From a virus: DNA of 64,000 nucleotides. Shown piece by piece: positions 1 through 64,000 of the stretch (position 1 is the stretch's first letter; each line of letters opens with the position of its first letter). The stretch lies in the IMG/VR virus record IMGVR_UViG_3300034158_000010, positions 1-64,000 of that record; one strand, given 5' to 3'. The position numbers and the translations under genes were made by a program. Below the pieces are notes generated by a model that was given only the letters and a program-made list of their open reading frames with translations, was not told where the DNA came from and searched no databases.

Positions 1-25
1 CTCTTTTATAACCTAAGGAGTACAC

Positions 26-310
26 ATGAGTAACTCGGAGGAATGCAGCACAGAGAGTTCACTTTCTACCCTTGGTACGCTAATAGTGCTCATCTGCTTA
101 GGCGGTGGGTTATTCATGGCGGCAATCACTCAACCCAGTGATGTTAAGTACGTACGCGATGATGCAAACAAATGCGTACTGCTTTCCAAGGTTATAACGG
201 AAGGTCGAATGTACTGCGGTAAAGCCTGCACCACTGAAAAATACCGCCACGTGTGGCAATGTCCGGGTCGGTCAAATTTGACCATCGATTACTACGATAT
301 GGAGCGTTGA
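26..310 (+). CDS. small membrane protein, Cys-rich outer part
   Basis: 94 residues. One hydrophobic segment (about residues 16-35) is followed by a polar tail with four cysteines (about 50, 64, 68, 79). AAGGAG lies 7 bases before the ATG. The tail pattern VKYVRDDANKC then Y-x-C-x-G recurs in the gene at 671-940 (VKWVEDSRNGC), so the two look like paralogues. Probably a single-pass inner-membrane protein with a periplasmic, disulphide-capable domain. Function unknown; it heads a run of four further tiny membrane proteins. Confidence 0.7.
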   Translation: MSNSEECSTESSLSTLGTLIVLICLGGGLFMAAITQPSDVKYVRDDANKCVLLSKVITEGRMYCGKACTTEKYRHVWQCPGRSNLTIDYYDMER

Positions 311-311
311 A

Positions 312-557
312 ATGAGTTGGTCTTTTCTGTTTCACATGTTCAACTGGTTGGCCGTCATCGGCTACGGTTGTCTGTTAGCTTACTACTTCTGTGGTGGCTT
401 TCTGGTACGCGATTTGGTATGGCGTGCGTTCAGCCGAACGATGCTACCGGGTATCGCTTTGGCGTGGATGATCTCGCTGCTGTGTTTGGCAACGCATCTT
501 CTACTTGACATTCATGGCTACACTACCATCTGGTGGCCCAATGCTCCAGCTATTTGA
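312..557 (+). CDS. small two-helix membrane protein
   Basis: 81 residues, very hydrophobic, with likely membrane helices at about 10-30 and 45-66. It starts two bases after the stop of the previous gene and overlaps the next start, so it is probably translationally coupled. No recognised family. Confidence 0.65.
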   Translation: MSWSFLFHMFNWLAVIGYGCLLAYYFCGGFLVRDLVWRAFSRTMLPGIALAWMISLLCLATHLLLDIHGYTTIWWPNAPAI

Positions 558-660
558 TGAAGACGTTGATCGCTGTGTACGCGGTGATCCTTCGGGTGGC
601 GGTGCACTACTATTCATGGTAGTGCTCTGCATTGGTTTCATTTACTTACTGTGTCGCTAG
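541..660 (+). CDS. tiny membrane protein
   Basis: 39 residues. The acidic N-terminus (MLQLFDEDVD) is followed by one hydrophobic segment (about 22-37) and ends in CR. It overlaps the previous gene by 17 bases and ends 10 bases before the next start. No strong ribosome site is visible, so expression may depend on coupling. Supported by the membrane segment and tight packing only. Confidence 0.45.
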   Translation: MLQLFDEDVDRCVRGDPSGGGALLFMVVLCIGFIYLLCR

Positions 661-670
661 GAGATTCGGT

Positions 671-940
671 ATGAAGATATCAGATATACTGACCATTGGC
701 TTCTGCTTCTTGTTCGTCTGGTTCATCGTCATTCCATCTTTTACAGAAGACATCCGTCCTGAAAAGGTAAAGTGGGTCGAGGACAGCCGAAACGGTTGCA
801 CGGTACAGCAGCAGTTCCCGATCTACAACGAACAAGACCACGTCACCAAAGCTGAGTATGCTCCTAAGATCCTTACGATCTATAAGTGTAAGGGCGATGT
901 TGCAGCGGCTTTGATCCGTTCGCAAGAGGCGGTTAATTAA
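671..940 (+). CDS. small membrane protein, paralogue of the first gene
   Basis: 89 residues from the ATG at 671, chosen because TAGGAG sits 6 bases upstream; an earlier in-frame start at 632 lies inside the previous gene. N-terminal membrane helix at about 7-25, then a domain with VKWVEDSRNGC and YKCKG that matches the layout of the 26-310 product. Function unknown. Confidence 0.65.
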   Translation: MKISDILTIGFCFLFVWFIVIPSFTEDIRPEKVKWVEDSRNGCTVQQQFPIYNEQDHVTKAEYAPKILTIYKCKGDVAAALIRSQEAVN

Positions 941-1077
941 TGTCGTGGGAAGAAGAGTTTGAACCAGGTCCGCCGGGTAACCCCATGGACTTCTTCTGGT
1001 TGATGGTATTCGTTGCTAGTGGTGTGGGTACCATCTATCTGGTTACTAAATTCACAAATTTCCTGTTTGGAGCATAA
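940..1077 (+). CDS. tiny membrane protein
   Basis: 45 residues. Its ATG shares a base with the previous TAA stop. Acidic, proline-rich N-terminus (EEEFEPGPPGNP) and one membrane helix at about 17-37. Likely co-translated with the upstream gene. Confidence 0.5.
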   Translation: MSWEEEFEPGPPGNPMDFFWLMVFVASGVGTIYLVTKFTNFLFGA

Positions 1078-1079
1078 GC

Positions 1080-1373
1080 ATGTTTGATAAAGGTATGACA
1101 ACTGCATTTATGTCGCTACTGGGCCAGAACATGGCTCAACCGGCTGAAAAAGAATTGGTGATCCGCTGTAGCTTCAAAGGTATCACTTACGGCGGGCTGA
1201 CTACCATTGATTTGCCATACCGGTATACGTCATTCACTAATGCCCGTACCGCTAAGTCGGTCTTCCGGTCACTCGGTGAGGATGTACTAGACGTGATCCG
1301 CCGTGCGGGTGGCCGAATCAGTGATGAACAACGTCACACCGTAACCTTTGCGATCTGTGACGCCCGGAGCTAA
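1080..1373 (+). CDS. hypothetical protein
   Basis: 97 residues, soluble, no recognised domain. TTGGAGCATAAGC supplies a plausible ribosome site. It lies in the head-to-tail gene run, two bases before the next start. Confidence 0.6.
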   Translation: MFDKGMTTAFMSLLGQNMAQPAEKELVIRCSFKGITYGGLTTIDLPYRYTSFTNARTAKSVFRSLGEDVLDVIRRAGGRISDEQRHTVTFAICDARS

Positions 1374-1375
1374 GC

Positions 1376-1690
1376 ATGAGTCAATACGTAATCCGTTTCG
1401 GGTTAGGTGTGGATAATACTCAAGTGTACCTGAAGTCCTCGGGCTTCGGGTTGGGTACCACCGTAACTCAACGACAGGCTGTACTCTACGCATCTCGTAA
1501 AGAGGCTGCGGTTGTACAAGACCAGTTGTTAGCGATGTCCCCTAAGGATCTGAACAAGGTTATCCGTAAGGGTAAAGACTATTCCGATCATGTTTCCATC
1601 AGTGTGATCTCATGCTCCAATCCCCATGCGTCGGCACTTAATGTACGGCACAAACTTTACAACTACATGAAGGAACCAACCAATGTCTAA
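1376..1690 (+). CDS. hypothetical protein
   Basis: 104 residues, soluble, mildly basic. Starts two bases after the upstream stop and overlaps the next gene by 8 bases. No family recognised. Confidence 0.6.
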   Translation: MSQYVIRFGLGVDNTQVYLKSSGFGLGTTVTQRQAVLYASRKEAAVVQDQLLAMSPKDLNKVIRKGKDYSDHVSISVISCSNPHASALNVRHKLYNYMKEPTNV

Positions 1691-2189
1691 GCAATTCATC
1701 GTAACTCGTAACGTTGATGGTATCGTTAGCTTCCTTAACCCACAAGGTTACTGGGAAGCCGATAACTCGTACCTGATCCCTGAAGAACAGAAGGATGCTT
1801 ACTTCGATCAGATCACTGCCGGTATCGGTGCCGTTTATTTCTCGCAACAAAAAGCTGAAGACGGTTCGGGTTGGTCAACTCCTATTCAAATCGATCGGTT
1901 GGTAATTTGCCAGCAGGGTAAGCGAGTTGAGTTGGATATCGTGCATGCATTGGAAGACTATCCGACCATCGGGAACCAGGCATGTATCCTTCGCTTCTCC
2001 GATGACTCTGAGATGGAGTTCAGTTCGGGTTGGGTAGACGCAGCTTCCACCAGTCCTTTCTTCCATAAGGCACGCGTGTTCCCGATCAAGTCGGCTGAAG
2101 ACCTCGACCGTGTTAAAGCGCGTTTCGCACAACTGGATAACGGTATCACCCTCGACGTGCTGGTCATCTTCAAAGGTGTTAAGGAGTAA
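1683..2189 (+). CDS. hypothetical protein
   Basis: 168 residues. AAGGAACCAACC precedes the start. Mixed alpha/beta composition with a regular acidic pattern, no signal or membrane segment, no recognised domain. Part of the same operon as its neighbours. Confidence 0.65.
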   Translation: MSKQFIVTRNVDGIVSFLNPQGYWEADNSYLIPEEQKDAYFDQITAGIGAVYFSQQKAEDGSGWSTPIQIDRLVICQQGKRVELDIVHALEDYPTIGNQACILRFSDDSEMEFSSGWVDAASTSPFFHKARVFPIKSAEDLDRVKARFAQLDNGITLDVLVIFKGVKE

Positions 2190-2192
2190 GTT

Positions 2193-3014
2193 ATGCATCG
2201 CAACTGCGTCTATGTCGATTACCTGGCTATCACCGATGTCGAAGCTAAAGCGGATGTTCGGACATTCATGTTCGAATACATCATCCAGAACCCTAACAGT
2301 ATCCGTCGTGCGGGTACCGATGTGTTCGACAGTAACGAGCTGTTTATCTTCGACCTCCAGCATGACTACAGTAATTTCCGTGGTAAGTTCACTGCTTTTG
2401 CTGATCAGCAACCCGCTGCAAAGTTCGTCCATCACTTCACGGCCAGTTATCCTGAACCACGTGTAATGGTGAACAATGACAAGGCTAACGGGTTACATGT
2501 ACTCGTGCGACCTGGTGACACTGTGTCATGTTTGGGACATAGCAGTAAGTTAGGCGTACAAGACCATGGTTACTACCCTGCGTCGCTGCCACCCAAAGGT
2601 CGTTACATCGGTGAGATCGCTAAACTCTGGGTCGCTGGTTCTAGCCATGCGGTTTGGAAAGCCACTAAAATGCTGCGTTACGAATTGACTCGTGAACGTG
2701 CAGGTATGGCACATTGGTGTATCGAAGATGCATTGGAGCTGGCTGCTAAGAAACTGGGTGATTATGCTGAGATTGGCATTTTGTCCAAACGTGGGGATCT
2801 GTACCGTATTACCTCGACTGGGGTAAAGGTGAACGAGTATGCAGATGATGCTCAGATTCTGGAAGCTTACGCTTGGCGCTTCCAAATCTTTAAGACTGAT
2901 CGCGTGAGCAACTGCATCTCCAAAGAAAAGCATTGCCTCAGTCCTTTCCATCAGGCTCTGCGCGGTGCTGCCCATATGTCCGCAATCCAACGTAACGAGG
3001 CGGGGTTCATCTAA
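2193..3014 (+). CDS. hypothetical protein, possible paralogue of the next gene
   Basis: 273 residues. Ribosome site AAGGAG at 2180-2185. The C-terminal half reads AGSSHAVWKATKMLR, later ILSKRGDLYRITSTGVKV, the same order of elements as AGAHNQVRKAKRR and LVTTEGLVLEVTGNRMKW in the gene at 3052-3897. The two therefore probably share a domain of unknown function. Confidence 0.65.
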   Translation: MHRNCVYVDYLAITDVEAKADVRTFMFEYIIQNPNSIRRAGTDVFDSNELFIFDLQHDYSNFRGKFTAFADQQPAAKFVHHFTASYPEPRVMVNNDKANGLHVLVRPGDTVSCLGHSSKLGVQDHGYYPASLPPKGRYIGEIAKLWVAGSSHAVWKATKMLRYELTRERAGMAHWCIEDALELAAKKLGDYAEIGILSKRGDLYRITSTGVKVNEYADDAQILEAYAWRFQIFKTDRVSNCISKEKHCLSPFHQALRGAAHMSAIQRNEAGFI

Positions 3015-3051
3015 CCCTGCTTCACCCAACTACCTAAAAGGAATATTTACA

Positions 3052-3897
3052 ATGAATCGTGACGTCTATTATATCGATCGTAAAATGCCACTGCCTTTAC
3101 TGCTGGCTTACCACAACGCAATCTTGCAGACCAATACTCGCCGTAGCGGTAAAGTACTTAAGACTGATCACGTTCGTGTACTGGACGTCAATCATTCTGC
3201 TTACGACTGCCAGTACGATGGGGCGATCATCTTCAAAGACGATCGTGCCGAACAGTGCTTCAAGGATGTCTGCGAAGATAACGGCCTTGACGTCCACGCT
3301 GAGCTGCTTTGGGAACGTACCCCTTACGTGTCTGAGCGTGTGATGCTGGAGTTGAAGGGTGACGGTCGTATGGCTGTCTGGCACCATCACACTGATGACT
3401 TCGTGTGGTTGACGGGTGATCAAGTCTGTCCTCGTCCACTGTACATCGACAATGGTGTTACGCAGGAGCTGAGTTTCACTGACGTGATCTTTGCTGGGGC
3501 GCATAATCAAGTGCGTAAAGCTAAGCGTCGTTATGCGCGGTTGGTACGCTGTGTGCAAACTGAAAGCCAGTACAACTACAATGCTCGTACCGGTATGACA
3601 CCACGTGACTGGGAATATATCGTTTCGGGGATGCATCGTGCAACCATCTATCTGGTTACCACTGAGGGCTTGGTCCTCGAAGTAACTGGTAATCGGATGA
3701 AGTGGGTCCGTCCTACTGGGTTGCCTGCCGAATACTTGAAGTATCCTCAATTGGCAGAAGCGGGTTGGGTACGCAAGCGAGTGGAAGCTAACCTGAGGGC
3801 ATACAGCCGTGTTCACCACTCACCATCCCCTAGTCCATTCGTGGATTCGGTTACTGGTGTTGTGTTGACCAGTAAAGTTGAACTGGATCGTGACTAA
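3052..3897 (+). CDS. hypothetical protein, possible paralogue of the previous gene
   Basis: 281 residues from the ATG at 3052; AAAAGGAATATTTACA before it resembles the leaders of several genes in this region. The C-terminal block (residues about 190-245) resembles the 2193-3014 product, and a shorter version (KLFIYQSGNRMW) occurs in the 5247-5699 product. It ends just before a terminator, so it closes the first operon. Confidence 0.65.
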   Translation: MNRDVYYIDRKMPLPLLLAYHNAILQTNTRRSGKVLKTDHVRVLDVNHSAYDCQYDGAIIFKDDRAEQCFKDVCEDNGLDVHAELLWERTPYVSERVMLELKGDGRMAVWHHHTDDFVWLTGDQVCPRPLYIDNGVTQELSFTDVIFAGAHNQVRKAKRRYARLVRCVQTESQYNYNARTGMTPRDWEYIVSGMHRATIYLVTTEGLVLEVTGNRMKWVRPTGLPAEYLKYPQLAEAGWVRKRVEANLRAYSRVHHSPSPSPFVDSVTGVVLTSKVELDRD

Positions 3898-3903
3898 ATA
3901 AAC

Positions 3904-3927
3904 AGCCAGCCTTCGGGCTGGCTTTAT
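3904..3927 (+). terminator. intrinsic terminator
   Basis: AGCCAGCC and GGCTGGCT form an 8-bp stem around a TTCG loop, followed by TTTATG. It lies 7 bases after the stop of the 3052-3897 gene. The T run is short, as in most terminators of this window. Confidence 0.8.
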
Positions 3928-3943
3928 GACGGAGTATAGAAAC

Positions 3944-4843
3944 ATGCTGTGCAAAGAGAAGATTCAAAAGTGGCTAGAAGCCCGTGGTTGGTCTATCCCT
4001 GAGGAAGCTAACTGCGGGGACTGTGAGAACTTTGCACAAGACTTCCAGTCTGACATTCCAGGTGCTGAGTTGTATGGCGCTGAAGAATTCGACGGTCCCG
4101 ATACCGAGTGGGCGGGTCATATCTGGCTGTATGACGGTAAGCTGCATTACGATTCAGAATCCCCTGAAGGTGTGGCTGACTGGAAAGACCTTAAGTTCTA
4201 CCGTCGTATGGCACGCCGTAAAATTTGGGAAGCGTGGCGTACAGATGTTAAATTCAGTGAAACCCATTTGGAGTGGGAGGCGTTGGCAAAATCAATCGCC
4301 GAACAACCAATGATTAGCCGGACTGTTACTGCACGTATGCCACGTGACTGTGATGGCACCAGTTCAATCATGCGTTCTACCTGTGATGGTATCTACCCAA
4401 TTCGCCAAGGAATCCATATGAAAAAGTCTAACCCTACAATCGTAGCCGTAACCAGTCGTAAGATCGATCGCCGTGAACCAGAAGCTCGTGAGCTGATTGC
4501 ATTCCTCAAGACGCTACCGGTTGACCAAGTACGTATGAACCTCGTTTATCAGGTACTCGTGGGCAACATGGACAAACATCCATGCGTAGAACGCCTTACA
4601 TCGCTTGCCCTGAGTGAGTTCGATGTGAAGGTGGGTAATGACTTCAACTTCATGCGTGTATCGGTGTATCCAACTGAGAAGAAGTTCTTCTGCACCTACA
4701 TGGAATACGTTGGTCAAACCGATGATGACGTAGCCCATTACGAACCTTTCATGACTGAGAAGTTCGAACACGTGGTCGATGCATTCGTCGCCTTCAAGAA
4801 GCGCTTCACTTCCGGCAACCCTTATCGAGCGTCCAGCCAATGA
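3944..4843 (+). CDS. probable two-part protein, with an internal start
   Basis: 299 residues. Start chosen at 3944 because GGAG lies 10 bases before it. Residues about 25-90 contain CGDCENFAQDF, then HIWLYDGKLHYDSESPEGV; a Cys early and a His-x-Trp plus Asp/Glu later is reminiscent of papain-like fold enzymes, but this is only a resemblance. Residue 159 is an in-frame ATG at 4418 with AAGGAATCCAT directly before it, the same kind of leader that opens separate genes here. The protein may be a fusion of two former genes, or both forms may be made. Confidence 0.6.
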   Translation: MLCKEKIQKWLEARGWSIPEEANCGDCENFAQDFQSDIPGAELYGAEEFDGPDTEWAGHIWLYDGKLHYDSESPEGVADWKDLKFYRRMARRKIWEAWRTDVKFSETHLEWEALAKSIAEQPMISRTVTARMPRDCDGTSSIMRSTCDGIYPIRQGIHMKKSNPTIVAVTSRKIDRREPEARELIAFLKTLPVDQVRMNLVYQVLVGNMDKHPCVERLTSLALSEFDVKVGNDFNFMRVSVYPTEKKFFCTYMEYVGQTDDDVAHYEPFMTEKFEHVVDAFVAFKKRFTSGNPYRASSQ

Positions 4844-5025
4844 AAGCCGCTATCCTGGCAATGTTGATCATTGTCACCACCGGTCTATGGGTATTCAGCG
4901 TCGTCAGTATCATGGACCGTAAGGTTCCACAGGAACTTAAAGCTACACAACTCAAGTTCCTGATCTGCGCTCTGTGCCTCATGACACCACTCACCATTGC
5001 CTATGGCACCTACTTCGGTAAATAG
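4840..5025 (+). CDS. small two-helix membrane protein
   Basis: 61 residues with hydrophobic segments at about 3-23 and 40-57. The ATG overlaps the previous TGA (ATGA), indicating coupling. Function unknown. Confidence 0.6.
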   Translation: MKAAILAMLIIVTTGLWVFSVVSIMDRKVPQELKATQLKFLICALCLMTPLTIAYGTYFGK

Positions 5026-5026
5026 C

Positions 5027-5236
5027 ATGTCAACCATCCCTGAAGACGGCGTATACGCCAGCAAGTCCCACGGTACCAAGTTCAACCCCGACCGTGACGT
5101 TTACATCCAGAACGGTACTGTTCGTCTGGTCTATGACGATTGTAAGTATACGTGGGGGTTCAACAACTTCTTCAACGTTAATACCTTGGGTAAGCGTTTG
5201 CGCGACCTTCCTAAAGACTTCGATATCTACAAATAA
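5027..5236 (+). CDS. hypothetical small protein
   Basis: 69 residues. Start placed at 5027, immediately after the upstream TAG; an in-frame ATG at 4997 would lie within the upstream gene. Polar, aromatic-rich, no recognised domain. Confidence 0.55.
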   Translation: MSTIPEDGVYASKSHGTKFNPDRDVYIQNGTVRLVYDDCKYTWGFNNFFNVNTLGKRLRDLPKDFDIYK

Positions 5237-5246
5237 GGAGTGACCC

Positions 5247-5699
5247 TTGTCTTTCTTCTTAAAGATCTCTGGTGACCGCATGTCATTCGGTGGGTTGAAG
5301 TCTATCCCTCAGGACTACGACTATATCTCCACTACCGCCGCAAGTGTGTTCGTAACTAATGAGGGCGATTTTATCTATCCCATTGGTATCTGGGCAATTG
5401 GCTCGACTATGCGGACGGGCCATGCAAAAGGCTATCTACATGGGAAACAGGTTATACGTGAGGACCACGTGCTTTACCTGGCTGACAGTCAAGCTGACCT
5501 TCAGATTCTGGTAGCCAGTGAGGATAAGTTGTTTATCTATCAGTCTGGTAATCGGATGTGGCAACCGATGGAAGAAGGTTCTCTTTACTACGGCCTGAAC
5601 GTGGATATGGAGACAGCCAATAAATACATCGCTGCCGCTAAGAATGGCTCTAATCTAAAACCGTGGGCAGTGGTCAGTACCCACATTGATCGTTACTGA
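5247..5699 (+). CDS. hypothetical protein, TTG start
   Basis: 150 residues. The start is taken as TTG at 5247 because AAGGAG lies 6 bases before it; the first ATG (5280) has no such site. KLFIYQSGNRMW near residue 108 resembles a stretch in the 3052-3897 product, suggesting a shared small domain. Function unknown. Confidence 0.55.
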   Translation: MSFFLKISGDRMSFGGLKSIPQDYDYISTTAASVFVTNEGDFIYPIGIWAIGSTMRTGHAKGYLHGKQVIREDHVLYLADSQADLQILVASEDKLFIYQSGNRMWQPMEEGSLYYGLNVDMETANKYIAAAKNGSNLKPWAVVSTHIDRY

Positions 5700-5707
5700 G
5701 GTGACTA

Positions 5708-6154
5708 ATGTCGATTGTATTGCACTACGATAAAAAGCGTGTCTCCTACGCTTATGCGGCTAATGACGATGTGTCGATCACATTGTTACCGTTCGATGAA
5801 CGTGTAGTTAACTACGTTTATCAGAATGGGATGACTGATCGCATTCAGCACATGTTCTTCATTGGTGATTACCAAGTCGCTGTGCCACTGTTTCACCACT
5901 TCGAAACGGTTGAGGACATTACAGCTGAGGCTATCCTTAAAGCGATCGGTGATACTGATGTTACCATAGTGGTCATTACTGAAGAGAAGATTAATCACTT
6001 CTCTCGGTTGAATCACTTCGGTAGTGTCATCGGTAATGTAATGACCTTTAACTTTGGTAATGTGGATACCAGTAAAGAATCGTATTACTCTGGTCACAGT
6101 AGTGAGTATGATTTTAACTGGTTACTCATCAAGTCTACACTGCCAGTTAATTAA
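5708..6154 (+). CDS. hypothetical protein
   Basis: 148 residues, soluble, with alternating hydrophobic strands (about 100-130). GAGGTGACTA provides the ribosome site, overlapping the previous stop region. No family recognised. Confidence 0.6.
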   Translation: MSIVLHYDKKRVSYAYAANDDVSITLLPFDERVVNYVYQNGMTDRIQHMFFIGDYQVAVPLFHHFETVEDITAEAILKAIGDTDVTIVVITEEKINHFSRLNHFGSVIGNVMTFNFGNVDTSKESYYSGHSSEYDFNWLLIKSTLPVN

Positions 6155-6171
6155 TACCTGTGGGTAGGATA

Positions 6172-6240
6172 TAATGAGGGACTGAGTGTTCCTCTTTATT
6201 TCTTTTCTATTTAGGGAGTGTTGCTATAGCAACCTCATTA
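6172..6240 (+). repeat. nested inverted repeats in an intergenic gap
   Basis: TAATGAGG (6172-6179) is repeated inverted as CCTCATTA (6233-6240). Inside it lies a perfect 14-base palindrome GTTGCTATAGCAAC at 6220-6233. Between them is a pyrimidine-rich stretch. TATAAT at 6170-6175 looks like a bacterial -10 box but has no good -35. The gap may hold a leader hairpin or a binding site for the gene at 6264. Confidence 0.4.
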
Positions 6241-6263
6241 TCTCTTTACTTAGGAGTACTGTC

Positions 6264-6545
6264 ATGATGGATGCAACACGCTACATGCTTGATAATACCG
6301 ATGCATTCATTGCTAAGGTATTTGAGGGTGATCAACGTTACATTGATGCGTGCAGTGGTATGATCGCTGCACATGGTGATAAATCGGATCAGTATCGTGA
6401 ATACTGGCATAGCTCGGGTATGGATTTCAAGAAAGCTCAAATCATCTACTTCCTCACGTTTACCAAACTGATGGAGCGTCCTAAACACCAGTCAAAAGAA
6501 TGGGTTGTGGATAACTACGATAAATATGCCCCACTGTTACCTTAA
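6264..6545 (+). CDS. hypothetical small protein
   Basis: 93 residues from the ATG at 6264, preceded by TTAGGAGTACTGTC. The reading frame is open back to 6186, but that upstream part covers the palindromic gap and has no ribosome site. Helical, charged; no recognised domain. Confidence 0.6.
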   Translation: MMDATRYMLDNTDAFIAKVFEGDQRYIDACSGMIAAHGDKSDQYREYWHSSGMDFKKAQIIYFLTFTKLMERPKHQSKEWVVDNYDKYAPLLP

Positions 6546-6553
6546 GGATCATC

Positions 6554-6778
6554 ATGCGTATTCAAAAATACCTTGACATTGACCGTATTGGTTACGGATA
6601 TATACTCACCGTCAAACATACTGTGAACAAGAAGCAAGAACCTGTGGAAACAATCATGCAGGTTCAACACCTTGGTCCAGTAGATCACTGGCAACTGGTT
6701 GTAGATTATCGTGATCTGGAACTGTGGCCTCGGTGTAAAGAGTCTGGTGACCAAGACCGCTTCATGCACCAATACTAA
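6554..6778 (+). CDS. hypothetical small protein
   Basis: 74 residues, soluble, beta-rich pattern. AAGGATCATC precedes the start. It closes a short run before the paralogue group that starts at 6804. Confidence 0.55.
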   Translation: MRIQKYLDIDRIGYGYILTVKHTVNKKQEPVETIMQVQHLGPVDHWQLVVDYRDLELWPRCKESGDQDRFMHQY

Positions 6779-6803
6779 TCCCCTCCGTCAAGGAATCTTA
6801 CAA

Positions 6804-7709
6804 ATGTCGAACAACTCCGTAATGCTGCGTCTGGCCTATTCCAATGAAGTGGTTAACCGTACCAGCATGGTCGATGAAATCAATTTCTTGTTGGACCTCA
6901 ACAAGCTGTTGGATCAACATAAACACCTGGGTGTGCACAACGACTCGGTAACGCCGATTATTACTCACGAACGTGAAGGTGAGTTCGGTGCTAACGTCAA
7001 CCTCAAGTTCGTGATCCGTCACCGTAAAGGCGTGCTCTATGAGTACTCCCGGCTGCATTACCTGCTGATGGAAATCGCTGAGCTGTGCGAACGTTACAAG
7101 GATAAGTTCATCCGTATGGAGCGCTATCTCGAGATCGCTACCATGAAGCAGCCTTGGGCGCTGGTAGCAGGTCCACAGTCGTGCCTGATGCGTAAGGGTG
7201 CAGCTACTTGGAACGCTACCGGTGATAACGTACCAGCCTTCGTCAACATGCATCAGCAAACCGATGGGTTGGTTGTAATGGGTGAACCTAAGGCGGTTGA
7301 GCATTTCCGTCGTGTATGGGAATTCCACACCCGGACGTACTTTGAAAGCATGGACCCGGACGAGCGTGCAGAGCTGGAGGTGATGGGTACTCACTACGGC
7401 ACCGACCTGTGTATCTCTACCCTGCGACTACTGCATCCAAATATCAAATGGGAGCACCTGCTGATCTGGGCACACGCCATGAACATCCCAGGCAACGAAG
7501 GATGGTATGTCACTAACCTCGATCACACCGATCCGTGGTTGCTGGCAGGCGTGCAGTACGTTAATCGTCATGGCGAGACTATGATTGGTCAACACCTTCC
7601 TTACACCCCACTGATCAACAACTTCCGTGGTGCAGACTTGCGTTTCTTCAAAGACCTTGAAGTCGTAGGTTTTGATACCACCGAGGCCACTGTGTCGTTG
7701 GATGACTAA
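6804..7709 (+). CDS. hypothetical protein, member of a three-gene family
   Basis: 301 residues; start at 6804 with CAAGGAATCTTACAA before it. Residues about 145-230 read EIATMKQPWALV then VVMGEPKAVEHFRRVWEF. The genes at 7786-8742 and 9093-9959 keep the same order of elements (xPW..., then VGE(P/D).A with a following helix). The three are probably diverged copies. Function unknown. A terminator follows. Confidence 0.65.
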   Translation: MSNNSVMLRLAYSNEVVNRTSMVDEINFLLDLNKLLDQHKHLGVHNDSVTPIITHEREGEFGANVNLKFVIRHRKGVLYEYSRLHYLLMEIAELCERYKDKFIRMERYLEIATMKQPWALVAGPQSCLMRKGAATWNATGDNVPAFVNMHQQTDGLVVMGEPKAVEHFRRVWEFHTRTYFESMDPDERAELEVMGTHYGTDLCISTLRLLHPNIKWEHLLIWAHAMNIPGNEGWYVTNLDHTDPWLLAGVQYVNRHGETMIGQHLPYTPLINNFRGADLRFFKDLEVVGFDTTEATVSLDD

Positions 7710-7716
7710 ATAAATT

Positions 7717-7741
7717 GGGTTCCGTAATGGAACCCTTTTTA
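7717..7741 (+). terminator. intrinsic terminator
   Basis: GGGTTCC and GGAACCC pair around GTAAT and are followed by TTTTTA. It lies 7 bases downstream of the 6804-7709 stop and just before a promoter-like site, so it separates two transcription units. Confidence 0.85.
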
Positions 7742-7745
7742 TACC

Positions 7746-7763
7746 TATATCACCCTTATGAAT
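7746..7763 (+). promoter_or_regulatory. variant early-type promoter
   Basis: TATATCAC, four free bases, then ATGAAT. This matches the TATATTAC-N4-RTGWAT pattern of the clear early promoters of this window with one change. It lies directly after a terminator and 33 bases before the next ATG, the usual distance here. Weaker than the others. Confidence 0.5.
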
Positions 7764-7785
7764 CTTAACAGTCAGGAGTACTACA

Positions 7786-8742
7786 ATGGGACGATCAGCT
7801 GATCGAGTGAGCATTTACATCAAACGCGGTGATCTGATTTCGGATGATCATCATCTGGTAGGTCAGTGGTTCAAGTACCGCATGCAGGAAATCTATCAAA
7901 ACCTCCGTAACCGGGTGGCTGAGGGTACTGAGTTGGAAGGTCGTCAGATGGTCTGGAAGTTCAACATGACCGAATTCTTCGACACAGGAGCTGGTCCAAC
8001 GCATTACCACATTACTGGCGCAAGTCATCAGGTGGGTATGACGGAGATCTTCATGGAATTCATCGCTCGTGCTGGTGATGCACTACGTACCATGAAACCC
8101 TTCGTTACTGGTAGTACCATTCAGTTCGATCATTCTCACGTACGTAGCCCTTGGCTGCATATGGACTATGACACCGGCCTGAAGATCAATACCGCTAAAC
8201 GGGCATTGAAGGTACGTTGCGTGGGTAAAGCTGCACGACTGAGTAATGGTCGTGTATTCGAAGAGATGTTCCCCGGTATGGGTAGTGGCGGTCCAGTGAT
8301 CCACGATACTCAGATTCAAGATCTGTGGCTCGTTGGTGAAGACAGTGCCGTTGATGACGGCGTCAGTATGATTCGTGATGTGTTCCGTAAGAACTCTCCG
8401 GGTTATACCAACGACAACATCCTGTCGGCTATTAAAAGCAAACTGAGTTCCAAGGTTGCCATGGTGGTTCACACCGCCGCCGACAATCATGACGGACAGG
8501 GTTTCTTCTACTGCTTCCCTGATCACATTGAATCGCATCCTGAGTTCAAGGGTCGTATGGAACGCTACGATGCTACGATGGCTGAATTCGGTATCTGTGT
8601 CGATAAGTTCAATTGGTCGGAGCTGTCGAATAACCTGATGTGTCCAAGTGAGTTGGTACAGCGTGTTATCCAACAAACCGCTTATCAACTGATGTCGTAT
8701 TCCCACTGTTATGTAAGGAGTGCAGTCGATGCTGTTTATTGA
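7786..8742 (+). CDS. hypothetical protein, member of a three-gene family
   Basis: 318 residues, preceded by CAGGAGTACTACA. It carries SPWLHMDYDTG and later LWLVGEDSAVDDG in the same positions as its relatives at 6804 and 9093. First gene after the variant promoter. It overlaps the next gene by 14 bases. Confidence 0.65.
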   Translation: MGRSADRVSIYIKRGDLISDDHHLVGQWFKYRMQEIYQNLRNRVAEGTELEGRQMVWKFNMTEFFDTGAGPTHYHITGASHQVGMTEIFMEFIARAGDALRTMKPFVTGSTIQFDHSHVRSPWLHMDYDTGLKINTAKRALKVRCVGKAARLSNGRVFEEMFPGMGSGGPVIHDTQIQDLWLVGEDSAVDDGVSMIRDVFRKNSPGYTNDNILSAIKSKLSSKVAMVVHTAADNHDGQGFFYCFPDHIESHPEFKGRMERYDATMAEFGICVDKFNWSELSNNLMCPSELVQRVIQQTAYQLMSYSHCYVRSAVDAVY

Positions 8743-9112
8743 TATTCAATCGTTTAATCGGGTGGATGAACACGTAGGTTGGCCACACGGCGATACCATC
8801 AACATCAATCATCTGAAGGTGGGTGATCGGGTTGCTAATGGTAGCTTCGCTGTGGTTGCCGATGAGCTGGTATTGGCCGAACAGAACATTGCAATCGGCC
8901 CATTGGGTCAGGTTGATACACCGAAGTTCAAACTGGCTCGTCGCCTTAAGTTCGAATCGATGTTTGGTTCCCACCACGGTTACCTGTTCCCTGAAACGGG
9001 TATGAGTTACAATCTGTACTCGTACTCCAACCCAGCAATCGTGAATGCCGTCAGACTTCCCAAAATGGTAACATTGTTCAAGGAGTATCAACATGTCGCG
9101 TCGGTCGAATGA
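8729..9112 (+). CDS. hypothetical protein
   Basis: 127 residues from the ATG at 8729; GTAAGGAGTGCAGTCG precedes it. Contains GDRVANGSFAVVADELV, a beta-strand-like core. It overlaps the next gene by 20 bases. No family recognised. Confidence 0.6.
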   Translation: MLFIDIQSFNRVDEHVGWPHGDTININHLKVGDRVANGSFAVVADELVLAEQNIAIGPLGQVDTPKFKLARRLKFESMFGSHHGYLFPETGMSYNLYSYSNPAIVNAVRLPKMVTLFKEYQHVASVE

Positions 9113-9959
9113 TCGTGTAAAGGTAGGTATCACCTGGGATGAAGTGAGTAGTAATCCACTGGGTGAATGGGCAGCTAAGTACGTCCGTGAAGTCGTTGCT
9201 CAATCCGTTCCAGCCGGTGAGTCAGCTCATGGGTTGAAGGTAGTTAAAAGCAAAGATGATGCGTACCGTCTCAGGTTGGTGGACGACACTCGCTTCGAGC
9301 TGGAATACCTCATGCGCTATAAGACCGATATGCCGGGGCGGCGCATGCCACGTTGGGCATCTATCTTCCGGTTTGCAATACGGATGCAAGAACTGGCCAG
9401 TCGCTCACCGAGTGACATGAACGTGTGTACTACGATCGACCTGCAAGCCAATCGGATGCCATGGGTATTCGTACGTTCGGGTGAGAACAAGGTACTCAGT
9501 CATATCGCCACTCGTCCGGGTGCGAAAGAGTACATCATCCGTCTACCCAAACCGATGACCATGCCAAAAGGGGAAGGTCGCCGTCTTCACTTCCTGAACG
9601 AAACGACTGTAACCTTCATCCCGCCAACGGCTGATGAGATCCGCATCGTGGGTGAACCTCGTGCAGCTTATAAAGCGTATCGCTACTTCAAGCAATTGGA
9701 GCGCGGTAACCCGTTGAGTTCCCGTGACCGTCACGATCGTACCAAGGTTAACGCCATGGGTGATCTGGTCTGTGTGATGATACGTAATACCGAGCGCTGT
9801 GAGCCATGGCATCTGTACTCGGACGATAACCACACCTGCGGTGGTCTGTTCATGACCAGCGTATTGTCCAGCAAGAGTGATGAGCAGTTTCAACTCGACC
9901 TGGGTTATGACGTAACTGCTCTGGCAATGTCGTCTAACGAAAACGATACACCGCTCTAA
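9093..9959 (+). CDS. hypothetical protein, member of a three-gene family
   Basis: 288 residues, CAAGGAGTATCAAC upstream. Has NRMPWVFVRSGENK and EIRIVGEPRAAYKAYRYF, matching the elements of the 6804 and 7786 products. Basic N-terminus. Function unknown. Confidence 0.65.
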   Translation: MSRRSNDRVKVGITWDEVSSNPLGEWAAKYVREVVAQSVPAGESAHGLKVVKSKDDAYRLRLVDDTRFELEYLMRYKTDMPGRRMPRWASIFRFAIRMQELASRSPSDMNVCTTIDLQANRMPWVFVRSGENKVLSHIATRPGAKEYIIRLPKPMTMPKGEGRRLHFLNETTVTFIPPTADEIRIVGEPRAAYKAYRYFKQLERGNPLSSRDRHDRTKVNAMGDLVCVMIRNTERCEPWHLYSDDNHTCGGLFMTSVLSSKSDEQFQLDLGYDVTALAMSSNENDTPL

Positions 9960-9992
9960 CCCATTTCACAAACTTATCTACAGGATCTAATA

Positions 9993-10664
9993 ATGTACGC
10001 AGTTCGTCGTGTAACAAAAACCCGTCATGCAACAGCAAAGGCTATCCTGAAATCCGGTATGATCTTAGTCACTCAAGATCGTGTTCCGGGTAAACAGAAG
10101 GGCGGTGCGTACGCTTTGTTGATGAAGTCGGGTTTGGTATGGTATAGCCATACCTCCAACTTCAATCAGATGCTAGTTCAGACGCGTCATAAAGCGGCAG
10201 GCCCAGAATGCGTTAAGCAAGCATGGGCAGCGGGTGAACGTGTGGACATTTACGTCCTTACTAAACCTGAACAGTTCTGTGGTGTAAGTATCCGTCAACA
10301 ACTGGCTGATGCAGATCTGCTGGCTGCGCGTAAGACGCGGGATATGACTGGACCGGGTCATCTTTATGTAGTGCGCCATGATTGTACCCATGACTACTTC
10401 GTTGTGGAAGATCGTGGCAACACTCCAGAAACTTCGATCCTGAGTTTCTTCCTGTCACGCTTGCAAACCATGTCCAACACAACGTTGAACGTTGCGCTTA
10501 ACAACTTCGTCACTGCACAAGCTGCTGACATCCTGGCTGAACGTAATTTCAGTATCACCCAGGTTGCTAAGTTTGACGATGTTGAAGATGCGTGGCTCAA
10601 GCGTCAGGTCTACATCGATGACTGTCGCTTCGGTAACAACCTCAACTGGAAATCGGTAGATTAA
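9993..10664 (+). CDS. hypothetical protein
   Basis: 223 residues, preceded by ACAGGATCTAATA. Basic N-terminal third (MYAVRRVTKTRHATAKA) and a longer acidic C-terminus. No membrane segment or recognised domain. Confidence 0.6.
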   Translation: MYAVRRVTKTRHATAKAILKSGMILVTQDRVPGKQKGGAYALLMKSGLVWYSHTSNFNQMLVQTRHKAAGPECVKQAWAAGERVDIYVLTKPEQFCGVSIRQQLADADLLAARKTRDMTGPGHLYVVRHDCTHDYFVVEDRGNTPETSILSFFLSRLQTMSNTTLNVALNNFVTAQAADILAERNFSITQVAKFDDVEDAWLKRQVYIDDCRFGNNLNWKSVD

Positions 10665-10694
10665 TCAACCCAACTCTTCACAAGGAATACCACA

Positions 10695-11345
10695 ATGTCT
10701 TCTACTCAGATTGTAACCTGTCCCAACATGACCCTGATCATCAAACGCCTGACGGATTACACCGTTAAGCATTTGTCGGGGTTGTCGAACATTCCACACC
10801 TGTGCGTTAAAGTGCGTCATCAAAACGGCTTTGCATGGTTCGGGGTTAATGTTGTCGGTATTACCGATACCAGTCCGTGGTCCCGTCAGTTGGAGGAAAC
10901 CATCCTCAAGCTGTTCGTTGATGCAATGCAGAAGATCATCGACCTCGAAGCACTGGAGTCGGAGATCCCTCTGTTGTTGCGTTCCCTGCAAGATATCACT
11001 ACTGGCCGTAAGCGTCCGGTGATGTTCGGGGGTGACTCTAATGAGTTCATCCAGATCTGCTCGGACAACAACGTTCAGATCGAAGCTTACCGTAATGAGG
11101 TTAAGCAGGAATCCACTACCTACGGTGGTTACTTCATGACGGTTAGCGTTCGGGATAAGACCTATCCTGTGATGGTGTATCACCGTGGGATCATCCTCTA
11201 TAACTACATCGAGCGTGAGACCGTACTGGAACTGGTGCGTAACGAACTGTGCGGTAAGTTCCCTGAGGTCTTCCCGTACAACGAATCGACCTTCGACTTC
11301 TCCACCATCATGCAACTGCCCCGTAACCGTAGCAAGCGAGCGTAA
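10695..11345 (+). CDS. hypothetical protein
   Basis: 216 residues with an ACAAGGAATACCACA leader. Central helical region (about 60-110) between beta-rich ends. Two bases separate it from the next start. Function unknown. Confidence 0.6.
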   Translation: MSSTQIVTCPNMTLIIKRLTDYTVKHLSGLSNIPHLCVKVRHQNGFAWFGVNVVGITDTSPWSRQLEETILKLFVDAMQKIIDLEALESEIPLLLRSLQDITTGRKRPVMFGGDSNEFIQICSDNNVQIEAYRNEVKQESTTYGGYFMTVSVRDKTYPVMVYHRGIILYNYIERETVLELVRNELCGKFPEVFPYNESTFDFSTIMQLPRNRSKRA

Positions 11346-11347
11346 AC

Positions 11348-11737
11348 ATGAACTCCCAGAACTTAGTTGTGGACATGATCCGTACTTGGCATAAACATCC
11401 AGATAACGAAGGGTTCATGACTAAGGAACTGGAACCGTTCAATGTGACATTGGTGACCTATCCAGAAGAGTATCCGGGGACTGCTGAGTTTAAAGCAATC
11501 ATCCTCTGGGATGAAACTCAACAGAAGCCTAATGCCGATACAGTTCCTTCTGAACTACAGAAGGTTATCATGGATACGGTAAAGCGTTTCGCTATCGGCG
11601 TGAATGCTCAAATCAATCAGGTTCGTCATGATCGCTTAACCACCTACGTGAAGTTTAAAACTAGTAAGCCCAAGAACGTCGAAGGCTTTGAGTGGTTAGA
11701 ACTTAATCCAGAGGAGTATAAGAATGTTGAGTGTTAA
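11348..11737 (+). CDS. hypothetical protein
   Basis: 129 residues, soluble, starting two bases after the upstream stop and overlapping the next gene by 14 bases. No family recognised. Confidence 0.6.
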   Translation: MNSQNLVVDMIRTWHKHPDNEGFMTKELEPFNVTLVTYPEEYPGTAEFKAIILWDETQQKPNADTVPSELQKVIMDTVKRFAIGVNAQINQVRHDRLTTYVKFKTSKPKNVEGFEWLELNPEEYKNVEC

Positions 11738-12014
11738 GAACAAACAGCTTTTGAAGAACGTTGGTTTTAGCATCGGTAACTACGGTGTTGTATTTGCGGT
11801 ATTCTGGCTCCTGTGCGGTGCAGCACTGGGATCGTGGAATGCGGGTTGGCTGGATCTGGTCAGTCTGATGTTGATGGACAAATCCACGTACGACTTCATG
11901 TTACTGAAGTGGTCACTGGGTTTCTGGGGTGCACTGTATATCAGTTGCAATTGGATACTGCTCAACTTTGCAGTCCGCGCGTATAAAAGACAGAAGGCTA
12001 TTAAATGGGAATAA
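11724..12014 (+). CDS. small two-helix membrane protein
   Basis: 96 residues with strong hydrophobic segments at about 17-37 and 57-80 and a basic C-terminus (AYKRQKAIK), so the tail is probably cytoplasmic. AGAGGAGTATAAG precedes the start inside the previous gene. Confidence 0.65.
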   Translation: MLSVKNKQLLKNVGFSIGNYGVVFAVFWLLCGAALGSWNAGWLDLVSLMLMDKSTYDFMLLKWSLGFWGALYISCNWILLNFAVRAYKRQKAIKWE

Positions 12015-12226
12015 AAGTCAAAGAACGTATATTTGTGAGGTTGCTGTGCATTAGCGTAGTTTGCCTCACGCTACTCTTTGACTATCTCTACATCGACAAG
12101 CTCTTACAGAACTGGCATCTCTACACGAGTGTCCCACATGTAATGAATTTGTTTGTGATAGGGTTAGTTGGTTACGCTACCTTAAACATACTTGTCGCCT
12201 TAGGGGTCAAGTGGTCCTGGATATAA
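12005..12226 (+). CDS. small two-helix membrane protein
   Basis: 73 residues with hydrophobic segments at about 9-27 and 45-65. It overlaps the previous membrane gene by 10 bases, so the pair may act together at the membrane. Confidence 0.6.
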   Translation: MGIKVKERIFVRLLCISVVCLTLLFDYLYIDKLLQNWHLYTSVPHVMNLFVIGLVGYATLNILVALGVKWSWI

Positions 12227-12237
12227 AGGAAAAGCAC

Positions 12238-12582
12238 ATGTCAGCTCCATTGAACATCTATAAGCTGTTTCGTAAAAGTGTTACCAGTCGCCGTTGGGAT
12301 CGAGTTGATGCGTACGTAGCTATCGCAGCTACGCCGGAAGAAGCTCTTTACTCACACGCTGTCCGGTTGGCCGCTTTCGAAAGCATCACTGGGATGGCAT
12401 ATGACGAAGAAGTAAACCAGGAACTGGAAGCTGAGCTTGGTTTGAAGTTGATGCCGCTCACACCGGCAGAAGCAGTACACTATAACCTCGAAGTACCTGA
12501 ATGGGAAGTTACGTGGCTTGGTCAAGCTACTGAAGTCCCACAAGAAATCCAGGTAGTCTGTGTGTCGTACTGTGAACGATAA
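12238..12582 (+). CDS. hypothetical protein
   Basis: 114 residues from the ATG at 12238; ATAAAGGAAAAGCAC gives the ribosome site. Soluble, acidic C-terminal half. Last gene before the 12.6-13.1 kb gene-free region. Confidence 0.6.
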   Translation: MSAPLNIYKLFRKSVTSRRWDRVDAYVAIAATPEEALYSHAVRLAAFESITGMAYDEEVNQELEAELGLKLMPLTPAEAVHYNLEVPEWEVTWLGQATEVPQEIQVVCVSYCER

Positions 12583-12599
12583 AAAGAATACTGTGAATG

Positions 12600-13073
12600 T
12601 AATTATATAGGAGCAAATGCTCCCGCATGATAAACGAGGTAGCTATTAGAGCAAGTTTATTATGCGACCCTCTTCTGGAACATAGCCACGGCTGTGATCT
12701 AAACGAACAGGGGTTCGCAGGGGCTATCTCTCTAACCAGGGTCCCCGTCACCATAAGCAATAGGTTAGATGCCTTGCTCGAACCCCGCCTAAGCATAACC
12801 TAACTTTCGGTATAAGTGAAGCGCTGCCACAACCGGCACGTCTTGTGAAGAACATAGTGACCATAATACCAATGGTCGAACCGAAGCGCTGTGCCCTTGA
12901 TTGGTACTCATTGGGATGGCGAAGTTATTAACGACATAACGATCGTGGATGCGGTCTTATTAGAAGATAGCGACTGGTGCGTGTGATGCTTCTGGAATAC
13001 TGGAAGCTACAGCTGGCCAGCACACAGGTACCAGATTAAACCCCAAGCCCCCTACCGTCTGGTGGGGGCTTTA
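12600..13073 (+). ncRNA. candidate large structured non-coding RNA
   Basis: About 470 bases with no credible gene on the plus strand but many paired segments. In order: GGAGC/GCTCC hairpin (12610-12623); a 12-bp helix 12624-12635 with 12655-12666, one pair G-U; a hairpin 12681-12696; GGGGTTCG with CGAACCCC (12710-12717/12779-12786), extended inward by five pairs and enclosing TCTAACC/GGTTAGA (12731-12737/12763-12769); AGCGCT/AGCGCT (12820-12825/12885-12890) enclosing CACAA/TTGTG and GACCAT/ATGGTC stems; TGGTAC/GTACCA (12902-12907/13028-13033) enclosing GTTAT/ATAAC and an 8-bp hairpin at 12988-13007. It ends in the terminator at 13045. It does not show the conserved motifs of tmRNA, RNase P RNA or 6S RNA that I know. 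The helices were found by eye. Confidence 0.5.
13045..13073 (+). terminator. intrinsic terminator
   Basis: AAGCCCCC pairs with GGGGGCTT, continued by ACC/GGT past a bulged T, loop GTCT, then TTTATTA. It closes the candidate RNA and precedes a new gene run. Confidence 0.85.
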
Positions 13074-13094
13074 TTACGTCTCAAGGAGTATTGC

Positions 13095-13295
13095 ATGCAA
13101 TTACGCGACGAGTTGTTTAAGCTGTATCAACCGGTGCAACACAACGCTAACCTGTTTGTACGCTGTAGACATCATCCGGTTCAATTGCGAATCGTAGCTA
13201 AAGCACGTTATGGCGTCTTACTCCGTAACGAACCAATTGGCGCGGCCAGTAAGTTTGCTACTGACCTTATCACATACCGCAACTACATTGACTAA
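13095..13295 (+). CDS. hypothetical small protein
   Basis: 66 residues from the ATG at 13095 with CAAGGAGTATTGC before it; the frame is open further upstream only through the terminator. Basic, no recognised domain. Confidence 0.55.
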   Translation: MQLRDELFKLYQPVQHNANLFVRCRHHPVQLRIVAKARYGVLLRNEPIGAASKFATDLITYRNYID

Positions 13296-13305
13296 GGAGT
13301 AACTC

Positions 13306-13605
13306 ATGAAACGTTCTAATAACACCGGTCCATTGCATGCCGCTTACTATCTCATCGAGGCCGATGGTGAGTACAAGACTGCCATTCTGGAATACTTGGA
13401 GAAGCAAGCCGCTGATCCAAAGGCTTGGGGGTCTAACTCCTCCCGGTTTGATCTGGATGATCTGGTGGCGCGCCACCGTATCAATGGTAATCGTCAGCTG
13501 CCGCGTGAATACCCATTCATCATGACAGTTAACATCGACAACGAGTACAACCGTCTGACGGTTCACTTCATTACCGAAAACATGTTTGATCAGGAGCCCG
13601 TATGA
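13306..13605 (+). CDS. hypothetical protein, tandem family copy 1
   Basis: 99 residues. AAGGAGTAACTC upstream. Its C-terminal half reads PREYPFIMTVNIDNEYNRL followed by a VHFITENMFD-type strand. The next two genes carry the same block (P..FPFLAVIDFSDEYYTL, PKNYPYIALIHPDNEY), so three tandem copies of one small domain lie here. Overlaps the next gene by 4 bases. Confidence 0.65.
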   Translation: MKRSNNTGPLHAAYYLIEADGEYKTAILEYLEKQAADPKAWGSNSSRFDLDDLVARHRINGNRQLPREYPFIMTVNIDNEYNRLTVHFITENMFDQEPV

Positions 13606-14015
13606 AAAAGCTACGTGATGGTGTTTACCGCATTGAGCGGATGTTGGAATTGCAAGCTATGGTGGACGAGTACATTCTCCAAGTTGGTGAGGATCGTGAA
13701 GACATCGCTGTAAGTTATGGTCTTATTCCACCTGCCTTTCCTTTCCTCGCCGTGATCGACTTCAGTGATGAGTATTACACGCTCAGTATTGAGTACATCA
13801 CCTTGTGTGATTTCGAAGAGTCCTCGGACGATGCAGTGCATCTGTTCGAATTCGAGATTGAACGCACTGCTCTGGAATCCCCATACACGGTGCGCCGTTC
13901 GACGTATCAAGTCCCCGCGCCGGATATCCTCAAGGCTATCTTGCAACTCGGTCAGACTCATCACCGTGATGAAGTCTACGATCTCAAAATTGTCAAATGG
14001 AATCAAGTACGATGA
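13602..14015 (+). CDS. hypothetical protein, tandem family copy 2
   Basis: 137 residues. CAGGAGCCCGT precedes the ATG inside the previous gene. Shares the YPF-type strand, D-N/S-D-E-Y turn and IEYITLCDFEES segment with its neighbours, then a longer unique C-terminus. Overlaps the next start (ATGA). Confidence 0.65.
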   Translation: MKKLRDGVYRIERMLELQAMVDEYILQVGEDREDIAVSYGLIPPAFPFLAVIDFSDEYYTLSIEYITLCDFEESSDDAVHLFEFEIERTALESPYTVRRSTYQVPAPDILKAILQLGQTHHRDEVYDLKIVKWNQVR

Positions 14016-14512
14016 AAAGACTAGCGCAGTATAACGGCGGCATGCGTTCGGGTATCTACAAGTACCTCATCGAAAATGATGTTGAATTGGAACAGGCCGT
14101 CGAAGAAGCCTGTACCGATATGGGTATGTCCGTTAAGGACCATGGTTACGGTCTTGATGACGTACCTAAAAACTACCCGTACATCGCACTAATTCACCCT
14201 GACAACGAATATAGTCGTATTGACTATGCTTTCGTTGAGATCGCTGACTTCACTGACAACAGTGAAGAAGGTACATTACAGATGTTGTTGAATGCTACGT
14301 ATAACGATACTACCATGGCACCGTGGATCGAACGTATTCGCAACGCTCAACGCCGTGGTGACCTTGAGGTCGATTTCAACGATCTTGACGATGCATCTAA
14401 CCCTAGCAACGAACGCTCGGTTAACGATCATCAGATCGAGTACATTCGTCAAAAAGGTTATACCGTACGGTGGGAGAAATACCCACGGTCTTATATCGTC
14501 TCGGGCTGGTAA
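14012..14512 (+). CDS. hypothetical protein, tandem family copy 3
   Basis: 166 residues. Start placed at 14012 (ATG overlapping the upstream TGA); an in-frame start at 13997 is inside the previous gene. Residues about 49-82 carry the family block PKNYPYIALIHPDNEYSR and then FVEIADFTDNSEE. The acidic C-terminal half is unique. Confidence 0.65.
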   Translation: MKRLAQYNGGMRSGIYKYLIENDVELEQAVEEACTDMGMSVKDHGYGLDDVPKNYPYIALIHPDNEYSRIDYAFVEIADFTDNSEEGTLQMLLNATYNDTTMAPWIERIRNAQRRGDLEVDFNDLDDASNPSNERSVNDHQIEYIRQKGYTVRWEKYPRSYIVSGW

Positions 14513-14533
14513 TTTAATTTAAGGAGTATGTGC

Positions 14534-14686
14534 GTGGTAACTTTCAACACCGATCCACTGACCAAAGTAAAGCGGGCTCGTGAACGCCGCCAGAAAGTAG
14601 CACTGTTTAATCTGACCATTGGGTTGGTACTGGGGGCAGGTTTAATGAACCTGTTTATTGAATTGGCTCGGGGAGTAGCCGCATGA
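14534..14686 (+). CDS. tiny membrane protein, GTG start
   Basis: 50 residues. GTG start at 14534 with AAGGAG 7 bases before it. Basic N-terminus (KVKRARERRQK) and one membrane helix at about 24-44, so the N-terminus is probably cytoplasmic. Overlaps the next ATG. Confidence 0.55.
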   Translation: MVTFNTDPLTKVKRARERRQKVALFNLTIGLVLGAGLMNLFIELARGVAA

Positions 14687-15141
14687 GTCCTATCCTTACA
14701 TCGAAACACATGGCTCACGAACCGGTTTATCGTCACTTCCTTGATAAGCTCGATACAGGGCGTTTCTCGTCATTGCACAAAGACGTACAGACCTTGGTCG
14801 ATTTCGTCTTAGACGAGCGCCTAGGCTGTCCTGTGGCTAGTTCCTACAGCGGTATCGGCGCAGACATCACCAATGGCTTCGTTCAGTTCATCGTAGATAA
14901 CCCAGTTCAGTTTCATGACCTGAATATCGCGTTGGTTGAGATCATGGATCGCTTTGAGCAGCGTGAGCGTCCATGCATCAACGTCCGTTCGAAGTCATTG
15001 CCACGGGAGTTTGTAACGCCTCGTGATCAGCAGTTCATCACCATCATGTTCCGTACCCCGAAGTTGCGGGATCGTAAACATGCTGAAGCGTGGTGGGCTA
15101 AGCTGGCTGGGCATGTGCAATCCTATAGTTCACAACGATAG
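14683..15141 (+). CDS. hypothetical protein
   Basis: 152 residues; GGGGAGTAGCCGC precedes the overlapping ATG. Soluble, mostly helical in pattern. No domain recognised. Confidence 0.6.
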   Translation: MSPILTSKHMAHEPVYRHFLDKLDTGRFSSLHKDVQTLVDFVLDERLGCPVASSYSGIGADITNGFVQFIVDNPVQFHDLNIALVEIMDRFEQRERPCINVRSKSLPREFVTPRDQQFITIMFRTPKLRDRKHAEAWWAKLAGHVQSYSSQR

Positions 15142-15151
15142 GAGTACGGCT

Positions 15152-15598
15152 ATGATTAGTGCCGTGTTAATTAAAGGTAATCCACGGTTCGTCAAAACCG
15201 ACTTAGCCATGGCTTACTACAATGAGATCGTCGAGTACATGGAAGCACTTGGGGTAAAGGTAACCGAAGATCCGGGCGCTGATTATACCTGTCCACCTCG
15301 AGCAGATTTCTACGTAGCTCACTCACGTGGCTGCGGACGCATGCGTTGTTTTGAAGATGCACCTGATGAAAGAGCGACATTCATTATGTTCGGTGATCCA
15401 GATGGTATCTGCCATCCTAAAGATCGAGCATGGTTTGACGCTGGTGCTAAAGGTATCCCACCTGATGAACACTTTGTATTCACCGATGAGCAGAAGAATG
15501 CAATCAGTGAAATGGTTAAGCGTGCTAAGGCTAGTCAAGTTGTAGTCAAGCCGCCTCTACCACGACAATCTACGTATCGTCGACCTACGGTTCGATAA
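15152..15598 (+). CDS. hypothetical protein
   Basis: 148 residues from the ATG at 15152, with ATAGGAGTACGGCT upstream. Cys/Arg-rich centre (FYVAHSRGCGRMRCFEDAP) then FGDPDGICHP; the spacing of Ser, Gly and Asp suggests an alpha/beta enzyme fold, but no family is assigned. Last gene of the first plus-strand block. Confidence 0.55.
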   Translation: MISAVLIKGNPRFVKTDLAMAYYNEIVEYMEALGVKVTEDPGADYTCPPRADFYVAHSRGCGRMRCFEDAPDERATFIMFGDPDGICHPKDRAWFDAGAKGIPPDEHFVFTDEQKNAISEMVKRAKASQVVVKPPLPRQSTYRRPTVR

Positions 15599-15604
15599 CG
15601 TCAT

Positions 15605-15647
15605 AAAGCCCCTCCGCAAGGAGGGGTAATATGCTGTTTCTTTTTTT
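15605..15647. terminator. bidirectional terminator between convergent genes
   Basis: CCCCTCC/GGAGGGG stem around GCAA at 15609-15626. Plus-strand transcripts meet TTTCTTTTTTT; minus-strand transcripts read GGGGCTTTATGA. It separates the plus run from the minus genes that follow. Confidence 0.8.
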
Positions 15648-16062
15648 AGATTCTTTGAGCGTAGGTCAACTCGGTTGCTTTAGCCCACAGTTTAGGCCAA
15701 AGGTCCTTACGCTCACAGACTACCATACCACCAGCACGGACTACGTTGACATGTGTATGAAGGGTAGCGTTATCCTGACCTTCTAGTCTCAGGTTCTCTA
15801 TAAGCTCATCACAGCGTTGTTGACCTAAAGGTGTGAGTGTCGGATAGAGACGTTCCCAGAAGTCCTTATAGTAGTCGACAGGGACTGTCCAGCGCCAGCC
15901 ACGGTTACCCCAATCAATACGGAAGTACGGGCGGAAGTTATTGAAACCCTTCCCTACTCGCCACATCTCATTACCCGGTTCATTAACCAGACGCTCACAT
16001 TGATGTTTCGGGAATACCTTACTGATCAACCACCAGACGAAACGTTTGAATACTTTAAGCAT
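15646..16062 (-). CDS. hypothetical protein
   Basis: 138 residues, with a hydrophobic, basic N-terminus (MLKVFKRFVWWLISKVF) that could be a membrane anchor or amphipathic helix. Rich in Trp. It lies 8 bases downstream of the radical SAM gene. Function unknown. Confidence 0.6.
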   Translation of the reverse strand: MLKVFKRFVWWLISKVFPKHQCERLVNEPGNEMWRVGKGFNNFRPYFRIDWGNRGWRWTVPVDYYKDFWERLYPTLTPLGQQRCDELIENLRLEGQDNATLHTHVNVVRAGGMVVCERKDLWPKLWAKATELTYAQRI

Positions 16063-16070
16063 GTGTCACC

Positions 16071-16946
16071 TCATTTTAGGAATGTACCGCAGGATGCCTG
16101 AACATCAGTACCTACGCGTGGGATTACTTTCACTTTACCGCTGATGTAATGTTGGATGTACCCGGCCAACATATCAATGTGTCGCTCAGGTGGTTCTTTA
16201 GAACTATGTCCAACCGGTGGGTTATACCGGACGATGTTCCAGTCTGGATGTAGATCGTAAGCATGTAGCAATCGGATCACAGCCAGTACGTCAACTAACG
16301 TATCGTTCTCACCCTCAATGAAGGCGTAGTGGATCTTAGAACGTTTACCCGTGGCGTTATACCACCGAAGGAGTTCACCGCAGCCTTTAGCAACTATCTG
16401 TGCTTTAGGTAACCAACGACGACGGAACTCTCGATCCGTTGAGTAGATCGAGTAATAGATGTCAGGGTATACGGTTGAGTCTTTGAAGATGTCAGTCAGT
16501 TCCAGTTCACCCATCTCTTTAGGGAAGATAGTTGAGATCTTAAACTTAACGTCTAACCCGCGTTCATCAGCCATGGCCTTTAGGCCACGTAGGATCTCAT
16601 CAGCATTAGCCAGGAAGATCTTATTAGCGAGTGGTTCGCCACGGGCCATGAAATTGAAGTGCACCATCTTAGCTGGGGCCTGCGTATCGTAATAAGCAAA
16701 GACTTCCCGAGCTTGTTCGAAGTATTCTTCAATAGTTGTGTCACGCAGATCAGTCTGTCCGGTTGCAGTCAACCAACACATCCTACAAGCCTGCTTACAG
16801 CCTGTCTGAGAGCTTAAGTAGTTAATGAAGTACTCTTCAGTACGTCTGACGTAACGCGCCTCTAATCGCCCTGTGTGGTCGTCAAAGCTACGTTCAAAGT
16901 TTACAGATTGGTCCAGTTGTGAATGGTGTGCAATGTACTCAGTCAT
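16071..16946 (-). CDS. RlmN/Cfr-like radical SAM RNA methyltransferase
   Basis: 291 residues from the ATG at 16946 (AAGGGTG upstream; a GTG 4 codons earlier is less well placed). The radical SAM cluster motif is CKQACRMC (Cys 50, 54, 57). HFNFMARGEPLAN matches the GMGEPLLN motif of RlmN. IHYAFIEGENDT, NIVRYNPPVG and VGTDVQASCG follow in RlmN order. RlmN and Cfr methylate C2 or C8 of adenine in 23S rRNA, and RlmN also in tRNA. The methyl-carrying Cys near the C-terminus is kept (Cys 286). The N-terminal helper domain of RlmN is missing, and the second catalytic Cys (CVSSQVGC in E. coli) is Tyr here (YLSSQTGC). So the chemistry or the substrate may differ. Family call firm, activity uncertain. 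Confidence 0.85.
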   Translation of the reverse strand: MTEYIAHHSQLDQSVNFERSFDDHTGRLEARYVRRTEEYFINYLSSQTGCKQACRMCWLTATGQTDLRDTTIEEYFEQAREVFAYYDTQAPAKMVHFNFMARGEPLANKIFLANADEILRGLKAMADERGLDVKFKISTIFPKEMGELELTDIFKDSTVYPDIYYSIYSTDREFRRRWLPKAQIVAKGCGELLRWYNATGKRSKIHYAFIEGENDTLVDVLAVIRLLHAYDLHPDWNIVRYNPPVGHSSKEPPERHIDMLAGYIQHYISGKVKVIPRVGTDVQASCGTFLK

Positions 16947-17208
16947 GTTTAACGTCACCCTTGGTAATGGTTAGCGTGTATTCAAGCGGTTGGTATTCAC
17001 GGATAGTGATTTCGATCTCATCTCGACCTTTACAGTTGTAATCGATAACGGGCTTCCATGGGGCGAACCAGTTATCAGAAACCATATTATCCAAGGCTCT
17101 TACCAGATGATAGCCACGGTCAGCTACAACACACTTAGCAAACACTTTACTGGTGTAGTAGTCTACGTGGCGGTTGATCTCATTCTTAACGTCAGTTACC
17201 GACCGCAT
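16939..17208 (-). CDS. hypothetical protein
   Basis: 89 residues, soluble. It overlaps the start of the radical SAM gene by 8 bases and the stop of the P-loop-like gene upstream, so the three are probably one operon. No domain recognised. Confidence 0.6.
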   Translation of the reverse strand: MRSVTDVKNEINRHVDYYTSKVFAKCVVADRGYHLVRALDNMVSDNWFAPWKPVIDYNCKGRDEIEITIREYQPLEYTLTITKGDVKHD

Positions 17209-17732
17209 TATTTCACCAGAATCACAAAGGTGTCATCGTGAAAGGTTTCAGCGACCCATTCGTTGAATCGTACTCTACCGCCAGGTCTCCCCAAAACGTA
17301 CTGATGGGCGGAATCATCCAGGATTACATAACGGACGTTTTCGATCATGTCGTTGTGCAATGTTTCGTCATCATCGTCATGCTCGTAACTGAACGTTACC
17401 TCATTGAGCATACGAGCTGAGGCACGATAGTAATCAGTCATATCGCTGTTAGGGAACTGGGTAAGGTAATTCTCTAACCCACTGTCGCGCATCTTTCGAT
17501 CTTTACTGATTACCAGACATTTACCACGGTGTTCACTGACCCACTGATGGATACCACGGGTTGCACCACATTGACGACCTACTGTAAATCCGATGGTCTT
17601 ATAATCGGCCACTGCCCAGGCGCCGGTACTGGAGTTCTGTTTACCCCAGCGTTCCCAAGCTGACCGACTGACCGTTTCAAGTGCACGGAGGATTGAAGCG
17701 TATTCAACGTATTGACTAATATAGCTACTCAT
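17208..17732 (-). CDS. degenerate P-loop NTPase-like protein
   Basis: 174 residues. TVGRQCGATRGI (about 50-61) has the spacing of a Walker A loop but Ala replaces the Lys; VRYVILDD (about 134-141) resembles Walker B. LVISKDRKMRD lies between. A nucleotide-binding fold with lost or altered hydrolysis is plausible. First gene of the minus operon that includes the RlmN-like enzyme. Confidence 0.5.
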   Translation of the reverse strand: MSSYISQYVEYASILRALETVSRSAWERWGKQNSSTGAWAVADYKTIGFTVGRQCGATRGIHQWVSEHRGKCLVISKDRKMRDSGLENYLTQFPNSDMTDYYRASARMLNEVTFSYEHDDDDETLHNDMIENVRYVILDDSAHQYVLGRPGGRVRFNEWVAETFHDDTFVILVK

Positions 17733-17807
17733 TCTAGTTACTCACATATGGGTGTTTCGTTCTGGGTAGCGATATGCTAACCTACATCATCAGACTATCC
17801 AGTATTA

Positions 17808-17844
17808 TTAGAAGTTGTTTAGAGCCTATATTACAACTGTGTAT
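17808..17844 (+). promoter_or_regulatory. early-type promoter, class I
   Basis: TTAGAA, four bases, TTTAGAGCC, then TATATTAC (17827-17834), four bases and GTGTAT. It stands 39 bases before the ATG at 17874. Nearly the same element recurs at 29041, 30043, 38342 and 55000. phiKZ early promoters carry the same TATATTAC core. Confidence 0.85.
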
Positions 17845-17873
17845 TAACCCAAACCTACCTAAAGGAATTAATC

Positions 17874-18422
17874 ATGCTTAACCGTAAACTGAGTGACCTC
17901 ACTGTTGGTGAACTGTGTGGCATCGTCATCACCGCAGTCGTGGCTACCTTCGGAATCGTGTGCCTCATCATGGCAGCAAGCATCATGATGTCCCGCCCGG
18001 CTTATGCCGCTGTGACACCGCAGTACAACTACCAAGTGGATCTTAAAGGTCCTAAGGATACCATGCAGGTAACTAACAACATCTGCATCGTCGTTGGACA
18101 AGCTTCTAGCCTTATCCAGAAGATGTTCAACTCTGAGCTATCCAATAATGAGATTGCACTTAAGTTGACCGAAGCGGCAATGAAAGATCTTACTGATCGT
18201 GATGGTTGGGCGGCTTACAACATGGTGGGTTCTGTTAGCGTGATCGATAAGATGCGTGAATGGAAACGTGATGACGAGTTCGTCAAAATGCGTATCGACT
18301 ACCCAGACTACACCATGGGCGAGTACTACAACGTTTATGCACGGGCTACCTGTGAGACTGCACTTGGTACTGATATAAAAGTCATCCGTGTGGTACGTGT
18401 TCGTAAAGGTATTCAATCGTAA
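17874..18422 (+). CDS. exported or membrane-anchored early protein
   Basis: 182 residues. N-terminal hydrophobic segment (about 15-38) ends in SRPAYAAVTP, which fits a signal peptidase site after AYA. The rest is soluble with a Cys pair at about 72 and 163. Ribosome site AAAGGAATTAATC. Alone behind an early promoter and in front of a terminator, so it is a single-gene early unit that probably acts in the envelope. No family recognised. Confidence 0.65.
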   Translation: MLNRKLSDLTVGELCGIVITAVVATFGIVCLIMAASIMMSRPAYAAVTPQYNYQVDLKGPKDTMQVTNNICIVVGQASSLIQKMFNSELSNNEIALKLTEAAMKDLTDRDGWAAYNMVGSVSVIDKMREWKRDDEFVKMRIDYPDYTMGEYYNVYARATCETALGTDIKVIRVVRVRKGIQS

Positions 18423-18431
18423 CGGTCATAA

Positions 18432-18470
18432 GCCCCTCCCATAATGGGAGGGGCATTGTGTCTTATTTTT
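18432..18470. terminator. bidirectional terminator
   Basis: GCCCCTCCCAT and ATGGGAGGGGC form an 11-bp stem (18432-18454). Plus side runs into TCTTATTTTTTT; minus side reads GGGGCTTATGA. It lies between convergent genes. Confidence 0.8.
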
Positions 18471-18475
18471 TTGCT

Positions 18476-18880
18476 TTAGTGGATCGAGGCGAGCCACGTA
18501 TTACCGATGTGCACCTCAAAGGATATACCTTTGTCTTCAACCTTTGGTTTCCACGTGGTTGAGCGATTGTTCATGATACCGGTAAGAGAGCCACTCACTT
18601 GAATTTCCCGGTAGGTAGCATTCAAGGTATCTTCCATCATGACTCGTTGCTGTTCTCGGGTCATAGTGCTATCGCCGATGATGCGTTCACTTACAACCTT
18701 GGTCAGGACCATTCTGTATTGATCTAGCATGCAGCGGGGAGGCGCCATTATTTGATCAAATGGGTCACGTGGTTTCTGAACAGGTTCCACCCATGATTTA
18801 CGTAGACGTTCTGCCGCCGCAGCGTCACGTTCTAACGGATGTTTCTTAAGGTTACGGCGTAGTGTGTCGAGCTTTGACAT
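18476..18880 (-). CDS. hypothetical protein
   Basis: 134 residues, strongly basic N-terminal half (LRRNLKKHPLERDAAAAERLRKSW). GAGGTAATACA precedes the start. May bind nucleic acid, but no motif is recognised. Confidence 0.6.
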   Translation of the reverse strand: MSKLDTLRRNLKKHPLERDAAAAERLRKSWVEPVQKPRDPFDQIMAPPRCMLDQYRMVLTKVVSERIIGDSTMTREQQRVMMEDTLNATYREIQVSGSLTGIMNNRSTTWKPKVEDKGISFEVHIGNTWLASIH

Positions 18881-18904
18881 TGTATTACCTCAATTCGTTA
18901 TACA

Positions 18905-18924
18905 GCCCTACCCGAAGGTAGAGC
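18905..18924 (-). terminator. weak terminator hairpin
   Basis: CTACC/GGTAG stem with CGAA loop, extended by three more positions with one mismatch. It lies just downstream of the 18933-19544 gene on the minus strand and has only a short T run. Confidence 0.5.
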
Positions 18925-18932
18925 CATTTGGA

Positions 18933-19544
18933 TCAGAGACCAAGAACCAGTTTCCAGTCAGCTGATAGCGTATCGTACACATCGAGATCAGCCATGGTTG
19001 GTGTAACTTTGGCGTAACGCCAAGCTTGTACAGTCTCGTAACGAACCGTACCACTATCTGAATGATAGACGTAACCTTTGATCACGTGACCATCTGATAC
19101 CTCACGCGGTACGTACCCTGACCCTACGTCAGCTTCAGGTACGATGATCACCATACCTTTATTGTCTTGAGCGTAATCAATGTCACGCAGTACATGCAAC
19201 TGAATTCTTGCCGGGCGGTGCTCCAACGGTGACTTGTAGTGGCTGGCAAGTTCTTGTGCAGGGCGAATCAATCCAGCTAGCTCAATTCGGAATCGTTTTG
19301 CAAGGAAATACCGTTTAACGATGTCAAGGTCCGCTAGGGCAATTTTGGCTAATACTTTATCGGGACCCATATACAACTCTACGTCGGTGTTATACACGTA
19401 GATTTGGTTGGCGCAATCACACTTTAGGTCATGGCCTACGTCAAGTGTAAGCTGTACCTTTCGACCTATTTCGTCAGAGGCGTAGATAAGGTGTTCTGGG
19501 TGGAACTTCAAGTATTCAGCGAGTTCGAATTTATCGAGGATCAT
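18933..19544 (-). CDS. hypothetical protein
   Basis: 203 residues, soluble, alternating strands and helices. Flanked by gaps of about 50-70 bases. No domain recognised. Confidence 0.6.
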   Translation of the reverse strand: MILDKFELAEYLKFHPEHLIYASDEIGRKVQLTLDVGHDLKCDCANQIYVYNTDVELYMGPDKVLAKIALADLDIVKRYFLAKRFRIELAGLIRPAQELASHYKSPLEHRPARIQLHVLRDIDYAQDNKGMVIIVPEADVGSGYVPREVSDGHVIKGYVYHSDSGTVRYETVQAWRYAKVTPTMADLDVYDTLSADWKLVLGL

Positions 19545-19612
19545 GGTGGTACCTTATTGGGAAGTTGTCGTGATGTGTCTCATCCGACTTCATTTAATTA
19601 GGGCCGTGAGTA

Positions 19613-20152
19613 TTAGTCCGCTGGTTTGGTATCCACTAGATAACCACAGTAGTCTCTCCACCGTAGAGTCTCCTCGTCAAATATCCAACTAGCTGGACCA
19701 CTATGAACACCATTGGCTTTATAGGCGTCATGTAACTTACGGCAGGCTTCTTCAAAGCTCAACGCTGTAGTTGTGGCTACGCGATTAGGTGGTGTGAATT
19801 CACCTGTCGCCTGATAACCAACGGACCAAATTTCAAAGGATCGTTCCTTGAGCACAGTAGCTCGTTGCTCACGCAGTACTTGCAATACCTGATCAAAGTC
19901 CTCATAACCCATATTGGTTAATGTGGTGATCAGACTACGCTGGGCTTGGGCATCCAAAAAGGTTTCCTGTAGTTCGGCTGACATCTCAATCAGTAAGCCG
20001 GTATCCAACATACCCTTTAGTTCTTTGAACTCCACATACTCACCCTCAGTGTCCAGAGTCAGCTTCTGCGCTGGAGGTGGGATGTTATGCCGGTCTAGGA
20101 TGATACCGATTGACTTGTTAGTGAAGCGTTGCATCTTGGTGATGATACTCAT
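19613..20152 (-). CDS. hypothetical protein
   Basis: 179 residues from the ATG at 20152, which overlaps the stop of the small upstream gene (ATGA) and has AAGGAA 10 bases before it. The frame is open further upstream but would duplicate the small gene's region. C-terminal half has WSVGYQATGEF and SFEEACRKLHDAY, which looks like a small domain for recognising a ligand, but nothing is assigned. Confidence 0.6.
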   Translation of the reverse strand: MSIITKMQRFTNKSIGIILDRHNIPPPAQKLTLDTEGEYVEFKELKGMLDTGLLIEMSAELQETFLDAQAQRSLITTLTNMGYEDFDQVLQVLREQRATVLKERSFEIWSVGYQATGEFTPPNRVATTTALSFEEACRKLHDAYKANGVHSGPASWIFDEETLRWRDYCGYLVDTKPAD

Positions 20153-20319
20153 ATTGTACATTTCCTTTGAAGGAGTTCTTCTGTTGGTTCTTGTTGCTTG
20201 TTTTGGGCCTTCAGTATTTGGGTCATTACCCAAGTGCGGGCACGGGCTTTACGTAAGCGAATCTCTGGGGTAGCCCCCATGGCTAAACGGGCTTTCTCGT
20301 ATAGTGCTTCTACACTCAT
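20149..20319 (-). CDS. hypothetical small protein
   Basis: 56 residues, basic, helical (MSVEALYEKARLAM ... EELLQRKCTI). TGAGGTG precedes the start. Its TGA overlaps the ATG of the next gene, a good sign that both are real. Confidence 0.55.
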   Translation of the reverse strand: MSVEALYEKARLAMGATPEIRLRKARARTWVMTQILKAQNKQQEPTEELLQRKCTI

Positions 20320-20326
20320 AGACACC

Positions 20327-20584
20327 TCAGTGGCAGACGTTCAGATCTTTACGGTGACATTTACACATACAGAAACGCTTGACATCACCATCGATATTAA
20401 TCTTGGTGGTTATAGGCGGTTGTTCGCCACGACTAATTAACCATTCATTAAAGTCTGGTCGTGATAGATCCGGGGTGTGGGTTATTGAGACGTTAGTACC
20501 TAGGGTGGCTAGGTAATTCAAGTCCACCGCATTATCTGGCTCTAGGTATTTTGCATAGGTGTTGTCACAGCATGGTTGGCACAT
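20327..20584 (-). CDS. Cys-rich small protein, possible zinc ribbon
   Basis: 85 residues with C-x2-CC near the N-terminus and CMCKCH plus a final CH at the C-terminus. The Cys/His spacing suggests metal binding. Eight bases upstream of the next small gene. Confidence 0.55.
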   Translation of the reverse strand: MCQPCCDNTYAKYLEPDNAVDLNYLATLGTNVSITHTPDLSRPDFNEWLISRGEQPPITTKINIDGDVKRFCMCKCHRKDLNVCH

Positions 20585-20658
20585 GGGTTGAACCCTCTAG
20601 TTAACTATTTAATTAGGTTAGCGGGTATTCCTTGGATTGGGTGTCGGCGGCATAAAGA

Positions 20659-20674
20659 TAGCCCCTAGGGGCTA
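20659..20674 (-). terminator. terminator hairpin
   Basis: TAGCCCC/GGGGCTA with a two-base centre, followed on the minus strand by TCTTTATGCCG. It sits just downstream of the tail-associated gene ending at 20679. Confidence 0.6.
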
Positions 20675-20678
20675 CCAG

Positions 20679-21356
20679 TTATCGCACTAGTTCTAAACAT
20701 GGGCGCCAGCCGCGACTGGTGGCGAGACCAACAGGGGGTGAATGCTCCGTAGAGATACTATCTGCACCGTTACCGCGACACACGACACCAGCTGTACCAC
20801 CTTGAGGGATAGCTGCATCACCACACAACGTGGTGTAACCTGATGTAACCCCTAGCTCAGCATTGGTGAAGTCAGCAAAGTTAGGGAGTCCTGAGGCGGT
20901 CTTAGATGGGATGACTTGCGTACTCACGCGATACATCAGATCGTTCCATTCAGATCCCCAAGTTTTAGGATCGTCAGCTGCGTCGTTGACCCCGGTGTAA
21001 GGATCAAGCAATGAACCTCTTAGTAACCTTAGTAAGTACGTACGGCCACGGATGACAATGTTCTTACCTTTGGCGTATCCCAAGCTGTTCATATACGACC
21101 AACTAATATTCCCACGGATGTGTTGCTTAGGAACGTATTGAACTTTACCCTTGTAGGAAAACTTCAACCAATCGGTTGTCGAGTTCAATGGTGTTCCATC
21201 CGTTACGCCCGCCATGGCAGCTAGGTCAACCCCATTGATAAAGTCGGTCGAAGGTAATGTACCATAGTAACCCGACTGTTCATCGCCAACTATAATTGTA
21301 CCGGGTCCGGGTAGGGGGACTTGACGTGCCAACGTGTTAAGTAGTAGTTCTCTCAT
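20679..21356 (-). CDS. probable tail fibre or receptor-binding protein
   Basis: 225 residues from the ATG at 21356; the longer frame would run into the repeat downstream of the Kelch gene. The C-terminus, TSRGWRPCLELVR, resembles the end of a module common at the tips of phage tail fibres. WNDLMYRV and a Gly-rich middle also fit. It is the partner of the Kelch gene upstream. Assignment rests on that short end and context. Confidence 0.45.
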   Translation of the reverse strand: MRELLLNTLARQVPLPGPGTIIVGDEQSGYYGTLPSTDFINGVDLAAMAGVTDGTPLNSTTDWLKFSYKGKVQYVPKQHIRGNISWSYMNSLGYAKGKNIVIRGRTYLLRLLRGSLLDPYTGVNDAADDPKTWGSEWNDLMYRVSTQVIPSKTASGLPNFADFTNAELGVTSGYTTLCGDAAIPQGGTAGVVCRGNGADSISTEHSPPVGLATSRGWRPCLELVR

Positions 21357-21393
21357 GATACCGTCTCGAGTTAGTGATCTACATAATTGGTCA

Positions 21394-21475
21394 ACGCGGC
21401 ATAAGAGAACTCCCGAAGGAGTCCTCAAATACCAATGGGTCCTTCTGAGCAGCTTCAGTTTGCGACGGAGAGGCT
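21394..21475 (-). repeat. direct repeat copy B, terminator module after the Kelch gene
   Basis: Copy of the element at 22442-22520. A block of 30 identical bases starts with CGGCATAAGAGAACTCCCGA and contains a 9-bp stem (GAGGACTCC/GGAGTTCTC on the minus strand) with a TTCG loop. After a variable stretch of about 16 bases comes AGCTTCAGT-T-TGCGA-C-GGAG. Acts as a terminator for the Kelch gene. Confidence 0.75.
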
Positions 21476-21485
21476 TTTATGTTTA

Positions 21486-22394
21486 CTACGTCACTTGGAA
21501 CCGCCAGATATCTTTAAAGATAGTTGAACTAGACAACACCCCACCACCGTACATGTAAATACCACCACGGTATGTAGTCAAGCCGTAACCATATCGTGCG
21601 GCTGGCCCGCCGGATGGCTGGGTTATAGTCGTCCAAGTTGTACCATCAAAGGTACACATTCGATCAACGGTTTCACCAGAACCTAGGCCATCATAAATAT
21701 AAGCTACCCCATCAAACACGGCTGCACGAACCTCAGATGTCTTATAGGGTGCAACTGGCATCACTGCCCATGTATTAGTAGCTATCGTGTATTTCCATAC
21801 ACTGGTTTGAGGAGCACCATTTTGTTCTATCCGGCCATGTGTGTAGTAAATGGAGGTAGGTTCCAACTGGAACAATGCACCAGCATAGCGCTGTGCCGGT
21901 AGCTTTGCTAACGTCGTCCAAGCATCCGTAGACGGATCATATCGGCGTACAACATCAGTGAGATTGACGTTTGAATTTAGCCAACCGCCCGCAACGTAGA
22001 TCTGGTCGCCCACAACTAAACTTGAACCCGCTACAAGGTATGGTGTGTAGGGTGCTAACGTGGTCCATTCACCAGTAACGGTGTCGTAGCAATTGTGCGT
22101 ACTAACCGATACATTCGTACCACCGGCGATGATGTGAATCTTGGTGCCAACTGCTTCCATTACTACCTGTGTTCGTGCTGGGGCACCACTTAAAGGAGTG
22201 AGGGTGTTCGTAGGGACGTTCAGTTTATAAAAGGCTGACGTGCTACCAGAGGCGTTTGTGCCACCGTAGATATAAATGTCGTCACCGATCGTTACCATCC
22301 GCACGTAGTTCACAGCCTGCAACTCGGGGAAATTAAGTTGTGCCCAACCTAGGGGAAGTTTAGGTTTATCAGGCATGAATAATAGCTCTATCAT
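21486..22394 (-). CDS. Kelch-repeat beta-propeller protein, likely tail fibre tip
   Basis: 302 residues. About six Kelch blades can be seen: the repeated IYIYGG/YVAGG/YMYGGG strands, each followed by a variable loop, a D-x-W/E-W-T-T segment and then a Leu/Pro turn (for example YDTVTGEWTTL, YDPSTDAWTTL, YTIATNTWAVM). GGAGGG lies 7 bases before the ATG. Kelch propellers in phages are mostly found in adsorption proteins. It lies between near-identical repeats, which suggests an exchangeable cassette. Confidence 0.8.
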   Translation of the reverse strand: MIELLFMPDKPKLPLGWAQLNFPELQAVNYVRMVTIGDDIYIYGGTNASGSTSAFYKLNVPTNTLTPLSGAPARTQVVMEAVGTKIHIIAGGTNVSVSTHNCYDTVTGEWTTLAPYTPYLVAGSSLVVGDQIYVAGGWLNSNVNLTDVVRRYDPSTDAWTTLAKLPAQRYAGALFQLEPTSIYYTHGRIEQNGAPQTSVWKYTIATNTWAVMPVAPYKTSEVRAAVFDGVAYIYDGLGSGETVDRMCTFDGTTWTTITQPSGGPAARYGYGLTTYRGGIYMYGGGVLSSSTIFKDIWRFQVT

Positions 22395-22441
22395 AGTGAC
22401 CCTCCATTCATGGTCATACTATCATCCATTTAAGGCCGAGA

Positions 22442-22520
22442 CGGCATAAGAGAACTCCCGAAGGAGTCCTCGAATACCACTTCGGTCTACCACAACAGCT
22501 TCAGTATGCGATGGAGGACC
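22442..22520 (-). repeat. direct repeat copy A, terminator module after the tRNAs
   Basis: Same two conserved blocks as at 21394-21475: 30 identical bases including the TTCG-capped hairpin, then after about 17 variable bases AGCTTCAGT-A-TGCGA-T-GGAG. It lies downstream of the tRNA cluster and upstream of the Kelch gene on the minus strand. Confidence 0.75.
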
Positions 22521-22529
22521 CTTAAGTAA

Positions 22530-22605
22530 TGGCACGCATCCCAAGAATCGAACTTGGAACCTACGGTTTTGGAGACCGTCGCTCTGCCAATTGAGCTAGA
22601 CACGT
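22530..22605 (-). tRNA. tRNA-Trp (CCA)
   Basis: 76 bases including an encoded CCA. Acceptor stem ACGTGTC/GATGCGT, D arm TAGCTCAATTGGCAGAGC, anticodon stem ACGGT/ACCGT with loop CTCCAAA (anticodon CCA), T arm with TTCGATT. All arms fit. Confidence 0.9.
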
Positions 22606-22608
22606 AAA

Positions 22609-22684
22609 TGGCTCCATGACCTGGACTCGAACCAGGGACAAACGGATTAACAGTCCGTTGCTCTACCAACTGAGCTATCATGGA
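22609..22684 (-). tRNA. tRNA-Asn (GTT)
   Basis: 76 bases including CCA. Acceptor TCCATGA/TCATGGA, anticodon stem ACGGA/TCCGT with loop CTGTTAA (anticodon GTT), T arm CCTGG-TTCGAGT-CCAGG. Three bases separate it from tRNA-Trp. Confidence 0.93.
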
Positions 22685-22883
22685 ATGTGGCTATGCAACT
22701 TTACCTTCACGCTCATCAAGAGTGTAGTCGGCATCGTTGACGGCTTCTTTCAAAGCCTGATGGTCAAGTTTAAGGTTCTTCCAGCTAAGTCGATCACAGC
22801 ATCGACAATCAGCGGGACCAAAGTTATCAAGTGGACGTTGTTTGATTTTCACTTTCATAGCTTTTACCTCGAGAATAAATCGA

Positions 22884-22972
22884 GTTATAGTAACAGCGAG
22901 TATCGAAGTCGCACACAGCCACGGATTGGTTACCGGAGCCTGTCCTACCAATTGGACGATGTCACTATAACT
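22884..22972 (-). ncRNA. tRNA-like element with a long acceptor stem
   Basis: D arm (GTCC/GGAC around AATTGGTA) and a T loop TTCGATA are present. The end stem is 12 bp (GTTATAGTGACA with TGTTACTATAAC, one G-T pair) instead of 7. No CCA is encoded, and no normal anticodon arm with T at position 33 can be formed from the bases between the arms. It may be a decayed tRNA or a tRNA mimic. It lies between tRNA-Asn and tRNA-Tyr. The overlapping frame at 22691-22951 is not considered a gene. Confidence 0.5.
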
Positions 22973-22978
22973 TGAAAA

Positions 22979-23063
22979 TGGTGGAGAGACAAGGATTCGA
23001 ACCTTGGAAGAATTAACGCCGGATTTACAGTCCGGTCCCTTTGAGCCGCTCGGGAATCTCTCC
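22979..23063 (-). tRNA. tRNA-Tyr (GTA)
   Basis: 85 bases including CCA, class II with a long variable arm. Acceptor GGAGAGA/TCTCTCC, anticodon stem CCGGA/TCCGG with loop CTGTAAA (anticodon GTA), T arm CAAGG-TTCGAAT-CCTTG. Confidence 0.92.
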
Positions 23064-23202
23064 TAAAACTGGTGGTCAGTACCTGGCTCTTAACAGGCTG
23101 CATGCAACTAAGACTGCCCCGACTCGTAAGCAGTGAAGGTTTGTTAAGACGGCATGGTCTTACATAGTATTACATAACCAGTATAGTTTTAATTTATACT
23201 GT

Positions 23203-23222
23203 CCCCTACCCGAAGGTAGGGG
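23203..23222 (-). terminator. terminator hairpin
   Basis: CCCCTACC/GGTAGGGG stem with CGAA/TTCG loop, followed on the minus strand by ACAGTATAAATT. It follows the 23229-23471 gene and comes before the tRNA cluster. The 140 bases between it and tRNA-Tyr show no gene. Confidence 0.65.
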
Positions 23223-23228
23223 TATGTA

Positions 23229-23471
23229 TCAACGGTTCCAGATATCACCAAGTTTTACACGGTTGGTAGGTCTGGCACCAGAGGTGTAGTAGTTAACACC
23301 GTATGGACTTGCAGCTACACACGGGGTATATGGGATACCCTTCTCCTCACAGATCTTTCGGAAAGCATCCTCCGACTCTTTAAACTTACGTACCATCTCC
23401 AGAGCCTTAGCTCGTGCATTGGGGTCACATGGACGTTTCTTGAGATCAGACAATTTGAATACTGGGATCAT
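23229..23471 (-). CDS. hypothetical small protein
   Basis: 80 residues, basic and helical in the first half (ARAKALEMVRKFKESEDAFRKICEEKGIPY). It starts 5 bases after the stop of the upstream gene. Function unknown. Confidence 0.6.
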   Translation of the reverse strand: MIPVFKLSDLKKRPCDPNARAKALEMVRKFKESEDAFRKICEEKGIPYTPCVAASPYGVNYYTSGARPTNRVKLGDIWNR

Positions 23472-23475
23472 TGGA

Positions 23476-24282
23476 TTAACCTAGGAATACAAGACGGGTG
23501 TTCTGACGACCAAGCTTAGCCATCAAGCGGTACAGGTTGTTCAGGTTCAATTGGTTAGCGTGAATGTAGCGACTAACCCCGACGATAACCAGTAGATTGA
23601 AGTTCTTTTGGAACGATCTGATGTTCACCAGTTCGTTGGCCAGGATTCGACCTTCAGCTAACCACTTGGTGTCATCGTAAGCATCGTCTTCAATAGACTC
23701 GTACTGTCCGGCATTCAGAAAACGCATCGCAGCGCGGGTGTCGGTTGGGTAGAGGCGTACCACGCCTTCCTCGATCACGTCCTTCTGGTTGTTAGCCAAC
23801 TGCATCAATTGATCAAAGGATGGAATGAGGTCATCCTTACCATGTTCATCGGAATAACGGCTACCGTCGATAGCTACCATTTCATCACCGTGGTGCATAC
23901 GCAGCCAATCTACAACTTTCCATTCAGTGCCTTCAACGATGTCACCACTGATAAAGGTAGCTTCATCACGGAACTTGGTCCAAGCTGGAGCTTCGTGTCG
24001 ATTCGCTGTATTCGTAAGGTAAACACTTCGGTGGAATTTACGGGCGATCAATTTAGCGAGGGCTTCTTCCTGCGTCAGATCACGGTCTTCATTAGCAAAC
24101 TCAGTTGCATCGATGTCAGGGGTGAAGTAATGGAAAAGAGCGTCTACAGATACTCGCTCGGCATGAGACACGGGAATTGGGTCAGTGTCGATGGTGTATG
24201 TACCATGACGCCCTGCTAGGCAATACATCGGTTTGTAATCAGCTTGTGCTACAGGTGATGCTTCTTCTTTACGACTTATCAT
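23476..24282 (-). CDS. hypothetical protein
   Basis: 268 residues, acidic, soluble. The region upstream of its start (24283-24380) holds two short hairpins (TCCCA/TGGGA near 24295 and GTAGC/GCTAC at 24324-24339), perhaps in its leader. No domain recognised. Could be a virion protein given its neighbour. Confidence 0.6.
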   Translation of the reverse strand: MISRKEEASPVAQADYKPMYCLAGRHGTYTIDTDPIPVSHAERVSVDALFHYFTPDIDATEFANEDRDLTQEEALAKLIARKFHRSVYLTNTANRHEAPAWTKFRDEATFISGDIVEGTEWKVVDWLRMHHGDEMVAIDGSRYSDEHGKDDLIPSFDQLMQLANNQKDVIEEGVVRLYPTDTRAAMRFLNAGQYESIEDDAYDDTKWLAEGRILANELVNIRSFQKNFNLLVIVGVSRYIHANQLNLNNLYRLMAKLGRQNTRLVFLG

Positions 24283-24380
24283 TTCTGTATCCTATTCCCA
24301 TACTGGGATGTGGTTTCAGTTTATGTAGCGATAGTGCTACAGTTTATTATCCACATCAGTAAAGTTTGAGACGGCATAAA

Positions 24381-24410
24381 ACCCACCGTCCAGGTTAGAG
24401 GACAGTGGGT
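24381..24410 (-). terminator. terminator hairpin
   Basis: ACCCACCGTCC pairs with GGACAGTGGGT (one mismatch) and is followed on the minus strand by TTTTATGCCG. It ends the transcript of the 801-residue protein. Confidence 0.75.
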
Positions 24411-24466
24411 TCCACACGGCTTACTAGTTTTACCAAGTAAATCAAGGTGTTACATATAATTGCTAA

Positions 24467-26872
24467 TTACGCCTGATGTTTGTTAACCAACGTGAGGTAG
24501 TTAGCCAGGTCTTCCAGAATCAACTCCAGACGAACCGTTACTTGGTGTAGGCAATCGAACGGATCATTGGATACGTGGGCGTGCATACGTAGCTTGTTCA
24601 TCACCTCAACGGCTTTATCACTTTGGGAATAACCACGGTAAGGGGCATCGGTAAAGTCTGGACCATGACCATACATCTCGTAGTGACCATCTTCGGCAAT
24701 ACGGATCAGGTTAGCGGTATTGGTAATCAACTTCTTAAGAGCACCTACCTTACCAGTTGGAACTTCGTCGATCTCAACGGTAGCGGAACCTGCACGATGG
24801 GCCTCACGACTAAAGCCTTCCTCACCATCTTCCCAGTTATCCTTACCCCAGATAACGAAGTCATGAGAGTTAGAGAATACGTCGAAGTATGGCTTGGGTT
24901 CGTCCGCCTGCATTTTCTTCAATAGCTCAACGAACTCGTCTTCACGGTCAGCGTTACCATTAAATGCATCAAGCTTAGAAGCCCACTTGTTTTCCCAAGC
25001 TTCCAACTTCTGGTCGTACTTACTCAGGTCCTTGATGATCTTATCGTACGCCAGTACGTCACGCTGAAGATCAGCGATCCAATTCGGGTTATACTTACCG
25101 TTGGACAAGAAGATGGCTGTCTTAGAACCCGTCATGGTAACGGCAGGGAGAGCTGTGTCTGGACCATTAGTAAACTTAGCCGCTACGTCGATAGACGCAA
25201 TGGGTAGTTCAGCTACGATCTCAGCTTTCTTAGGACCCGAGAAAAGTTTCTTCAGTGTGTCGAAGATACCTTCATTGGAAGCCACCAGATACGTCTCACA
25301 AGCTGCCTTAAGCTCCTGAGTAGTTGGGATAGTCGGTTCGTTGAAAGCTTCAAAGCTATTAGTGGTTACGTTGGTAATGGACTTACCAATGTAGTTAACC
25401 AACGAGTCAGCGATGTTCTCAGCATTGATCCATGCAGCGTGTGTAGTGATACGTTGCTTGATCTCGGCATTCACCATGTAGGTGATCGTTGAGTATGCTT
25501 GTTCTAATCGTGAAATAGCCGCGTAAATAGGGGCATGATCTGGATTAGGAACGTGTGGTGCATGCGGAGTGGATGGACGAGGGGCGTACAAAGACTTAAC
25601 GTAAGCAGCGTTAGGTAACGACATGCTAACCCGGAGACTACCCTCGTAAGTTGTTTGGACACCGTGTACCGTGCCAATCAAATCACTGAACATACGAACT
25701 TCAACTTTAGTCAAAGCATCGCCCGTTTGTGATACGAGTTCCGTTTCCATCAACTCAGGTTCTTTCAAGTTAATGTTCAAGCGGATCATGTATGGATTGA
25801 TGCGGGCAATGGCTAGATCCAATGGCGCCGTTGAAGTCTGTCTTCCGTTCGAATACATGCTCAGGGCGTTAACCGCAATCTTTAACGCATCTTTAATCTT
25901 CAACATCTCACGAGAGTTATGTTGCGACACCGCATTAACCGCAGCCTTATAACGCTGTACGTAGCTCTGTGCTGTCTGTGGGGTGAAGTCTGGCAAAGCC
26001 CGATAGTTGACCTGACCTAGTGTATACTTCTGGCGAGACAGCCACGTAGGGTCACCGATAGTGCGACGGAGTTTATTACGTAAGTCTGGATCTTTACCAA
26101 CCAAGTGGATCTTAGTCGGGCGATTTGCAAAGAAGTCTTTAATACTCTGCCAGATACCTTCTACCGAAACTACGTCCCCAACGGGGGTATAAACGATAGC
26201 TGGATCGTTAACAATGTTTTCCAAACCGATAGCCATGAATTGACGGGCCACTGGGTCTAGACCGTCTGCGCCTGCATCGGTGATTTGTTTTTCGTACTGC
26301 TTTACGGTCTTAGACATTTTAGTCTCTCGTTGGGGTTGCTGTTCAAGGCTAACCGTATTCCGGTAAGCGTATAGTAGTTGTAGGCGTTTGTTTGCCTGTT
26401 CGTAATAGCGTTCCATACCAGGCTTAATCAGGATCACACCTTTGACGTTCTTACCAGCGTAGTCTTCACGAAGCATTCGCATGATGTAAGAATTCAAGCC
26501 CTTACCTTCTTGGGCATACTTCTTAAGGTATCCCATCGACTCAGGCGTTGTTGATTTTAAGGTATAGATGTAACGTGAACCCGTGGTGAAGTTAACAACC
26601 ATCCAGTCTGGACCGTAATCATAACTAGCCACCCCAGAGTTACCGCCAATGTTAGCATAAGCATAACCCGGACGATTGTCGTCGAGCAGTTGAGCTACCG
26701 CTGCTGGAGTAACCCCTAGTTCCTCAGCTACTTCCTCATCGGTATCTTTCCAATAAGTACTAACGGTGTTAGCTGCCTCGTCCCAGTACTTCTGTATTAC
26801 ATCTAGTGCATCCTCTATGGATACTTTCAGTGGGTATTCTACCCTCTGGATTAATCGGTCAAGGCTGGTCAT
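24467..26872 (-). CDS. head-type virion protein with KTSC domain and two processing-like modules
   Basis: 801 residues. Residues about 78-140 match the KTSC domain (VVNFTTGSRYIYTLKS, YAQEGKGLNSYI). Met 186 (26317) opens MSKTVKQYEKQITDAG and could be the start of a separate protein. Two modules follow: GDVVSVEGIWQSIKDFF (about 233-248) and YLVASNEGIFDTLKKLF (about 528-544). Both have small-x-Glu before Gly-Ile-aromatic and an amphipathic helix. phiKZ-type head proteases cut after S/A/G-x-Glu, so these could be cleavage sites of an internal head protein. Similar downstream patterns suggest an internal duplication. Confidence 0.6.
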   Translation of the reverse strand: MTSLDRLIQRVEYPLKVSIEDALDVIQKYWDEAANTVSTYWKDTDEEVAEELGVTPAAVAQLLDDNRPGYAYANIGGNSGVASYDYGPDWMVVNFTTGSRYIYTLKSTTPESMGYLKKYAQEGKGLNSYIMRMLREDYAGKNVKGVILIKPGMERYYEQANKRLQLLYAYRNTVSLEQQPQRETKMSKTVKQYEKQITDAGADGLDPVARQFMAIGLENIVNDPAIVYTPVGDVVSVEGIWQSIKDFFANRPTKIHLVGKDPDLRNKLRRTIGDPTWLSRQKYTLGQVNYRALPDFTPQTAQSYVQRYKAAVNAVSQHNSREMLKIKDALKIAVNALSMYSNGRQTSTAPLDLAIARINPYMIRLNINLKEPELMETELVSQTGDALTKVEVRMFSDLIGTVHGVQTTYEGSLRVSMSLPNAAYVKSLYAPRPSTPHAPHVPNPDHAPIYAAISRLEQAYSTITYMVNAEIKQRITTHAAWINAENIADSLVNYIGKSITNVTTNSFEAFNEPTIPTTQELKAACETYLVASNEGIFDTLKKLFSGPKKAEIVAELPIASIDVAAKFTNGPDTALPAVTMTGSKTAIFLSNGKYNPNWIADLQRDVLAYDKIIKDLSKYDQKLEAWENKWASKLDAFNGNADREDEFVELLKKMQADEPKPYFDVFSNSHDFVIWGKDNWEDGEEGFSREAHRAGSATVEIDEVPTGKVGALKKLITNTANLIRIAEDGHYEMYGHGPDFTDAPYRGYSQSDKAVEVMNKLRMHAHVSNDPFDCLHQVTVRLELILEDLANYLTLVNKHQA

Positions 26873-26929
26873 CTCAGCTCCATATATTTACTAGTATATG
26901 ATTAAGGGGAGGGTATACTTAACGGCATA

Positions 26930-26955
26930 AAAGCCCTAGCTACGGCTAGGGCTTT
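26930..26955 (-). terminator. terminator hairpin
   Basis: AAGCCCTAGC/GCTAGGGCTT, 10 bp around TACG, followed on the minus strand by TTATGCCG. It follows the small gene at 26964-27191. Confidence 0.8.
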
Positions 26956-26963
26956 ATATCGCT

Positions 26964-27191
26964 TTACGCAGCTTCTTCGATGCGGTTCATCTTAACGATT
27001 ACCTTCTCACCGTTATGTAGCTTAGCGACAATCGTGGTATGGTCCTGCATCAGAGCTGGTCGAACACCGATGACCGACTTAACATCTGGATGACTATTCT
27101 TAACTTCTTTAAGTAGTCCTGCCCAAGTCAGGTTGGCATTACCCATTGCGGTCAAAATGTTACCGGCGATAGTTTTATTCAAGTTTTTCAT
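26964..27191 (-). CDS. hypothetical small protein
   Basis: 75 residues, basic, with strands in the second half (TTIVAKLHNGEKVIVKMNRI). The upstream AGGATACAAAAA supplies a ribosome site. Could be a small nucleic-acid-binding protein; not assigned. Confidence 0.6.
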   Translation of the reverse strand: MKNLNKTIAGNILTAMGNANLTWAGLLKEVKNSHPDVKSVIGVRPALMQDHTTIVAKLHNGEKVIVKMNRIEEAA

Positions 27192-27225
27192 TTTTTGTAT
27201 CCTAATTAGTCAAAGGGGAAATAAA

Positions 27226-27245
27226 GTCCTACCCGAAGGTAGGAC
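27226..27245 (-). terminator. terminator hairpin
   Basis: GTCCTACC/GGTAGGAC with CGAA loop, followed on the minus strand by TTTATTTCCCC. It lies about 115 bases after the ribonucleotide reductase beta stop; the stretch between shows no credible gene. Confidence 0.7.
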
Positions 27246-27360
27246 TCCATACACAAACCAACACTAAAGGAGAAACCACATCATGCAACCCACCAAGTCG
27301 CACATCATGGAGTAACTTCGGCAATCAGACTCAGTTACATACTATTACTTAAATGTATGC

Positions 27361-28521
27361 TTAAGCCAGATCGAAGTCGAAGGTCTCATCTTCACGGGAA
27401 GTGTCTACAGCGTTTACCATGTACTGGTTGTTGTCAACTTCTTGAGGGCTGGTTTGGTTAGCCGCAAGGTCGAGGTACTCAGTCATGTAAGGGAGTGGGT
27501 TCTTCTCAGGGAATTCCAGAGGGAAGCCGGTGACCAGTTCGAACTGTGCACGCATCTCATCAGTGATGTGATCCTTAGCACCAGTGAAGGTACCAGCAGC
27601 GTTACCGTTGAACAAGACCCATTGGATCATCTTCTTAACAGTTACACCTGGTAGTTCACGACCTTCGGAGAACAGGTAGGTCAACCAATTGACTTCCGTC
27701 ATGATGATTTCCCAGAACAGCTCTACACCTTCAGCCATGGTGTCTTTATAAGCTTGCTGACCACGTGGGGTTTTCAGCATTGCCTTGATGACTTCCTGAC
27801 CGAACTGAGCGTGTACTTCGAACTCATCGATAGCGATCTTCTGAACGCCCATCGCGATTGGTTGGAACCGACCCATCTTACCGAAGGCGAAGGTTACAGC
27901 AAACGATGCCATGAACTGAATACGCTCAAGGTAGTAGAGCGCCAGCAAGAACTTGAAGATCTTGTTGTACAGGTCTTGGTCGTTAGGGATCGTACCGCAA
28001 GCATAAGCATGTGATGCGTCGTGTGCTTCACCCATTACCTTGGCTACGGCCAGCATACGTTCTTGCGCTTCTTGCACCTTCAGGATTTCATCGAGGATGA
28101 CCTGCGGGTTCTTGAAGGAGTTACGCACGATCTCGGAGTAGGTAAGAGCGTGAAGGTTCTCGTTGGAGTTGATCAGTACGTAACCTGCCCAGACGCGGGA
28201 GTCTGTGATTACTGGACCCAAGATGTTAACGATAGCACGAGATGCGGTAGCGTCAGCTTCCCACTGCCATGCCAAGGTCTTAACCATCATGTCGTAGTCA
28301 CTACGGGTAGCGGTCTCGAATTCATGCAGGCAGTCACCATACGGGAATTCGTTCTCGTCCCAGTCCATCATCTTCAAGCGTTTGTACAGGTTGAACAAAA
28401 CCGGGTGGTGGTTGTTAATCGAATCGAACAGACCGGGTTCTTGACCGAGGATGATCTCGTTAGAATCGTAGTCAGTTTTTTGGTTGTTAAAGATCTTGAT
28501 CGGGAGGTCAACAGTGGACAT
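27361..28521 (-). CDS. nrdB: ribonucleotide reductase class I beta subunit
   Basis: 386 residues. Makes and holds the tyrosyl radical used by the alpha subunit to reduce ribonucleotides. Visible iron ligands and radical site: Asp in WQWEAD, ENLHALTY (Glu, His, and the radical Tyr four residues on), and Glu in YYLERIQFMASFAV. The last ligand helix reads IAIDEFEVHAQ; the usual E-x2-H spacing is not exact there. The acidic C-terminus (DETFDFDLA) fits the peptide that docks on the alpha subunit. The ATG overlaps the upstream stop by one base. The alpha gene lies 3 kb away, beyond a plus-strand early cluster. Confidence 0.95.
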   Translation of the reverse strand: MSTVDLPIKIFNNQKTDYDSNEIILGQEPGLFDSINNHHPVLFNLYKRLKMMDWDENEFPYGDCLHEFETATRSDYDMMVKTLAWQWEADATASRAIVNILGPVITDSRVWAGYVLINSNENLHALTYSEIVRNSFKNPQVILDEILKVQEAQERMLAVAKVMGEAHDASHAYACGTIPNDQDLYNKIFKFLLALYYLERIQFMASFAVTFAFGKMGRFQPIAMGVQKIAIDEFEVHAQFGQEVIKAMLKTPRGQQAYKDTMAEGVELFWEIIMTEVNWLTYLFSEGRELPGVTVKKMIQWVLFNGNAAGTFTGAKDHITDEMRAQFELVTGFPLEFPEKNPLPYMTEYLDLAANQTSPQEVDNNQYMVNAVDTSREDETFDFDLA

Positions 28522-28976
28522 TATTCGGCGCTCGCTTGCTCAGTTTTGAAAGATTCGTTTGCATAGTAGTCAACCATACTCACACGTGAAATGTGTTTAA
28601 TGGTTTTACCGTTAGCTAAGGTTTGATCGTGCTCGGTGTCGACACAGAAAAGAGAGTACCATTCTTCGTGTACCTCAAGTTCTGTTAGGTCAGTGCAATC
28701 GTAACCCTCAGGACCTTGGCTTGGTCTACCCGGCTTAGGTAGGTATTCGGCAAGTCCGCAGATGGCACTACCATGGAATCGCAACCGGTGATGTCTGGTC
28801 GGATTGAAGGTGAATTCTTTTGTATCGGCTGGGTTCCACAACATCAGGTGGTTAGCCGCTTCAGTAGATTCCAGATAATAGTTACGGGTACCGATCATGA
28901 TGCCAACAGCATGACCATGTTCATTAACCCAGCGAACACAACCGGGACCGTCTTCAACCTGTTTAATGTGTGCCAT
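28521..28976 (-). CDS. hypothetical protein coupled to nrdB
   Basis: 151 residues, His-rich centre (PTRHHRLRFHGSAICGL). AAAGGTAATTCA precedes the start. Its TAA shares a base with the nrdB ATG, so both are made from one message. No domain recognised. Confidence 0.6.
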   Translation of the reverse strand: MAHIKQVEDGPGCVRWVNEHGHAVGIMIGTRNYYLESTEAANHLMLWNPADTKEFTFNPTRHHRLRFHGSAICGLAEYLPKPGRPSQGPEGYDCTDLTELEVHEEWYSLFCVDTEHDQTLANGKTIKHISRVSMVDYYANESFKTEQASAE

Positions 28977-29040
28977 TGAATTACCTTTGCGTGAGTTGTG
29001 GTTTTGTCTGTACTAGATCTTGCTATGCGGTATTCTTTTA

Positions 29041-29077
29041 TTAGAACCTGTTTAAAGCCTATATTACATTTGTGAAT
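29041..29077 (+). promoter_or_regulatory. early-type promoter, class I
   Basis: TTAGAA, four bases, TTTAAAGCC, TATATTAC (29060-29067), four bases, GTGAAT. The best match to the window's consensus. 28 bases before the ATG at 29096. Confidence 0.88.
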
Positions 29078-29095
29078 TAACTAAGAGTAATAACC

Positions 29096-29482
29096 ATGAA
29101 ACGTCTTGATCTGGAACTGATTACCCGTAACTCGTTCAACAGTCAACGCAGCTATGAGGCTGCCATTTATGCCGCCCAAACCATCAACATGCTGCGCCAG
29201 TTTTCTAAGCAGGGTTATCTTATCCTGAACTACGAGAACGTTGTAAAGCTGGATGCTAAGATCGTTCTGGATGACGATGGCCAATTCCAGTTCATCGTGA
29301 TCAGTGACCATGAGAAAGCCAACGTGATGCTGGTTGGTGATGAGTCTGTTACCTGCGCTGGTAAACGCGGTGAGCCGGATAGCGAAAAGATTTACTGCAC
29401 CAAGAAGACCATTCGTGAGTTCTTCAAACTGTGGCGAGTATGTCAGATCACCAATGTACTTAAAGCAGTCGACATCGCTTAA
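29096..29482 (+). CDS. early hypothetical protein
   Basis: 128 residues directly behind an early promoter. Helical N-terminus, central strands, basic C-terminus. Function unknown; the position suggests an early host-takeover role. Confidence 0.65.
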   Translation: MKRLDLELITRNSFNSQRSYEAAIYAAQTINMLRQFSKQGYLILNYENVVKLDAKIVLDDDGQFQFIVISDHEKANVMLVGDESVTCAGKRGEPDSEKIYCTKKTIREFFKLWRVCQITNVLKAVDIA

Positions 29483-29509
29483 CCCAAACCCAAATCAAGG
29501 AGTATCCCC

Positions 29510-30040
29510 ATGTCTCACATGAAAGGCTGTGATGTTGTAGTGCTGGAAGATTCGGACAAGGTCGATACTAACCCGACCAACGCCGAGATCATTATCGACC
29601 AGGAGTCGATCAATCGTCGTGTCCCTGCGTGCTTTCAGGCTTTACTGTCTGAAGCCCACAAAGACGTGGTCGTTGAAGATATTGAAGATCGCCTGCGTTC
29701 GGGTAACTTCAATGCTGACCTCGATGGTGATACCCCACCACCGATGTTTGAATTCTTTGCTGGTCGTCTGGCTGCGCTGTTGGAAAAACGTCGCATCAAA
29801 CTGTCCACTGAGAAAATGGTCTGGTTCACCCTGCGTACCGAACCTAATGGTGACGTATACCTCAACTGGCCAATCAGTGCATACATGCCTGTCAGCGCCG
29901 GTGGTATCTATCATGATCAGAAGGTACAACGTGCCTGCACTCGACTGAAAGGTCGTGCACATATCAAAGGTATCCGGGTCACTGGCTCCGTCAAACCATC
30001 GGCAATCCCGATGTACTTTGAATGGGTCGACACCGAATAA
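29510..30040 (+). CDS. early hypothetical protein
   Basis: 176 residues, preceded by CAAGGAGTATCCCC. Mixed alpha/beta, no recognised motif. It is followed by a second promoter only a few bases after its stop. Confidence 0.65.
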   Translation: MSHMKGCDVVVLEDSDKVDTNPTNAEIIIDQESINRRVPACFQALLSEAHKDVVVEDIEDRLRSGNFNADLDGDTPPPMFEFFAGRLAALLEKRRIKLSTEKMVWFTLRTEPNGDVYLNWPISAYMPVSAGGIYHDQKVQRACTRLKGRAHIKGIRVTGSVKPSAIPMYFEWVDTE

Positions 30041-30042
30041 CA

Positions 30043-30079
30043 TTAGAACCGTTTTAAACGCTATATTACATTTGCGAAT
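30043..30079 (+). promoter_or_regulatory. early-type promoter, class I
   Basis: TTAGAA, four bases, TTTAAACGC, TATATTAC (30062-30069), four bases, GCGAAT. It begins 3 bases after a stop codon with no terminator before it, so it boosts expression inside an operon. 36 bases before the next ATG. Confidence 0.85.
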
Positions 30080-30105
30080 AAACTAACTAGATGGAGTTAC
30101 ACCTC

Positions 30106-30447
30106 ATGGAACACTGCGAAGTTAAAGACCAAATCCAAGTCGCTCTGCTGGCCGTTACCTCTGAACTGTTCGGACGGTTGTGGGTTGAGTTTGGCGACCA
30201 TGGTATTCCATCGATGAACATCTGGGAAGAGTCGAAAGCGATCGAAGTACAGCATGAAGAAGGCGTGTACAACATCCACATCCGTGTGGGTGAAAGCCAG
30301 ATCGAAATGGTCTGGTCTGAAGAAATGAAATACGTCGCTGGTAAAGACGGTATTAAGTCTTATGACTTTGGTACCGCTACTCGTGACGAACTGTCCCAGG
30401 CCGGTAGTCTGGTAATGATGTACTTTGCTCAATGCATGTCTCTCTAA
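30106..30447 (+). CDS. early hypothetical protein
   Basis: 113 residues. Start set at 30106 because GGAG lies 9 bases upstream; the ATG at 30091 has no such site. Acidic; a central strand pattern (EEGVYNIHIRVGESQIEMVW). Function unknown. Confidence 0.6.
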   Translation: MEHCEVKDQIQVALLAVTSELFGRLWVEFGDHGIPSMNIWEESKAIEVQHEEGVYNIHIRVGESQIEMVWSEEMKYVAGKDGIKSYDFGTATRDELSQAGSLVMMYFAQCMSL

Positions 30448-30457
30448 GGAATCTGTA

Positions 30458-30967
30458 ATGTCTGATCTTACTCGCTTGTACGAAATCCAACACGACATCG
30501 GTGTCATCGTAAGCAATGGCATCAATGCTCACATGGGTACCGATAAAGAGCGTGAGTTCATGAACCTGTGCATGGACGCAGGTTTGGCTGTAGTTCGTAA
30601 ACTGCGCGATCTGGTTGATGTCGGTTTGACTTTCGATATCTGGAAGACCTACTACATCAACGAGTCCATCAATAACGAATTGATGGATCGCCTGGACAAC
30701 GCCGACGGTGACCTGAAGAAACTGCACGCTGAAGTAGCTGCAATGGATTTGACCGAGTACTACGAGACTGACGTGGTTCCACACGCTACCCTCGAAGCAC
30801 TGAACGCTCAGGTTGAACAACTGGTTGAGAATCATGCGATGCTGCGTGAGATCTGGGCCGAGGAAGATGAAGAAGGCGAACTGGTTGAAGTTCGTGATCC
30901 GAATACACCTACCCTCGATCCAGAAATGCGTGTGCACTTCGATTCGACACTCGTCAAAAAAGATTGA
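30458..30967 (+). CDS. early hypothetical protein, paralogue of the next gene
   Basis: 169 residues from the ATG at 30458 (TAAGGAATCTGTA upstream). Helix-rich and acidic. DLTEYYETDVVPHATLEAL near residue 107 is matched by AHAYYEADVLPIMSTPISIL in the next gene, so the two are probably diverged copies. Confidence 0.65.
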   Translation: MSDLTRLYEIQHDIGVIVSNGINAHMGTDKEREFMNLCMDAGLAVVRKLRDLVDVGLTFDIWKTYYINESINNELMDRLDNADGDLKKLHAEVAAMDLTEYYETDVVPHATLEALNAQVEQLVENHAMLREIWAEEDEEGELVEVRDPNTPTLDPEMRVHFDSTLVKKD

Positions 30968-31032
30968 CCCGTAACATCAAACCCTTTACTATGGTTTCAC
31001 CAAATCAAATAACCCCCTAGGAGTAATACCCC

Positions 31033-31461
31033 ATGTTCGATATCAAATTGTCCAACGTTGCTGGCTATGCTGAAATCCAACGTGCCGTCATCGCCAAGGC
31101 GTATGACCAAGCACAGGTAGCAGCGATGAACCACGATCTGGTTTACATGGAGGCACTGCGTGCTGACACCGTAACTGGTCTGAACTTCACCATCGAGTGC
31201 ATCGAGAAGAAGTACGACTACTACACCTGGTTCGCTGGTAGCAACTACATCAGCCGTACCAGTAAAGTAGCTGCGCTGGATACCAGCGGCGAGTTGCTCG
31301 CTATCTTCAATCGCATGGAAAGCCTGGACGCTCACGCTTACTACGAAGCTGACGTTCTGCCGATCATGTCCACACCGATCAGCATCCTGCTGCAAGGTCG
31401 TGCCGAGATCCTGGAAGTACTGGATCAAGCGATCGAGGAAATGCGCAAGCTGCGTAAGTAA
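31033..31461 (+). CDS. early hypothetical protein, paralogue of the previous gene
   Basis: 142 residues, TAGGAGTAATACCCC upstream. Helical with the YYEADVLP segment shared with the 30458 product and a coiled-coil-like end (EILEVLDQAIEEMRKLRK). Ends just before a terminator. Confidence 0.65.
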   Translation: MFDIKLSNVAGYAEIQRAVIAKAYDQAQVAAMNHDLVYMEALRADTVTGLNFTIECIEKKYDYYTWFAGSNYISRTSKVAALDTSGELLAIFNRMESLDAHAYYEADVLPIMSTPISILLQGRAEILEVLDQAIEEMRKLRK

Positions 31462-31469
31462 CGGCATAA

Positions 31470-31512
31470 AGCCCCTACCATTACGGTAGGGGCTCTAAGC
31501 TTTTCTTTTTTG
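31470..31512. terminator. bidirectional terminator
   Basis: AGCCCCTACC/GGTAGGGGCT, 10 bp around ATTAC (31470-31494), with CTTTTCTTTTTT on the plus side and TTTATGCCG on the minus side. It separates the early cluster from nrdA. Confidence 0.85.
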
Positions 31513-31517
31513 TTACT

Positions 31518-33809
31518 TTACATCTTGCATGCGCCGCTAGCGCAATCGGTATCCTCGGTTACGTTACCTTGTGCAGACTCCATAGCTTCCAACGAGAGGT
31601 TAGCTGTGGTTTCGGTATTGAAGTAGTAACGTGTCTTCATACCCATCTGAACTTGATAGAAGTAGTTCTTCAACAGTTCGTTAGAATCGATCTGTTCTTT
31701 ACCGATGATTCGGCGCCACAGGTCAGCACTGATAGACTGGTCACAGAACTTCTGGATGATAGCGTAGCAATCAATCATGTCCTTAGTAGGGATATCCCAT
31801 GCCAATTCGTATTTGTAGGCTGGATCATCCCCGTATGGAGCTGCCCAGTACAGCAAGTTGTTCTGATCGTTCTTAGACAGAGTCAGGCGACGTACAGGAT
31901 ACACGCCATTAGCTCCCCCAAGCGCTTTAGAGCTACTTTCACCCGGCATGTAAGCACAGAGTACGCTGTGACCAATACCACCGTTAGCGATGATCTTAGC
32001 GCGTAGTTCTTCCCACTTGTAGTAGGAGTCGAATGGAGTACCATCTTTCTTGATCTTGTCTACCGAACGCTTGTAGGTATCGATAGGCAACCAACCCGAA
32101 GGCCAGAGAGTCTTGTGCATCCAAGGTGCCAGACCACGTTCCTGAGAGATCTTCAAGGAAGCTTCAATCAGATAGAACATGTGACGTTCAGCGATGAAGT
32201 GAATCTCTTGTTTACCAGCATCACTGGAATACTTGAGACCTTCACGAGCCATGTGTGTAGCCAGGCCCATGATACCAACACCAGCAGACATCCGAGACTT
32301 AGCAGTCAGCTCCAAGTGTGGGAACACGTAGCTGGAGTTCAGGATGCAGTAGTCAATCATCTTCAGAGCATAGTAGCAAACCTTCTGGTAAGTTTCTTTG
32401 TCCGGGATGTTCTCAATCGACACAGCGGCCAGAGAACAAGTAGCGATCTCGCCACGACCATGGTCTTCTGTAGAGTACAGATCCATCATGTCGTAGTAAG
32501 GGGCGGTTGGTTCAGCGATCTCCATGCACAGGTTCGAGGAACGAATAGGTTCTTTGAATGGAGTGTGACGGTTCATCTCATCGATCTGACCAACGTAGGC
32601 TACGCCGGTTTCTTGAGCTTCTACCAGAGACGTCCGCAGTACGTCACGAGCAGATGCCCAGTGCTTCACGAACGTTTCATCAGCTTCATACTTAGCGTAC
32701 AGAGTCTTGAACAGTTCGATGTCTTTACCGTAGAACGCTTCGTGCAGATCAGGAGCGGTGTATGGGTTGAAAGCGAAGATAGGTTCTTTCTTCATTGCCT
32801 TCTGTGCAAAGTGAGCGTTAGCCAACATTGCGAAGTGCATGTCACGGTTACGACGGTCCTCAGTCGAACGTGGGTTACGCAGGGCTTGGATCATGTCTGC
32901 TTCTTGGTCGAAAGCTTCGAAGAAACAGGTTACAGCACCACCGCGACCAGCTTGGGTGTTAGCTACGATGGACTTACCCATCGAGTCGTAGTACTTCTTC
33001 TTACCATGGTGCAAGAACAAGCCATTGCGTACAGCATCGCCAACAGAACGAGTCATGATGTTAACACCAATGCCCGCAGACATCTGTGTCATTTTGTCGC
33101 CGATGTAGTTCCCGATAGCGAGCGAAGTGCCATTATCACCAGAAGCAAAAAGGCAGCAGCTAGCGAAGCCCCGGTGAACAGTACCAAGGTTAATGTAATT
33201 AGGAGTAGGTGCCGACAACTGCTTACGAGCAAAGAGTTCGTAATAATCGCGTACCACTTGGAGACGAGTTGCTTTAGGCTCATTCTCAGCAAGGGCCATG
33301 GCCATGCGCATATAAGTAAATTGAGGTGACTCATATTCAGCTCCGGTTACTCGATTACCCAGAGCGTACTTCTTACGGATCTGGTGCAGGGCGAAGTGTG
33401 GTTGTTCGAAGTCGATCTCATGGTTAATGAACTTCTCGATCTTCAGGTAGTCTTGAGTGGTATACTTGAGTTTGACCATCAGACCATCTTGTTGCATGCG
33501 AGTGTGCAGTGCTTTAACAGTCGGGATACCATTGGTGCCGTAAAGGTTCTTGTGAATCCACACGGCGTACAGGCGACCGGCCAACAAGTAGTGAGACCAA
33601 GTACGGTATGCCAGAATGGTTTCGATCAGGTGCATCTGGAAATCTTGCGATGACACTACCTCAGGCATAGTAGCGGTAGCTTCCATTACGATAGAAGTCC
33701 AATCTACTTTATCCTTAAGGTGCTCGGTACCCCACTCCATCCAGCGGTTAGGCTTTGCCGGATTAAAGGCTTCGTGGGTTAGGTCGAGTTTGATGATGGT
33801 CTTGATCAT
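31518..33809 (-). CDS. nrdA: ribonucleotide reductase class I alpha subunit
   Basis: 763 residues. Reduces ribonucleoside diphosphates to deoxy forms. Catalytic set visible: Cys 218 (FASCC) and Cys 458 (ATCSL) as the redox pair, SNLCME giving Asn 426, Cys 428 and Glu 430, the YY pair at 728-729, and the C-terminal shuttle Cys 756 and 761. The N-terminus has a shortened ATP-cone: the beta-hairpin with the usual K-R-D-G is not recognisable before the helices (MIKTIIKLDLTHEAF). So allosteric shut-off by dATP may be lost. Pairs with the beta subunit at 27361-28521. Confidence 0.96.
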   Translation of the reverse strand: MIKTIIKLDLTHEAFNPAKPNRWMEWGTEHLKDKVDWTSIVMEATATMPEVVSSQDFQMHLIETILAYRTWSHYLLAGRLYAVWIHKNLYGTNGIPTVKALHTRMQQDGLMVKLKYTTQDYLKIEKFINHEIDFEQPHFALHQIRKKYALGNRVTGAEYESPQFTYMRMAMALAENEPKATRLQVVRDYYELFARKQLSAPTPNYINLGTVHRGFASCCLFASGDNGTSLAIGNYIGDKMTQMSAGIGVNIMTRSVGDAVRNGLFLHHGKKKYYDSMGKSIVANTQAGRGGAVTCFFEAFDQEADMIQALRNPRSTEDRRNRDMHFAMLANAHFAQKAMKKEPIFAFNPYTAPDLHEAFYGKDIELFKTLYAKYEADETFVKHWASARDVLRTSLVEAQETGVAYVGQIDEMNRHTPFKEPIRSSNLCMEIAEPTAPYYDMMDLYSTEDHGRGEIATCSLAAVSIENIPDKETYQKVCYYALKMIDYCILNSSYVFPHLELTAKSRMSAGVGIMGLATHMAREGLKYSSDAGKQEIHFIAERHMFYLIEASLKISQERGLAPWMHKTLWPSGWLPIDTYKRSVDKIKKDGTPFDSYYKWEELRAKIIANGGIGHSVLCAYMPGESSSKALGGANGVYPVRRLTLSKNDQNNLLYWAAPYGDDPAYKYELAWDIPTKDMIDCYAIIQKFCDQSISADLWRRIIGKEQIDSNELLKNYFYQVQMGMKTRYYFNTETTANLSLEAMESAQGNVTEDTDCASGACKM

Positions 33810-33908
33810 TGGGTTATTTCCAGTTCGGTGTATTGGTGTGTGATTTGGTAACTAAACATACTCTTTACCTGTCAAGTAAATTTAAACATCCTCTGGTCTT
33901 GCATAAGG

Positions 33909-33948
33909 TTGACAGAATTTATTACAAGTTTATATTACTCCTATGAGA
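33909..33948 (+). promoter_or_regulatory. early-type promoter, class II, with a TTGACA box
   Basis: TATATTAC at 33931-33938, four bases, ATGAGA. The upstream part differs from class I: ATTACAAGTT. TTGACA at 33909-33914 lies 16 bases before TATATT, as in a bacterial sigma-70 promoter. The ATG of the next gene is 38 bases downstream. Confidence 0.75.
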
Positions 33949-33976
33949 ATACCTAACTATGTTAAAAGAGGTGATT

Positions 33977-34507
33977 ATGGACATTAAGAAACTGGTACCC
34001 CAATTCGATCGTAACGATGTAAACATGGGCACTTTGTTTGATATTCCAACGGGTAAGTTAACGGTGCCTGCGGCTCTGACTGAAGACGACATGCTGAATG
34101 GTTCAGGTAAAATCATCGGTGCATTGGCTGCGCATCAAGCGTACCATCCACAATCCAATAGCAAGAATATGTATCTGCTCCACCTGCTGGAGAAAGGTAT
34201 CGAAGAGACTAAGGGTGGCACCGTAGAGCGCTTCAGGTACGCGTGTAACCTGTTTACTCTGATGGGCTTCATCGTTAAGTGGGACGGTACTACAAACGCC
34301 CCACAGGTCACGTGGTACGATACTGAAGGTTTCTCAGTAGACTGGGATATTAATGGGTACATCAAGTCTAAGCTGTATGACGACTTCACTCCACCAGCCG
34401 ATGACGTTAAGTTGGGTGAACACTTCCATGCGCAAGTAGCTAACCTGAAAGCTAACCAGAAGAACGTCGTAGATATCACCATCGACTCTTACTCAGATCT
34501 AACGTAA
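33977..34507 (+). CDS. early hypothetical protein
   Basis: 176 residues; start at 33977 with AGAGGTG 5 bases before. Soluble, central helical segment (KNMYLLHLLEKGIEETKGG). Single-gene unit between promoter and terminator. No domain recognised. Confidence 0.65.
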   Translation: MDIKKLVPQFDRNDVNMGTLFDIPTGKLTVPAALTEDDMLNGSGKIIGALAAHQAYHPQSNSKNMYLLHLLEKGIEETKGGTVERFRYACNLFTLMGFIVKWDGTTNAPQVTWYDTEGFSVDWDINGYIKSKLYDDFTPPADDVKLGEHFHAQVANLKANQKNVVDITIDSYSDLT

Positions 34508-34513
34508 ACGAAT

Positions 34514-34549
34514 CCCTACCTTCGGGTAGGGGTTACTCGTTTCTTTTTA
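34514..34549 (+). terminator. intrinsic terminator
   Basis: CCCTACC/GGTAGGG with TTCG loop (34514-34531), then TTACTCGTTTCTTTTT. Confidence 0.8.
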
Positions 34550-34596
34550 CTGGGTAGCACCTAGTCTATGTAATGGTATTTTCGGAGTATCCTCTA

Positions 34597-34962
34597 ATGG
34601 CTCTTTATTCTGCTTTAACCCCAGTGCTAGAAGCACACCAGTGGCATCGTAATGGTGACCACCCAGAAGACCGTACAATCAACCGTATCAACACAGGTCG
34701 AGTAATCCAAAGACATCCAACATATCGACGCGGTGCAGATCACCGTGTACCTTGTTACCTATGTGGTAAACCAATGGGGTTACATGGTATCATCAATCCC
34801 ATTGTTTATATCCCCGAAGAAGATACCACTAACTCTGTATGTCCAGGTGATTACATCATCACTCATCGGTCTGAGAAAAATGGACTGACCAGAGGATATA
34901 CTGTGTACAAGCAACAACTCTTCGACTTTTTCTATGGTCCATACAAGGAACCAACCGAATGA
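34597..34962 (+). CDS. conserved-type phage protein with zinc-ribbon-like centre
   Basis: 121 residues from the ATG at 34597 (GGAG upstream). HQWHRNGDHPED near the start, CYLCGK in the middle and VCPGDYIITHR then DFFYGPY at the end follow the layout of a small protein often seen in unrelated phages (GDHP..., HG..., CPGD(W/Y)II). The function of that family is not known to me. Overlaps the next gene. Confidence 0.55.
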   Translation: MALYSALTPVLEAHQWHRNGDHPEDRTINRINTGRVIQRHPTYRRGADHRVPCYLCGKPMGLHGIINPIVYIPEEDTTNSVCPGDYIITHRSEKNGLTRGYTVYKQQLFDFFYGPYKEPTE

Positions 34963-35513
34963 CTCTGATTGCCAAACCCGCTATCGACGATAACAACGTC
35001 CTCAATGAGATCGCTCGTGACTGCTTGGTCACCACTGATGATCCTAACACCACCATGCTGCGCCGTGGTTTCAAACTGCTCACCGAAGACGGGGTTGTAC
35101 ATGAACTGTCCTTTGCACAACTGGACGGTTTGATTAACATTCTGGATCTGTCTCGTGACGTAGCGGGTATTACCCCACTCCAGTATGTGATCACCACCTA
35201 CGACATCAAAGACCTGTTGGATATGGGCACAGCTGGTTGGCTCGTACCTGAGTACTCGATCACGGTTATGCACAACATCAAGACCGTTCGATTCGAAGGC
35301 CGTCTGACTCAAGTAGGTCACGCTGATAAAGAGTTCAGCTTTGCATTGGGCGACTTTGACTTCATTCAACAGTTTAGCCTGAGCCGTGTGATTTCTACAC
35401 AAGCTGAACAACTGAAGGTAGCTGCTGGTACCTTCGACATGTCCTACGTTTATACGTTCGGTCCAGAAGGCATCACCCTGAAGACACTGGAGCTAACTCA
35501 CAATGAAGCTTAG
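34959..35513 (+). CDS. hypothetical protein
   Basis: 184 residues, with a start overlapping the upstream stop. Beta-rich C-terminal half. It overlaps the dihydrofolate reductase gene by 11 bases and is probably co-translated with it. Confidence 0.6.
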   Translation: MTLIAKPAIDDNNVLNEIARDCLVTTDDPNTTMLRRGFKLLTEDGVVHELSFAQLDGLINILDLSRDVAGITPLQYVITTYDIKDLLDMGTAGWLVPEYSITVMHNIKTVRFEGRLTQVGHADKEFSFALGDFDFIQQFSLSRVISTQAEQLKVAAGTFDMSYVYTFGPEGITLKTLELTHNEA

Positions 35514-36051
35514 TATGATCGTAGCACGCTCTCTGGATGATGTGATTGGTCAAGGTAATGGTATCCCTTGGGACTGTCCACCCGATATGATGAACTTCAA
35601 AGCCATTACGTCTGGTCCGGGTAAGGCTATCGCGATGGGTCGTAAGACTTGGGATTCCCTCCCTAAGAAGCCTTTGCCTAACCGCTTGAACATCGTTATT
35701 ACCAGTAACCCTGAGAACGTTACCGATGCCAATGAAGACGTCATCATCGTAGGTAGTATTGATGAGGCTATTAAGGTTGCAGGTAACTTGGATGTAGCTG
35801 AACTTATCTTTATCGGTGGAGCTACTATCTACAATGAAGTAGTGCATCTGGTCGATGAGGTTCACCTGACTGAGATGAACTTGATGTTGGCTGAGTTGGT
35901 AGAGAACCCAACTAACGTTTTGTTTGAATACACCTTTCCTTGGTCACAGCATAACCCAGACCAGGATTGGGTTATCGTAGATCGCCACACGTGCTATGAC
36001 GACGACCAGAACGAGTTGTACGAATACTTCCACCTGCGCCGTAAGCGCTAG
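35503..36051 (+). CDS. folA: dihydrofolate reductase
   Basis: 182 residues. Reduces dihydrofolate with NADPH, feeding thymidylate synthesis. Visible: MIVARSLDDVIGQGNGIPW, the Asp in CPPDMMNFK, MGRKTWDSLP, NIVITSNPE, and IFIGGATIYNEVV for cofactor binding. Length normal for the family with a slightly extended C-terminus. Works with the ribonucleotide reductase genes nearby; no thymidylate synthase is seen in the window. Confidence 0.95.
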   Translation: MKLSMIVARSLDDVIGQGNGIPWDCPPDMMNFKAITSGPGKAIAMGRKTWDSLPKKPLPNRLNIVITSNPENVTDANEDVIIVGSIDEAIKVAGNLDVAELIFIGGATIYNEVVHLVDEVHLTEMNLMLAELVENPTNVLFEYTFPWSQHNPDQDWVIVDRHTCYDDDQNELYEYFHLRRKR

Positions 36052-36061
36052 ACGACATATT

Positions 36062-36102
36062 GCCCCTACCAATCGGTAGGGGCTTTATGCTGTTTCTTTT
36101 TT
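36062..36102. terminator. bidirectional terminator
   Basis: GCCCCTACC/GGTAGGGGC around AATC (36062-36083), TTTATG then TTTCTTTTTT on the plus side. Between dihydrofolate reductase and terminase. Confidence 0.85.
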
Positions 36103-38296
36103 AGAAGTTAGCGTGAGTACCACGGAAGCGTTCACGTTGTGCGCGTTCTACTTCACCATAACGGTTAGTACGCATTCTACGAACACGATCATCATGTACT
36201 TGTTTAATCATGGCGTCAATACCCACACCGCCAGATTCGCCGACATCAATCCAACGAGAAATAGCGCGTAGACGCATTTCCAGTTTAGCGACCAACATTT
36301 TGTTAGACTCGCCTTTAAGCTGTTCCAGAAGTTTATCAAACTCATCTTTATACTTCTTAGACTGTGCGTCACGGTACAGTTCAACACTGGTTTGTTCAAC
36401 ATCACGAGTAGTAGCACGAGAGAAAATGGTCTTAGGATTAATACCGTAGTATTCCAAGTTCTCACCACGGATACACATCCAGTGGCCAAGCAGCATCGAT
36501 ACACACATGTCATCGTGTGCGTCGTTGTTGTGGTCAATACGACCGTTCTTGATGGTCAGTGCCAGCATCTCTGTAATCAGCTGCTTATCGTTCATCGTAC
36601 GGCCACCCAGATCAACCGAGGAACCCAGCGAGTCTTTATACAGGGCATTACGTGAGTAACGACCAGAACCAGCTGTGTTGAAGCCGAAGTGACGTTTAAA
36701 GCGATCGTAGAACTGAGGTGTACGTTGAGTAACCGGAGTCGTCCGAATGCACTCGTACTCCGATTCCATCAATTGCGCTTCGTCAACCACACGGTTAAAG
36801 ATACGCTTGAATGGATCGATCCCCTTAGAGTGCAGGATCAGGATTACGATGTCAATCAAACTGATACCCGTAGACTTACGTTCTGGAATCCAAGTGATAC
36901 CTGGATAACGGATCAACAGCTCAGCAATGTACGTGGCCAACATACTAACGTTAGTTTCATTGTAACGACCAGCAAACAAGATCTCGTGAGTTTCAGTATC
37001 GAAACCTACCAGACCGGTGGCATCGTTATCTTCACCGAGGAGTTCACTAGGGTCACAACCCATCACTACCTTACAGTTGGCCATACGCGACTCAATCTGT
37101 TCTTTAGGGATGTACCAACGCAACATGTAGCCGTCATCGTTTTGTTCGTAGTGCAACGGTTCACGCATTGCTTCTTTAAGAATCTTCTTGTGTTCCTGAG
37201 TCAGAGGAGAACCCTCACCACCCACGGTCCAGATGTTAAAGAAGTCACGGTCAGCAATCTCACCAAAGGAACTAGATTCCCGAAGTGTGCGATACAGCCA
37301 TAGATCGTCACGACCTAGTTGACGGTGGTTAAACGCGCCGTAGATCAATGGCGTCTTACCGGTTGTTCCTTTCTCCACCATCAGCTCTACAGCAGCTTGT
37401 GTTGGAAGGTCAAAGTAAGTCTCACTCCAGATAGCACCACCGGTCATGAACCCGTGTGCAAACTTACCATCTCGTGTGGTTACGTTACCAGCCGTCGTAG
37501 TGAAGATGTTACCGAAGAACTGTTTCTCACGACGGGCGTTATCACGTGCAGCAGATCCCGCAGCTAGTGCTACTGGCAGGGAGATCTCGATCAAGCTAAT
37601 GTATGCAAATTCGTCGAACTGCATGATAGGTACAGTCAGACCACGACCGAGTTTATCCGCAGCGATCTTATCGTTACGGGCTACAGCTGTTTTGTAACGG
37701 TTCTTCAAACGTACGCAGGTCAGGAGTTCAGAGTTGTCAGCATCATTACGATCAACCATGTCGATGTAATCAGGTAACAGTTCTCGCATCTCTTTAAGAC
37801 GTTCGATGTTCGAGTCGCGGAGCTTAGCATCTTTCGTGATGAGGTTGATGGTAGTCTTGTAACCCCAGATAAACATCAGGCCAACCATCAGTACGTCCGT
37901 TGATACAGACTTACCCGTTTGACGAGGTTGGAGCAATCCAAAGTTGATGTGGTTAAAGAAACTCCAGTACAACGCGATGTTACCACGGTTAGCCAGGAAC
38001 TTTGAAGGTACAGCACCCACTTGCGGAATACGAGCGACTTCCCTAAAGTAGTACCACGGGTTAAACTTACATTCAAAGGCGATCTTGGCTTTTGTCGTAA
38101 TATCGAGACCCTCATCATAAGGATCTACACCCGATAGCTCTGGTTGCATCAGTGCGAGGGGAAACTTCCAGTTCTTAACTTTCAGTTCATCGCGATACAA
38201 GTGAGCCAACTTAAGGAAGGTCGTATTAGTGGTATTAAGGTCAGCGCGAGCGGTATGGAAGCGATCCCAATCCGAAGCGAATAACAGCATATCCAT
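36101..38296 (-). CDS. terminase large subunit
   Basis: 731 residues. ATP-driven motor and nuclease that packages DNA into the prohead. Walker A PRQTGKS at about 124-130, Walker B IMQFDE with Asp 228 and Glu 229. Nuclease part: MGCDPSELLG, WIPERKSTG, and the late Asp pair in NNDAHDDMCVSML. AGAGG lies ahead of the start. The long N-terminal part (about 110 residues) before the motor is as in phiKZ-type terminases. Confidence 0.93.
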   Translation of the reverse strand: MDMLLFASDWDRFHTARADLNTTNTTFLKLAHLYRDELKVKNWKFPLALMQPELSGVDPYDEGLDITTKAKIAFECKFNPWYYFREVARIPQVGAVPSKFLANRGNIALYWSFFNHINFGLLQPRQTGKSVSTDVLMVGLMFIWGYKTTINLITKDAKLRDSNIERLKEMRELLPDYIDMVDRNDADNSELLTCVRLKNRYKTAVARNDKIAADKLGRGLTVPIMQFDEFAYISLIEISLPVALAAGSAARDNARREKQFFGNIFTTTAGNVTTRDGKFAHGFMTGGAIWSETYFDLPTQAAVELMVEKGTTGKTPLIYGAFNHRQLGRDDLWLYRTLRESSSFGEIADRDFFNIWTVGGEGSPLTQEHKKILKEAMREPLHYEQNDDGYMLRWYIPKEQIESRMANCKVVMGCDPSELLGEDNDATGLVGFDTETHEILFAGRYNETNVSMLATYIAELLIRYPGITWIPERKSTGISLIDIVILILHSKGIDPFKRIFNRVVDEAQLMESEYECIRTTPVTQRTPQFYDRFKRHFGFNTAGSGRYSRNALYKDSLGSSVDLGGRTMNDKQLITEMLALTIKNGRIDHNNDAHDDMCVSMLLGHWMCIRGENLEYYGINPKTIFSRATTRDVEQTSVELYRDAQSKKYKDEFDKLLEQLKGESNKMLVAKLEMRLRAISRWIDVGESGGVGIDAMIKQVHDDRVRRMRTNRYGEVERAQRERFRGTHANF

Positions 38297-38341
38297 AATG
38301 ACGAGCCTCTAATAAAAGGTAATGTGTTCATAGGGTTGGTA

Positions 38342-38378
38342 ATAGAAGCCCTTTAAAGCCTATATTACTTTAGTGAAT
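38342..38378 (+). promoter_or_regulatory. early-type promoter, class I
   Basis: ATAGAA, four bases, TTTAAAGCC, TATATTAC (38361-38368), four bases, GTGAAT. 41 bases before the ATG at 38410; drives the long small-gene run to 44.9 kb. The terminase promoter must lie on the other strand in the same gap. Confidence 0.87.
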
Positions 38379-38409
38379 CTTACATTAAATAACTGATAGG
38401 AAATCGGAA

Positions 38410-38526
38410 ATGTATATCGAAGAACTTGAACGTGATGCCACCCCAGAAGAAATTGTTCTGGGTTTAGTATTCGCCGTAGTAGCGGTCACCGTGGTCTATA
38501 ATTTCCTGACCTGGGCTACTGAGTAA
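38410..38526 (+). CDS. tiny membrane protein
   Basis: 38 residues. Acidic N-terminus (MYIEELERDATPEE) and a membrane helix at about 15-33. AGGAAATCGGAA precedes the ATG. First gene behind an early promoter. Confidence 0.6.
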   Translation: MYIEELERDATPEEIVLGLVFAVVAVTVVYNFLTWATE

Positions 38527-38544
38527 CCTAACGGAGTTTTGTAA

Positions 38545-39150
38545 ATGCGCAATTCGAACAACTTACCGGAATTGAAATCTAAAGCTGAATGGGCAATTTT
38601 AACGAACGAATGGAAGAACGATTGGTGGTATGATCGTCGGGAGAACGTTAAGCGAATGGCCTGGTGTATCTTGACCGAAGAAGTTGCTACTCGTTTGGGT
38701 AAGTGGCTGAGTAACTTCGAGTTGATCATCGAGCCCTTCGCCGGTACTGGCTACATCGCTGAACATCTGCGTCGTGCTGGTGGATTGACCCGTAAGCAAT
38801 ATCGTGCTTATGATGGTTGCCGGTCTCACTGGAAAGAATCCGACCGTCCGAACTACGGCTTTACTAAGTCGGGTTGCTTCAACCTCAATTACAAGACTGC
38901 CGATGTGGTAGTCATGACCTGGCCGAACTATAATGAGAACCTTGCGTATCGGGTTGTTCGTAAAATGGTTCCCGGTCAGTACCTCGTCTATAATGGTGAG
39001 GGTAATTACGGTTGCACGGGAGATGACAAGTATCATGAATATCTCGAAACGCACTTCGAGAAGTTCGAAGCATTTTGTGACGAGCTTAATGAACACCACA
39101 TTAAGTACCTGTCCATCCATGATCGTTGGTACGTCTATCGTAAAAAATAA
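38545..39150 (+). CDS. methyltransferase-like protein
   Basis: 201 residues. IIEPFAGTGYIAEHLRRAG (about 60-78) fits the SAM-binding loop of class I methyltransferases, followed by an acidic YRAYD after the second strand. VVVMTWPNYNENLAYR stands where N6-adenine or cytosine methyltransferases have (D/N/S)PP(Y/F); here it is TWPNY, so the catalytic motif is unusual. Could modify DNA or simply bind SAM. Confidence 0.6.
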   Translation: MRNSNNLPELKSKAEWAILTNEWKNDWWYDRRENVKRMAWCILTEEVATRLGKWLSNFELIIEPFAGTGYIAEHLRRAGGLTRKQYRAYDGCRSHWKESDRPNYGFTKSGCFNLNYKTADVVVMTWPNYNENLAYRVVRKMVPGQYLVYNGEGNYGCTGDDKYHEYLETHFEKFEAFCDELNEHHIKYLSIHDRWYVYRKK

Positions 39151-39160
39151 GGATTGATTC

Positions 39161-39268
39161 ATGCGTCGTAAAACTAGAGTAAATCCCACCGACCGCAAGT
39201 GGGTAGCTGTAATTGCAGTGGTTGATTTGGTCATGGCATTAGCTTGCCTTGGTTTCACTTTCCTTTAA
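39161..39268 (+). CDS. tiny membrane protein
   Basis: 35 residues with a basic N-terminus (MRRKTRVNPTDRKW) and a membrane helix at about 15-34. ATAAGGATTGATTC precedes the start. Confidence 0.5.
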   Translation: MRRKTRVNPTDRKWVAVIAVVDLVMALACLGFTFL

Positions 39269-39279
39269 AGGACTTATCC

Positions 39280-39774
39280 ATGTTGATCCGTTACAATACA
39301 CCACTCTATCGTAAGCTGTACAAGTCGTACGTTGAGCGTTACGATAACTGTGACAAGGTTGAGAACATCGAAGATCGTGTCCGTGGTATCTGCGCTCACA
39401 TTCGTAATGCAGATCTAGGCGTATCCGTCTGGAGCTGTGAAGGGCATGACGAACCGTTTAACGCCTACACCGGCTACATCATGTTTGCCCCACGTAACCG
39501 GGAAGCAGCTTCCATCATGATGGATATCTTCCAACAGGTCAGTGCCAAGCTTATCCAGCTTTATGGTTGGGACTCCGGTATTGAGATCGAACACGACCTC
39601 GTATGTACCACCGATACCGAAGGTCGTGAACATCAGTACCCGTGTGTAACCATCCGTAACACCAGCATGACCGAGCATCATGCTAACGTCTGGTGGAAGG
39701 CGGTTGACACTGTAACAAAAGCTCTACTCAAGTCTCGCATTGAATTGCAGGCATTCCTCAAGACCAAGAAGTAA
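39280..39774 (+). CDS. hypothetical protein
   Basis: 164 residues from the ATG at 39280 (AAAGGACTTATCC upstream). Contains SVWSCEGHDEPFNAYTGYIMFAP and a later IEIEHDLVCTT, which suggests an alpha/beta domain. Function unknown. Confidence 0.6.
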   Translation: MLIRYNTPLYRKLYKSYVERYDNCDKVENIEDRVRGICAHIRNADLGVSVWSCEGHDEPFNAYTGYIMFAPRNREAASIMMDIFQQVSAKLIQLYGWDSGIEIEHDLVCTTDTEGREHQYPCVTIRNTSMTEHHANVWWKAVDTVTKALLKSRIELQAFLKTKK

Positions 39775-39822
39775 TCCCCAAACGATCGCAGCGTTAACTG
39801 CATATTTAAACCGAGGTTAAAG

Positions 39823-40239
39823 ATGAATAGTTTGCGTGAACGTTTCATTGAAGACACCCGTCGTTCAACTGATGCACGGCGTGATAGCTGTGGTCTGGAT
39901 TTTCGGACCAGTTCTCAGAAGGGTCAGGAAGGCCGCTTCCTGAACAAGCATACCCACGCGATGTGGCTTGGTTATCAGCTGGCCCATACCGCAGCCTTTT
40001 ATGATGACAAAGTTGAGAACGAGGAATCGGTCTTGATGGGACGTTATGTCGTAATGAACCGGGTCGGTCCAGGTGTTAAGGTTAAGTCCAGTCACCACCC
40101 ATTCGTACATCGTGGTCGTAAGACTGCACTCGATGAAGCTGAGCGATTGACCCTGGAGCACAACAGTGAGTTTGTTGTATTCCGCTGTGTAGCTGCACGA
40201 GCACCTAAAACCATTACCGAGGTCACCACCAATGCGTAA
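39823..40239 (+). CDS. hypothetical protein
   Basis: 138 residues, basic, preceded by GAGGTTAAAG. C-terminal part reads VHRGRKTALDEAERLTLEHNSEFVVFRCVA, a helix-strand unit that in other proteins carries a short recognition domain; not assigned. Overlaps the next gene by 8 bases. Confidence 0.6.
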   Translation: MNSLRERFIEDTRRSTDARRDSCGLDFRTSSQKGQEGRFLNKHTHAMWLGYQLAHTAAFYDDKVENEESVLMGRYVVMNRVGPGVKVKSSHHPFVHRGRKTALDEAERLTLEHNSEFVVFRCVAARAPKTITEVTTNA

Positions 40240-40933
40240 CTACACCGCTGCTCAAATCCGTACCATGGTTGAATCTCTGGGTCGTGTCTATGACATCCCG
40301 TCTCACGAGTTCATGCTCACTCACGGAACGGCTATGGTTGTTCATGGGCTGCGTACCACCACCAAGGACATGGACATCACGGTTAACACCACGGTGTTCG
40401 ATAAACTGGTCGGTTACATCGGGGCTACTACTGACATCCATGGTCAGGTGATCTGGTTGCCGGGTGCTATCGAGATCCGTCCTCTGAAGACCCTCCGTAC
40501 CCCAAGCTTCTTTGAGAACCTCAACGGTTGCCGGGTGCAGTCTTTGCAGTCACTGTTGGAGACATATCAGTCGCTGCAAGCTGAACCACTTCCAGGTCGT
40601 GATAAAGGTGCTCAAGATGGCACCAGCATTGATCTGTGTGTCGCGCGCCTTGCTCGTGAGGCGAATGAAATTGCTCGTGATGTTGAGATGACTATCCGGT
40701 CTGTAGGTGATGATCTCATCACTGCAATCATGACCATGGGTGGGACTGATATTTGGGCCAAGATCAATGGTACGGTATCGACAACTATCAAAGATGCCAC
40801 CCACAGTAAATGGCACGTGACATTCAATGCCACTGAACGCTGCGTAGACATTTACGAAGTCAGTGAAATTGATATGAACGGTCGTGTCGAGGGTGGTCGT
40901 GTAAGTTTTACTAAGAGGCTGATCACCGTATGA
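40232..40933 (+). CDS. nucleotidyltransferase-fold protein
   Basis: 233 residues. LTHGTAMVVHGLRTTTKDMDI (about 29-49) matches the active-site region of the MNT/AbiEii type nucleotidyltransferases: Gly-Thr on a helix start, then Asp-x-Asp. VQSLQSLLETYQSL followed by GRDKGAQDG matches the later Leu-rich helix and the R-x-K-D motif of that group, with D-K order changed. The C-terminal third is unrelated. Such enzymes transfer nucleotides to RNA or protein, and some are toxins or defence proteins. Confidence 0.65.
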   Translation: MRNYTAAQIRTMVESLGRVYDIPSHEFMLTHGTAMVVHGLRTTTKDMDITVNTTVFDKLVGYIGATTDIHGQVIWLPGAIEIRPLKTLRTPSFFENLNGCRVQSLQSLLETYQSLQAEPLPGRDKGAQDGTSIDLCVARLAREANEIARDVEMTIRSVGDDLITAIMTMGGTDIWAKINGTVSTTIKDATHSKWHVTFNATERCVDIYEVSEIDMNGRVEGGRVSFTKRLITV

Positions 40934-41163
40934 AAGCACTACTGTTGGCTACACTGATCGGGGCGTCAGGTAATGATGCTCCGAATGTTGATCAACAACA
41001 CATCTGGTTTGAAGGACCAGCTGCGTACACCGAATGTGTCATCACTGAAGCTGCCTTGCATTTCGGTACTCCAACGTCGCAGGATGGCGACAAGGTCTCT
41101 ACCTTGAAAGTCCGTGCAACTGCGACTGCAACTCGTACTACACGCTGCATCAAATTTAACTAA
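40930..41163 (+). CDS. hypothetical protein, perhaps secreted
   Basis: 77 residues. The first 14 (MKALLLATLIGASG) could be a short signal peptide. Two Cys further on. Its ATG overlaps the nucleotidyltransferase stop (ATGA). Confidence 0.5.
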   Translation: MKALLLATLIGASGNDAPNVDQQHIWFEGPAAYTECVITEAALHFGTPTSQDGDKVSTLKVRATATATRTTRCIKFN

Positions 41164-41175
41164 GAGGATCTTACC

Positions 41176-41859
41176 ATGCAACCTAAGAAAATGGCTCCAA
41201 CCAAAGTGCTGGCCGAACTCAACTTTCTTGAGTTCCATCAGCAGAAGGGTCAACTGGAATGCGGTACCTATCGGGTAGTGGAACACGATGGGGAAATCAA
41301 CTATGCGGTGCTGGGTCAGTGCCGTGGTACGCTGGTCTTTGATATCGACTGGTATACTGAAGACGAGTATATCAGCTACGGTGAAGATGATGCCCGCCTG
41401 AATGCCATCATGGACTTCGATCCAGACCTCGATGAAGAACTGATGGATTCCTGGGATCGTGCGATGCATCGGGAAACTGATAACCGTTTGGCTGACGAGA
41501 TCGCAATGGCTGACCATGACGAGTTCCGTCGGGTTAGTGCTGAGGATTTTGCTAACGACGATGATCGGGTTGACGACGAGCATTTGATCGTTGAGATGTC
41601 GAGGCCGGGTAAAACGCTGGGTGAGTTGTTGCGTGAGCATCTGGACAACAAACCTGAAGTTACTACCAACACTCCGATGTTCAACGAACGTCCTTACATC
41701 GAAGCTGCCGACCTGGCTGAAGCTGAGTTTGAGGATATGACAGAGCCGGAGTTTGATATGCATCGTCATGACCTCAGTAGTTTCATGGAACGTTCCCATG
41801 AACAGCTGAATATCGCCATGGCGGCTTTACCACCTGAAGCAATTAAGAGCGGTGAATAA
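41176..41859 (+). CDS. acidic hypothetical protein
   Basis: 227 residues with many Asp/Glu (for example DFDPDLDEELMDSWDRAM and NDDDRVDDEHL). AAGAGGATCTTACC upstream. Acidic phage proteins can mimic DNA, but nothing specific is seen. Confidence 0.6.
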   Translation: MQPKKMAPTKVLAELNFLEFHQQKGQLECGTYRVVEHDGEINYAVLGQCRGTLVFDIDWYTEDEYISYGEDDARLNAIMDFDPDLDEELMDSWDRAMHRETDNRLADEIAMADHDEFRRVSAEDFANDDDRVDDEHLIVEMSRPGKTLGELLREHLDNKPEVTTNTPMFNERPYIEAADLAEAEFEDMTEPEFDMHRHDLSSFMERSHEQLNIAMAALPPEAIKSGE

Positions 41860-42059
41860 TGCTTCGACTAATCCGTTGGCTCATTGGGTTCTGTACCCAT
41901 GACTACGAATTGCTCTCCATTACCGATGTTAAATACGTCGGTGATGAGGGTCCTATTCAGGCAATCGATCTTGCTCACCGTGGGGCGATTAAATACCAAG
42001 CATTACGCATGCGTTGTACGCGCTGTGGTAAAGTCACAACTAAAAAGGTTAAACCATGA
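41859..42059 (+). CDS. small zinc-ribbon-like protein
   Basis: 66 residues with Cys-x-His near residue 12 and CTRCGK near the C-terminus, the layout of a one-zinc ribbon seen in small phage proteins. ATG overlaps the previous TAA. Confidence 0.6.
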   Translation: MLRLIRWLIGFCTHDYELLSITDVKYVGDEGPIQAIDLAHRGAIKYQALRMRCTRCGKVTTKKVKP

Positions 42060-42316
42060 ATCGTTTCGGTACCTACCGGATGGAAGTTGTCGTAACCCCT
42101 ATCGATGGTAGTACGGTTAACTTCAAAGAACGTGACCTGTACTTCGGTATGGGTTTATGTCTGTCTTACACCGGGCGTAAGTATGACGGTACGGTAATCA
42201 TTGAAGGTAAGGAAGATCATCTGCGTAAGCTGATGGGACAACACAACTTCAAGATCGCTGTACCGATTCACGCTGCACCAACATCAATCCCAACCGCAGG
42301 AGTACCCGTACAATGA
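42056..42316 (+). CDS. hypothetical small protein
   Basis: 86 residues, soluble, beta-rich start. Overlaps both neighbours by 4 bases. Function unknown. Confidence 0.55.
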   Translation: MNRFGTYRMEVVVTPIDGSTVNFKERDLYFGMGLCLSYTGRKYDGTVIIEGKEDHLRKLMGQHNFKIAVPIHAAPTSIPTAGVPVQ

Positions 42317-42579
42317 AATTGCTTTTACACACGGCAATGTATCTGTTGGTAATGGCAGGCTTCATGCTTTGTACCAATACCTTTATTTACAAAACCATTC
42401 CTCTGATTCGTGGGGATCTGGTTGGGGTTGAACTGGAGCATGCTTTGCTGGGTAACTCCATGCTGTTCGCAGCTGGGTTTGTGGTGTGGACATTCGCACT
42501 GACACAGATCCGGGAATTCCAACGCTCGACTGACGGTGAATGCCGTAAATGTAAATGCAAGGAGTGTAAACGTGGGTAA
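42313..42579 (+). CDS. small membrane protein with Cys-rich tail
   Basis: 88 residues. Two membrane helices (about 4-24 and 41-63) and a C-terminal tail with CRKCKCKECKRG, which could bind metal. CAGGAGTACCCGTACA upstream. Confidence 0.6.
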   Translation: MKLLLHTAMYLLVMAGFMLCTNTFIYKTIPLIRGDLVGVELEHALLGNSMLFAAGFVVWTFALTQIREFQRSTDGECRKCKCKECKRG

Positions 42580-42796
42580 GCTATTCTGGAAAGCAATGCG
42601 GATACTTATGCTGATTATCGCTGGTTTCTATGGTATCAGCATCATCGTTAGTTTGGTTGCGTATGGCGTGAACTGGTACTCACCGGGTGTACCCGGCATT
42701 GAAGACCTTCCACCGTTCCGTGATCAGATTGCCTACTACACCTCTGCGTACTTTGGTTCATACTGGATCAAGCGCAAAATCATTGACGAGGATTAA
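42572..42796 (+). CDS. small membrane protein, GTG start
   Basis: 74 residues. GTG at 42572 chosen because AAGGAG lies 7 bases upstream, inside the Cys-rich tail of the previous gene. Membrane helix at about 7-32. The C-terminus is charged. Confidence 0.55.
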   Translation: MGKLFWKAMRILMLIIAGFYGISIIVSLVAYGVNWYSPGVPGIEDLPPFRDQIAYYTSAYFGSYWIKRKIIDED

Positions 42797-42798
42797 TC

Positions 42799-42993
42799 AT
42801 GAACTTCAATTGGCGTGTAAAAGTTTTGGGTAACACCAGCGATGCTCTGCTGGCTATGGGCTTTGCTGTTAACACTTACGAGTGTGCATCAGGTGAACAT
42901 TGGGTCATCGGTTGCAGTCACTCGCAGTTGGAAGCTGATGTCAAGCGTAATGGCCTGACCGCTATCACCCAGTATGAAGCAATCCGAGGTTAA
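42799..42993 (+). CDS. hypothetical small protein
   Basis: 64 residues, soluble; starts two bases after the upstream stop. No domain recognised. Confidence 0.55.
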   Translation: MNFNWRVKVLGNTSDALLAMGFAVNTYECASGEHWVIGCSHSQLEADVKRNGLTAITQYEAIRG

Positions 42994-42997
42994 GTAA

Positions 42998-43204
42998 ATG
43001 GCAGTGTCTATCCCGGTGTCGGCATGGAATCGTTTCGTGTTTGACCGTAAAGATCCTCGACGCTGGGGAGAACAGTTCTATGATTACATGGAGCTGCATT
43101 TATTAACCAACCCATTTGATAAAGTGTGGTGTGATGGCATGCGCCGAACTGGTTCTAAGACCGGTCGTCAAATGGTAATGAACGCACTCGATCACAGTCG
43201 TTAA
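42998..43204 (+). CDS. hypothetical small protein
   Basis: 68 residues, basic, Trp-rich. GAGGTTAAGTA supplies the ribosome site. Function unknown. Confidence 0.55.
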   Translation: MAVSIPVSAWNRFVFDRKDPRRWGEQFYDYMELHLLTNPFDKVWCDGMRRTGSKTGRQMVMNALDHSR

Positions 43205-43217
43205 GGAGTTCTAGCTA

Positions 43218-43469
43218 ATGGTCACTACCCGCAGTGAATTGATTGAACGTCTTCTGACCGAAGACTGCCGTAAAGCTCTGGCTGAGGTCAACGATGTTAT
43301 CGCTGAAATCAAGTTGGATGAGTTTCAATTCGATGGCGATGACATGTTCGTTATCCACATGGAAACCAGGCTGTACGATAGCGAAGCTGCCTTGGTGCGC
43401 GAAGTCCTGGAAGCAGCTGGTTGGAAGAGTGTCAAGGTTAAAGATAGTCGTGTTTCGTTCAACTTCTAA
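43218..43469 (+). CDS. hypothetical protein, small-domain family copy 1
   Basis: 83 residues. FVIHMETRLYDSEAALVREVLEAAGWKSVKVKD is a strand-helix-GW-strand unit that recurs in three of the next four genes. AAGGAGTTCTAGCTA upstream. Confidence 0.6.
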   Translation: MVTTRSELIERLLTEDCRKALAEVNDVIAEIKLDEFQFDGDDMFVIHMETRLYDSEAALVREVLEAAGWKSVKVKDSRVSFNF

Positions 43470-43479
43470 GGAGTAACCG

Positions 43480-43911
43480 ATGGGCCTTAAATATGCGGTA
43501 TCAGCGCAGGTGTTTGAGAAGCAAGACCGAGTAAAGAAAGACTATGTACTCATGATGTTTGAGCGACATGGTTTCATGTACGGTGGTTTAGTACCAGCTA
43601 ACGCGGCTGCTGAGTACACAGTCGAAGCTGTACAGGCTATGGTCACTCAGCTGTACAGTGATCTTCCATGGCTACCGTTCGTGAAAGGTAACGACTACTC
43701 TGACATCCTTACACAGTTGGATCAAATCGTTGACCGTATCCGCACGGGTACCACCGATTACTTCGACTGGGATAATGACGTGGAAGAAGTCGCTGAGTCC
43801 TTCTGCGCGGCGTACGCTCGTAATCACCGTGAGATGACTGTGCACTACGCGTACATGGCTACCCAAACCGAAACCAAACCTTACTTCAAGGAGACCCCAT
43901 ATGTACGATAG
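43480..43911 (+). CDS. hypothetical protein
   Basis: 143 residues, preceded by AAGGAGTAACCG. Helical with an acidic stretch in the middle. It interrupts the small-domain family and does not share its pattern. Overlaps the next gene. Confidence 0.6.
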   Translation: MGLKYAVSAQVFEKQDRVKKDYVLMMFERHGFMYGGLVPANAAAEYTVEAVQAMVTQLYSDLPWLPFVKGNDYSDILTQLDQIVDRIRTGTTDYFDWDNDVEEVAESFCAAYARNHREMTVHYAYMATQTETKPYFKETPYVR

Positions 43912-44233
43912 CAATCGCGACGATACTATCCCCCGTGCCACAGAGGTACTGGGTCACTTCAAACGTAACATTACCGCCGATGCACTGAACCGTTTGCGTG
44001 ATGCTTTTAAAGCGGGTTGGAAATCACCGGTTAAGATTACCAACCCACTGGACTTTGAGATCAAGGTCGATTTCGGACGGTCCTTACCAGACGATGCGCG
44101 TAAAGCGGTAGAGTCTGAACTGGCACATCACGGATGGGCTAACCATATATTCACCACTCACGTGGTAGACGGTGTGGCTGCCGACCAACTGTTAGTGAAG
44201 CTGGATCACACCGAGGCTTGTAAGTATGCGTGA
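43901..44233 (+). CDS. hypothetical protein, small-domain family copy 2
   Basis: 110 residues. FEIKVDFGRSLPDDARKAVESELAHHGW near residue 48 is the family unit. CAAGGAGACCCCAT upstream. Overlaps the next gene by 8 bases. Confidence 0.6.
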   Translation: MYDSNRDDTIPRATEVLGHFKRNITADALNRLRDAFKAGWKSPVKITNPLDFEIKVDFGRSLPDDARKAVESELAHHGWANHIFTTHVVDGVAADQLLVKLDHTEACKYA

Positions 44234-44465
44234 ATTAGATGAACTCATCAGGCTGATTAAGATCTCGACGAGTTCGCCTCCTCACCGCAGTCCAACGACC
44301 ACTGATGCTGATTGGCACTGGCGTATCGCTATGCCGCACATCATGTCAGCTGAAGAACAAATCTACATCACCCAAGGCTTAGGCTTGACGGTGGGTAAGT
44401 ATGCCTTCGGTGGGAATACCGATAACAACGGTAAAACCCAGGTCATCAAAATCTACGTTTACTAA
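44226..44465 (+). CDS. hypothetical protein, small-domain family copy 3
   Basis: 79 residues. WHWRIAMPHIMSAEEQIYITQGLG is the diverged family unit, ending in a strand KTQVIKIYVY. Coupled to the upstream gene. Confidence 0.55.
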   Translation: MRELDELIRLIKISTSSPPHRSPTTTDADWHWRIAMPHIMSAEEQIYITQGLGLTVGKYAFGGNTDNNGKTQVIKIYVY

Positions 44466-44475
44466 GAGCTAAGTA

Positions 44476-44742
44476 ATGATCCCTAAGAAAATGGATGTGT
44501 TGCGCAAGGCCCATACACCGTTCATGCGGCGTTTGATTGAACTGGTGGGCGATCACTTGACAAAGGCTGATTTCAGCAATGCCGCTGATTCATCGTGGTC
44601 GATCACGTTCCATCTGGGGCAACGGCTCACCAGTGCTGATGAATTCTTTATTCGTCAGGAGTTGGATGCGGCAGGTTGGGGTTGTTCAGTTCGCACGCGT
44701 AGTGTGACTGAAGATTCGCTGGTTGTATTTATCCGCATGTAA
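44476..44742 (+). CDS. hypothetical protein, small-domain family copy 4
   Basis: 88 residues. WSITFHLGQRLTSADEFFIRQELDAAGW is the best match to copies 1 and 2. The last strand DSLVVFIRM ends the domain. Confidence 0.6.
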   Translation: MIPKKMDVLRKAHTPFMRRLIELVGDHLTKADFSNAADSSWSITFHLGQRLTSADEFFIRQELDAAGWGCSVRTRSVTEDSLVVFIRM

Positions 44743-44755
44743 TCAGGAGTGCTAC

Positions 44756-44926
44756 ATGGCTAAGAAATTGACTAAAGGTAAAAGAGCATTCCTCATCCAA
44801 CGGGTTGGTTTGCTTCTCGAATGGGTGTGTCCTTATTGGGAGCGGGCTAATTACGCTTCCAGTATTGAGCTGGCGCGATACGTCTCAGCACAACGTGCTG
44901 CGCTTTACTTAAAGCGTAGTACATAA
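44756..44926 (+). CDS. small basic protein with TKGK start
   Basis: 56 residues from the ATG at 44756 (TCAGGAGTGCTAC upstream). MAKKLTKGKRAFLIQRVG resembles the SKGK starts of the genes at 60130, 61549 and 61929. Last gene of this operon. Confidence 0.55.
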   Translation: MAKKLTKGKRAFLIQRVGLLLEWVCPYWERANYASSIELARYVSAQRAALYLKRST

Positions 44927-44935
44927 CAACATAAA

Positions 44936-44976
44936 GCCCCTACCTCACGGTAGGGGCAATATGCCTTATTTTTTTT
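44936..44976. terminator. bidirectional terminator
   Basis: GCCCCTACC/GGTAGGGGC around TCAC, with TTATTTTTTTT on the plus side and TTTATGTTG on the minus side. Ends the small-gene run and the virion operon from opposite sides. Confidence 0.85.
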
Positions 44977-44978
44977 GG

Positions 44979-46640
44979 TTACGGACCACTACGCTGGAAG
45001 ACAGGAACTGCTGTGGTAGCCAGTTGCAGGTCAGAGTCGTAAAGCTCACGTACCCAATGGATGGTCAGAGACTCACCCGGATTAAGATCGTTGTTGACGC
45101 GCAGAGCGACGTTCCACTGTTCAACGCTGAACTTGTACGAGTTGTGCAGGAACTGGCAATAGAAGTGAGTAGGTTCTGGAGCGAACTCCTCAGTTTCCAA
45201 GTTAACCAATGGTTGTGCATTGTAGTACATACGTTGCAGCCATTGCGTCTTAGATTGTGCCCCGTTAGCAAGGCGCATGTCCCAGTTGTTGGTAGAGATG
45301 TAATCCATATCTGCAACCAACCCACGACCGTAAGATTCAATCTGGTCAGGACGAGGGAAGACTTCCCAACTAGCGCGTTGTTCACCACTGGTCAAGAGAG
45401 CAAGTTGGAACGTGCTCACGTAACGGAATGGTGCGAAACGACCGTCTACCTTATTCAGGTTAACAGCGTACGTCAGGGTTTGTACTTCACCGTAAGCCCG
45501 AGGACGATAAGCAGCCGAGTTAACACCTAGCTCTACATACGGAGTTACGTTGTAATACTGTTGACGATCTGCGTTGTACAGCCAGAACTCCAAGCGGTAA
45601 CCAATCTGTGCGTTGACCCACGAAGGGTAAGCAAACAGACGGCAGCTATATGCACCGTCAGCAGGGACAGTACGAGCGATGTAGTTCTCGGTGATAGCGC
45701 GATCAGCGGTTGGTACCAATGCATAACTAATCTCATCGGCAGCCAATTGATAACGCAGGGTGATCGGGAACTCTTGCCCTTCAGCGGTCGCTACGTAGTT
45801 CTCCAGACCCAACAAGGCCATTGGTGCAATACCAACATCCATACGGTTCTGCATGCCACCACGATACGATACAACGCCTTGCATCGGCAACGACTTAACC
45901 ATTACGTTCAATGGGAACTCGATTACCTTAGGATCGGACTGGGACAGGAATGGGGTATCAATAGCAATACCTTCAACATAACGCTTGGTCTGATCAGTCT
46001 GACGCAGGACTTGGGTATTCATGACCAGAAGCTGTGCATAACTCACAACACCTTCTTTGTCATCATACGCCACCAGTGTTACACGCTCACCATTAGCCAG
46101 ATCAGTTGAAGTGTTACCAACCATCGGAACCTTGATCGTTTGTACTGGTTGACCGTAGATGTCTGCTGTTTCAACTGGAATGAATGGACCCAAGAAGTTC
46201 CCCGAAGAATCGTAGAACGTCGAGATCATCTCACCTGTTTCATGGTTAATGTCACTACCACGGAATACAGCGTAACTTGCGACCATCGAACCGTAGAAGT
46301 GTAGGCGCTTATCTGGCGACAACACATACGGCGTAACCGACGTATCGATAAAGCAGCGATAGGACTCAGAGCTATAGCCTGGACCAACACCTACCAACAC
46401 GTTCTCTTCACCATCGGGGTCAGTGTGCGGTTTAGGTTCCCAGTCTTCGAAGGTAGGAACCCATGTACCTTCTTCTACGTCAACGACGCGTTCAAAACCT
46501 TTATCGTAGTCAACTACCAGGTCGTTAACGTTGGCTACCCAACGATCGGTCTGGTTAGCTGCCAACTTGATTTCAGTCTTGAGCCAAACCCGGAAACCTC
46601 GATCCGGGTTATAGAAGTTCGAGTTGTTGTAATCGGCCAT
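44979..46640 (-). CDS. virion structural protein
   Basis: 553 residues, rich in beta-strand patterns and Tyr/Asn/Pro, no enzyme motif. Three-gene minus operon next to the sheath, the same place where phiKZ-like genomes keep large virion proteins of unknown role. 3 bases after the upstream gene. Confidence 0.65.
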   Translation of the reverse strand: MADYNNSNFYNPDRGFRVWLKTEIKLAANQTDRWVANVNDLVVDYDKGFERVVDVEEGTWVPTFEDWEPKPHTDPDGEENVLVGVGPGYSSESYRCFIDTSVTPYVLSPDKRLHFYGSMVASYAVFRGSDINHETGEMISTFYDSSGNFLGPFIPVETADIYGQPVQTIKVPMVGNTSTDLANGERVTLVAYDDKEGVVSYAQLLVMNTQVLRQTDQTKRYVEGIAIDTPFLSQSDPKVIEFPLNVMVKSLPMQGVVSYRGGMQNRMDVGIAPMALLGLENYVATAEGQEFPITLRYQLAADEISYALVPTADRAITENYIARTVPADGAYSCRLFAYPSWVNAQIGYRLEFWLYNADRQQYYNVTPYVELGVNSAAYRPRAYGEVQTLTYAVNLNKVDGRFAPFRYVSTFQLALLTSGEQRASWEVFPRPDQIESYGRGLVADMDYISTNNWDMRLANGAQSKTQWLQRMYYNAQPLVNLETEEFAPEPTHFYCQFLHNSYKFSVEQWNVALRVNNDLNPGESLTIHWVRELYDSDLQLATTAVPVFQRSGP

Positions 46641-46643
46641 CGA

Positions 46644-49295
46644 TTAAGTCCTCGTGATGTAAATGAATGGCGAGAGTTCCATCTCTTGACGCAACATCAG
46701 CTTCAACACACGAGTGTAATACGTGTACTGTTCGTCAGTCAGGGCAACAGGGGATTCAAACCAATGTGGATAAACCTTCACATGGTTGGTATTGTAATCG
46801 TGGTTCAGGATATCGAAAGACTTCAACCAGTCGTAAGACTTAAGCTGATTAACGATGTCCATGTCCGTATACCGACCGTTCACGTAAGGAGGTTTAAGAC
46901 GACCAGCCAACATGTCCGTCAAGATCTTTTGCGAGTAACTGGAGTAAACGTGATAGTGGCGAGGGATATTATCCGTTTGCGTACGATCGCGTCTAGGGAA
47001 GTAATACCCCATAGCGTCACTAGTCCATTGGTCACGCTTTATATCCTCGTCACGGGCCTTCAGATCGTCTTTAAACACGGTCTTGAGAGTTACCTGCGGA
47101 GTTTGTATCTGAAACGGTGCACCATTGCGTTCACCTTTGATGGTGTAAGCATTTCTGTCCTCTTCAAACACAACATCACGATAGTCTTTATAGTGGCCAT
47201 CGATGATGATACGCTGCATTTTGTTTTCATGGATGTGGTAAGCCGCGTCGTTAGACAGGATACCGTATTCCACAAACCCAACTTCACTTGGGGGATTACG
47301 TTTAAGGTCAGGTGTGCAGAAACCACTGCCTCGGGTAAGGATCGTTTGTACGCCAAGATTCGAACGGTACTCAAGGTTGTTCACCACGACCATATCGTCT
47401 TCAGTAAAGAAGTCCAAGCCATAGCACAGAGCACGGTTGTTTTCAATGACGTCGAGTTGACCGAATGGGATCTCAAGCGGTTTGTTAACCAGTCCTGCGC
47501 CCATGTCTTCCCAAGCTGAGATCTGATAACGAATCAAACCCACGGTGTCAAGATAACGAACTTCTTTAAGGTAGAAGTACTCATCCGTCCGAACGTAACC
47601 AAGATAGCTATTAGCGGGTACGGTCCAAACCCATTTGGGGTTATAGAGATCGTCATCAAAGAACCCGTAGGTATCTCGATCAGGTGCGTCAGTAATGTCA
47701 ACCCACTCCTTGGTAGGTACACCACCCCAAACTTTGGTCACGTACACACGCCAGTTATAACCGTACTTGATCGGTACTTCAGTGTTACCGTACACACCAC
47801 CCAGATTGTCAGAACCTTTACCCGTGATGCACTCGACCATAGCGCAATTAGAGGCATGTGGGAAATACTGCTTACCACCGGAGTGATAGTAGTAACCCAA
47901 CAGCACACCAGCTGCGTCGTATTCGAACACAGTGCAATCGCGCCAGTAGTAGAAGGCAAGATCCGCACGGCGTACACCGGTATTAGGATCAGGTACAACT
48001 GGAGCTGGGTTATCAGCCAGCAGCTTCCCACATTCAAAGTAACCGAATACTTCACCCGCCCAATTCTGAGCGTCTACCTTACCCTGCGCATTAAGTGCTG
48101 GGTCGTTATAGGTGATCGGGTAAATGATCTTAGGATCAGCTGACATGAACTGAACGTATTGAGATCGTTCAAGGTTCTCTGCACGCCACAGCGGGTTATG
48201 TGAATCAACACCCGTCATGCACTCAAGGATCTGCCGCGAGTTAAGCTTATACAGTTCCCAGATGCGTTGTACGTCAGCAACCAGTGGTCGCTCGTAAGCC
48301 CCGTAACGAAGATACATCCGCACAGTCAAATTACTGGCATCGGTCCACACCGGGTTCTCAGCTACAAACTCTTGCACCTTACTAACCGGTAGGCTGTAGT
48401 CTTTGTGAGTCAGTTGACGTAACCAAATCCCATCGTTGTGATGGACAGTGATCCCTTTAAAGCCGCCAGCTACAGTAGTGGGCTTAGTCAGCGTCAAAGT
48501 GATGTCGTCGTAGAAGTCAATGACCTTAGCATCTGGATCAGTGTAGTGCAGGATGTACTTACGTTGTGTGTCCAGTGTGGAGTTGAAGGTCTTGAGGTCA
48601 GTCAGAGGTAAAACCACCTCTTTCTTGATCGAACCGTCCAATACAAACTCACAGTGGTCACCTGGCTTCGCTGTAACGATGCTGATTTCGTTTACAGGGC
48701 ATCCGTTGACGTAGTACATAGCAACACCGCCCTTAGCGGCTAACGTGTCTATACAGCGGATCTGGAGCTGTCTGATCGAATCCTGTGTCGGAGCGATAAT
48801 ACAGTCGGTAATGATCCACCGGCGATTAGCTTCTGCTGAACGTACGGAGTCGAAGTAGGCATTGTGATACAGGTGCAGGTAAATCTGGTGATCATCCAAC
48901 GTTGGGAACAGGTCGTTGATCTTTACAGCTACCAAAAGGTTCTCACGACTGGTAACCATCACGTAGGTTTCAGACATGCTGTAACGAATACCGTTGGTCT
49001 GGTAGACGTCTGCTAATGTCAGGTGTGTAGACGCTAAGTCTTTCAACTTGATCCAAGTGTCACGGCGCAACAAACCCATACCGACGTTTGCTGGAATGAC
49101 CTGTCCAATTTGATAGACGTGATAATAGTCACGGTTGTTGTTAGTCGGCATGAAGTACCGAGTCTGTTCAACAACGTAGTTTGACCGCACACCGTAGCGT
49201 GGGGTCAATTGCTGGAGAGCATACGTGAACTGGTTATCAACAGCGGGGTTACACCAGACATTATCAATTGCGTAGCGCAAGAGATAGTTATCCAT
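46644..49295 (-). CDS. large virion structural protein
   Basis: 883 residues, beta-rich with many aromatic residues. Its N-terminus (MDNYLLRYAIDNVWCNP) and overall style resemble a baseplate or tail component, but no domain is recognised. Flanked on both sides by the other two genes of the operon with 3 and 11 base gaps. Confidence 0.65.
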   Translation of the reverse strand: MDNYLLRYAIDNVWCNPAVDNQFTYALQQLTPRYGVRSNYVVEQTRYFMPTNNNRDYYHVYQIGQVIPANVGMGLLRRDTWIKLKDLASTHLTLADVYQTNGIRYSMSETYVMVTSRENLLVAVKINDLFPTLDDHQIYLHLYHNAYFDSVRSAEANRRWIITDCIIAPTQDSIRQLQIRCIDTLAAKGGVAMYYVNGCPVNEISIVTAKPGDHCEFVLDGSIKKEVVLPLTDLKTFNSTLDTQRKYILHYTDPDAKVIDFYDDITLTLTKPTTVAGGFKGITVHHNDGIWLRQLTHKDYSLPVSKVQEFVAENPVWTDASNLTVRMYLRYGAYERPLVADVQRIWELYKLNSRQILECMTGVDSHNPLWRAENLERSQYVQFMSADPKIIYPITYNDPALNAQGKVDAQNWAGEVFGYFECGKLLADNPAPVVPDPNTGVRRADLAFYYWRDCTVFEYDAAGVLLGYYYHSGGKQYFPHASNCAMVECITGKGSDNLGGVYGNTEVPIKYGYNWRVYVTKVWGGVPTKEWVDITDAPDRDTYGFFDDDLYNPKWVWTVPANSYLGYVRTDEYFYLKEVRYLDTVGLIRYQISAWEDMGAGLVNKPLEIPFGQLDVIENNRALCYGLDFFTEDDMVVVNNLEYRSNLGVQTILTRGSGFCTPDLKRNPPSEVGFVEYGILSNDAAYHIHENKMQRIIIDGHYKDYRDVVFEEDRNAYTIKGERNGAPFQIQTPQVTLKTVFKDDLKARDEDIKRDQWTSDAMGYYFPRRDRTQTDNIPRHYHVYSSYSQKILTDMLAGRLKPPYVNGRYTDMDIVNQLKSYDWLKSFDILNHDYNTNHVKVYPHWFESPVALTDEQYTYYTRVLKLMLRQEMELSPFIYITRT

Positions 49296-49306
49296 TGTTT
49301 GTTCCC

Positions 49307-50248
49307 TTAGTCGAAGTTTTCGTACTGTTCGCTTACTTGACGGAATACCATGTCGGTAAACCCTTTAAGCTCATGTGGACGAGCCACGGTATCGGCACGT
49401 TGAGACAATACTGTCTTACGATAACTGCGGTCACCCACAGCCATATACAACATAGCGATGTATGTCGGGAGATGTTCCAAGGCTACGCCAACGTTCTCAC
49501 GGGAGTTGGTGCCGAACCAGCTGTTAGACAGCAACAGGAAGAGATCCTGAAACTTAAGCTTACCGGTACGTTCCTGATAAGACTTAGTCGACATGGCTTC
49601 TGCCAGATCATCAGCATTCTTCAGAGGACCCACGTCAAGGATAACGTTGATAACGAAGTCAGGTGGTACGCCAGTGATACGCGATACAACCGAAGCGAAC
49701 TGTTGACGGGCTTCTTGGTTAGCGTCCTGAAGTTCAGGCATGCACATTGCGTAATAGTAGTAGGCGCAAATAACCCACAAGGCCATCTGAGATTCGATGG
49801 TTAAACCGAACTTGGTTACGAGTGGCCCACTAACCCAACGAGTGAACACCTTGGCTGGAATATCACCGAGGCGGCTAAACATGGAATCATCACCTTTCAA
49901 TAGGCGTGTATTCAATGCCATTCGGATACATTGAAAACTCCAGTCGTTGTTTGCTGCCAGACGATATGTACCTTGGCGTGCGTCGTACTTAAAATACTGC
50001 CGTCCATCGATCAACAGCTTAGGCTCTCCTTGCGTCCCAATATCAATGTACTGGGTGAACATAGGGATCGACTCGTGCTCTGGAATCGGGGTAACGAAAT
50101 AACAGTTTTTAAGCAGGTAATTGGCTGGCGTCTTTACCTGAGGAAAAGGTTCACTGAGTTCAGCCTTTCTCACCTCACGGTAGAGTTTGTCAAGACCTGC
50201 CTGTGAATAAATGCTACAGATTTTCGTTTGATACGGTAGGGTATACAT
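49307..50248 (-). CDS. virion structural protein
   Basis: 313 residues. The ATG at 50248 is chosen because AAGGA lies 9 bases upstream; the longer frame would begin at a TTG. Helix-rich, so perhaps a head-tail or tail-end protein. First gene of the minus virion operon and divergent from the sheath gene. Confidence 0.6.
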   Translation of the reverse strand: MYTLPYQTKICSIYSQAGLDKLYREVRKAELSEPFPQVKTPANYLLKNCYFVTPIPEHESIPMFTQYIDIGTQGEPKLLIDGRQYFKYDARQGTYRLAANNDWSFQCIRMALNTRLLKGDDSMFSRLGDIPAKVFTRWVSGPLVTKFGLTIESQMALWVICAYYYYAMCMPELQDANQEARQQFASVVSRITGVPPDFVINVILDVGPLKNADDLAEAMSTKSYQERTGKLKFQDLFLLLSNSWFGTNSRENVGVALEHLPTYIAMLYMAVGDRSYRKTVLSQRADTVARPHELKGFTDMVFRQVSEQYENFD

Positions 50249-50377
50249 CAAGGTGTATCCTTCTCTAGGGTTGTAAAATTTAACTAGTGACGTCAACTAT
50301 GTTTAATAAATATGATTGACTGTTAGTTAACACTCATAACATCGAGTTCAAAGCTCCACATTTGGGAGAACCAAAAG

Positions 50378-52474
50378 ATGGCAACTTTCACTAATGCGGT
50401 CCCGCGCGTGATTTTTAACGGGATTCGTGATCGTAGTCGTCGGGCACTTATCCGCCCTGACGAGTCCTACGCTCAACACACACCTTTGCTGCGTCTCTTC
50501 ACTGAGACTGGTCCAACTGCCACCACCTATGTTGGTGATACCGATGACGGCTTTGCTGGTATCTACGGTCAGATGTCCCTTGACCCACGCAGTAAGTATT
50601 TTAACCAACAGGGTCTGTTGGCTTTGAACCTGTTGGGTAATGCCAACGGCTTCTATGTAAAACGTTTGAAACCTGAAGACGCTGCTAACCCTGCGCGTAT
50701 CATCTTGGCCATTGATATGGTTCGGGACATGGTGCCTAAGCAAGTTACTCGCCTGAGCGGTTTCGTTTATCCTGACACCGTGCAAGTTGGTGGTTCGGGT
50801 GGCGTTACTACACTGGCCGATGAAATGATCGAAGGCTTCAAAGCCCGTATCGTTCTGATCCATGACAACGATTCTGAAGTGGGTACCCAGCGCGTTCTGC
50901 CTGGTAACTTCCAATCCAGCATCGACGGTACACAGTCTACTCAATATCCATTGATGGAACTCCCAGCATCGTTCTTCGGTAAACTGGGTAACCAACTGGG
51001 TATGCGTGTATGGTGTCCGACTGCTCTTGACATCGAAGGCTATGACGAAGCGGTGACCGACAAGTTCGATACCCGTATGTTCGGCTTCCAGTTCGTTGAG
51101 CTGATGGAAGGCTTGAATACACCTACCATCATGAAGACTGTTACTGGTGCAGACTATGTAGCTGTTTCTTTTGATGAAGGCGTTTGGTCTGAGTCTACTG
51201 ATGCTGAACTGTCTATCGACCAAGTTCTGATTCAGTCGTACGAAGATGATGGCATTGAATCGGGGATGACTCCTCTGTACTCGCCATTCAGCCAAGTCTT
51301 TGTTTATCGCGATAACATCGCTATGGTTCAACAACTGATCTTTGATTCGGAGCTGGTTTACAATAGCTCGTTCGCTGATCGTGTTAAAGGTCCGGGTCAA
51401 ATCGACTTCCTGACCATGCTGAACTTCGACGGTGACCAGTACCAAACCATTCAGTTGGATGGTGCATTGGAAGGTGGCGTACTGCTTGGTAAGAATGCTT
51501 CGGTATTCGCAACCGGCGGTGCTGACGGTACTACCAACTTCACTGAGTACGTTAAACAGGTTGACCTTGAGAACACCAACTTCGGTGATCTTGAAGACCA
51601 GTACGAAGACGTTGCTCGCTTCCAGTTCGGTTTCCTCTATGACACCGGTCTGCCATTGGCTTCTAAGTATCGGATGATGCGCACACTGGCTCGTCGTCAA
51701 GACTTGCAGTGCATGTTCACCACCTACGTAGAAACTGATGCACGTGGTCTCTCGGCTGCTGATGAAGTATCTCGTTGCATCGCTATCATGACTCGTCTGA
51801 AGGCGTTCCCTGAATCGGTACTTTACGGTACTCCGGTTGCTCGGGCAATGATCGTTCTGCAATCCGGTAAGCTGATGGGTGGTAACTACACCAAGCGTAT
51901 CCCTGCGGTAACCGACGTTGCGATGATGTGGGCACGTTATGCTGGTGCTGGTAACGGTATCCTGCGTCCGGGCTTCGAAATGGATGCAAGTCCTAACAAC
52001 GAAGTGTCCCTGATCAAGAACCTGAACGTTCCGTTCTTCAACGCTCGTACTGCTAGCAACCTGTGGTCCAACGGCGCTACCTACTCGACTACGTACAATA
52101 AACGTCGTCAGTATTACGCTTGCCTGCGTTCCGTTTACCTGGACGATACTTCGGTATTGCTGTCCCCAGTAACTGTGAACATCTGCTGCGTAATCATGCG
52201 TCTGATCCACAAGGTTCACGCTAAGTTCAGCGGTAACGCTTCTCTGACCAAGGAACAACTGGTAGAGCGTTGCGACCAAGAGATCCTGGACATCACTCGT
52301 GACCTGTTCGGTTCTCGCGTAGATATCATTCCTCGGACTGAGATCACCAAGACCGACGACAATAACGGCTTCAGCTGGACCTGTACTGTGACTGTTGCGG
52401 CGAACAACCCGCGCACCACCATGGACTTCAAGCTTGAAACCATTCGTCGTGATACCGTAACTCAAGTCGCTTAA
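50378..52474 (+). CDS. tail sheath protein
   Basis: 698 residues, close to the length of the phiKZ sheath. Contracts around the tube during injection. Features: N-terminal [21 protein letters not shown], a large variable middle, then [48 protein letters not shown] and a C-terminal strand ([23 protein letters not shown]) typical of the sheath end that joins neighbours. TTTGGGAGAACCAAAAG precedes the ATG. Function named by position, length and this layout. Confidence 0.85.
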
Positions 52475-52508
52475 GGCGGCTTGTGTTTCATCATTAGAGG
52501 AATAACCG

Positions 52509-53384
52509 ATGAAACGTTATACAGATCCAATGGCCCCCGTCACCGGTTACGGTGCTGGCGGGGCAAAGAACACCATTAACTTGGCACAGGCGGGTACTGA
52601 TGTATTCCGTCCTGACCTGGCTAACTTGGCGAGCAACACCCCTTACGTAAGTCGTAACGTTGTTCCTTTCCTGCTTGAAGCACCTCGGTTCTTCCAGTAC
52701 GCTAAGGACCCACGTCAACTAGTTCGTTCTCTGAAAGCTCTGGTAGAAAACCACGTACGTACCATCGATGGTCTGCAACAAACTGTAACGGTAGATACCG
52801 CTGACGCTCCTTGGGGTGGTTCGGGTGAAGCCATTCAGGTTGCTACTAACGTTACCCGTGCTCGGTCTAACCCTTCGTTGGGTTGCTGGGAACTGCAAGG
52901 TCGTGCCGTTCAGCGTTTCTTGCGCTGGTGGATTACCTACGGTATCGGCGATGAGAACACCAAGGTTCCACGTATTGTGGCTGAAGGTAACGTTCCTGTT
53001 GAGAAATACGATGCGACCTTCTATGGCGCTACCGTTCTCTTCGTAGAACCAGACCCAACGTTCCAAGACGTGACTAGTGCCTACCTGTGTACTAACATGT
53101 TCCCTCTGTCTACTGGTCCATGGGAGTCCCGTAAGGATGCTTCTCAGATCGGTCAGAACTTGGACTTGTCCATTGAGTTTGCTGCGATGACCGACGTTTC
53201 CGAAGGTGTGCAAATGTACGCTCGTGAACTGTTCCAGCGCATGAACATCCGTGGTATGAACCCGAACGATCAACGCACCTGGACCGAAGGCATCTCTGCT
53301 AACGTTAACGCTGCGAACATCGGCCTGAAAGAACAGCTTGAGCGTTCCGCCAGCAACCGTGTAACCTACAACGGGGTTAACTAA
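52509..53384 (+). CDS. tail tube protein
   Basis: 291 residues directly after the sheath, as in phiKZ-like phages. Beta-rich core with [20 protein letters not shown] near the start (written from the local pattern [15 protein letters not shown]) and [22 protein letters not shown] later. AGAGGAATAACCG upstream. Forms the inner channel of the contractile tail. Confidence 0.75.
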
Positions 53385-53389
53385 TACTC

Positions 53390-53671
53390 ATGGCACAACC
53401 TAACGGAACATGGCCCTTGAGCCACAGTAGCAATACCTTTACTGGTAAGTCTCCATCGGCTACTACGGATGAAGCACAGAAGTACAAAGACATGCTAGGC
53501 TTTCAAGCGGCTGGTGAGGACGTTGGGTTGTTCTACCAATTGAATCAAACGGCAGCAGCGGAGCCTGAGGAACCTGTAGCTTACGGTAATAGTAAGTCAC
53601 GGCAGAGCCAGAACATTGCCAACTACGGCAATGACGCTCGACCGATTGAAGCAGGCGGCGTGTACAGTTGA
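53390..53671 (+). CDS. hypothetical virion-region protein
   Basis: 93 residues, polar, Ser/Gln/Asn-rich with little predicted structure. Starts 5 bases after the tube gene and ends before a terminator, so it belongs to the sheath-tube transcript. Role unknown. Confidence 0.6.
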   Translation: MAQPNGTWPLSHSSNTFTGKSPSATTDEAQKYKDMLGFQAAGEDVGLFYQLNQTAAAEPEEPVAYGNSKSRQSQNIANYGNDARPIEAGGVYS

Positions 53672-53680
53672 CAGCATATT

Positions 53681-53709
53681 GCCCAGCCATCAGGCTGGGC
53701 TTTATGTCG
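53681..53709. terminator. bidirectional terminator
   Basis: GCCCAGCC/GGCTGGGC around ATCA, then TTTATGTCG on plus and AATATGCTG on minus. Between the convergent sheath and 414-residue genes. Confidence 0.8.
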
Positions 53710-54954
53710 TTACCGAGTGTAATAGCTTTTAGTGATTGCTCTCAGGATGAGGTACAAACACAGTCCGGTACGGGTAGATGCAACTTGACCAGCGTGTTTA
53801 GAGTTAGTAGCGTTCTTCACAATCTGATCACCCATATCACGGATGAGGATTACACGTGGGTCAGAAGACTTAGGTGCCATCAACAATAGCCGTAGCCGTG
53901 CAGTCAGTGGTGCCAGATCATTCTGTCTTTGAACAGACAGTTTAATCGACTGCATATACTCAAAGCAATACAACAGTGATTCATCTACGAACTTGGTTAA
54001 GTCCTTCGATCGAGCTTGGTTAAAGTTACGGGCGATAAACTCAAGCGATTGAATCAACATAGCTTCAGGCATGGTGTGCATGGCATTACCAATAACTCCG
54101 AGCAAGTCATTCTTAATCAGGTTGTCCTTAGAGATACACACGGTGTGCATGTAACCGATATAAGAACGGTAACCGTTTACTTTGTCACGTAGCGCCATTT
54201 CACCATCGGTGTTGATCATGATATCCGAAGTAGTACGGATCATTGCACCGGAGTTCAAGGTAGCGATGTAGACAGAGTAGTACTTGTTGATCAGTTCACG
54301 GATACGGGTCTGTGTGTCTGTTACTACCCGACGAGTCCAGTAGTCATAATCAACGCCCGGTTGTTCTGATAGCACCGGCCAGTAGATAGACTCATTCGAG
54401 ATAATCCCTACCGCACGATCTTTAATCAGGTTACCCCAACTACCCAGAGTTTTGATATCGAACTTGTAGTTCAGCGCAGCGAATGAAGCTTCAGCTACTT
54501 CCCGTCTGGCAGGGTACTTGAAACGTCGCACAAGCAACGATGTCAGGTACTTGTAGTGTAGGACCTGGAATGCATGCTTGCACGCCTCCTGTCGCGTTTT
54601 AATCGGGATGTTGGATTCCTTAAGCAGTCGCATGGTAATGTAACCCGGAGTGTAGTTCATCACGTCTGATGCTACCTTCTGGTTTGCAGGGTCCACGCCT
54701 TCTGCCCTTTGGAAATCGTATTGCAGGTGATCTTCATCTACGTGAAGTACGTCATCAAACCAAAGCTCTCGGTCTGTGTCGTAGAAGTAGATAGGGTTCA
54801 CACCCATGAGCACCCCACCAAAGAAAGCGGAGTGATCTTCGTTACGGTTCATAAAACGAATCGAGAACTCGATGATCCGTTTACATAGGGCGGCATCAAA
54901 CTTAACATGTTTGAAATGTTCATCCATTACCTCCCGCATTGTTTTCTTTGCCAT
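53710..54954 (-). CDS. putative virion structural protein
   Basis: 414 residues, helix-rich and basic, no catalytic motif seen. It lies directly after the tail genes on the other strand, where phiKZ-like genomes also have structural genes. AGAGG upstream of the ATG. Confidence 0.6.
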   Translation of the reverse strand: MAKKTMREVMDEHFKHVKFDAALCKRIIEFSIRFMNRNEDHSAFFGGVLMGVNPIYFYDTDRELWFDDVLHVDEDHLQYDFQRAEGVDPANQKVASDVMNYTPGYITMRLLKESNIPIKTRQEACKHAFQVLHYKYLTSLLVRRFKYPARREVAEASFAALNYKFDIKTLGSWGNLIKDRAVGIISNESIYWPVLSEQPGVDYDYWTRRVVTDTQTRIRELINKYYSVYIATLNSGAMIRTTSDIMINTDGEMALRDKVNGYRSYIGYMHTVCISKDNLIKNDLLGVIGNAMHTMPEAMLIQSLEFIARNFNQARSKDLTKFVDESLLYCFEYMQSIKLSVQRQNDLAPLTARLRLLLMAPKSSDPRVILIRDMGDQIVKNATNSKHAGQVASTRTGLCLYLILRAITKSYYTR

Positions 54955-54999
54955 GACTGTAGCCTCTTGATTAATCAGATCATTAGACAGACTCGTATA

Positions 55000-55036
55000 T
55001 TAGAAGTCATTTAAAGCCTATATTACTTTAGTGAAT
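55000..55036 (+). promoter_or_regulatory. early-type promoter, class I
   Basis: TTAGAA, four bases, TTTAAAGCC, TATATTAC (55019-55026), four bases, GTGAAT. 36 bases before the ATG at 55063. Confidence 0.88.
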
Positions 55037-55062
55037 CTACTAACATTAAAGAGGATCTTGAT

Positions 55063-55332
55063 ATGAATACAGCTACCGTACTGCGTGAGAAACATGCCCC
55101 AGACCAAGCTTCGGAATACATGCGCGGTCTTGACGTTGATAGCATCGTCTATCCTGAAATTCATGAAGACGTTCCGGTGTTCCGTAACCGTCGTCAGTGG
55201 AAACGTCATCTGGTTGCCGTGCACAACGCTAAGTACCTGGACAGTAAAGCTAACCCGGTATCGCGCAACGAAATCATTCGCGAGGTTGTTATCGATACGG
55301 TTGATGGTTTCCAAAAAGGCTTGGGGATCTAA
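55063..55332 (+). CDS. early hypothetical protein
   Basis: 89 residues, AAGAGGATCTTGAT upstream. Charged, helical; RRQWKRHLVAVHNAKYLDSK in the middle could contact nucleic acid. First gene of a long early operon. Confidence 0.6.
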   Translation: MNTATVLREKHAPDQASEYMRGLDVDSIVYPEIHEDVPVFRNRRQWKRHLVAVHNAKYLDSKANPVSRNEIIREVVIDTVDGFQKGLGI

Positions 55333-55334
55333 AC

Positions 55335-55502
55335 ATGTGGATCAAACTGGTTAACACCGCCTTCGAGGTTAAACAGGATATTCACCACTTCCTTAAACCT
55401 AAAGGTGACTGCAAAGACGACCATGGCGAGCGTAGCAATAACAAGCTGCGCGATCAACCGTTCTATCAACGTGCCCGTAACGGCAAGATGAGGAAGCACT
55501 GA
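55335..55502 (+). CDS. small basic protein
   Basis: 55 residues, basic C-terminus (RARNGKMRKH). Starts two bases after the previous stop and shares its last base with the next ATG (TGATG). Confidence 0.5.
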   Translation: MWIKLVNTAFEVKQDIHHFLKPKGDCKDDHGERSNNKLRDQPFYQRARNGKMRKH

Positions 55503-55801
55503 TGCTTAAGAAGCCATCGAATAGCATACTGGATATATTCACACGAGTGTATCACCTGTATACTCACCTACAGAGTGATAGTGACAAAGAGATCCATATC
55601 GAGACGGTTGGTCATGCCTTGACCATCGGCGATAACCCGCTACAAACGATGCTGCTCTTTCAAAGTGATTGCAACGGCGGTGTGGTGATTAAGAAATACG
55701 GTTACACTGATGACGTCGAGTGTCTGGTTGACACCGATCACTTCAAAGTAACTGACATGCGTGGGATCGAAGATTACATCATCGCATCCTTCGAACTGTA
55801 A
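55502..55801 (+). CDS. hypothetical protein
   Basis: 99 residues, coupled to the upstream gene. Alternating strands in the second half. Function unknown. Confidence 0.55.
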   Translation: MLKKPSNSILDIFTRVYHLYTHLQSDSDKEIHIETVGHALTIGDNPLQTMLLFQSDCNGGVVIKKYGYTDDVECLVDTDHFKVTDMRGIEDYIIASFEL

Positions 55802-55828
55802 CGGCCTATCCAATAACAGGAGTTGTAC

Positions 55829-56425
55829 ATGAGCAAGGTATCTACCTTTGCCTCCGCGTTTAAAGACTGCGGTATCGGCGGACGTTTCAGTAAGTTCCAA
55901 TTGGTTCAGGATCGCGAGTGGTTCAGCTTGATAGATGTAGATACATTGTCTAACAGCACGCATTGCTTTCGGATCTGTGAGACCTTCAACCCTAAAGCCT
56001 TCGATCAAATCAGTGGGCGTGACGCTCAGCTTCTGATCGAGAACAATCCAGAGTGGCTGACTTATTTTAAGACGGCTCAAAAGATTGTTGCGCGGGTTGT
56101 GAAAGACCATGGGGTTACTCGGTATGAGGATCATCACGTTGATCGGTCCGAAAACCTCTATTACCTCGACCGGTTGCATAAATCGGTGTTCGTGGTAAAT
56201 AACCAGTTTGTTATGGAGATCGGTCCGGTATTCCGTATCGCTCCTGAGATCCCGAGTCATGTAGTCTACGCCTATCTTGAGGCGAATGGGATGCGTGACC
56301 TTACCTGTAAAGATCGGGTGAAAGTATTTACACGTTACGATGAAGTTGTTATTTACTATCGTGGCGATTCGATTTATACTAATCTCACAGTCACACAATT
56401 CAATGAAGTGTTCGAGGTAGCGTAG
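55829..56425 (+). CDS. hypothetical protein
   Basis: 198 residues. The ATG at 55829 has ACAGGAGTTGTAC before it; an in-frame TTG two codons earlier is less likely. Alpha/beta pattern, one Cys pair. Its stop overlaps the start of the acetyltransferase gene. Confidence 0.6.
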   Translation: MSKVSTFASAFKDCGIGGRFSKFQLVQDREWFSLIDVDTLSNSTHCFRICETFNPKAFDQISGRDAQLLIENNPEWLTYFKTAQKIVARVVKDHGVTRYEDHHVDRSENLYYLDRLHKSVFVVNNQFVMEIGPVFRIAPEIPSHVVYAYLEANGMRDLTCKDRVKVFTRYDEVVIYYRGDSIYTNLTVTQFNEVFEVA

Positions 56426-56814
56426 TGGATATTGAAGTACAGGACGTATCTGTAGATTGCATTCTTGACTATGTCTTGAAGCAACCGCAAACCAGAATCC
56501 CAGTGTGGGAGAAGGTAGTGCTTGATCAGACTACCATTATCCCAATGATGCGTAATGGGAACCATGCACGTCTCCGTAAAGGCTTCGGTCTTTTCGTGGG
56601 GCGCTGCATGGTGGGCTATGCCGTGATTGACGAATCCAAGCACAGCTTAGAGCTGTTGCATATCTCGGCTGGCGTACGTGGGCATGGTTTGAGTACGTTT
56701 CTTTTGAAACAACTTCATATCAAATCAGTATCAGTTGATGAGGCTAACCATGTCGCCATCAAGCTGTATCGCAAACTCGGTTACACAATCGACTTGATTA
56801 AGGAAGAAGAATGA
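56425..56814 (+). CDS. GNAT-type N-acetyltransferase, GTG start
   Basis: 129 residues. LELLHISAGVRGHGLSTFLLKQL is the acetyl-CoA binding region (R-G-x-G-x), and NHVAIKLYRKLGY the following helix and strand. The first 40 residues are divergent, so the substrate cannot be named. GTG start overlaps the previous TAG. Such enzymes modify amines on proteins, polyamines or drugs. Confidence 0.75.
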   Translation: MDIEVQDVSVDCILDYVLKQPQTRIPVWEKVVLDQTTIIPMMRNGNHARLRKGFGLFVGRCMVGYAVIDESKHSLELLHISAGVRGHGLSTFLLKQLHIKSVSVDEANHVAIKLYRKLGYTIDLIKEEE

Positions 56815-57152
56815 ACACCATTGTACCTGCTCACTCCCTGGCTACCCAAGCACTGTTGGACGTGAATAACGAGTTCCTCAGAACGGCGGCAACGTTCAAG
56901 AACAAATTCGGCCAACCCGTGGAGATCAAGGTGTCGATCGAGAACGGGGTGACTCATCCGAAGTTCGCCTATACCCTGAATGAATATCGCGCTGAGGTGA
57001 CAGCTGACCAATTCGGAAAGTTGTCGATCACGCTGTTTCATAACCATCGGTCGCTCATTACCTACAGTGATCCTGAGGGTAATCGAAATGAACTCATCAC
57101 CGGTGCGTATTCCGACACCATTCTCCACTGGTTGATCAACCACGACAAATAA
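56811..57152 (+). CDS. hypothetical protein, four-gene family copy 1
   Basis: 113 residues. VEIKVSIENGVTHPKFAYTLNEYRAEVTADQFG is a diverged form of the unit seen in the next three genes. Coupled to the acetyltransferase (ATGA overlap). Confidence 0.55.
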   Translation: MNTIVPAHSLATQALLDVNNEFLRTAATFKNKFGQPVEIKVSIENGVTHPKFAYTLNEYRAEVTADQFGKLSITLFHNHRSLITYSDPEGNRNELITGAYSDTILHWLINHDK

Positions 57153-57162
57153 GGATTTTCAC

Positions 57163-57462
57163 ATGCCACGTTTCTTGCCATCCCCTGTATTCGCCTTCAC
57201 CAAAAAACTGCTGGTGGAATTCGATAACTACGTTGAAGAGATCAACGAGAAGACTACCCGCATCTTGATCCATCCGATCCCGGAAGGTATTCGCCTGCGT
57301 AACTTGGCAGACGATCGTTCCGCTACCGTTGAGATCAGTGGTGCACTGGTAACCATTCGTACCCTCGTCAAAGGTGCAGTCTTTCAAGAAATTTGGATGG
57401 CCGAAGATGAAGTAGAACGCATCTGCGACGACCTCATCACTTTCTTCACCCCACAGGAGTAA
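57163..57462 (+). CDS. hypothetical protein, four-gene family copy 2
   Basis: 99 residues. GIRLRNLADDRSATVEISGALVTIRTL is the family core, followed by a C-terminal helix (EDEVERICDDLITFF). Confidence 0.6.
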   Translation: MPRFLPSPVFAFTKKLLVEFDNYVEEINEKTTRILIHPIPEGIRLRNLADDRSATVEISGALVTIRTLVKGAVFQEIWMAEDEVERICDDLITFFTPQE

Positions 57463-57468
57463 TATCAC

Positions 57469-58206
57469 ATGGCTGTAATCCGCACTTGTACCGTTACCAG
57501 TAATGCCCAACTCGTCCGTGCGATGGTTGAGCGCTGTATGAATGAAGATCGTGGCGTTGACATGTTCATCACCAATGCTGACGATGGTATCAAGTTCTCT
57601 AACTGGGAAGGTTCCCGTAGCGCTGTGGTGATCGGTCATCCGATCTCTGTGGACTGCGTACGTATCACCTGGAAAGAACTGGACCGTGATGGCGGACGTG
57701 CCTGGGATGAAGACATCACTACCCACAGCTGTGAATCGTTGTTCGGGGTTAGTGAAGCTTTGACCCGTTTCATCTGCGATGCCGAATGGCCTAACTTCCT
57801 GACCCGTCATCGTAAATCCTACCCACGGGTTACCGAGTTCTTCGATGACAAGCCATACGGTACAGTGGATGTGGTTATCCAGATTAGCTCGAGTCTGGAA
57901 TCCCTGGATCTGTATCGCACCTGGGTTGAACAGAAGCTGACCTACAAGCAAGACGGGGGAGGCTACATGCACACGATCGGTCACATCAATGATCGACCTG
58001 TTTGCATCACCCCGATGATCCACAATGTGGGTGGTGTTAACGTGCTGTACGTTGAGGTCCAAAGCTCTTTGGTGGATTGGGAAATGATCGAGGATTGGGT
58101 GAAGCGCGTAGTGCCTGAAGGTACTCCAATGTGCAACAGTCCGATCAATGCACTCGGTTATATCCGTGACGCTATTCGTAAGAAAGGGGAAACTACCGAT
58201 GTTTAA
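57469..58206 (+). CDS. hypothetical protein, four-gene family copy 3
   Basis: 245 residues. The first 110 carry the family core (GIKFSNWEGSRSAVVIGHPI) and helix; residues about 125-235 appear to be a second, longer copy of the same fold. CAGGAGTAATATCAC upstream. Overlaps the next gene by 8 bases. Confidence 0.6.
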   Translation: MAVIRTCTVTSNAQLVRAMVERCMNEDRGVDMFITNADDGIKFSNWEGSRSAVVIGHPISVDCVRITWKELDRDGGRAWDEDITTHSCESLFGVSEALTRFICDAEWPNFLTRHRKSYPRVTEFFDDKPYGTVDVVIQISSSLESLDLYRTWVEQKLTYKQDGGGYMHTIGHINDRPVCITPMIHNVGGVNVLYVEVQSSLVDWEMIEDWVKRVVPEGTPMCNSPINALGYIRDAIRKKGETTDV

Positions 58207-58498
58207 AATTGTTGCTCAACCAAGCGTAGCTTACTGCCAAGCACTGCTCGCAGAGCTGGAAGCCTTGACCACTGGTGAAGATGCAGCTCATATCCCACGG
58301 GTATGGGTCCAGCATAGTGAAGGTGGTCTTACCTTTACCCACTCCGATCTTCACCGTGTTTGCCAGGTGAATATCTGGGGTGCGGTATCGGTCGAATTGA
58401 CTCGGGCACACTACGTCGACGGGAGTAGTTGTATCGGTATGTCTACGGAACAAGTAAAGGACGCTGCTAAAAAGATCTTTGATTTTATGGCAGAATGA
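58199..58498 (+). CDS. hypothetical protein, four-gene family copy 4
   Basis: 99 residues from the ATG at 58199 (AAAGGGGAAACTACC upstream). GLTFTHSDLHRVCQVNIWGAVSVELTR is the core and TEQVKDAAKKIFDFM the closing helix. Last gene before a terminator. Confidence 0.6.
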   Translation: MFKIVAQPSVAYCQALLAELEALTTGEDAAHIPRVWVQHSEGGLTFTHSDLHRVCQVNIWGAVSVELTRAHYVDGSSCIGMSTEQVKDAAKKIFDFMAE

Positions 58499-58505
58499 CA
58501 TAATG

Positions 58506-58545
58506 GCCACTCCTTCGGGAGTGGCTATTGTTGTTTTTTTCTTTT
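58506..58545 (+). terminator. intrinsic terminator
   Basis: GCCACTCC/GGAGTGGC with TTCG loop (58506-58525), then TATTGTTGTTTTTTTC. Confidence 0.85.
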
Positions 58546-58580
58546 ATCTTGTGTAACCAATAACTTTACCGAGGTTCACT

Positions 58581-59396
58581 ATGAGCTGCTGTACTGTCAG
58601 AGAGCGTCCAGATTCGGATATCTCTTTTCAACATCTAGGTTGCCCATGCGATACTTGGGCACACTTAAAAGATATGTTCGTCTATCTTAAAGATGAACGT
58701 GCTGGGGTGATCCCATGTAAACCAGATGAGTTCACTGTGCAGTGGACCCCATTGGATGCGATCACGTATATGTACGCCGTTACCGATAAACTTACCGGTG
58801 AGGTGATTGAATACAGTGTTGTTAAGGACTTCCCTAAAGAATCTCCTGAGCGTGCATTTGAGCGGGATTGGCGTTATCGGGAACTCGTGTATAACCGTGG
58901 TGTCATTCGTGCCGTAGAGGACCTTCTAGAAGCCATGGAAGAGACTGTACCACACGAACGGTTCAAGTTAGAACGGGTACCGATGAAGTCGTACGTTATT
59001 CATAAACCTATCCAAGAAGATCTGGGTGTGATCGTATTCAAAATTGAATATGACGTGGAGCGCCGAGACGCCCGTCCATTTGACAAGACTGTATGGAACC
59101 AAGTCTATCAAGACAGCATCATCGACTTACCTAATGTCACTGACAAGGTGGCTTATGGTACTGAAGTACTGATGAAACGTTTCCGTAAGATTGGAGTGCG
59201 GTTCCAAGGGATTGAGTTTGAGCATATCCACGATATGAAACGCTTTACCATCGTCGGGTTGGCTTACCGTGATGAATACACTAACACCGTCATCCGTATT
59301 CGCTATCAAGAGATGGATCTGAATGATCCTACCCTGCGAGTATACCACGAGTACTACACAAAGAAAGGTCCACAGAATGGCTATTACATCTGCTGA
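58581..59396 (+). CDS. hypothetical protein
   Basis: 271 residues, Cys-rich N-terminus (MSCCTV, LGCPC), otherwise alpha/beta. GAGGTTCACT before the ATG. Overlaps the next gene by 20 bases. No family recognised. Confidence 0.6.
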   Translation: MSCCTVRERPDSDISFQHLGCPCDTWAHLKDMFVYLKDERAGVIPCKPDEFTVQWTPLDAITYMYAVTDKLTGEVIEYSVVKDFPKESPERAFERDWRYRELVYNRGVIRAVEDLLEAMEETVPHERFKLERVPMKSYVIHKPIQEDLGVIVFKIEYDVERRDARPFDKTVWNQVYQDSIIDLPNVTDKVAYGTEVLMKRFRKIGVRFQGIEFEHIHDMKRFTIVGLAYRDEYTNTVIRIRYQEMDLNDPTLRVYHEYYTKKGPQNGYYIC

Positions 59397-59730
59397 TTAC
59401 ATCGAGTACGATATCCCTACACAAGCTGAGGCTATGAAAGTACCTCCCGCTGTATTGAAGGTCATCATTCGCAAGACATTTAACATGGCGCCGTTTGGGT
59501 TGATTCCCGATAAGATCAACTTCATTCCCTCGGCTAAGGCTTACCCACCTGTTACCGAGGCTGATGGTACTGTGCTGGCGGTTAACTACCCACAACGCTT
59601 ACTGTTGAATAGCGAGAACTCTTTGGCCATCGGTCTGTATAAAGATGAAGGTACCACGGTTCCTACGATCCAAGCCTTTATCGAGAAAGTAGCTCCATCG
59701 GTGTTTGATCTGAGTCCTTGGAAGGCATAA
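59377..59730 (+). CDS. hypothetical protein
   Basis: 117 residues from the ATG at 59377 (AAAGGTCCACAGA upstream); the frame is open further upstream but inside the previous gene. Proline-rich middle. Ends before a terminator. Confidence 0.6.
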   Translation: MAITSADYIEYDIPTQAEAMKVPPAVLKVIIRKTFNMAPFGLIPDKINFIPSAKAYPPVTEADGTVLAVNYPQRLLLNSENSLAIGLYKDEGTTVPTIQAFIEKVAPSVFDLSPWKA

Positions 59731-59736
59731 CTTACG

Positions 59737-59758
59737 GCTAGCCTTCGGGCTAGCTTTA
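59737..59758 (+). terminator. intrinsic terminator
   Basis: GCTAGCC/GGCTAGC with TTCG loop, followed by TTTATGTCGG. Confidence 0.75.
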
Positions 59759-59774
59759 TGTCGGTAACAGATTT

Positions 59775-59803
59775 TATTTCAAGTTTATATCATGTCTGTG
59801 TAT
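59775..59803 (+). promoter_or_regulatory. early-type promoter, class II
   Basis: ATTTCAAGTT then TATATCAT (59786-59793), four bases, GTGTAT. The upstream part matches the promoter at 33931 (ATTACAAGTT). It follows a terminator and ends over the first in-frame ATG of the next gene, so that gene must start further on. Confidence 0.6.
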
Positions 59804-59824
59804 TCTAAACTAAATGGTGATGCC

Positions 59825-60130
59825 GTGAAAGCTGGTTCGTGTGAGAAAAATCAGACATACGCGGGGTATCGAGGTGGTATGGTTCTGAGGTATCCGATGT
59901 GTGTAACACTTAGTAACCGCAGTGAGCAAATAACCCACATGCGTGATAACCGGGATGAGGCAAATACCGACTGGCACTGGATTAAGGATGTTCGTGACGG
60001 GCCGGGCATTAGAGAAATTAATGATGGTTGGGACCGTGACAACTTTCGCTTGGCGCACACCACCCATTACAATAGACCAAATCAATGTGTTCGTGACCGA
60101 CACGATCATACCGCGTTAGGGGCAAACTGA
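59825..60130 (+). CDS. hypothetical protein, GTG start, paralogue at 60759
   Basis: 101 residues. The in-frame ATG at 59792 lies in the promoter, so the GTG at 59825 (GGTGA 4 bases before) is preferred. This start also aligns with the paralogue: KNQTYAGYR here and KNIYYKGVR in the 60759 product both fall just after the N-terminus. Function unknown. Confidence 0.5.
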   Translation: MKAGSCEKNQTYAGYRGGMVLRYPMCVTLSNRSEQITHMRDNRDEANTDWHWIKDVRDGPGIREINDGWDRDNFRLAHTTHYNRPNQCVRDRHDHTALGAN

Positions 60131-60342
60131 TGGCAAAGATTTCTAAAGGTAAGTTTCGCTGGTTGCGTGCTTACTACTCGACCTTCGTCTTACCGGTGTT
60201 CTATATCGATCGACAGGGGCGACCATGTATTGTTAGTCGTGGTAAGGCAATGGTAAACGTTAAGCTGGTTGGACCACAGGGTGAGAAAGCTCCTCCACCG
60301 GTTGAACCTCAAACTTTCACTATTGACTTCACGGGGTTCTGA
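60130..60342 (+). CDS. small protein of the SKGK family
   Basis: 70 residues. MAKISKGKFRWLRAYY matches MISKGKRRNLVSTYA (61549) and MARASKGKVKHLWKLYG (61929), then diverges. ATG overlaps the previous TGA. Basic N-terminus; function unknown. Confidence 0.6.
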   Translation: MAKISKGKFRWLRAYYSTFVLPVFYIDRQGRPCIVSRGKAMVNVKLVGPQGEKAPPPVEPQTFTIDFTGF

Positions 60343-60344
60343 TT

Positions 60345-60584
60345 ATGCTCTCTAAGAACATTGAACGCAAGCAACGTGTTACCAAGCATAACGACCACTA
60401 CCTCGTTACGTGCGGTGGTTTCGATATGTCTAAGTACAAGCTAACCGGCATGCATGGTGATGGTGGAACGTACACCCAAGTAGTGGAACATCCAAAACCA
60501 GTACGGGCGTTGTCACTGAACGAACTGTTCTTTTACAACGATGTTCGTCGGGTAGTCGAGAAGATTAAGAAAGAGGATAACTAA
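60345..60584 (+). CDS. hypothetical small protein
   Basis: 79 residues, basic at both ends. Starts two bases after the upstream stop. No domain recognised. Confidence 0.55.
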   Translation: MLSKNIERKQRVTKHNDHYLVTCGGFDMSKYKLTGMHGDGGTYTQVVEHPKPVRALSLNELFFYNDVRRVVEKIKKEDN

Positions 60585-60586
60585 TC

Positions 60587-60766
60587 ATGTTTTGGTTCTG
60601 GCTGGGGATTGTACTGATTGCTCTAGGCGCCGGTGTACAGACTATGACGTTCTGTATCTGTTACATAGGTAGCTATCGACCTGCACGTGAAGTGACGATC
60701 ACTGGATACTTCGTAGGGGGTATATTACTAGCGTGTGGCATCTTTGCAGTTTATCCACATGGGTAA
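60587..60766 (+). CDS. small two-helix membrane protein
   Basis: 59 residues with hydrophobic segments at about 2-25 and 40-56. Starts two bases after the upstream stop. An internal TATATTAC at 60721 may serve the next gene. Confidence 0.55.
   Translation: MFWFWLGIVLIALGAGVQTMTFCICYIGSYRPAREVTITGYFVGGILLACGIFAVYPHG
60721..60738 (+). promoter_or_regulatory. possible early-type promoter inside a gene
   Basis: TATATTAC, four bases, GTGTGG. It lies within the membrane-protein gene and 30 bases before the ATG at 60759, like the other sites. The upstream class I and II blocks are absent, so a chance match is possible. Confidence 0.35.
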
Positions 60767-61040
60767 TCAACTTAAGAAAAACATTTACTACAAAGGGGTT
60801 AGGCCAGCGCTCGGTGTACGTACGCGAGATGATCGAGGCGGTAACAATTTCATCGATCGCACTGGATATCCCGGAAATGGTCAAATGACTATTTTTGCTG
60901 ACTCTCTACGTGAAACTGAAGATAACCTATTTCAAGAGTCGACACTTGCCCGGATACCCTTCGATTACAAATGGTCCCCTAATCAACGTGGTGATTGCGC
61001 TTTTGGTGATCACGACGATGAACGACACGATTGGAGTTAA
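60759..61040 (+). CDS. hypothetical protein, paralogue of the 59825 product
   Basis: 93 residues from the ATG at 60759; a GTG at 60735 is the alternative. KNIYYKGVRPALGVR aligns with the paralogue. Highly charged, little hydrophobic core. Overlaps the upstream gene by 8 bases. Confidence 0.5.
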   Translation: MGNQLKKNIYYKGVRPALGVRTRDDRGGNNFIDRTGYPGNGQMTIFADSLRETEDNLFQESTLARIPFDYKWSPNQRGDCAFGDHDDERHDWS

Positions 61041-61041
61041 C

Positions 61042-61230
61042 ATGAAATTCTTGGCTATCTGTTTAATCATGATCGGTACTGTTTTGGGTACCCATACGTA
61101 CATGATGGGTGTTGACTATACCAGCTGGACCATGGCGGTCATAAAGGTTGCTGTGGCGGTGGGTATGGTCATAGGTGGGTGGTGGCTACTCTACGATGAT
61201 GAGTATGACGTATCGCCGGTGTATCATTGA
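61042..61230 (+). CDS. small two-helix membrane protein
   Basis: 62 residues from the ATG at 61042 (TTGGAGTTAAC upstream). Membrane helices at about 3-20 and 30-50. Similar in size to the 60587 product, so the two-gene unit membrane protein plus charged protein seems repeated. Confidence 0.55.
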   Translation: MKFLAICLIMIGTVLGTHTYMMGVDYTSWTMAVIKVAVAVGMVIGGWWLLYDDEYDVSPVYH

Positions 61231-61556
61231 GGTTTAAGAACCGCTGTTACGAACAAGTCCGTGTAGCCTACAACGGAATGGGTTGTGAATGGACACATGG
61301 GTTCTTTAGGCCAGACATGATGGCACGAGCGGCCACTGGTTCTGGTGGTAATCGGTTTGACCACGATGACCCTAACCATGATCTCAATCGACGACGTGAC
61401 AGCGATGACAACCCAGACATGTTCTGTCCTAGGCGTGGTGAAGGACGGGAGTTTGAATACGAGCGGGTGGCACAGCGTACTAATGCTTGGCACCGTAAAC
61501 GATCTGAAGACTGTGTCAACCCACCTGAGGATGACGAGGATTGGATAGATGATTAG
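61227..61556 (+). CDS. charged hypothetical protein, TTG start
   Basis: 109 residues if the TTG overlapping the upstream stop is used; the first ATG gives 92. Asp/Arg-rich with little hydrophobic core, like the 59825 and 60759 products. Start uncertain. Confidence 0.45.
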   Translation: MRFKNRCYEQVRVAYNGMGCEWTHGFFRPDMMARAATGSGGNRFDHDDPNHDLNRRRDSDDNPDMFCPRRGEGREFEYERVAQRTNAWHRKRSEDCVNPPEDDEDWIDD

Positions 61557-61929
61557 TAAAGGTAAACGGCGTAATCTGGTAAGCACTTATGCCTGTCTTG
61601 ATTTCATACGCAAGATAGGTTTACCCAATAAAGGTATTGACGTCTTTGCATTGTGTGCTCGGGGTAGTCGTCTACTCCATGTACGCAAACCTGTTAAACC
61701 GGAACCTTTCGATTACGATAAGTTCTTGGAGACGGCAGTAGGTTCCAGTGAGTCATGGGAAACTGCTGGTAAGATGGCTACCGCGATTTGTGGTGAGGCA
61801 CTACGACATCAAGAACAACAGGTGGTACGTAAGCCTCGGGTGACCGTTGTAAAATGCGTTGACTGGTCTAACACTGATCTACCGTTGGATGTCATGCTAC
61901 CATCATTCGTTGAAAAGGGGCCACTGTAA
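61549..61929 (+). CDS. SKGK-family protein
   Basis: 126 residues. MISKGKRRNLVSTYACLDFIRKIG at the start shares SKGK and the following helix with the 60130 and 61929 products. Longer C-terminal part without a known domain. Overlaps neighbours on both sides. Confidence 0.6.
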   Translation: MISKGKRRNLVSTYACLDFIRKIGLPNKGIDVFALCARGSRLLHVRKPVKPEPFDYDKFLETAVGSSESWETAGKMATAICGEALRHQEQQVVRKPRVTVVKCVDWSNTDLPLDVMLPSFVEKGPL

Positions 61930-62342
61930 TGGCACGTGCTAGTAAAGGTAAGGTTAAGCATCTGTGGAAGCTGTATGGCGTGTGGCATCTGGTAGCCCTG
62001 CATAATTCCATGATCTGGTTCTTTGAGCCTAGCCCTGAGATGAGGGCTATCTCCGAGGCATGGTTGGTGAAGAACATGCATCCACAACCCTTCGTAAAAG
62101 AAGTGGCAACCAAGGGTTACTACGATGGTTGCCGTAAGATCGATTGGGAGGTAGACAACCTCGTACAAGTATCGATGGGTGAAGTAACCGACCATGAGCG
62201 TTATGCTGAAATCAAGAGCGGTCGTCATCGATTCGGTGAACCGACAGTAATGTCATGGGGTAATGGTCTCCTGACTTGTGAAACCACTGCGCCAGATGGA
62301 ACGAAGATTGTGGCAGTAGACTTCGAAGCTAATCTGCTTTAG
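61929..62342 (+). CDS. SKGK-family protein
   Basis: 137 residues. MARASKGKVKHLWKLYGVWHLVALHN begins in family style, then a unique domain. ATG shares a base with the previous TAA. Last gene before a 200-base gap. Confidence 0.6.
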   Translation: MARASKGKVKHLWKLYGVWHLVALHNSMIWFFEPSPEMRAISEAWLVKNMHPQPFVKEVATKGYYDGCRKIDWEVDNLVQVSMGEVTDHERYAEIKSGRHRFGEPTVMSWGNGLLTCETTAPDGTKIVAVDFEANLL

Positions 62343-62448
62343 TCGCGCGCCGCGCAGTAGTATCTCTAGGTAAAAGCATTAATATGATCGAATAGATCTA
62401 AAGAGCCTTTCTTAGTTGTTTTCTTGATTAAGATTTTACATAAATAGT

Positions 62449-62518
62449 AATATTATGAGGGGGTGGCTTGTGGCCCCCGAATAATATTTCCTTATTCTTA
62501 GTATAGCACTAGCTATAC
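62449..62518 (+). promoter_or_regulatory. two leader hairpins upstream of the 62544 gene
   Basis: AATATTAT-GA-GGGGG (62449-62463) pairs with CCCCC-GA-ATAATATT (62474-62488); the GA/GA mismatch is symmetric, as in tandem sheared pairs. Next, GTATAGC/GCTATAC around ACTA (62501-62518) is followed by GGTTTTAT. The gap from 62343 holds no gene. They may end the upstream transcript or regulate the next gene. Confidence 0.5.
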
Positions 62519-62543
62519 GGTTTTATACCCTCAGGAGCTTAAA

Positions 62544-63551
62544 ATGATCACACTACCTAAGCGTGCTCATCGCCTACTACACTGTGGTGGTGCACGTGAT
62601 GTACTATCCGATCTGTCCTTTGAAGAGATGGGTCAGATCTACGGAGATGAATACCTAGGTGAGGTATCTATTACAACCGGTTTATTAATGACCCCTTATA
62701 TCTCACCACGTGTGAAAGAGTCGATGCAAGAAGCAGCGAGTGAATATGCCTTTATCAACGGGATGGACACTTACGGTGTCTGGGTACAAGCCGGTGGTGT
62801 GGGTACACGTGCAGACTTCATGAGATCCATTGCCCCTCCTAAGGAACCTGCTATGTATGATCCACTGTTCGAAGAAATCTTTGGTATGACCAACGTAGCT
62901 GACTTCGTAGTAGTCAGTCCCGAGCTTAAGAATGCGATAGACAAAATGAACGAACCTGAACCAGTAGGAGTTATCCAAGTGCGTGAACCAACAGCTGAAG
63001 ACTATGCAGCCGCAGCAGCGGGTCTGATACCCTTCCCAAGCCGCCCAACCAAACCACTGATGGAAGTACTCCCTGAACTCAAAGGGGTATTCCTTAAGCA
63101 GTCTAAGATGTCCCCAGAAATGGAAGCCTTGTTTGCCAGTATCATGGGTGCTCACGCTGAGAATTTCGAACAGATCTTTGACCTGGCTAAGGAAGAAGGT
63201 CGCAAAGCGCAACTACGTTGGATGATTACCTATGACCAATTCTTAGTAAACAAAGCCTTGGCAAAGTTCCTACGTCGCTGTGGTAATGCAGCTGAATTAC
63301 TGGCTGAAGAACGTCGTAGTGGTGATAAGCAAATGCGGTTGTTTGCAATCGCTGAGAAAGCGGTCCATGACCAGTTCAATGTTGCAGTGGAAGAACTGTT
63401 TGCCTACACCGATGAACCGTACGAGTACATCATCGACGCGGTTCAGGATAACACCTTCAACTTGGCTATTCGCAATAAGCATGGTGTTATCATTCCAATG
63501 CTCAGCATCAAGTATGCTGCTTACGGCTTTACTTTTACGGCGCATCGATAA
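62544..63551 (+). CDS. hypothetical protein
   Basis: 335 residues, helix-rich, CAGGAGCTTAAA upstream. Middle part has a proline-rich linker (LIPFPSRPTKPLMEVLP), then a helical domain. No family recognised. It follows a structured leader. Confidence 0.65.
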   Translation: MITLPKRAHRLLHCGGARDVLSDLSFEEMGQIYGDEYLGEVSITTGLLMTPYISPRVKESMQEAASEYAFINGMDTYGVWVQAGGVGTRADFMRSIAPPKEPAMYDPLFEEIFGMTNVADFVVVSPELKNAIDKMNEPEPVGVIQVREPTAEDYAAAAAGLIPFPSRPTKPLMEVLPELKGVFLKQSKMSPEMEALFASIMGAHAENFEQIFDLAKEEGRKAQLRWMITYDQFLVNKALAKFLRRCGNAAELLAEERRSGDKQMRLFAIAEKAVHDQFNVAVEELFAYTDEPYEYIIDAVQDNTFNLAIRNKHGVIIPMLSIKYAAYGFTFTAHR

Positions 63552-63817
63552 TGGGTATACTAACTATTGATGATTGGGAACGTCATTACCCACCGACGGT
63601 GGTGAGTGATTATGAGCGGGCCTTAAAGGTTATGACTAACGTTGATTTCGATGAGCTAAAGCGTTGTGTAGATGCTGAACACGCTCGTCGTTATCAATCC
63701 ACTCACACTACCAACAACACTCGTTCAGCGATACCCGCTCTGCTCCGGTCTGGTACCACTATCCTCTTGAACCCTAACTCCCCTTTTAATACCGAGGTTA
63801 AAAATGCACAAGGTTGA
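63551..63817 (+). CDS. hypothetical small protein
   Basis: 88 residues. ATG overlaps the previous TAA; overlaps the next gene by 14 bases. No domain recognised. Confidence 0.55.
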   Translation: MGILTIDDWERHYPPTVVSDYERALKVMTNVDFDELKRCVDAEHARRYQSTHTTNNTRSAIPALLRSGTTILLNPNSPFNTEVKNAQG

Positions 63818-63956
63818 TTTCACTGATAATGTCACTAACTACAACGCAATCTTCCAACACGTGATCGTGAATGGTGGGGCGCTGGAACTGGTTGTTGGTT
63901 CGACTGGTCAGCACCTGAATGTAATCGTGCCAAAGGAGGCTATTGAGAATGCTTGA
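63804..63956 (+). CDS. hypothetical small protein
   Basis: 50 residues, CGAGGTTAAAA upstream. Hydrophobic strands in the middle, acidic end (PKEAIENA). Overlaps both neighbours. Confidence 0.5.
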   Translation: MHKVDFTDNVTNYNAIFQHVIVNGGALELVVGSTGQHLNVIVPKEAIENA

Positions 63957-64000
63957 TTCCAAAGCAGTGGTAAAAGAAGCGCTTGAACACATGCGTACCC
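63949..64000 (+). CDS. partial gene at window edge
   Basis: Opens with MLDSKAVVKEALEHMRT and is cut by the window end. AAAGGAGGC lies about 10 bases before the ATG, a strong ribosome site. Too short to assign. Confidence 0.5.
   Translation, partial: MLDSKAVVKEALEHMRT

Follow-up and report, generated by a model that had tools for sequence, protein, structure and literature searches.

A structured noncoding RNA with an ~80-nt core hairpin is conserved among phiKZ-related giant phages

Large structured RNAs of phages and prophages are known, among them GOLLD and ROOL, both of unknown function. GOLLD is often tRNA-linked, often exceeds 800 nt, and is conserved in its 3' region, and ROOL, ~660 nt in length and often encoded near tRNA islands, has several pseudoknots and forms a nanocage (PMC12286853). 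For phiKZ, Grad-seq revealed two ncRNAs, one from the 3' UTR of PHIKZ298 and one from the 5' UTR of p40, both confirmed by Northern blot; the authors noted that TSS mapping had predicted no ncRNA candidates (PMC8545117). A 2026 review gives the noncoding RNAs of phiKZ one sentence and one citation (PMC13282480).

We analyzed a gene-free stretch in a 64-kb window, the whole stretch of DNA considered here, which was taken from an IMG/VR record of 85 kb. Positions 12609–13072 of this window are a conserved noncoding structured RNA element, and we put the probability that the element is a conserved ncRNA gene at about 0.95. It is, like GOLLD, a large structured phage RNA, but family members measure ~110–480 nt (~460 bases for the window RNA) and are conserved in one ~80-nt core hairpin. 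The likeness to ROOL is that both are structured RNAs of phages, whereas the short forms of the present RNA are one hairpin plus a terminator. As with the Grad-seq ncRNAs, it is a noncoding RNA of the same phage group; unlike those UTR-derived molecules, it occupies a different locus, and neither of them is the RNA that lies between PHIKZ288 and PHIKZ289.

The nearest annotated relatives of the window are the Pseudomonas phages Viktualia, 201phi2-1, and Phabio, and its source is a Pseudomonas giant phage, kin of 201phi2-1 and phiKZ. The predicted transcript is 464 nt long (12609–13072, plus strand), with ends inferred from a promoter motif and a terminator. Two plus-strand genes flank it, both outside the RNA: upstream a homolog of phiKZ gp287 (10695–11345, assigned by homology), and downstream a gene of 66 aa (13095–13295) with its own Shine-Dalgarno sequence after the terminator.

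An earlier note on this DNA had proposed that the gene-free stretch folds as a large structured RNA, contains a 12-bp helix and an 8-bp helix extended by five more pairs, and ends in a terminator. All of these proposals were borne out. The plus strand of 12590–13075 folded at -168.8 kcal/mol (z = -3.97), with none of 100 dinucleotide shuffles as good, and the predicted transcript by itself gave z = -3.74; the minus strand was unremarkable against dinucleotide shuffles (z = -1.62). The 12-bp helix (12624–12635/12655–12666) and the extended 8-bp helix (12710–12722/12772–12786) both lie inside the covariation-supported structure, and the terminator at ~13045–13073 is kept in the homologs inspected. 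The minimum-energy fold of the window sequence alone partly mispairs the core; the covariation-supported core appears in most relatives' folds.

Among six full-length homologs, 109 pairs were counted, with standard pairs in 95.3% of cells and both sides changed in 32 pairs; the alignment was automatic, but the structure was predicted from that same alignment, and these counts, like those for the cores below, are not independent events since most sequences come from one phage clade. The covariation score was 0.316, compared with 0.184 for shuffled alignments, none of 500 reaching the observed value, and with a maximum of 0.084 for slid partners. Compensatory changes thus exceeded both the shuffled and the slid controls.

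The RNA opens directly after the promoter motif with hairpin P1 (GGAGC-AAAU-GCUCC, 12610–12623), in which 100% of cells are paired and two pairs have both sides changed. Hairpin P2 (12624–12666) is formed by the 12-bp helix and is supported by the sequence and by helices in homologs, and P3 (CAUAGC/GCUGUG, 12677–12699) has three pairs changed on both sides. The core hairpin (12710–12786), the family's universal part and the one that covariance models find, consists of P4a, P4b, an internal loop, P5, and an apical stem-loop. Its 8-nt internal loop GCUAUCUC (12723–12730), opposite UG (12770–12771), does not vary in length and hardly varies in sequence, and its apical 8-nt loop UCCCCGUC (12742–12749) has the family form U(N)CCCGUC. 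The 3' domain (12805–12886) is closed by a first long-range helix, UUUCGGU (12805–12811) with ACCGAAG (12880–12886), which is nearly invariant in full-length homologs and whose blocks are missing from short forms. A 3' terminal domain (12974–13034), placed from homolog helices, pairs CUGGU (12974–12978) with ACCAG (13030–13034) and encloses a conserved CUGGCCAG at 13013–13020; its strands are wholly different in PA1C and PhiPA3, yet complementary-looking by eye. The intrinsic terminator (13045–13073) was recognized in the sequence, and its helix is part of the six-homolog structure; a terminator-like hairpin ends the RNA in both long and short forms inspected.

Blast searches found the region in Viktualia and 201phi2-1 and a short piece of it in Phabio, and a 16-base core motif together with the downstream gene led to three more IMG/VR relatives. 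Two core covariance models (R2 and R3) were run on whole records and on loci; both were home-made, so that their E-values are rough. Whole-record searches with the first identified phiKZ, PhiPA3, and PA1C, a match in D6 lay in its syntenic region, and further contigs came from the model combined with a pattern scan. The second model added G008, G010, and G012 and confirmed other matches. Pattern matches in L006, L009, L010, and most of L130–L207 were dismissed as chance. In total, the ~80-nt core was found in at least 20 phiKZ-related giant-phage records, including phiKZ (263188–263256 of AF399011), PhiPA3, PA1C, Phabio, and D6. In 34 of 42 further jumbo-phage records, among them LucasX, DT01, Ea35-70, Moabite, EL, OBP, and FLC8, the core model gave no match, with the proviso that strict filters can miss weak matches in long records and some records are fragments.

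The position of the RNA is syntenic among phiKZ-related phages. In phiKZ the short form sits between PHIKZ288 and PHIKZ289 and was found beside the gp287 homolog. That homolog was present in nine of 16 searched records, exactly the RNA-bearing ones, and it also lies near the RNA in L147, L166, L173, L192, and L207; this co-occurrence may also be expected from shared descent. We considered the gp287 homolog as a partner of the RNA and rejected it: it could not be placed in any Pfam family at the cut-off, and its predicted model, of only moderate confidence, matched no fold in the PDB.

Long and short forms of the RNA differ in the material around the core. The long form also occurs in PA1C and PhiPA3, where CUUUCGG...CCGAAGC, GAAGUUA, and CUGGCCAG are retained in the same order. 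Core and terminator alone are present in phiKZ, PA7, Phabio, D6, and several contigs, and the long-form blocks are missing from L147. The conserved portion is mainly one ~80-nt core hairpin, with variable outer domains.

Sixteen core sequences were placed by hand on the shared structure, an alignment that leans towards that structure; on this basis 330 of 342 pair cells (96.5%) were standard pairs, with compensatory change at 21 of 24 positions. Exchanging the 3' strands among the 16 cores reduced pairing to a mean of 67% and a maximum of 76%. The six-homolog test is the more conservative support of the two. Across the 16 sequences the core helices are rewritten while loop lengths and letters stay: neither the internal loop (8 nt with AUCUC at its end and UG opposite) nor the octaloop U(N)CCCGUC changes in size, and most of their letters are retained. 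The exceptions are L013, in which the 3' side of the internal loop is a single G, and the base preceding CCCGUC in the octaloop, which can be C, U, or A.

The RNA did not resemble described classes. Against Rfam 15 (4227 models), the window had no match at the gathering threshold, and relaxed filters returned three sub-threshold, chance-like matches (best E = 0.12). The phiKZ and PA1C homologs had no Rfam match either. The earlier note had likewise remarked that no known RNA class motif was visible in the window's stretch. Self-splicing introns, RNase P, 6S RNA, riboswitches, and other described classes were without an Rfam match, and neither ARAGORN nor Rfam detected a tRNA or tmRNA in the RNA, the three tRNAs of the window all lying elsewhere. 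The core-hairpin RNA is undescribed in Rfam, in the annotations examined, and in the open-licence literature searched.

Neither the GOLLD nor the ROOL covariance model gave a cmscan match at gathering or relaxed thresholds, and by covariance model the core-hairpin family is unrelated to both. These results bear on a scaffold role, in which the RNA would assemble with itself in the manner of GOLLD and ROOL. The length and heavy folding of this phage-encoded RNA and a promoter-like motif common to tRNA genes are compatible with such a role, and GOLLD and ROOL are themselves phage RNAs often located near tRNA islands (PMC12286853). However, short forms of ~110–140 nt retain the core hairpin and terminator only, and Rfam indicated no similarity to either class, which makes RNA-only assembly quite improbable.

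We also considered whether the region encodes a small protein. In Viktualia, hypothetical-protein CDSs are annotated across the RNA (L002 3988–4269 and 4349–4438), and one 107-aa open frame is present there. In 201phi2-1, the annotated start of gp425 falls inside the RNA (L003 4346). However, open frames are not the same across homologs, only 10 of 171 indel runs have a length divisible by three, and base pairs are kept. With neither a conserved frame nor indels in threes, a small protein gene is extremely improbable; the Viktualia CDSs over the RNA are probably spurious and the gp425 start is probably misannotated. The earlier suggestion of a large structured phage RNA, possibly of a new class, passed each of the note's refuting checks that was run and is supported by the fold, the covariation, the absence of an Rfam family, and this noncoding pattern.

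A promoter-like motif, ATACT-GTGAA-TGTAATTATAT (12588–12609, plus strand), was identified by pattern directly upstream, with a predicted +1 at A12609 placed by reference to the phiKZ late consensus (-3)TATG(+1) (PMC7618050). Homologs carry a similar block immediately 5' of the RNA. We scanned for ATACTN{3,10}TGTAATNNTAT (the motif can also be written ATACT-N-TGTAATNNTAT or ATACT-N-TGTAATNNTATR) and found 35 sites in 32 jumbo-phage records (19 in ten records and 16 in 22 more); the reversed motif had no site in the same 32 records. Nineteen of the 35 sites precede tRNA genes, six precede copies of the core-hairpin RNA, and eight precede other gene-free stretches, mostly with a terminator-like hairpin at the end, leaving one in the 5' region of PHIKZ054 and one in Ea35-70. 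Within the window, the motif with fewer than two mismatches occurs only at the RNA and at the tRNA-Tyr gene, the latter an exact copy (23164–23184, minus strand) upstream of a tRNA-Tyr/tRNA-Asn/tRNA-Trp cluster.

Late promoters of phiKZ have a TATG that overlaps +1 and no reported conservation farther upstream; its middle promoters have a weak AT-rich motif around -24 (PMC7598289, PMC7618050). The new motif shares the TAT of the late promoter, and the next base is mostly A or G (the phiKZ sites read TATG). It differs from the late promoter in having two additional blocks upstream, ATACT and TGTAAT, and in that the majority of its sites lie ahead of genes for tRNAs or other RNAs. Judged against these late and middle promoters, the new motif may represent a separate promoter type that serves stable RNAs. 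Predicted promoter and terminator are both present and conserved. Because the motif mainly precedes tRNA genes, this RNA, and other terminator-ended gene-free stretches, the RNA probably has a gene of its own, from which a phage RNA polymerase would make it as a stable RNA, with 12609–13072 as the predicted transcript.

The terminator directly precedes a Shine-Dalgarno sequence and a start codon, an arrangement expected of a leader or attenuator that acts in cis on the gene downstream. A cis role is nevertheless very unlikely because the downstream gene swaps between relatives while the RNA stays: the 66-aa gene follows it in some relatives only, and other genes do so in Viktualia, phiKZ, PA1C, PhiPA3, and D6. 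Most motif sites, moreover, belong to tRNA genes and not to leaders.

That the loops are fixed while the helices change freely suggests that a partner recognizes the core. We give about even odds to an RNA that acts in trans, presenting the constant loops of its core to a partner that would most likely be a phage or host protein. The helices, free in sequence, would hold two loops at fixed spacing for a specific partner: the 8x2 internal loop, with its AUCUC end and the UG opposite, and the U(N)CCCGUC octaloop. In the long form, the domains 5' and 3' of the core may add stability or extra contacts, and they can be lost. This reading is supported by the presence of nothing but core and terminator in phiKZ, Phabio, and D6, by the promoter-like motif shared mainly with tRNA genes, and by the change of downstream gene between relatives. 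A pseudoknot between the octaloop and the 3' domain was considered and rejected, as the long RNA contains no conserved sequence complementary to the octaloop; the octaloop therefore probably meets something outside the molecule.

The conserved core loops could instead base-pair with another RNA. As a trans-acting antisense RNA, the molecule would pair its octaloop UNCCCGUC, its AUCUC loop, or both with G-rich targets such as Shine-Dalgarno sequences or rRNA. CCCGUC is present in every core found, and E. coli 16S rRNA has two GACGGG sites, the GACGGGG at 922 being complementary to CCCCGUC of the window. However, chance alone predicts about one 6-base match in ~4.4 kb of rRNA, and the variable base before CCCGUC means that the pairing is not kept. 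For these reasons a protein partner is favored over pairing with a target RNA, which we consider unlikely.

Alternatively, the RNA could be a decoy that mimics a host RNA and neutralizes a host factor, for instance a defense or RNA-processing protein. CCCGUC of the octaloop is identical to positions 1402–1407 of 16S rRNA, and a precedent for phage RNA mimicry, PhiTE against ToxIN, has been reported (PMC3475682). The likeness to rRNA is nevertheless limited to 6 nt with flanks not conserved in the family, for which chance is enough, and Rfam contained no similar host RNA family, leaving a decoy rather unlikely. Among the 16S rRNA resemblances that we dismissed were CCCGTC at 1402 in the decoding strand, the GACGGGG complement at 922, and other short motifs, all of 6–7 nt and not extended family-wide.

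PhiKZ is a model nucleus-forming phage. This conserved RNA is nevertheless absent from the annotations examined, from Rfam, and from the phiKZ ncRNA survey (PMC8545117). The ~80-nt core is a short, defined element amenable to knock-down or pull-down in a laboratory model, and the promoter-like motif predicts more unannotated RNA genes; together, core and motif make a role of noncoding RNA in phage-nucleus biology directly testable. More speculatively, phiKZ-like nucleus-forming phages could run a stable-RNA regulon in which a phage RNA polymerase would recognize a single type of promoter driving tRNAs and several new structured RNAs. The core RNA, the most widespread of those found here, might be a component of a nucleus-linked RNP serving, for example, mRNA export, ribosome use, or shell function; one exact motif site lies in the 5' region of PHIKZ054, the phiKZ shell gene chmA (chimallin). 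We regard this broader scheme as rather improbable.

That site lies at 45469–45489 of AF399011 (L225, L241), in the 5' intergenic region of PHIKZ054, which has hairpin-like repeats; no terminator was seen between motif and gene.

Other candidate RNAs were noticed behind motif sites. On the minus strand of the window, a motif-like site with two mismatches is followed by a gene-free stretch of ~115 nt and a terminator (27224–27340); by eye it resembles stretches after exact motifs in G001 (51190, minus) and G002 (301876, plus), and it is probably another small noncoding RNA under the same motif. A third structured RNA candidate, ~300 nt, is conserved in D6 (L234, 20267, plus) and two metagenome phages (L253, G012 87591, minus; L266, G010 125707, plus), with apparent compensatory changes such as CCATCCGTATGGGATGG versus CCTCCCGTATGGGGAGG.

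Shortly after the gp287 homolog there is, separately, a conserved gene-free stretch with a boxA-like GCTCTTTAACAAT, seen in D6 (L052 6570–6350, minus), PA1C (L041 753–982), PhiPA3 (L042 855–1096), phiKZ (L017 22642–22782), and Phabio (L004 2604–2779). In L173 the boxA-like sequence is TGCTCTTTAACAATTTA, which is also the form present in the rrn leader of E. coli. In most cases a T-arm-like hairpin and a terminator come after the element, and the stretch may serve as a binding site for NusB/S10 or as a mimic of an rRNA leader.
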